Shown: positions 1-20,856 of the stretch, piece by piece | How the letters are laid out: each line of letters opens with the position of its first letter | Numbering within the stretch: position 1 is the first letter of the stretch | Origin: a virus | Reading direction: 5' to 3' (one strand) | Length of the DNA: 20,856 bases | Virus record (IMG/VR): IMGVR_UViG_3300043449_000920 | Location: 1-20,856 of that record | The notes under the pieces: model-generated | Database searches by the model: none | What the model was told of the DNA's origin: nothing | Seen by the model: the letters and a program-made list of their open reading frames with translations, nothing else | Made by a program: the position numbers and the translations under genes

Positions 1-30
1 CTCGTCGCCGCGCTGGAGGCTGCGCCATGA
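1..30 (+). CDS. C-terminal end of an upstream plus-strand gene (partial)
   Basis: Frame 1 reads LVAALEAAP and then a TGA stop at 28-30. The stop overlaps the ATG of the next gene as ATGA, the junction used repeatedly elsewhere in this window. That overlap is the only support for this being the tail of a real gene whose body lies outside the window. Nothing can be said about function. Confidence 0.5.
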   Translation, partial: LVAALEAAP

Positions 31-263
31 CGGAGCATCTGTACGTCGTCCCTGCGGCGCCGGACGCTTCGGTGATCGCGTGCTTGGAGGATGCGCTCGC
101 CCGTGCCCGTGCGGGTGAGGTACTGGGCGTGGGCCTCGTGATGTCCTGTGCTGGGCGCGCTGAGGCCACGTCCTACGCGCTCGGCAGTGGGAGCGTGGCG
201 GCGCTGGTGCTGGCCACTGAGCGTCTCAAGGTGCGGTTGCTCGCCATCGGAGGTGACGAATGA
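27..263 (+). CDS. Small conserved-type phage protein, 78 aa, unknown function
   Basis: This is a short soluble protein beginning MTEHLYVVPAAPD. An alpha-helical stretch (about residues 16-30, CLEDALARARAGE) is followed by a small beta-like segment (VLGVGLVMSCAG) and a second helix (VAALVLATERLKVRLL). The pattern of an 'LEDALARARAGE' helix, then a hydrophobic strand, then an 'AALxxAxERLK' helix is familiar from small uncharacterised phage proteins, but I cannot assign a function. A GGAG-like ribosome-binding site (ctggaggctgcgcc) precedes the ATG. The start overlaps the previous stop and the end overlaps the next start (ATGA at 260-263), so it belongs to a translationally coupled plus-strand operon. 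No membrane segment or catalytic motif is visible. Confidence 0.7.
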   Translation: MTEHLYVVPAAPDASVIACLEDALARARAGEVLGVGLVMSCAGRAEATSYALGSGSVAALVLATERLKVRLLAIGGDE

Positions 264-625
264 AGCCCCCCGGTCATACCTGCCCGCAGATCGATCGGGC
301 ACAGTCGGCCCTCCGCAAACTGGCGTGGCGTGCGGCTGGAGGGTTCGCCATCATCACGCCCGCTGAGGTATGCGATGAGGGTTTGCGTGCGCTCGAGGAG
401 GTCCGCCAAGAGAACCGCCACATGCGCGAGGCGTATACATGGGCGCGTGCCGAGGCCGACCGCGTCGGGCAGGAGCTCGCTGCCGTCCGCGAGCGGGTAC
501 GTGAACTGGAATGGAACGCGGCGCGTCGCGAGTTCATCGACAGCCTGTGTTACGGCGAGACGACCGACCGCGCGCAGCTCATCGAGTACGCGCGCACGCT
601 GCTACGAGACGAGGGCGACCTATGA
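260..625 (+). CDS. Coiled-coil phage protein, 121 aa, unknown function
   Basis: The middle of this protein (about residues 40-100) is strongly helical and charged, with heptad-like spacing (LRALEEVRQENRHMREA, then VGQELAAVRERVRELEW), so a coiled coil is predicted. The C-terminus is acidic. The start overlaps the preceding stop and the stop overlaps the next start, both as ATGA, placing it in the middle of the small plus-strand operon. No enzymatic motif is seen. It could be a small accessory or regulatory protein, but that is a guess. Confidence 0.7.
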   Translation: MKPPGHTCPQIDRAQSALRKLAWRAAGGFAIITPAEVCDEGLRALEEVRQENRHMREAYTWARAEADRVGQELAAVRERVRELEWNAARREFIDSLCYGETTDRAQLIEYARTLLRDEGDL

Positions 626-822
626 CATGCACGCGCTGCGGTAGTCGCCTCGACGTGGAGCAGACAAGCGGCCCGGAGCGCACCGCCCGCAAGCGGCGGC
701 GGGACGTGCGTAAGATGGTCGCTGCGACCGAGTACGTGGTTCGGCGCCGGCGGTGCGTCGGCTGCGGTCAGGTCGTCCACACCGTCGAGGTGGAGATCAC
801 CGATCCCGCGCCAGCGCCTTGA
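622..822 (+). CDS. Small zinc-ribbon protein, 66 aa
   Basis: The protein has two CxxC knuckles: CTRC near residues 3-6 and CVGC around residue 47. A basic segment (KRRRDVRK) lies between them and an acidic strand follows the second pair. Four cysteines with this spacing are typical of a zinc ribbon, a fold often used to contact DNA, RNA or protein partners. I chose the ATG at 622 because it overlaps the preceding stop (ATGA) and starts just before the first knuckle; a longer upstream reading in the same frame would overlap the coiled-coil gene. It is the last gene of the plus-strand operon, and its final 26 bp overlap the end of the convergent minus-strand gene. The specific function is unknown. 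Confidence 0.7.
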   Translation: MTCTRCGSRLDVEQTSGPERTARKRRRDVRKMVAATEYVVRRRRCVGCGQVVHTVEVEITDPAPAP

Positions 823-1426
823 TCTGCTTCTCGGCGCGGGTCAGGCGCTCGTCCAGCTCCTCGACGCCTGGAGAGTCGGGACGGATCACCGTCCCCACTT
901 TCCGGGTCGTGTCGCTTAGGCGTCGGTCGATCGCGTCGATGCGCTTCTCGAGCGCAGCGTGTGCGGTCTGACAGGGGGGAGGCGAGGCGCCTCCGTGTCC
1001 TGCCATGTCACGCTCAAGCCTGATCCGCTCAAGCGCCTGCTGGTGTTTCTGTTCGCTGTACTGCGTCCAGAACTTCCAGCCGGCGCCACCGCCCAGCACC
1101 ATGACGAGCAGGACGGCGAGCATGAGCATCGGGTTACCGCCGGCCATGCCCTCGATCTGCGCGAGGTCAGGCGGCGCGTCGGGGAGAAGTACCTGCGTCT
1201 GCTGATCCTCGGAGACAGGAGATGTGCCTTTGGGAAGATCCGCGGGAACGGCAGACGCAGGAGAGGTAGGAGTCGGCAGAGGCTCGTCGGGCGTGTCCGT
1301 GAGAGGCTCCATGTCGGCTCCGTAGTAGGTACGAAAGGTGACGCCCGCAGGGATGTCGCAGTCGCGTAGGGTCGCCGCCGTTCCCGGCTCGACCTCGACT
1401 ACGTCCCCCGGTGCTGGGCATGTCAC
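797..1426 (-). CDS. Membrane-anchored coiled-coil protein, 209 aa; last gene of the late operon
   Basis: The N-terminal ~95 residues form a compact cysteine-containing segment followed by a Pro/Thr/Asp-rich linker. A hydrophobic segment at about residues 100-116 (LMLAVLLVMVLGGGAG) looks like one transmembrane helix. The C-terminal ~90 residues are charged and helical (QQALERIRLERD, then ALEKRIDAIDRRL and LDERLTRAEKQIKAL), suggesting a coiled coil. The start is GTG, overlapping the previous stop as GTGA. A membrane anchor with a coiled coil close to the lysis genes recalls an inner-membrane spanin, but the helix is internal rather than N-terminal and no o-spanin lipobox partner was found, so I leave it unassigned. 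Its end overlaps the plus-strand zinc-ribbon gene by 26 bp. Confidence 0.75.
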   Translation of the reverse strand: MTCPAPGDVVEVEPGTAATLRDCDIPAGVTFRTYYGADMEPLTDTPDEPLPTPTSPASAVPADLPKGTSPVSEDQQTQVLLPDAPPDLAQIEGMAGGNPMLMLAVLLVMVLGGGAGWKFWTQYSEQKHQQALERIRLERDMAGHGGASPPPCQTAHAALEKRIDAIDRRLSDTTRKVGTVIRPDSPGVEELDERLTRAEKQIKALARDR

Positions 1427-1764
1427 GTCGGGATGAAAATGATCTCGTAATTGACCGAGGCGCTGTCGGAGAACAGCGCCAGCGTGTGCGCGCCCTGGAA
1501 CCCGCTGTGGGCGCTGCTGTCCGCCTTGATCGTCAGCGGCTCGCCGATCGTGAAGAACTCAGACGGCGCAGCACCGTCCTGCGTCAACGTGGAGGCGAAC
1601 GATACCCGGAGCGCCTTCGACGACTTGTCTCGGTTGTGGAGGATGACTGCGACACCTGGGACGCTCGGGATGGTCACGAGCTGACAGGTATTGACGCTCG
1701 ATGGCGTCGTCCCCGAGTGGACGAATGGGATCGCTGGCAGCGTCGAGAGGTTGACGGCGGGCAT
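1423..1764 (-). CDS. Unknown phage protein, 113 aa, beta-rich
   Basis: Beginning MPAVNLSTLP, this protein is predicted to be largely beta-stranded, with alternating hydrophobics (VAVILHNRD, LRVSFASTL, HTLALFSDSASVNYEIIFIP). It has no membrane segment or catalytic motif. I chose the ATG at 1764 because it overlaps the upstream stop as TGATG, although an in-frame ATG 15 nt earlier exists. It follows the adhesin gene and may be a small virion or tail-tip component, but that rests only on position and on its beta-rich character. Confidence 0.65.
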   Translation of the reverse strand: MPAVNLSTLPAIPFVHSGTTPSSVNTCQLVTIPSVPGVAVILHNRDKSSKALRVSFASTLTQDGAAPSEFFTIGEPLTIKADSSAHSGFQGAHTLALFSDSASVNYEIIFIPT

Positions 1765-1961
1765 CAGACCGCCCGCCATGCGGTGATGGACCCGTCAGCA
1801 TCCTCAGTCACGACGCACGGGACAGTCCACCCCTCGGCGTCGGCCTGTGCGCTGTAGACGGGCGGGATGCCCACGAGGTACGCCACGCACGACTCGGAGA
1901 CGGCGACCGAGGTGGCCTCGGAGGCGCTCCACGTCGGCGGGGCGATGAGTAGATCCTGCAT
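1764..1961 (-). CDS. Small unknown protein, 65 aa
   Basis: This is a short protein beginning MQDLLIAPPTW and rich in small and beta-forming residues (SEATSVAVSESCVAYLV). It starts 3 nt after the adhesin stop and its TGA overlaps the next ATG (TGATG), so it is positioned as a translated gene of the late operon. No motif was recognised. It could be an accessory of the adjacent adhesin; this is positional inference only. Confidence 0.55.
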   Translation of the reverse strand: MQDLLIAPPTWSASEATSVAVSESCVAYLVGIPPVYSAQADAEGWTVPCVVTEDADGSITAWRAV

Positions 1962-1964
1962 GGC

Positions 1965-2849
1965 TTAGCCTCCGAAGCTCACGAGACAGACAGTGCCGGC
2001 GGTGCCCGTCGTGCCGGTCGTGCCGGAGCCGATGCCCGTGCCGCCTGCGCCGCCGTTGGCCGTCACCACGCCGCACTGCGAGGTGGGCGTGTTGGTGATG
2101 ATCCACACGATCCCGCCACCACCGCCACCGCCGCCTCCAGCGCCACCGAGGGTAGCCGTGCCCGAGGCGTTCTCGCCAGCGCCACCGTTCGCGGCGATCG
2201 TGCCGCTGTTCGCAAGCGTAGCCGCAGCCAGCCACACGATCCCGGCGCCACCGCCACCGCGCCCGCTGACAGGCGTGTCCGTGTTGACGATGCAGCCGCC
2301 GCCACCACCACCAGCGCCGCCGTTGAACGCCGACGCGCCGTACCGGCCCTGCTGCCAGTGCCCCGCAGCGCGCACGAGCGGCGTGGGAGCAGCCGCTCCA
2401 CCGCCCGCGCCACCGAGGTAGGCGCCCGAGCCCTGCCCACCAGCGCCGCCCGTAGGCGCAGCCCCGGTATCGTTAGGCGAGCTGCCGCCACCCGAGCCCC
2501 CGCCCGGGTTGCCGCTGCCCGTCGTGTTGCGCGAGGTGCCACCCGCACCCGCCGCGCCACCGAGCCACTGACGCGCCGTCCAACCAGCGCCGCCAGCAGA
2601 CCCAGCGTTGCCATTGTCGTTGTACGAGCCGCCCGCGTCGATCGTACAGGTGCCCTTGACGTACGTGCGGTAGCCAGCCGGCTTGTACACGCCGCCCGAA
2701 GGGATCGTCAGCGTCTGCCACTGGCGCTCCGTCGTCGCGGTGTAGGTGCCCACGACGGAGAGGACGCCGTCCCCACCGTTGCCGTACATGCCCGTGACGG
2801 TCGTACCAGCGGAGGCGCCCGCAACGCTCGGGTAGACCTGGGTGCTCAT
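1965..2849 (-). CDS. Polyglycine-rich tail adhesin / receptor-binding protein candidate, 294 aa
   Basis: After an ordinary N-terminal domain of about 75 residues (MSTQVYPSVAGASAG, then WQTLTIPSGGVYKPAGYRTYVKGTCTI), the rest is dominated by Gly/Ala runs (GGAGGAGW-like, GGAGGGGGG, GGGGAGIVWLAAATL, GGGGGGGGGIVWII), separated by short strands and variable loops. Glycine runs alternating with hydrophobic strands and exposed loops resemble the polyglycine-II sandwich described for the gp38-type tip adhesins of T-even-like phages (for example S16), where loops between the glycine helices bind the receptor. That analogy is structural inference, not detected homology. The N-terminus (TYVKGTCTIDAGGSYNDNG) resembles phage fibre 'glycine-rich' domains. 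It starts with an ATGA overlap on the upstream gene and lies after the lysis genes. Confidence 0.7.
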   Translation of the reverse strand: MSTQVYPSVAGASAGTTVTGMYGNGGDGVLSVVGTYTATTERQWQTLTIPSGGVYKPAGYRTYVKGTCTIDAGGSYNDNGNAGSAGGAGWTARQWLGGAAGAGGTSRNTTGSGNPGGGSGGGSSPNDTGAAPTGGAGGQGSGAYLGGAGGGAAAPTPLVRAAGHWQQGRYGASAFNGGAGGGGGGCIVNTDTPVSGRGGGGAGIVWLAAATLANSGTIAANGGAGENASGTATLGGAGGGGGGGGGIVWIITNTPTSQCGVVTANGGAGGTGIGSGTTGTTGTAGTVCLVSFGG

Positions 2850-3220
2850 GCGAGCACGCGGTAGACGACGACGTAGTCGTAGACGTTGTCGGCGCCGGCG
2901 TTGGGCGTCGGGAGCAGGTAGAGCTTCCCGTTTTCGTAGGTGTTCGACACCGCGCCCTGCGCCTCCACGTCGAACAGGTCAGCGATCGGCGTAGCCGACC
3001 CCTGGAACACCATGTCGATGTTCCCGGCGGTGCCGCCGGGGACGCGGTGGATACGCGGCGTGCTGGTCGTGGCGCTTCCCGCCGTGTGCTTGAGCGACAC
3101 GCGCTCGAGCTGCACGACCTTGACCGAGTCGCCGCAGGTGATCTCGATCGCGGTCGCAGCGCCGACCGAGGTGGCCGAGCCAGTGACTACCTGCGGGATG
3201 TTGTACACGGGCGTCGGCAT
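2846..3220 (-). CDS. Putative virion/tail-fibre-associated protein, 124 aa
   Basis: This is a beta-rich protein of small polar residues (MPTPVYNIPQVVTGSATS, VKVVQLERVSLKH, NVYDYVVVYRVLA). The composition resembles structural phage proteins and no enzyme motif is seen. Its translation-start region (TGAGGTAGACC before the ATG) is identical to that of the major tail tube gene, which suggests efficient expression. It overlaps the adhesin start by 4 nt (ATGA), so the two are probably translated together. It could be an adhesin partner, a decoration protein or a fibre-base protein; the sequence does not decide. Confidence 0.65.
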   Translation of the reverse strand: MPTPVYNIPQVVTGSATSVGAATAIEITCGDSVKVVQLERVSLKHTAGSATTSTPRIHRVPGGTAGNIDMVFQGSATPIADLFDVEAQGAVSNTYENGKLYLLPTPNAGADNVYDYVVVYRVLA

Positions 3221-3231
3221 GGTCTACCTCA
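3216..3231 (-). repeat. Copy 1 of a 16-nt identical translation-initiation region
   Basis: The 16 nt here are identical to 14379-14394. Read on the minus strand, the unit holds an upstream TGA stop merged with a GAGG Shine-Dalgarno, a short spacer, the ATG and the first bases of the proline codon. Here it starts the 124-aa gene at 2846-3220. Confidence 0.85.
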
Positions 3232-3414
3232 GTCGAGAAGGGCGAAGGCGATGGACTTGCTCAGGCCGAGGAGGTGCTTCACGAGCTTCTTTCCCTCGTC
3301 GGGATCGAGGCGCACGACACCATCGGTGTCCTTGCGAAGCGCGCCCTGAAGATGGTTGATCAGCTGCATCGCCTCGACGGCGATCTCGGCGGCTTCGGAC
3401 GGGTCGATCTTCAT
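3229..3414 (-). CDS. Small helical protein next to the endolysin, 61 aa
   Basis: The protein starts MKIDPSEAAEIAVEAMQLINHL and is predicted to be almost entirely helical, with an acidic N-terminal half and a more basic C-terminal helix (GKKLVKHLLGLSKSIAFALL). The ATG at 3414 overlaps the endolysin stop as ATGA and is preceded by an AAGGGGA Shine-Dalgarno, so I prefer it to the much longer upstream start, which would overlap the endolysin extensively. There is no convincing membrane helix. Coupling to the endolysin suggests a role in lysis or simply shared timing; function unknown. Confidence 0.65.
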   Translation of the reverse strand: MKIDPSEAAEIAVEAMQLINHLQGALRKDTDGVVRLDPDEGKKLVKHLLGLSKSIAFALLD

Positions 3415-3890
3415 CGCTTGATCCCCTTGACGAAGGGAGTGTATCGCCCCGCGCCGTCGTATACGAGACCTTGCATGCACTGCGCATCGGGGCGCCATGG
3501 AGCACCCAGCGACACATGCACCCACGTATACGGGCGATCGGGAGAGGACTTCTCGAGGATGCACTGTCCGAAGTGCAGCCCGCTGTCCTCGATGATCCAG
3601 CGGTGCAGCTCCTCCACCGTGACCGAGGGCGCCGATATGTCGGCTGCCTCCCCCTTGAGGTGCTGACTCGTCTTCGACCCGCCGACCTTCGCGTTGACAC
3701 TCTTGCCCCGGAAGGCACTCGTCACTTTCAACGGGCCGAACTTCGCGCGGATCGGCTCGAGGAGGGTCTTCGCCAGCGCAGTGAGCGCGTGCCGATACTG
3801 CTCGGCCTCGGCGGTGTTCGCCGCCTGGAGCGCCGTCTGTCCCGTGCGGGTCAGCTCAGCCCATGAGAAGTGAGGCGATACATCACTCAT
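3411..3890 (-). CDS. Endolysin, M15-type zinc peptidase, 159 aa
   Basis: The protein matches the phage M15 (VanY/M15_3-type) peptidase plan. An N-terminal HFSWAEL motif is followed by a helical region, then TSAFRGKSVNAKVGG, then the zinc motif SQHLKGEAADI (His77 and Asp84), and a second metal-side motif WVHVSL (His125). These enzymes cut peptide bonds in peptidoglycan (D-Ala-D-Ala or L-Ala-D-Glu linkages) at the end of infection. The length matches single-domain enzymes; no separate cell-wall-binding domain and no signal peptide are visible, so release should depend on a holin. The gene overlaps the preceding holin-like gene by 8 nt and the next small gene by 4 nt (ATGA). The exact bond specificity cannot be read from sequence. 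Confidence 0.9.
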   Translation of the reverse strand: MSDVSPHFSWAELTRTGQTALQAANTAEAEQYRHALTALAKTLLEPIRAKFGPLKVTSAFRGKSVNAKVGGSKTSQHLKGEAADISAPSVTVEELHRWIIEDSGLHFGQCILEKSSPDRPYTWVHVSLGAPWRPDAQCMQGLVYDGAGRYTPFVKGIKR

Positions 3891-4119
3891 GTGTCACCGC
3901 TGCGACAGGCGGCGTAAGGGTCACGCCGGACGTGGATACCTGGATGCCGGCGAGAGCGAGGATCCCGAGGAGGGCGAGGACGCCGAGTACCCGGATGTCC
4001 TGCCGCAGCCCGTCAAGCGCGCCGGTAAACTGCCGCGTCTGCTCCGTGCGGTCGAGGCTCGTCTGCTTCATGTGCTGCGCGAAAAGCGCGGCGAGGGCGC
4101 TGCTCTCGGGCTCGTTCAT
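3883..4119 (-). CDS. Holin-like membrane protein, 78 aa
   Basis: This short protein has a charged N-terminal half (MNEPESSALAALFAQHMKQTS), one clear hydrophobic helix at about residues 44-61 (VLGVLALLGILALAGIQV) and a short polar tail. Small size, a single transmembrane helix and an 8-nt overlap with the M15 endolysin start fit a holin or holin-like lysis regulator that permeabilises the inner membrane. A strong Shine-Dalgarno (AGGAGG, 5-nt spacer) precedes the ATG, and a candidate extended -10 promoter lies just upstream. It could instead be an antiholin or pinholin, or an i-spanin-like anchor; the assignment rests on size, topology and neighbours. Confidence 0.7.
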   Translation of the reverse strand: MNEPESSALAALFAQHMKQTSLDRTEQTRQFTGALDGLRQDIRVLGVLALLGILALAGIQVSTSGVTLTPPVAAVTHE

Positions 4120-4136
4120 GCGGGCCTCCTGCGCGC

Positions 4137-4145
4137 TTTATAGCA
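4137..4145 (-). promoter_or_regulatory. Candidate extended -10 promoter upstream of the holin
   Basis: The minus strand reads TGCTATAAA, which fits the extended -10 form TGnTATAAT except for the last base. No good -35 hexamer is seen at the usual distance, as is allowed for extended -10 promoters. Transcription would start about 17 nt before the holin ATG, leaving a short leader with the AGGAGG site. The element also sits in the loop of a GCGCG/CGCGC inverted repeat (4131-4135 with 4146-4150), which could bind a protein or fold in the late transcript. Confidence 0.35.
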
Positions 4146-4175
4146 CGCGCTCAGGCGCAGATACGCACCAGCAGA

Positions 4176-4451
4176 CTACGGGTAGAGCGCAGCGTCAAGC
4201 GCCTGCACCTGCGCCGGCGACAGCGATCCTCGCTCGACGTTGAGCGCCTCAAGCACAGCCCCGTCCTCGGTCGCAGAGATCGGGTAGCGGCGCAGCGCAT
4301 CGGGTGCAGACTCACGCCACACGGCCCATCCTGCGATCGTCGCAGACGCCGGCGTGTCCTGTCCCTCCCGCTGCGTCGAGTCCCACACGAGGGCGACGTA
4401 TGCGTAGGGATCACCGATGATCGCGCGGAGCAGGGCGAGGTCGAGTGTCAT
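4176..4451 (-). CDS. Small unknown protein, 91 aa
   Basis: The protein starts MTLDLALLRAIIGDPYAYVALVW and has a short aromatic beta stretch (IAGWAVWRES) and a C-terminal helical part (SLSPAQVQALDAALYP). I chose the ATG at 4451, 8 nt after the fibre stop, over a start 75 nt further upstream that would overlap the fibre gene. It lies between the tail fibre and the holin-like gene. Small genes after tail fibres can encode fibre-assembly chaperones, but no family signature was recognised here. Confidence 0.6.
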   Translation of the reverse strand: MTLDLALLRAIIGDPYAYVALVWDSTQREGQDTPASATIAGWAVWRESAPDALRRYPISATEDGAVLEALNVERGSLSPAQVQALDAALYP

Positions 4452-4459
4452 GTCGTGTC

Positions 4460-5629
4460 CTATGGCAGATAGCCGACGCGCAGGAAGCCCGCCGCCCATC
4501 GGTTCGCGTTCGTCCGGGTCACGCACTGGAAGCCGGCTCGCAGGAGGACGCTGCTACGTGGGAGCGTCCCCGTGATCGTGCCGCTCTTGAGCAGCGTCGT
4601 CCTCGGGTAATTCCAGACCTCGTACGAGAGCTCTGTGCCAGCGGCGTTCACTGCGATGCACACGTAGATGTCCGTTGGCGTCGTGAAGCTGGCCGAGCCC
4701 ACCGTCGTATCCGTCACCGTCTGCGCGGTGCCGTTCGCCGTCACGATCTTGAGGGTCGTGTCACTGGCCGACGTGGAGTACCGGAGGAGCAGACAGTCCG
4801 CGACCACGCCGTCTGTCAGCGCCGTCGTCCACGCGCCCGACGACTGTAGCCCCCACCATGCCGAGATGTTCCCGGCGTTGTTCACGCGCAGAATGCAGTC
4901 GAGGTACGGCGTGCTGGTGATCGAGGCCCGCGCCGTCTTCGCTGCGTAGCACGCGACGTTGTTCGTCGTCGTGCTGGTCTGGACGTAGTACCCGCCCGTC
5001 TGCGTCGTGTTGTTACCGCCGGCGCCGACGTTGTCGAGATCGCCGGCCACGGCGCCCTCGACGCTCGGGAAGGCACCGCCGCCGAACGTGCGCGCCTGCG
5101 AGCCGGACAGCACCAGCGTGTACCCGATGCCCCACCTCGGCACCCATACGACATTGCCGAGCGGATCGTGCCCGATGACATACGTCCCGTCGTTGCGGTA
5201 CGGCGTCGGCAGGGAGGCGATACCGCTCGGACCTGTCGGGCCTGTCGCCCCGGTTGCGCCCGTCTGCCCTGTAGGTCCCTTGATGTTCGCGGTGACCGAC
5301 CACGTCCCGCTCGCCTTCGTGTATACGTCGCCCGTGGCGTCATCAAGGTAGTAGTCGCCATCGACACCCAGCGCACCGGAGGGAGCGCCGGTCCCGTCGT
5401 ACCACGTCGATCCACCGCCACCGCCGCCACCCGACGAGGCGATAGTCAGCTCGACCTCCTCGTTCGCCGGATCGTCCACCATCGTGTACGAGATGCCGGT
5501 CCCGGCGACAAACCGGATCGCGCGGCGCTTGTACTCCGTCGTCCCGCCACCCGTGGCAGGGAGGCGCACAGCCACGCGCGCGTTGCTGTTCGTCTTCGGC
5601 GGCATGAGCGGGCGGCGTGCTGCTGGCAT
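4460..5629 (-). CDS. Tail fibre protein with collagen-like segment, 389 aa
   Basis: The N-terminal ~60 residues form a small beta domain (IRFVAGTGISYTMVDDPANEEVELTI) ending in a seven-glycine linker near residues 67-73. A fibre module follows (GDYYLDDATGDVYTKASGTW, about residues 91-110), which commonly precedes collagen-like repeats in phage fibres. Residues 118-138 form seven Gly-x-y triplets (GPTGQTGATGATGPTGPSG). The C-terminal ~200 residues are beta-rich and resemble a lectin-type jelly roll (YLDCILRVNN, LKIVTANG, TDIYVCIAVNAAGTELSYEVW). This layout fits a trimeric side or tip fibre that binds cell-surface glycans. The gene begins 2 nt after the hub protein stop. The start has no strong Shine-Dalgarno; an in-frame ATG 24 nt later is a possible alternative. 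Confidence 0.8.
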   Translation of the reverse strand: MPAARRPLMPPKTNSNARVAVRLPATGGGTTEYKRRAIRFVAGTGISYTMVDDPANEEVELTIASSGGGGGGGSTWYDGTGAPSGALGVDGDYYLDDATGDVYTKASGTWSVTANIKGPTGQTGATGATGPTGPSGIASLPTPYRNDGTYVIGHDPLGNVVWVPRWGIGYTLVLSGSQARTFGGGAFPSVEGAVAGDLDNVGAGGNNTTQTGGYYVQTSTTTNNVACYAAKTARASITSTPYLDCILRVNNAGNISAWWGLQSSGAWTTALTDGVVADCLLLRYSTSASDTTLKIVTANGTAQTVTDTTVGSASFTTPTDIYVCIAVNAAGTELSYEVWNYPRTTLLKSGTITGTLPRSSVLLRAGFQCVTRTNANRWAAGFLRVGYLP

Positions 5630-5631
5630 GC

Positions 5632-7473
5632 CTACAGACTATCCCGCGCAGGATCCTCGAGGATCAGTAGCGAGAGGCCGATGGACCCCGAGCTGTCCCA
5701 CTGCACCTCACGCACGAGGGCCACCTGAGCGGACAAACCGATCTCGCTGTCCGTCACTACGACGACATCGCCGCGCGAAATCTCGTCGTAATGGGCACCT
5801 GACACGACATAATCCACCGTCCTGCGAGCGAGCGCGTACGCCTTCGCCTGCACGTTGAGGATGGCGTCGGCAGTTGCCACGTCCCAGATGATGGTCGAGT
5901 CGGTCGTCATCTCGCGGACGCCCGTGTCTCGCGTCGTACGATACCGCGCCTGGGACACTGCACACAGGTACGAGGCGCGGGTACTCGGGTCCGTGCTGTC
6001 GTACGTGGCGTCGAGCGCACGGTACTGCATCGAGACGTTCGTGCGTCGGTTGAAGCAGAAGTTGAGACGGAACTTGTTGGCGATCTTGCTCGAGTCCACC
6101 TTCACGCGGGAGGCGCGCTGCGTCGTCGGGTCCGCGTCGGCGTCGATCATCCAGCGGGCGTCCCGCGCCGTCGCGTCGTAGCGCCACACGACAGGGTAGA
6201 GTCCCTCCGGTCCCGTCGCCAGCGAGCAGGGCAGGATCGGCAGGAGGTTGGCCGAGAGCCACTCCCAGATGTTCACGCGCGCGTCGATCGCGCAGTCGAT
6301 GCGGAAGGTGTTCAGCATGGCCGCTGCGGTGGCGCACCGTCCGGCGTCTACCTGCATGCCCGTCTCGCGGAGCAGGTACGTCAGCACGTCGCCGGCGCCT
6401 CGGACGAGCTGCCCGTCGTCGCCCACCATGCCGCCGCCCTCATCGGAGCGCGTGCGGTCGTACCATCCGACGTAAAGCGGGACGTACAGGAGCCCGCCGT
6501 TCTCGTCGGAGTACGTGCGGTACGAGTCGTCGTCGAGCTCGATGTTCATGTAGTTGGAGCCGAGCGTGCAGACGTTCACGCCGTTCACCGCGACCGCCGC
6601 ACTACCCGCCGTGTCGCCACGCGCCACACCCGGGCAGACCGCCACCGTGCGGCCTCGGGCGTCGGTCCAGTGTTCTACGAGGAAGCCATTGTCTTGCGGG
6701 TCGCTCGCGCTGAAAGCGCCCTTGTAGAAATTCCACGTCTGGTTCTGGATCGACTCCGTGTAGAGGTACACGGTATCGGCCTGGACGCGGTGCCCTGCGA
6801 TGATGATCACCGGCCCCGGGTCCGCAGCGGTGCCGCTCGGGCCTCGATCCCGCGAGATGTGTACGGCGATCGATCCTTCCCACGCAGGATCAGAGAGGCC
6901 GGTCGTGCGCCCCGGGCGCCCGAAGATCACCGGGTAGACGAGGTTCGCATCCTCGGGACGCAGGGACGAATAGAAGTCGGGGAGCGTGCCGGACCACCCG
7001 GCGAAGTACGTGTTCTGGAGCGAGTCAGGCCACGTCGAGGACGACACCTCCCTTCCCGGCGCGGGGATCTGCACGTCACTCTGCCAGATCTCGTCCTGCA
7101 ACGAGAAGTCCACCGGCTCCCACTCGGCACCGTACTCGGGATCGGTCACTCGCCCGACGAGGCGCACGCGGCGCTGCTCATAGGTCTGTCCCTCGCGCCA
7201 GAGGGCAAGCGTTCCTGTGCATCCCTCGAGGCGATGCCCCGCCGCCACCAGCGCCGGCACGTCCACGCCGAGGACAGCCGAGACGCTCACGTTCGCCTGT
7301 GGGATCTGCGAGTCGAGGAGCTCGAGCGCCTCAGAGAAGGTCATCTCTTGGAGGGCGCCGGCGTAGTGGAGATCGCCCAGCACCGTCGAGGGCACCGTCA
7401 CATCATCCGTCGAGAGGCGCAGCGTCTGCCCCGCGAACTCGAGGTCAAGGAGCCAGTAGCACGCGCCGGTCAC
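5632..7473 (-). CDS. Tail hub/tip (baseplate hub-like) protein, 613 aa
   Basis: The protein opens with a distal-tail-like beta segment (CYWLLDLEFAGQTLRLSTDDV, LHYAGALQEMTFSEALELLDS). It continues with a long mixed region containing VYPVIFGRPG, DVLTYLLRETGM (about residue 360) and IDARVNIWEWLSANLLPILPC, and ends in a beta barrel-like part (ISRGDVVVVTDSEIGLSAQVALVREVQWD). The 'dvltylL...' helix followed by 'iw.wl..nllpllp' is typical of gp27/hub-like tail proteins that close the tail tube and carry the tip. Size and position, directly after the giant tail protein and before the fibre, agree. The start is GTG, in a GTGA overlap with the previous gene. No peptidoglycan hydrolase domain was seen. 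Confident as a tail-tip protein; the precise hub role is inferred. Confidence 0.7.
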   Translation of the reverse strand: MTGACYWLLDLEFAGQTLRLSTDDVTVPSTVLGDLHYAGALQEMTFSEALELLDSQIPQANVSVSAVLGVDVPALVAAGHRLEGCTGTLALWREGQTYEQRRVRLVGRVTDPEYGAEWEPVDFSLQDEIWQSDVQIPAPGREVSSSTWPDSLQNTYFAGWSGTLPDFYSSLRPEDANLVYPVIFGRPGRTTGLSDPAWEGSIAVHISRDRGPSGTAADPGPVIIIAGHRVQADTVYLYTESIQNQTWNFYKGAFSASDPQDNGFLVEHWTDARGRTVAVCPGVARGDTAGSAAVAVNGVNVCTLGSNYMNIELDDDSYRTYSDENGGLLYVPLYVGWYDRTRSDEGGGMVGDDGQLVRGAGDVLTYLLRETGMQVDAGRCATAAAMLNTFRIDCAIDARVNIWEWLSANLLPILPCSLATGPEGLYPVVWRYDATARDARWMIDADADPTTQRASRVKVDSSKIANKFRLNFCFNRRTNVSMQYRALDATYDSTDPSTRASYLCAVSQARYRTTRDTGVREMTTDSTIIWDVATADAILNVQAKAYALARRTVDYVVSGAHYDEISRGDVVVVTDSEIGLSAQVALVREVQWDSSGSIGLSLLILEDPARDSL

Positions 7474-10400
7474 AGCTCTTCCTCGATGCGGACGCGGGCG
7501 ACTCGGTAGACTTCGCCGCTCGGATCCTCAAACTCGGAGCCCTGCACCGTGTCCACCTGGAGCGTCTCGCTTCTGATCCGTCCATAGAGCTGGAGCGAAG
7601 GCGAGACGATCGTCCGCACCGTCGTGCCGCCCGTCATGGTGGCGATCTGCGGGAGGTACACGATCGGCGTCACCGCACCGTCGAGCTGCTCCATGAGCCC
7701 GAGCAGGGAGGGCGCCACGTCCGCAGGAGAGGCGATCCCGCCGCCGCCCGCGTGGAGGCGCACGTAGTCCACGTCATTGCGGGCGATGGCGGTCCCGTCC
7801 ACGCCCTCCTCCCACGCGATCTCGACAGCGCGGCGGGCCGGTCCCGTGCGCTGCACGCGTCGGGCGCCTCCACGCACCTCCGTGAGCTCGTAGGCCGGCG
7901 TCATGCTCTGCGCCCTCGAGGCGCTGTACTGCTGGCCGAAGACGTGGAGGTATCCCTGCACGACGCAGCCCACCTCGAAGTACCCCTCGTATGTACTCTG
8001 CACAGGGATCCGCAGCCTGTACGCCGAGTACTCCACCGTCGTCGTCTCGGCAGCGATCACTGTCACGCTCGGCATCCACATCTGTCCGTCCGTGCCACTC
8101 GTCGGGTCACCAGCTACCGCCGTGATTGTAGCGCGCACCTTCGTGCCGTCCCCCGAGAGCGCACCCGCCCACACACCCGGAGTCGAGACGGAGATCGGAC
8201 GCACACGCGTGCCGCCCGACATCACGAACCGTGCGCCGGCGAGCTCATTCGCAAGCAGCATGCGCGTGGCAATGGCCGAGCTGCCGAGCGGCGCGTCGGC
8301 CGTCACGATCTCGTCGTCTCGCAGGAAGCCGAGGCCCGTCTGTCCGGTCGCAGCGTCCACCGTGGCGATGGACTGCCAAACGCCCGCGCCGTCTCGGCCC
8401 TCCCAGTACGCCGTGCGGAAGTTGATCCCGGCGAGGTGGAGGCAGCGCACCGGCCCGAGGAACGGCGAGGTGACAGTCGGGTCGAGCTCCCACGCGATGA
8501 TCTGCTCGCTGGCGGTCGTCGTCGAGCGCCACGTCCGACGAGGCGAAGGCTCCTCCTCGACGTGGACCGCGCGCACTGGGAACCGGTAGTCGGTGGCGAT
8601 CGTCCACGTATCCGAGCGGTACGCCGGCCCATCCGTGCCGTACACCTCGAGGCCACCCACCGCATAGACGGGCGTCGGCGCGAGGTCGCGCGGGAGGAGG
8701 TCGGCAGGGTTCGCCGGCGGCGTGTAGATCTGCGTCTGTCCTGTGCCCGCGTACTGATCCGAGACGTACGCCATGCTGCGCCACGTCTGGTTCACCGCTA
8801 CGCCGGCGCCGACACCCGAGAGGTACTGCACGCGGTGCGTCGTGGAGGCGCCCTGGACGAGCGCGGCGGTCGTGCCTACCTGCACCCATGCGCGATCCTC
8901 GGCATCGCCTCGCGCCCCTGGTGCGTACCATGCCGTCGTGCGTCCGTTGTTTCCGGCAACGAGGCGGCAGCCCACCGAGATGCGGAGCCACACGCCCGTC
9001 GTCGCTGCGGTCGTGTTCACGGTCGCAATCGTGACGGCACCCGTCACGTCGAGCAGGGAGATTGTCGTCGGCGTGGCGACAATCGAGGCTTCAAAGGAGT
9101 CCGGTCCAGCCACGCCGGCGCGGACACGCACGGTCGCAGCGCCCGTCGTCACGGACACCCACGCCTCCGCGATCACGCCTTGAGCCATCGTACCAGCGGG
9201 CGATCCGGTCCACGTCGCGGAGTCACCGACGCCGCCCGTAACCGTCATGCCCGAGGAGGACAGCGCGACAGTCGGAGCGCCCGTCGAGGTGTACGCCCAG
9301 CTTACCGCATCCTGCGTCTGCGGGAGGTCGTACGGTAGCCACGTCCGTTCCCACGTCACCATCGTGTCATGGGTCACCGGACCCGTCAGGGACGGCAGCG
9401 GGACGCTCGCCCACCCGCCCGCTGTGAGGATGGCGATGGATGCCTCAGCAGTCGCTGCGATCGAGTTGTGCTGGTGGCTCACGACGAGGCGCCCACGCTG
9501 CCAGCACGTCGCAAGGTAGCGTGGGTGCGTGGCGCCGGTCCCCTCGCCGCGCCAGATCATGCCCTTCGTCGTCGGGTGCGAGCTCGAACCCGTGCCGCTC
9601 CACTGGCTATCGCCATAGTCGGCGGTGTAGCGAAGGGCGATGGCGTCGAGGCCCGCGAGGACAGTGTCCCGCCCGACAGCGTAGACACGCCCCACGTCGT
9701 CGGCAGCGAGCGCCATCTCGCCATCGTTCCAAGTCGTCGTGCCGAACGCCCAGCCCATCGGGTTGGACGCGTCCTGCATACGCACTTCGGTCGCGCTCAG
9801 GAACAGAGAGTACGCCGAGCCGATGCGTCGGCTCCACGGACGGTTGAGCAGCCCGTACGTCGCGTGGTTCTCGCGTCGCACGTAGGCGATGATGAACCCG
9901 TCCGCGATGGCGACGACATCCCCGAACCCGCCATGGTTGTCGATGTCGGCGCCCGAGTACTGATCGACCAGCTGGAAGGATGCGCCGAGGTCCGCGCTCG
10001 CGTACTGCGCGAGGCGCTGGCTGTACGCCGTCGAGGTGTCGATGATGTCCACGAGGAGGACGATCTGCCCGCCGTAGTAGGCGGCGCGCATGCGGCGCAC
10101 GCTCTTGGACACCGTCGAGATCGATGCCTCGAGGCAATACCGCTGGCCCGTCGTCCACGTCGCGCCGTCGTCGTCCGTGTAGGACATCCACACCTGTACC
10201 GTCGAGGAGGTGGAGTCCTCGACGCAGTAGAAGCAGAGGATGCGTCCGCTCGGCAACTGCACCAGCGCCGGCTTAGCACCCGTCGTGTACACGGCGCCGA
10301 TCGTGACGGCGTGGCTGAACACCAGCACGTCAGACCAGCTCGACGCCGACGAGGCGCGGCGCGAGGCGCGGACAGCCCCGCCCGTCTGGTCCTCGTACGC

Positions 10401-10790
10401 GACAAGCAGACCATCGTCTGCGGTCGAGAGGATCACGGCGTCCCGGTAGTCGTTGGCCGTCGTCGTGTACCGCACCGAGCCCCATCCCGTGAGCGTCTGC
10501 GGGACATCCCACCCGCGCCACAGGGTCGCGCCCTGGTCGCGCCAGACGAAGCCGGCGCCCTCGATCCCCGGCATGCCGGCGCGGAGGGTCTGCACCTCCA
10601 CCGTCGTGCCGCTCTGCTCGCCCGTCGCCACCAGCGTGGCATACGTGTCCTGCGAGGCCACCGCCTCCCCTGGCATCGGTCCAGCCTGAGTCGCGGTGGA
10701 GAGCGTCGAGGAGTACGCGCCCTCGTACGTGAGGCGCGGATCAGGGATCAGGAGGCCGCGGAGGTACGTCCGAGTGAGTGCTGTCGCCAT
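7470..10790 (-). CDS. Giant tail protein with sialidase-type Asp-boxes, 1106 aa
   Basis: The region from about residue 100 to 480 reads like a BNR/sialidase-type beta-propeller. It shows Asp-boxes T205-x-D-x-G-x-x-W212 (within SYTDDDGATW) and S265-x-D-x-G-x-x-F272 (SADLGASF), and a degenerate one near 389-397 (TADYGDSQW). Between these lie blade-like strands such as PALVQLPSGRILCFYCVED, GGQIVLLVDII and IADGFIIAYVRREN. Residues about 495-610 look like a lectin-type jelly roll (GVIAEAWVSVTTGAATVRVRAG). The C-terminal third is beta-rich and may be the tail-attached part. Located between tape measure and hub, it should sit at the tail tip, acting as receptor-binding or glycan-cleaving protein. 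Asp-boxes alone do not prove enzyme activity; the arginine triad of true sialidases could not be confirmed by eye. It starts 1 nt after the tape measure stop. Confidence 0.7.
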   Translation of the reverse strand: MATALTRTYLRGLLIPDPRLTYEGAYSSTLSTATQAGPMPGEAVASQDTYATLVATGEQSGTTVEVQTLRAGMPGIEGAGFVWRDQGATLWRGWDVPQTLTGWGSVRYTTTANDYRDAVILSTADDGLLVAYEDQTGGAVRASRRASSASSWSDVLVFSHAVTIGAVYTTGAKPALVQLPSGRILCFYCVEDSTSSTVQVWMSYTDDDGATWTTGQRYCLEASISTVSKSVRRMRAAYYGGQIVLLVDIIDTSTAYSQRLAQYASADLGASFQLVDQYSGADIDNHGGFGDVVAIADGFIIAYVRRENHATYGLLNRPWSRRIGSAYSLFLSATEVRMQDASNPMGWAFGTTTWNDGEMALAADDVGRVYAVGRDTVLAGLDAIALRYTADYGDSQWSGTGSSSHPTTKGMIWRGEGTGATHPRYLATCWQRGRLVVSHQHNSIAATAEASIAILTAGGWASVPLPSLTGPVTHDTMVTWERTWLPYDLPQTQDAVSWAYTSTGAPTVALSSSGMTVTGGVGDSATWTGSPAGTMAQGVIAEAWVSVTTGAATVRVRAGVAGPDSFEASIVATPTTISLLDVTGAVTIATVNTTAATTGVWLRISVGCRLVAGNNGRTTAWYAPGARGDAEDRAWVQVGTTAALVQGASTTHRVQYLSGVGAGVAVNQTWRSMAYVSDQYAGTGQTQIYTPPANPADLLPRDLAPTPVYAVGGLEVYGTDGPAYRSDTWTIATDYRFPVRAVHVEEEPSPRRTWRSTTTASEQIIAWELDPTVTSPFLGPVRCLHLAGINFRTAYWEGRDGAGVWQSIATVDAATGQTGLGFLRDDEIVTADAPLGSSAIATRMLLANELAGARFVMSGGTRVRPISVSTPGVWAGALSGDGTKVRATITAVAGDPTSGTDGQMWMPSVTVIAAETTTVEYSAYRLRIPVQSTYEGYFEVGCVVQGYLHVFGQQYSASRAQSMTPAYELTEVRGGARRVQRTGPARRAVEIAWEEGVDGTAIARNDVDYVRLHAGGGGIASPADVAPSLLGLMEQLDGAVTPIVYLPQIATMTGGTTVRTIVSPSLQLYGRIRSETLQVDTVQGSEFEDPSGEVYRVARVRIEEEL

Positions 10791-10791
10791 C

Positions 10792-12675
10792 TCAGAGTGC
10801 CTCCCGCATGCCTACCGTGCGCGCTCCCCTTATCTCGACAGCCAACGGCGACCCCATTCTGAGGTTCTGTTTGATGAAGTCGTTGTAGACACGGTGCCTG
10901 TATTGCTGAACGATAACCATAGGTTGAGGTGTCTGCGGGATGCCGGCATTCGCTGCGCGCACCGCCTGCTCCCCACCGATCGCGTTCACTCCCGAGCGGG
11001 ACAGCACGCCCTCCCCGCGCACGAGGCGCGCGTTCACCTCATCAGGGGGAGCGCCGACGATACCGCCCGCGTGGAAGGCCGGCTGCTGTGCCGCGATGGT
11101 CGCCACCTGAGCCGCACCCGCAGCACCCGCCACCGCCGCAGCGATCGGGTTTGGAAGGCTCGCCGTGACAGCGGCGGCGGTGTTGATGATGGCCTCCGCG
11201 AGCTTCGCCGCCTTCGCAACCTCAAACGCCTGGATCGCAGCGTTGCGCTGCGCGGCTACGCGCTCCTGTAGTGCCGCCTTCTCGCTGGCGGTGAGCATCT
11301 CGCTTTGGTCCGCGAGTTGCTGCTGGAGGCGCCCGAGAGAGTCGGCGCTCGAGGAGGCGAGCGCGTCGAGTCCCTGCCCGACCGAGCCGATACCCTGCGC
11401 GATGAGCTGCGCGTTCTCAAGCGCCGCAGCGGCTTCAGCCTCGCGGGCCTCCGTCGCCTTCGCGGCTTCGTCCTGCCGCGCCTTCTCGCGCACGGCGGCG
11501 ATCTGCTCGGCTACGTCCTGCTCGATCTGAACCCGCGCTTCGGCGGCGGCGGTCTGCGCGGCCTCTGCTTCGGCGTTGGTGAGCGCGAGGTACTCTGTGC
11601 GCTGCGCGAGCTCATCGAGCTGTCGCAGTCGCTGCTGCCCCGCTGCGAGGATGCGCTCCTCCTCGGACACCGACGATCGCTGGTCTGCCGTCAGGGAGCG
11701 CATGGCCTCGGCGTAGTCGATCACCGTGCGCGTGTACGTCGCCTGTGCCCGCTCCTTCTCGCGCTCGGCCTGCTCGGCAGCACGGGCAGCGTCCGCAGCC
11801 GCACGATCGGCGTCGGCCTTCGCAGAAGCCGCAGCAGCGGCGCGCTCGTCGGCGCGCTGTCCTGCGTAGCGTGCGCGGATCAGTCCCTCAGCCGTCGAGA
11901 TCTGATCGGCCTGCTTCGCCTGAAGCGCCTCCACCTGCGCCGACAGATCGCGGTACGTCTGCGCCTCGGCAGTGTTCAGCCCCTTGCCCCGGTTCGCGGC
12001 AGCGGCCGAGGCGCGCTGCGTCTCGAGGTACTGGAGCTGCTCGCGGTACGCCGCCTCGATCGCCTCGGTACGGTTGCGGACGGCGATCTCCTCCTCCGTA
12101 GTCGCCCCGGTCGCCAGCGCCTCCTCGTCTGCGAGATCGCGCGTCAGGCGCGTAATGTCTCGCGTGCGGTCGAGCGTAGCGGAGGCGAGCTTCGCCGCCT
12201 CCTCATTCTTCTGATTGACCGCCTCGAGCTCCGAGGCGAGGTACTGATACGCAGCAGCGCCCACAGCGACAGCCGCAGCGACAGGCCCGAGGATGGCGAG
12301 AAGGCGCGTGCCACCCAGCGCCGCGATCTCGAACCCGTCCGCGATGTCCGCAGCGCCACGCGCTACGCCACCAAGCCCGGGCACAACCATGTCGAGGACG
12401 CCTGCCACCTTGCCGGCGTTCGCGCCGAACTTGCCGATCTTGTCGCCTACGTCGCCGGCGGCGTCTGCCGCCTTCTTCGACGCGGCGGCAGTCTGCTCCA
12501 TCGCGCGCTTCGTTGCGGCGGCGCTGTCCTTCGACGCCTTCTCTGCTGCCTTGATGGACGCCTGCAAATCCTTGACGATCAACTTCGCCGTGTCGGCAGT
12601 CATGCCCTGCACGGATGCGAGCTGCGCCTCGAGGTTCGCCAGCGAGGCCGATACGGTCAGGTTGATGTCAGCCAC
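10792..12675 (-). CDS. Tape measure protein, 627 aa
   Basis: The N-terminal ~90 residues are an Ala/Lys/Asp-rich helix (IKAAEKASKDSAAATKRAMEQ). A glycine/alanine hydrophobic region at about 95-147 (LGGVARGAADIADGF, LAILGPVAAAVAVGAAAY) follows, then a very long charged coiled coil to about residue 480. A second hydrophobic patch (PIAAAVAGAAGAAQVATIAAQ) precedes the classic tape-measure C-terminal signature FHAGGIVGAPPDEVNARLVRG with 'GEGVLSRSGV'. Tape measures set tail length at roughly 0.15 nm per residue, which would give about 90-95 nm, a modest siphovirus tail. The start is GTG, overlapping the preceding gene by 8 nt, with a GGGAGG Shine-Dalgarno. The gene follows the chaperone pair, as expected, with one gp10-like gene between. 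No lysozyme domain is present. Confidence 0.9.
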   Translation of the reverse strand: MADINLTVSASLANLEAQLASVQGMTADTAKLIVKDLQASIKAAEKASKDSAAATKRAMEQTAAASKKAADAAGDVGDKIGKFGANAGKVAGVLDMVVPGLGGVARGAADIADGFEIAALGGTRLLAILGPVAAAVAVGAAAYQYLASELEAVNQKNEEAAKLASATLDRTRDITRLTRDLADEEALATGATTEEEIAVRNRTEAIEAAYREQLQYLETQRASAAAANRGKGLNTAEAQTYRDLSAQVEALQAKQADQISTAEGLIRARYAGQRADERAAAAASAKADADRAAADAARAAEQAEREKERAQATYTRTVIDYAEAMRSLTADQRSSVSEEERILAAGQQRLRQLDELAQRTEYLALTNAEAEAAQTAAAEARVQIEQDVAEQIAAVREKARQDEAAKATEAREAEAAAALENAQLIAQGIGSVGQGLDALASSSADSLGRLQQQLADQSEMLTASEKAALQERVAAQRNAAIQAFEVAKAAKLAEAIINTAAAVTASLPNPIAAAVAGAAGAAQVATIAAQQPAFHAGGIVGAPPDEVNARLVRGEGVLSRSGVNAIGGEQAVRAANAGIPQTPQPMVIVQQYRHRVYNDFIKQNLRMGSPLAVEIRGARTVGMREAL

Positions 12676-13249
12676 TGCGGCCTCCCTTTAGCGCCGCCTT
12701 CGTGGCGCGCTGGATGCTCCGAATACTATCGCGCGCGCGCTTCTTCCCGGGCTTGATCACGTTTTCCTGCCACATGCTCCTACCGTCGCTCGCCTTCGGG
12801 TTGGGGCGCACAGCGCGCACGCCCACCGGATCGCCGTTCTCGTCGAGCTTGGCGAACCGGTAGCCCGGAGGCATCGCCTTGTTCTTGCGGTAGTAGTCGC
12901 GCACCTCGAAGTACTCGCTCTGCTGGGTGAGCTTCCGAGAGGAGATCAGCGACAGAGGCCCGGGGCGCTTGATCATGTAGGTGGCCTTCTCGGTCGCGTA
13001 CACGACGCCCGTCACCTTGTCGGTCGTGAGGCGCATCTCCGTTTCGATGCTGTCCTGCGAGTCGCCCGATCGCTTGTCCACCTGGTCATACCAGTCCTGG
13101 CGCGCATCCTCGGCCACCTCGTCTACGAGCGCCTCGATGCCCGTCGCGAGCCCCTTCGACGCAGCGTTGAACGCGGCGCGGAGGCTCTGCTCCAGCGTGC
13201 CGTCTACGGCTACGGTCACCTTTCCCGATCCGTACACGACACGCGCCAT
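12668..13249 (-). CDS. HK97 gp10-like protein (neck/tail completion candidate), 193 aa
   Basis: The protein begins MARVVYGSGKVTVAVDGTLEQ. A helix with VDEVAEDARQDWYDQV is followed by a DKRSGDSQDSIETEM stretch and a strand pair (GVVYATEKATYMIKRPG), and it ends in a very basic tail (PGKKRARDSIRSIQRATKAALKGG). The order 'helix, then sGdsqdSI, then beta pair with tyrosine' is the layout of HK97 gp10-type proteins, which join heads and tails. Here it sits between the tail assembly chaperone and tape measure rather than before the tail terminator, so the assignment is tentative. Its ATG follows directly on the -1 frame stop of the chaperone extension, with a GGAGG site inside that extension. Confidence 0.55.
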   Translation of the reverse strand: MARVVYGSGKVTVAVDGTLEQSLRAAFNAASKGLATGIEALVDEVAEDARQDWYDQVDKRSGDSQDSIETEMRLTTDKVTGVVYATEKATYMIKRPGPLSLISSRKLTQQSEYFEVRDYYRKNKAMPPGYRFAKLDENGDPVGVRAVRPNPKASDGRSMWQENVIKPGKKRARDSIRSIQRATKAALKGGRSG

Positions 13250-13809
13250 TCAGCCTCCGAGCCCCCAGAACGAGGCGCCCTCTGCGGTCACCGTATCACC
13301 CGGACGTGGCTGGAGCGGACCTCGTGCTGCGCGCTTCGGCGGCGGCGTGTGCTTCGCCCGCCACCATCCGAGGACGCGCTCCTGCTGGTCCACTGTCCAC
13401 CCATAGAACGCGTCTGGTTCGCCGCAGTACGTGAGCCCGATCTCGAGGGCTACGGCGTCGAGCCCTCCGTCCGGCCCTCGGTAAAATCCGCGTGGGTCTG
13501 CACCGCCTCCTCGCGCGGGTAGGAGTCCACGATCAACGTGATCGCCTTGCTCGCGGCCTCGGCCACCTCGGACTCAGAGACGCCGGCGGCGTGGAGCTCG
13601 TCCCGCACCGCAGCGCCGTAGGCCATGCCGTCCCAACGGCATCCCGCCAGTGTGGTCTTCAACGCGGGGCGCCCCTGCCAGCAGACGCCGAGCGCGGCGC
13701 CCATGCCGATCCATCCATCCTGTGCCAGCGCCAACAGCGCCTTGGTACGCGCGGCGTGCGAGGCAGGTGCTGCGAGCGTGACGGTACGGCCCTTGATCGT
13801 GACTTCCAT
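13250..13809 (-). CDS. Tail assembly chaperone G-T-type fusion made by -1 frameshift (predicted, about 186 aa)
   Basis: Past the stop of the short chaperone ORF, the -1 frame stays open from before that stop to a TGA at 13250-13252, which abuts the next ATG. It encodes a credible protein segment (GLDAVALEIGLTYCGEPDAF, then YGWTVDQQERVLGWWRAKH, then FWGLGG) that has no good start codon of its own. Long-tailed phages typically make a G and a G-T product by programmed frameshift in exactly this place, just before the tape measure, so this is the expected T part. The best slip candidate is TTTT-ACC at 13486-13480 on the minus strand, codons 109-110. It allows only the P-site tRNA to re-pair cleanly, so the exact site is uncertain. 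With slippage there, the fusion has 109 + 77 residues. Confidence 0.65.
13450..13809 (-). CDS. Tail assembly chaperone, short form (gpG-like), 119 aa
   Basis: The protein starts MEVTIKGRTVTLAAPASH with a beta hairpin, then helices (ARTKALLALAQDGW, GAALGVCWQG, GAAVRDELHAAGVSESEVAEAASKAITLIVDS) and a short polar tail. Small size, helical make-up and location between tail tube and tape measure fit the G-type chaperone that coats the tape measure before tube polymerisation. I chose the ATG at 13809 because an AAGGAG site lies just upstream; the longer upstream reading would run through the hairpin at 13840-13871. Its C-terminal codons overlap a longer -1 frame extension described separately. Confidence 0.75.
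   Translation of the reverse strand: MEVTIKGRTVTLAAPASHAARTKALLALAQDGWIGMGAALGVCWQGRPALKTTLAGCRWDGMAYGAAVRDELHAAGVSESEVAEAASKAITLIVDSYPREEAVQTHADFTEGRTEGSTP
13480..13486 (-). other. Candidate -1 frameshift site in the chaperone gene
   Basis: The minus strand reads TTTTACC, with codons TTT (109) and ACC (110) in the short-form frame. A single-base backward slip on TTT would place ribosomes in the open -1 frame of the T-type extension. It is not a perfect X-XXY-YYZ heptamer, and other slip points before the stop at 13450 are possible. Confidence 0.35.
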
Positions 13810-13839
13810 GTTCCTTCTCCTTCTCGGCGCAAAACGAAC

Positions 13840-13871
13840 AGCGCCCGCCGTACCGTAGCACGACGGGCGCT
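13840..13871 (-). terminator. Hairpin after the major tail tube gene, terminator or mRNA stabiliser
   Basis: Read on the minus strand, this is a continuous 14-bp stem (two G-U pairs) closed by a cUACGg tetraloop. The base of the stem is AGCGCCCG against CGGGCGCT. It is followed by the U-rich run GUUCGUUUUG, so an intrinsic terminator is plausible, though read-through must occur for the downstream tail genes unless another promoter exists. It lies 17 nt after the tail tube stop and before the chaperone Shine-Dalgarno. Confidence 0.7.
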
Positions 13872-13888
13872 CCCCCACCTACGTCGGA

Positions 13889-14383
13889 TCAGGTCGCCGT
13901 GATCGACCCCAGCACCTCGAAGGAGATGCTGAACGAGTCCGGGTCTCCCTCGGACAGGTCGATCGAAAGACGACAGTCGTTGAGGACGAGAACATGATCG
14001 GAGGGGTCCCCAAAATTCGTGCCTTCCGCCGTAAAAGTGACGTTCAACGTATACAAATCTGCGGTCGCGCCGAGCGTAGACACCGCAGCCGAGAACGATC
14101 CCGTGCGGTTGACGGCATCCCACAGCGTGTTGTTGGTGGCGTCCGCGAGGTCCGTGAACTGCGCCGTGAAGGAGCCGGTGGGGAAGGAGCGGTTCGTCTT
14201 CCGCACCGTGCCCATCTCGCCGCGGTCGAGGTACTTCGTGTACTCGTAGTTGCCCTGGTTGGCTCCCGTGATCGAGAAGTCACCAGACTCGTACTGCACG
14301 GTCAGAGTGATCGGAGACCCGCCGCCAGAGGCGAGGGTAATCAGGCCGTCACGAAAATTCTTGGGCACGGACGAGATGGGCAT
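13889..14383 (-). CDS. Major tail tube protein, 164 aa
   Basis: The protein begins MPISSVPKNFRDGLITLASGG. It is beta-rich, with segments typical of siphovirus tail tube subunits: SPITLTVQYESGDFSITG, the central charged stretch YLDRGEMGTVRKTNRSFPTGSF, then TNNTLWDAVNR and a C-terminal strand pair (LSIDLSEGDPDSFSISFEVLG). Tail tube subunits of this family are about 150-200 residues and are followed by the tail assembly chaperones, as here. The start uses a TGAGGTAGACC initiation region identical to that of the gene at 2846-3220. A long hairpin follows the stop codon. It should form the stacked hexameric tube through which DNA leaves the head. Confidence 0.85.
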   Translation of the reverse strand: MPISSVPKNFRDGLITLASGGGSPITLTVQYESGDFSITGANQGNYEYTKYLDRGEMGTVRKTNRSFPTGSFTAQFTDLADATNNTLWDAVNRTGSFSAAVSTLGATADLYTLNVTFTAEGTNFGDPSDHVLVLNDCRLSIDLSEGDPDSFSISFEVLGSITAT

Positions 14384-14394
14384 GGTCTACCTCA
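14379..14394 (-). repeat. Copy 2 of a 16-nt identical translation-initiation region
   Basis: The sequence is identical to 3216-3231. Here it starts the major tail tube gene. The stop of the tail-terminator gene, the GAGG site and the ATG all fall inside it. The bases just outside differ, so identity ends sharply at the initiation region. Confidence 0.85.
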
Positions 14395-14835
14395 CTGGAG
14401 CGGGAGAGTGTGTACGACGCGGAAGGATATCACGCCCGTGACCCACTCTCCTGCGTCATTCGTCGTGCGGGTCGTAGTGACGAGCTGGAACTTGTACGAC
14501 AGCGGCCACGTCGCGTCGTACACCATCAACTTATTGACGATCGCCTGTTCCCCGTCGAGGGCGTCGTCGTAGGTGTCGCTCATGCTCTTCGGCGCGAGAC
14601 GCCACGAGTACCGCACCTCGAGCGCGGTCTCCACGAGCGTTCCCTCGGCAGGGCGCCCTCGGTACTGTCGAAGGTCTGTTGTCTCCGTGGGCGACACCGA
14701 GAAGCACTTATGCGCGAGACTGTCTGCGTCCCGCCCGAAGTTGTCGGGCGCTACGCGCGACTCCTTCCAACCCGTCAGCGTGAGGAGGCGCGTCGTCACG
14801 TCCTCACGCAGCTGGCGGATCGTCTTAGCCGCCAT
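14392..14835 (-). CDS. Tail-terminator-like protein, 147 aa
   Basis: The protein starts MAAKTIRQLREDVTTRLLTLTGWKES. It continues with a mixed alpha/beta domain (TLVETALEVRYSWRLAP, AIVNKLMVYDATWPLSYKFQLVTTTRTT) and ends in strands (GVISFRVVHTLPL). An N-terminal helix followed by a four-strand sheet, directly before the major tail tube gene, is the usual layout of gpU/tail-terminator proteins that cap the tail and join it to the head. I chose the ATG at 14835 because it overlaps the previous stop as TGATG; longer in-frame readings would extend into the connector gene. Family assignment is by position and pattern. Confidence 0.7.
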   Translation of the reverse strand: MAAKTIRQLREDVTTRLLTLTGWKESRVAPDNFGRDADSLAHKCFSVSPTETTDLRQYRGRPAEGTLVETALEVRYSWRLAPKSMSDTYDDALDGEQAIVNKLMVYDATWPLSYKFQLVTTTRTTNDAGEWVTGVISFRVVHTLPLQ

Positions 14836-15593
14836 CAGCGCCACCATGCCGTGGCAGAGTACCCGCGTCCATTGGTCCAAATTTGGCTGGACGCGGACTT
14901 CTTCTTGCTCACATCGACGGTATTTTCGTCAGCTTCGTCGTATGTAAACCGGAGCTGTCCCCACGCTGCCTCGTACTGCACACGGTAATGCTCGGCCAGC
15001 GCCTGCCAACGCCCACCGTCGCCCGCTGACGTGGAATAATCGAGGAACACCAAATGGAGCGCGAGCATCAGCGACACGTCTCGTAGCGCGCTCGGCTGGA
15101 TCACGAGGTAGGGTCTGCGCCCCGCCGCGACGAGGCGGCTGCAAATGCTGTAGAAAGCCTCGTCGATGTACGGCTGGTACGAGGTCGCGGCTCCGAGCAG
15201 CGCAGGAAGATCGGAATGCCGCATCGTCAAGTCGTCTTGGCTGATGCATACATAGAGGGTTCTACGGCAGAGAGCGGCGTCGTTGCGGAACGTGTGCGTC
15301 ACGCCGTCCGGCATGACGAGCGCCCACTCACACAACCAGCCCTCTCCGAGCGCCGAGGCACTCGTCGTAGCGCCCGAGAGCGTGTACTGCGCCACCGAGG
15401 CCGGCGGGATGGTGACCGCCTGTGCAGACACCAGCGCCGACCCATCGGGGCGATACAAAGAGAACGTGCCGGCAGTCGGGGTAGCCGTCGCGCCGGCGCG
15501 GGAGGTCGGGCAGGACAGCACCTGAGTGCGGCCACGCTCGATCGTCTCCGTCGAGCGGAACCGCGCCGAATAGACAGTCTCCGCGAGCGACAT
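14835..15593 (-). CDS. Head-tail connector / adaptor protein, 252 aa
   Basis: Residues about 1-110 form a beta-rich domain (VLSCPTSRAGATATPTAGTF, SLYRPDGSALVSAQAVTI, WLCEWALVMPDGVTHTFRND). From about residue 118 the protein is helical (DDLTMRHSDLPALLG, PYIDEAFYSICSRLVAAGRRPYL, LRDVSLMLALHLVFLDYST, WQALAEHYRVQYEAAW), matching the adaptor (gp6/gp15-like) proteins that bind the portal base. The extra N-terminal beta domain makes it longer than simple adaptors. A GGAGG site precedes the ATG. The stop overlaps the next ATG by one base (TGATG). Position between capsid and tail terminator supports the role. Confidence 0.7.
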   Translation of the reverse strand: MSLAETVYSARFRSTETIERGRTQVLSCPTSRAGATATPTAGTFSLYRPDGSALVSAQAVTIPPASVAQYTLSGATTSASALGEGWLCEWALVMPDGVTHTFRNDAALCRRTLYVCISQDDLTMRHSDLPALLGAATSYQPYIDEAFYSICSRLVAAGRRPYLVIQPSALRDVSLMLALHLVFLDYSTSAGDGGRWQALAEHYRVQYEAAWGQLRFTYDEADENTVDVSKKKSASSQIWTNGRGYSATAWWR

Positions 15594-15607
15594 CCCGACC
15601 TCCGTGC

Positions 15608-15757
15608 CTACCGGCCCTTATCGCGTTCGCGCTGGTCTTGGCGCTTCGCCGCGTCCTGCGCCGTCTGCCTCGCCTTGTCGGCGGGCATGCCGCCGTCTCG
15701 CAGCTGGCGCGCCATGCGCTCCATGGCCTCGCGGTAGCCTGGGCGCTCGCCGCTCAC
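15608..15757 (-). CDS. Tiny charged protein, 49 aa, GTG start
   Basis: The protein reads (V/M)SGERPGYREAMERMARQL and continues to ...DKGR. It is a compact, basic, fully helical sequence containing GGMPADKARQTAQDAAKRQ. The GTG start overlaps the TGA stop of the 221-aa gene as GTGA, a junction also used at 1423-1426 and 7470-7473, so I consider it real although it is short. The next gene begins 14 nt later. No function is recognised; position between capsid-module and connector genes suggests a small head-completion or assembly factor. Confidence 0.55.
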   Translation of the reverse strand: MSGERPGYREAMERMARQLRDGGMPADKARQTAQDAAKRQDQRERDKGR

Positions 15758-16419
15758 GCGCGACCTCGACGCACCTTCGGCTTCGGCGCGGGCTCGGGTT
15801 CCTCACCCGGAGCGGGAGGATTGTAGAGGCGCTCCTTCGCGGAGATCATCGACTCGAGGAGAGCCTCCTCGACGGCGAGCGCATCGCGGTGAAACGGAGA
15901 GGAGGGCGCCTTCTCGCGCCACTCGTCCACCTTCTTTTCCTGGCGCTCGATCTGGACGCCGATGAAGTCGGGATCGGGGAGGTCGATGTACGTCCCGACG
16001 AGAGACTTGCAGAAGGCCCAGTAGCCTTCCTCATCGCTCTGGATGCGCGTCTGTCCCGCCACGATCTTGGGGCTCTCCCACTTCGACAGGTGGACCAGAC
16101 CGGCCACGCCCTCGTAGGCCACGCAGTAGCCGCCAGCCTCGGCCTCCCACGGGATCACGGTCCAGCCCCGGCGGCGCTTCGCCACCTCGGCGGCGTCCGT
16201 GCTGCCGTCCTTATCGACGTTGCTCACACCTGGGTCAGCAGCCAGCACCGACAGCCACGGCACCCATTCTCCGTCGCGGAACGTCCACCGCGCAGGATGG
16301 TGGATGTACCACCATGCTGGACGTGGCTCGAGGCGCACGAGCTCCTTCATCGCCTGCGGTCGAGAGGCGGGCTGCGCGGCGAAGTTGCCGGTGCCGCTGG
16401 TGCCGAAAGTCGCTGCCAT
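15754..16419 (-). CDS. Unknown capsid-module protein, 221 aa
   Basis: The protein begins MAATFGTSGTGNFAA, with a tryptophan-rich part (PRPAWWYIHHPARWTFRDGE, VPWLSVL), a middle section including GWTVIPWEAEAGGYCVAYEG and GLVHLSKWESPKIVAGQTRI, and a charged helical end (GVQIERQEKKVDEWREKAPSS) with a Pro/Lys/Arg tail. I chose the ATG at 16419 (AAGGAG site, 5-nt spacer) rather than the earlier in-frame start at 16476, which would lie inside the hairpin after the capsid gene. It may be a head-decoration, head-tail or DNA-associated protein; no family was recognised. Confidence 0.7.
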   Translation of the reverse strand: MAATFGTSGTGNFAAQPASRPQAMKELVRLEPRPAWWYIHHPARWTFRDGEWVPWLSVLAADPGVSNVDKDGSTDAAEVAKRRRGWTVIPWEAEAGGYCVAYEGVAGLVHLSKWESPKIVAGQTRIQSDEEGYWAFCKSLVGTYIDLPDPDFIGVQIERQEKKVDEWREKAPSSPFHRDALAVEEALLESMISAKERLYNPPAPGEEPEPAPKPKVRRGRA

Positions 16420-16449
16420 CTTGTCTCCTTCTTCGTGGGGCGAACGCAG

Positions 16450-16490
16450 AAGCGCCCGCCCCGGTAGACTAACCACCGAGACGGGCGCTT
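16450..16490 (-). terminator. Hairpin after the major capsid gene, terminator or mRNA stabiliser
   Basis: The minus-strand transcript folds into one continuous 16-bp stem (base AAGCGCCCG against CGGGCGCTT, two G-U pairs) with a 9-nt loop. It lies 12 nt after the capsid stop. The following run is only weakly U-rich, so it may act as an mRNA 3' end protector or partial terminator rather than a full stop. The base of its stem is nearly the same as that of the hairpin after the tail tube gene. Confidence 0.7.
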
Positions 16491-16502
16491 GTACTGCTCG
16501 AC

Positions 16503-17426
16503 TTAGAAGTCGGACAGGACGCCGACGCCGCGCAGGTCATCGAGCTCGGCCACGCCGACGAAGGCGGAGCCGACGATGATCGTGCTGCCGTTGCTGGCGT
16601 CACGCTCGAACTCGACGACGATCGGGGACTGCGGGATCACGGTCGTGGAGCCCATGACCGGAGCGGCGGTGCCCGTCGCAACGCCGATCGCGCCGCGCGT
16701 GAACATCATCCCGAGGTAGTCTGCCCCGGCGTTCGCCGTGGGGGTGGTGTTCGAACCGTACAGGTCCACGGAGAAGAGGGAGCCCTTGAAGCCCGGCCCC
16801 TTCGCATTGACCATATCCTGCGTAGCCGAGAGGTACTGGCCGGGGCCGGTCTCGGAGCGAAGCGAGCTCATCAGATCGTTGATCTGCTGGTTGTGCAGGA
16901 CGGCCACGAACTGCCCGTCGTTCGCCTGGAGCTGGAGGGCGAAGATCGCCGAGTAGAACGTGGAGACCGAGAGGTCCACGCCCGTGTTGCCCACCGAGGT
17001 GGAGAACCCGGAGGACAGTGCGGTGAGCATGGTCGTCACGCGCTTGTTGTACGCGAGGACCATATCGGACGCGAGGTTGTCCACGGTGACATCCATCGGG
17101 ATGCCGGTCGCGGTCAGCTGGGCCAAATCGGACACCTGCCGCCTGAGGGCCTGGCGGGCGATCGTCACATTTGCGTTGGTCGTCGTGAGTGCAGTATTGC
17201 TCACCGAAGCGTTCTCGGCCACCGCCGCCATCGCGTCGGCGCCCCACGACACGACAGGCACCTGCACGACGCTGGAGCCGGAGCCGTTCATCGCGCGGAG
17301 CTGCACGATCGCCGGGTGATTGACGAGGCTGGCGGTATCCGTCAGCTTCATCAGCACGGCCTGGTTGAGGATGGCGGCAACGCGGGCGTTGCCGCTGAGC
17401 GAGCTGTAGTAGACTTCGTTGGCCAT
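16503..17426 (-). CDS. Major capsid protein, HK97-fold type, 307 aa
   Basis: The protein begins MANEVYYSSLSGNARVAAILNQ, an N-terminal arm region, and then shows the usual phage capsid segments. These are a VVQVPVVSWGADAMAAVAEN strand region, a long spine-like helix (IPMDVTVDNLASDMVLAYNKRV), an ALQLQANDGQFVAVLHNQQIN helix/strand pair and a C-terminal part with SPIVVEFERDASNGSTIIVGSA and FVGVAELDDLRGV. The length of about 300 aa fits HK97-fold shells that lack a fused protease. It is preceded by a scaffold gene, a candidate promoter, a leader hairpin and a strong AAGGAGG site (17435-17441), consistent with very high expression, and is followed by a strong hairpin. No maturation protease is seen near it. 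Confidence 0.85.
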   Translation of the reverse strand: MANEVYYSSLSGNARVAAILNQAVLMKLTDTASLVNHPAIVQLRAMNGSGSSVVQVPVVSWGADAMAAVAENASVSNTALTTTNANVTIARQALRRQVSDLAQLTATGIPMDVTVDNLASDMVLAYNKRVTTMLTALSSGFSTSVGNTGVDLSVSTFYSAIFALQLQANDGQFVAVLHNQQINDLMSSLRSETGPGQYLSATQDMVNAKGPGFKGSLFSVDLYGSNTTPTANAGADYLGMMFTRGAIGVATGTAAPVMGSTTVIPQSPIVVEFERDASNGSTIIVGSAFVGVAELDDLRGVGVLSDF

Positions 17427-17499
17427 AGTAGCGGCCTCCTTGAGATTATCGAGGTTAGACCGCGCCTATCGCTGTTGACGGGAGTTCGTGCCCGAGCGC

Positions 17500-17520
17500 G
17501 TGCGAGGTAGTGCCTCGCAC
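17500..17520 (-). promoter_or_regulatory. 5' leader stem-loop of the capsid mRNA
   Basis: The minus strand holds GTGCGAGG, a 5-nt loop and CCTCGCAC, a perfect 8-bp stem. It begins about where a transcript from the promoter just upstream would start, so the mRNA would open with this stem-loop; such 5' structures are known to protect mRNAs against 5'-end-dependent decay. It lies more than 70 nt before the capsid start, so it should not block ribosome access. Confidence 0.55.
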
Positions 17521-17524
17521 AGCC

Positions 17525-17554
17525 AGCCTACACATACTTCCGCTGCCGTGTCAA
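17525..17554 (-). promoter_or_regulatory. Candidate sigma70-like promoter for the capsid gene
   Basis: A perfect -35 hexamer TTGACA (17554-17549) contains the scaffold stop codon. It is separated by 18 nt from TAGGCT (17530-17525), a weak -10 with only three consensus matches. The gap after the scaffold is 124 nt, the largest in the late operon, which fits a local promoter. The weak -10 means it may need a phage or host activator, or could be chance. Confidence 0.4.
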
Positions 17555-18099
17555 CCTGCGCGCAATGCCGCGAAGATCGCATCCCTGTTCGCCTTGAACT
17601 CGGCGGGCGAGAGACGCGCGATCGCCTCTGGCGTCCAGCTCTGGGGAGCGTCGGGCGCCGCTGCCACCGCAGCGCGTGCCGTCGAGGGCGCGGGTGCGGG
17701 CGCCGGCGTCGGCGCTGCCGTCGTAGCAGTCGGCGCGGGCGCATCCGACAGGTACGCGCGCACCGCCTTCGGCAGTGCCTCCTTGTTGCCGAGCCACTCC
17801 GAGATCGAAGGCCGGCCCTCGGCGGGCAGCTTGGAGTACGCGTGCTGCACGTATTCGAGTCCCTCGGCATCCATGACGCCGGCGGACATGATCTCACGCT
17901 CGAGGCGCAGCGCCTCGCGCTCGGCCTTGCTCATCGCCTTCTGTTCGTCGAGCTGCACGCGGTACTTCTCGGCGGTCTCCGCGAGCGGCTGGAGCTCGCC
18001 CACGCGGGCCTCGAGCTCCTTCACGCGCGCGACCAGCTGCCGGATGCGGGCGTTCGCCCCGCCGTCGTCCGTGGTCGTAGTCCCTTCTTCTGCGCTCAT
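17551..18099 (-). CDS. Head scaffolding protein, 182 aa
   Basis: The N-terminal half is helical and charged, with coiled-coil spacing (ARIRQLVARVKELEARVGELQ, EKYRVQLDEQKAMSKAERE). It is followed by a short helical block (EYVQHAYSKLPAEGRP), a Pro/Ala/Thr linker (about residues 122-150) and a C-terminal helix pair (SWTPEAIARLSPAEFKANRD). Coiled coil, disordered linker and a short capsid-binding C-terminus, placed directly before the capsid gene, are the hallmark of phage scaffolds that shape the procapsid. The ATG has a strong AAGGAGG site and overlaps the previous stop as ATGA. No protease motif is present. Confidence 0.8.
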   Translation of the reverse strand: MSAEEGTTTTDDGGANARIRQLVARVKELEARVGELQPLAETAEKYRVQLDEQKAMSKAEREALRLEREIMSAGVMDAEGLEYVQHAYSKLPAEGRPSISEWLGNKEALPKAVRAYLSDAPAPTATTAAPTPAPAPAPSTARAAVAAAPDAPQSWTPEAIARLSPAEFKANRDAIFAALRAG

Positions 18100-18539
18100 G
18101 CTTCCTCCTTCTTGCGTTGAAGCGCGGCTTTAATCCGCGCCTGCTGTCTGACGATCTTCCGCGCCCACGTACGGCCAGCATCGCCGCCCCATAGGAGCCA
18201 CGCGATGTAGCCGGCGCTCGGGTAGCCGGGGTTTCCACGCTTCGCGGCTGGCGCCTCGAGGTCGATCTCGTGCCGCGTGAAGTAGTTGTTCATGCGCTTC
18301 ACGGTCTCGATCGTGAGCGTGCGCCTGTTGCCGAGATCGCGCGCCCTGGCGACACCCACAGCCGTCCCGCCACGTCCGTACTCGGCGCGCAGCTCAAGCC
18401 CACGTCGGGCAGCCGCAGCCACCGTAGCCGGCGGTTTCAGGTCGAGCTCGCCGCGCTCCTCCGCGCGCTGGAACTCGCGGTAGACCGCTGGCTCATTGAG
18501 ACGCAGGTAGCGGCGCTGAGCCTCGCTGACGAACGGCAC
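18096..18539 (-). CDS. Small conserved-type phage protein between portal and scaffold, 147 aa
   Basis: The GTG start (TAGTG overlap with the portal stop) gives a protein beginning (M)PFVSEAQRRYLRLNEP, an N-terminal motif seen in various small phage proteins. The core has ATVAAAARRGLELRAEYGRGG, then TAVGVARARDLGNRRTLTIE and a VKRMNNYFTRHEIDL helix. It ends with GYPSAGYIAWLLWGGDAGR and a basic helical tail. From memory, this 'RRGLELR...GRGGTaVGvARARDL...YPSAGYIAWLLWGGD' block recurs in many tailed-phage proteins, sometimes joined to other domains, but its biochemical role is not known to me. It may bind DNA (many Arg/Lys, helical). Position suggests a head-assembly or packaging role. Confidence 0.65.
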   Translation of the reverse strand: MPFVSEAQRRYLRLNEPAVYREFQRAEERGELDLKPPATVAAAARRGLELRAEYGRGGTAVGVARARDLGNRRTLTIETVKRMNNYFTRHEIDLEAPAAKRGNPGYPSAGYIAWLLWGGDAGRTWARKIVRQQARIKAALQRKKEEA

Positions 18540-20284
18540 TACGCCTCCTCGCTCGCTTCGCTCTCGACCTCGCCGGGGAGCTCGGTCTCTGCCTCGACCT
18601 CCTCGCCCGTGAGGTAGCCGCGCGCCTCGCGCAGAGACTCCAGCACCGCGCGCAGGATGTCGCGCTGGTCGTCGGACAGCGAGCCGGCAAGGATGCCGTC
18701 GAGCGCCTCCTCGGAAGCGCGGAGCTCATCGACCGCCTCGGACATCGCTTCGGCATGCTCGCGCGATACGTCGGCGGCGGGCGGCGCTTCCGGCGTCTCT
18801 GTTCCTTCTTCCGCGGGAGGCGCCGCCTCTCCGCGCATGGCGCGGATCTGCGCAAGCTGGGCTACCGCATCCTGCTCGCTCAGCGAGCCGAAGTAGCGCA
18901 GCGCGTCCACGTCGGACATGAGGCCAGCACCCAGCATCTCGAGGACGTGCTTACGCCGCGCCTCAAGCTCTTGCGGAGAAAGCGGGATCTCGCGGTAGAG
19001 GACCGAGTACCCGCCCTCCGGGTAGTTGGTGGGCTCGGAGTTGGCCTCCGCCCAGCGGTTGAACAGGATGGCCGAGAGTCCGACGAGCGCCTCGTCGGCG
19101 GCGCGGAACTGCATCACGTACCGGCGCTGCGCGACCCGCTTGCCCTCCTGGCTGAGACTGATCGCGTACCCGGAGCGGGCAGAGCCACTCGTACGCTGGA
19201 GCTCGGAGGGCGCGAGGCCGGCGTCCGTCGCAGCGCGGTGGGCGATCGCTGCGATCACGCTCTCGAGTTTCTCGACATCCGATCCCGCCTGGTACTGACC
19301 GAGCATCGGCTGAGTCGTCTCACCGATCGGGTCGAACATCAGGATCGTGGCCGGATCGGTCGTGACCTCCGAGCGGCTCGCGCGGGAGCCGAGGTCCACC
19401 GCATCCATGCCCGCCACTCGGACGCCGACCGCGTACCGCTGCGGGTGCGATGCGTCCCTGATCGCGTGGTTCAGGTAGCTGTAAAGCACCCCGAGGTTCA
19501 GGCTGGCTTCAAAAAGTTCAATATTTGCAAAGGGATCGAACAGCCGATCGCCGTACGTGGATGCATGGTAGAGCTGCGCGGGGATGACGGGCGTGCCGTT
19601 CTGCCGGCGCCATGCCGCAGGGTAGTCCGCACCCGAGTACGTCGCGCCGTGGAGCTCCACGGTCAAGTCGCGCCCAAACTTCCACCCGTCGAGCGCCTCG
19701 AAGACCCGGTATGTTGGAAACTCGGGATCGCGGATGTCCCACACGTCGAAGGTCCAGACGTACGCGTCACCGATCCACCGCAGCCGCAGCTCACCAAACA
19801 CGACGGGCACAGTCGGCCTCGACGCGTCGGCCTCGGCAAACGTCATGTGTGGCGGGACAGGACGGTAGACGAGGCGCCCGTCCACGACCTCGACGCGAAG
19901 CCACATCTCTCGCAGCGCGATGGTCAGCGCCTGGAAGCGCGTCATCTGCGACCACAGGCCCGAACGTGCGATCGACCCGGAGGATCCAATCAGACGGTCG
20001 AGGTTTGCGCTCGGTGCGATCTGCGAGTGACGCACGTCGGGCTCAGCGTCGTAAAGCGTGGCAAGCTCGATGCTCGTCGTCCGCATCATGCACTGGGTGA
20101 TGTCTGGCACACCCCACGCGGCGCGGCGCGTCGAGCCGATCTGCTGCTCGAGGCGGGCCTCCAGCAGACCGAGCCATGTGCCGGACATCATGGCATAGCG
20201 CGCGCGGGAGTGTTCGACGCGGCGGGCCTCGTCAGGGTTTCCCGGTGCGGGAGGCGCCGGCGTCGAAGTCGTGGAGTAGTGCAT
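18539..20284 (-). CDS. Portal protein, 581 aa
   Basis: The gene is placed between terminase and scaffold and has portal-like features. There is an N-terminal region with RRAAWGVPDITQCMMRTTS and ELATLYDAEPDVRHSQ, a middle part of mixed strands (YVWTFDVWDIRDPEFPTYRVFEALDGW), a long helix region with SGYAISLSQEGKRVAQRRYVMQF and LVGLSAILFNRWAEA, and a helical tail followed by an acidic C-terminus. Portals form the dodecameric ring through which DNA enters and leaves the head. Length is normal for this class. It starts 8 nt after the terminase stop, and its own stop overlaps the next GTG (TAGTG). Confidence 0.8.
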   Translation of the reverse strand: MHYSTTSTPAPPAPGNPDEARRVEHSRARYAMMSGTWLGLLEARLEQQIGSTRRAAWGVPDITQCMMRTTSIELATLYDAEPDVRHSQIAPSANLDRLIGSSGSIARSGLWSQMTRFQALTIALREMWLRVEVVDGRLVYRPVPPHMTFAEADASRPTVPVVFGELRLRWIGDAYVWTFDVWDIRDPEFPTYRVFEALDGWKFGRDLTVELHGATYSGADYPAAWRRQNGTPVIPAQLYHASTYGDRLFDPFANIELFEASLNLGVLYSYLNHAIRDASHPQRYAVGVRVAGMDAVDLGSRASRSEVTTDPATILMFDPIGETTQPMLGQYQAGSDVEKLESVIAAIAHRAATDAGLAPSELQRTSGSARSGYAISLSQEGKRVAQRRYVMQFRAADEALVGLSAILFNRWAEANSEPTNYPEGGYSVLYREIPLSPQELEARRKHVLEMLGAGLMSDVDALRYFGSLSEQDAVAQLAQIRAMRGEAAPPAEEGTETPEAPPAADVSREHAEAMSEAVDELRASEEALDGILAGSLSDDQRDILRAVLESLREARGYLTGEEVEAETELPGEVESEASEEA

Positions 20285-20292
20285 GGCGTTTC

Positions 20293-20856
20293 CTAACCGA
20301 GCGTAAGTCGTTGCGGCGCGAAGGCGCGGCGGGACAAAAGTTCGGAGCCGTACCTTAGCGCATCAATTGTGTGCTTGTGGTTCGACGCCTCGCGCCCGTC
20401 GAACTTGCCGAGGTCTTCGATCAATCGCTTGCACCTCGGATGCACGATGAAATCGCCGCGGAGCATGGCGCTCTGGAGGATCCGGTACGAGTGAAAAACG
20501 GATCCCGCGGGCTTGTAAGCGACCGAAATTCGCGCCGGCCATGATCCGATCGGGATCTTGAGCGCCTTCTCGAACGCCTGGACCAGAAGCGCGTTGGACT
20601 TGATCGCGCCGCCTCGACGGGAGATCGCCGCTCGATCTCCTACCCATCGGTCGATCTGCTCCCAGCGGAGGCCGGCGCGCTTAATCATCGCGAGGATCTG
20701 AGCAGCGTCCTCCTCTGGCGTCGTCATGCCGTTGCTCGACACGACATCGAGTACAGTGATCCGGGGCTCGTTGTCCGCTGTCCGCGTGATCGCCACCATG
20801 ACGGCGGTCTGTGCGCCCGACTCCTTCCCGTGATCGATCCCGATCCCGATCTGCGC
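20293..20856 (-). CDS. terL: Terminase large subunit, C-terminal nuclease domain (partial; N-terminus outside window)
   Basis: The reading frame is open to the right edge of the window, so the gene starts outside it; the internal ATG at 20799 is not the true start. The visible 187 residues begin with IGIGIDHGKESGAQTAVMVAI, the first strand of an RNase H-type fold with its catalytic Asp. They continue with a WVGDR motif (second acidic residue) and end with NHKHTIDALRYG, the helix carrying the third acidic residue. This nuclease cuts concatemeric DNA during packaging and pairs with the ATPase domain off the edge. It is followed 8 nt later by the portal gene, the standard order. Confidence 0.9.
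   Translation of the reverse strand, partial: AQIGIGIDHGKESGAQTAVMVAITRTADNEPRITVLDVVSSNGMTTPEEDAAQILAMIKRAGLRWEQIDRWVGDRAAISRRGGAIKSNALLVQAFEKALKIPIGSWPARISVAYKPAGSVFHSYRILQSAMLRGDFIVHPRCKRLIEDLGKFDGREASNHKHTIDALRYGSELLSRRAFAPQRLTLG

Follow-up and report, generated by a model that had tools for sequence, protein, structure and literature searches.

In the window, as we call the whole stretch analysed (20,856 bases of an uncultured virus record), a short minus-strand gene is overlapped at its 3' end by a second open frame, and the question this locus raises is whether the second frame is read as a -1 extension of the first, in the manner of the G and G-T tail assembly chaperones of long-tailed phages. 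The features on which the answer depends are these, in the order in which they would be transcribed:

13889 to 14383, minus strand: tail-tube-like protein of 164 aa, the upstream neighbour, named from Foldseek matches in BFVD and from synteny.
13450 to 13809, minus strand: G, putative short tail assembly chaperone of 119 aa, with its ATG at 13809 and its TAG at 13452-13450.
13483 to 13489, minus strand: predicted slip heptamer G_GAT_TTT, read GAT TTT in the 0 frame and GGA TTT in the -1 frame.
13250 to 13486, minus strand: T, the -1-frame extension, with a protein-like dN/dS in this frame only.
13250 to 13809, minus strand: predicted G-T fusion of 186 aa, joining 13809-13483 to 13483-13250.
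12668 to 13249, minus strand: conserved protein of 193 aa, the downstream neighbour of T.
10792 to 12675, minus strand: likely tape measure protein of 627 aa, from its position and a C-terminal motif.

A sequence-only reading of the window had claimed that the -1 frame continues past the stop codon of G to a TGA abutting the next ATG, and that it lacks a usable start of its own. The coordinates bear out both points. No stop interrupts the -1 frame of G, on the minus strand, between 13573 and the TGA at 13252-13250, and the next gene begins immediately after that TGA, at ATG 13249. The earliest ATG, GTG or TTG of the -1 frame is GTG 13393, which lies within the conserved core and so comes too late to serve the conserved first residues of T. 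Counted from the Phe codon, T adds 77 aa, from TAC 13483-13481 to GGC 13255-13253. With a shift at 13489-13483, base 13483 would be read twice, and the junction peptide predicted for the fusion is EEAVQTHADFYR, its counterpart in G being EEAVQTHADFTEGR.

Relatives were gathered by protein-guided scans of viral contigs, which yielded 79 distinct loci at first and, once more distant ones were added, 82 distinct sequences, that is, the window and 81 relatives from uncultured viruses; the alignment of G (A5) has 37 members and that of T (A6) has 33. The same layout of G, an overlap of 8-15 codons, and T in the -1 frame is present in all 82. The idea that G and T were once a single gene, which an indel from sequencing or assembly has broken in two, has a negligible probability and is refuted by this recurrence, there being no one-frame fusion among the 82 distinct sequences. 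T evolves as a protein solely in the -1 frame. Between the window and four near relatives, the T frame has an NG86 dN/dS of 0.02-0.12 and the two other frames have a dN above dS; the pooled pN/pS of the ungapped core is 0.24 for the T frame and 2.0-2.1 for the others. Conservation of the -1 segment among relatives, a check that the sequence-only reading had proposed, was therefore found in 82 of 82 sequences, with selection acting at the level of the protein.

Within the overlap, the site of the predicted shift can be pinned at G_GAT_TTT (13489-13483). An in-phase T_TTT, which in the window heptamer occupies 13486-13483, stands at the junction in all 82 distinct sequences and elsewhere in G is found at only 2 of 7,298 codons. 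This invariance stands out in genomes that otherwise avoid codons of this sort: T-ending codons make up 8% of G, and TTT is scarce, with 16 TTT to 99 TTC in the bodies of G and 2 to 185 in T. Five relatives have a T-frame TGA immediately before the heptamer (TGA GGG TTT, giving stop-GF), and the 0-frame stop lies 24-45 nt downstream of the heptamer in the 79-locus set, so that in those five the shift is confined to the heptamer or to the bases that separate it from the 0-frame stop. Apart from T_TTT, no slippery pattern of one codon in the overlap is common to more than 45% of the relatives. The constancy of T_TTT could in part reflect dual coding, as it specifies Phe in G and Phe-Tyr or Phe-Phe in T, but ahead of the shift there is no need for the T frame to be translated. 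Slippage had earlier been placed at TTTTACC, which does lie at 13486-13480 but is three bases out of phase; when the codons are phased on G they read GCG GAT TTT ACC, and the slipping pair would be GAT TTT, not TTT ACC.

The position of the G stop shows some variation of its own, since it falls 8 codons past the slip TTT rather than 11 in 18 of the 82 sequences (L041, L044-L048, L065, L077 and others). This stop is TAG in 81 of 82, and in the T frame the TAG falls within a conserved AVA or LDA stretch. An in-phase T_TTT also occurs at five further places in the genes of the window, all on the minus strand (14356, 14035, 14014, 20496 and 19513), three of them in the tail-tube-like gene, where one reads C_ACT_TTT_ACG, much like the G_ACT_TTT_ACC of some relatives. 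The tetramer alone thus need not suffice for a shift, and these five sites could be used as natural negative controls.

It could be argued that T is instead a protein in its own right, made from a start codon of its own or by re-initiation once G has been translated, and 29 of the 79 relatives do carry some T-frame ATG, GTG or TTG before the core. In the other 50, the window among them, there is none ahead of the core, and T-frame conservation begins at the slip codon, next to which the T-frame stop of the five relatives mentioned above is placed. A separate T would also leave the invariant T_TTT unexplained, and we consider it very unlikely. A change of frame by transcriptional slippage on the run of T, with no part played by the ribosome, would account for a conserved homopolymer at this site; the run is merely four T long (five in a minority), however, whereas the runs linked to transcriptional slippage are longer, An of over 7 and Tn of over 8 (PMC3711429), making this explanation highly improbable.

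While TTTT is fixed, the rest of the heptamer is not. The codon preceding TTT may be GAT, GGT, ACT, AGT, GTT, AAT or GCT (Asp in 39, Gly in 33, Thr in 6 and four others in one each, n = 82), ending in T without exception, and the two commonest heptamers are G_GAT_TTT (39/82) and G_GGT_TTT (33/82). At least seven changes of the heptamer are seen on a tree built from 77 G-T proteins, and TTTT is lost in none of them. Canonical heptamers (G_GGT_TTT, A_AAT_TTT) are found in 34 of the 82 sequences and near-canonical ones (G_GAT_TTT, G_GTT_TTT) in 40, and in the other eight (G_ACT_TTT, C_AGT_TTT, T_GCT_TTT) the first codon cannot re-pair, although T is still conserved. The site in the window departs from X_XXY_YYZ in that GAT mismatches on moving to GGA, and by its sequence it is best called near-canonical. 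The earlier suggestion that the mechanism may be non-standard therefore retains some force for the eight sequences with a non-pairing first codon, but not for the window, which is near-canonical, or for the 34 canonical sites.

Two accounts of the slip can be set against each other here. Slippage of two tRNAs over the whole heptamer may be the rule, with the misfit sites as weak exceptions, and we give this about an even chance: most of the heptamers are canonical or near-canonical by the counts above, and G_GAU_UUU is established as a working site of slippage in pea enation mosaic virus, a plant umbravirus (PMC5009743). Against it, the first tRNA would be unable to re-pair in eight of the 82 sequences, in which T is conserved nonetheless, so that slippage at the Phe codon is the only universal element. 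Tentatively, the -1 shift of this family might depend solely on re-pairing of tRNA-Phe at T_TTT, the preceding codon being free to be a non-pairing one (ACT, AGT, GCT) and no stimulator being needed, and on that reading, which we hold to be possible but less likely than not, a one-tRNA slip site would have been kept across a large sequence divergence.

The search for stimulators bears on this point. No downstream RNA structure common to 51 sequences was found with pseudoknot-free models (RNAalifold, -3.5 kcal/mol), the mean z for downstream folding being -0.74 and that of a control region deeper in T lower still; the window could form a local downstream hairpin (z -1.3), which is not common to the relatives. 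Upstream, no Shine-Dalgarno-like element at a fixed distance was found among the relatives. Motifs of this kind (GAGG or AGGAGG) are frequent there with a spacing of 4-20 nt, and we do not claim them as a stimulator because the spacing is variable and a conserved Arg-Glu-Glu stretch probably explains them. The identical heptamer stands in the same phase in pea enation mosaic virus and RNA viruses related to it (PMC5009743), but they are eukaryotic viruses with downstream RNA elements, whereas here the site lies in a phage gene for which no conserved structure was found. Among phages, the 'twoonefour' slip motif of PRFect is a reported class in annotated (SEA-PHAGES chaperone) frameshifts (PMC10885494), and GGATTTT would fit it as read from its name, with two, one and four repeated bases.

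The identity of G was approached through sequence and through fold. A profile search against known G-T chaperones, which the sequence-only reading had also suggested, returned nothing: scans of all members against Pfam and PHROGs gave no match above the family threshold, and a tblastn search of 50,697 phage records revealed no convincing relative in annotated phages. Nothing convincing for G or T was seen in NCBIfam, PDB sequences or GTDB genomes either, and scattered weak matches (MDH, CytoC_RC, IcmE and similar) were set aside as chance. As tail assembly chaperones share little sequence, the missing family match has no bearing on whether this is a pair of the G/G-T kind. The link to known chaperones is made only by comparison of predicted folds and by synteny. 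An AlphaFold2 model of G (pLDDT 78) consists of a beta hairpin and five helices, and this predicted fold resembles that of YqbN (3klu), a solved structure described as a tail assembly chaperone (PMC9603447). The alignment has a VIA-align Z of 6.6 over 82 residues at 3.4 Å and 15% identity, the next solved structure having a Z of 4.1, and a Z of 6.6 is within the range of chance arrangements. Foldseek matches of G in BFVD include named tail assembly chaperones and the GT of N15, none of them significant alone, and HK97 gp13 (2ob9) is absent from the list of fold matches, which says nothing against a likeness.

The neighbouring genes follow a conserved order of tube-like gene, G, T, 193-aa gene and presumed tape measure. 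A homologue of the tube-like gene lies directly upstream of G in all 80 loci with room for it. Foldseek matches of its product in BFVD include tail tube and TP901-1-type major tail proteins, with a probability of about 1, and they were taken as support only, the model being of low confidence (pLDDT 51). Homologues of the 193-aa protein follow T in 61 of 67 loci with room, and homologues of the 627-aa protein are present in 61 of 67 as well; neither of these two proteins nor the 164-aa tube-like protein had a match in sequence family libraries. The 627-aa protein ends in a GGIVGAPPDEV...GEGVLS stretch that we take to be typical of tape measures, and from this motif and its position it is likely to be the tape measure protein. 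The place of the 193-aa gene, between T and the presumed tape measure, is unusual. Elsewhere in the window, long plus-strand open reading frames (7299-9338 and others) lie opposite minus-strand genes and are probably a by-product of high GC content, and by eye the minus-strand gene at 3411-3890 is a candidate peptidase M15-type lysis enzyme.

That unusual placement, together with the want of a sequence-family match, is what could be said for a frameshifted pair that is not a tail assembly chaperone. We think such a pair very unlikely given the position right after a tube-like gene in every one of the 80 loci, the resemblance of the G fold to YqbN and the two-form design itself.

Frame-specific purifying selection, gene order, the fold of G and the fixed slip site together give strong support to the G-T fusion by -1 frameshifting that had been proposed for the window. 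We put at roughly 0.9 the probability that the locus encodes a pair of tail assembly chaperones, G and G-T, the longer of which arises by programmed -1 ribosomal frameshifting, with the slippage itself predicted; that slippage occurs, how efficient it is and what G and T do are matters that we infer. Most ribosomes would finish G and terminate at the TAG at 13452-13450. A minority would slip back by one base with tRNA-Phe on the TTT of G_GAT_TTT (13489-13483), the tRNA re-pairing with the overlapping TTT, and would continue in the -1 frame through TAC CGA to the TGA at 13252-13250, producing the 186-aa G-T fusion. By analogy with lambda, G may coat the tape measure protein and T may recruit the tail tube subunit, and both G and G-T would be expected to leave the finished tail.

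With gpG and gpGT of lambda the locus shares a pair of overlapping frames that follow the tail tube gene and a -1 shift, predicted here, towards the 3' end of G with no obvious stimulatory signal. The slip sequence of lambda is GGGAAAG. Slippage here would take place on T_TTT, a Phe codon, whereas lambda slips on a lysine codon, tRNA-Lys being shown in a figure legend on the lambda shift (PMC5009743). The present locus also differs from lambda and its counterparts in having no detectable sequence similarity to known chaperones, and from lambda in the 193-aa gene that intervenes between T and the presumed tape measure. A review (PMC5009743) notes that conservation of these shifts is wide among long-tailed phages even though sequence similarity is low, and that some of them seem to need no stimulator.

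Very probably, therefore, the window carries a real and selected G/G-T chaperone pair, its frameshift predicted, whose kind is known but whose phage family is uncatalogued. This adds to the known G/G-T chaperones a family absent from Pfam, PHROGs and the phage records searched here, and those who annotate such phage contigs should join the two frames. The part that may interest recoding specialists is the predicted slip on one codon, conserved while the codon next to it varies. The family offers a natural series of slip sites, in which G_GAT, G_GGT, G_GTT, A_AAT, G_ACT, C_AGT and T_GCT each precede TTT in otherwise similar genes, and this series allows the weight of the first tRNA in bacterial -1 frameshifting to be asked about directly.
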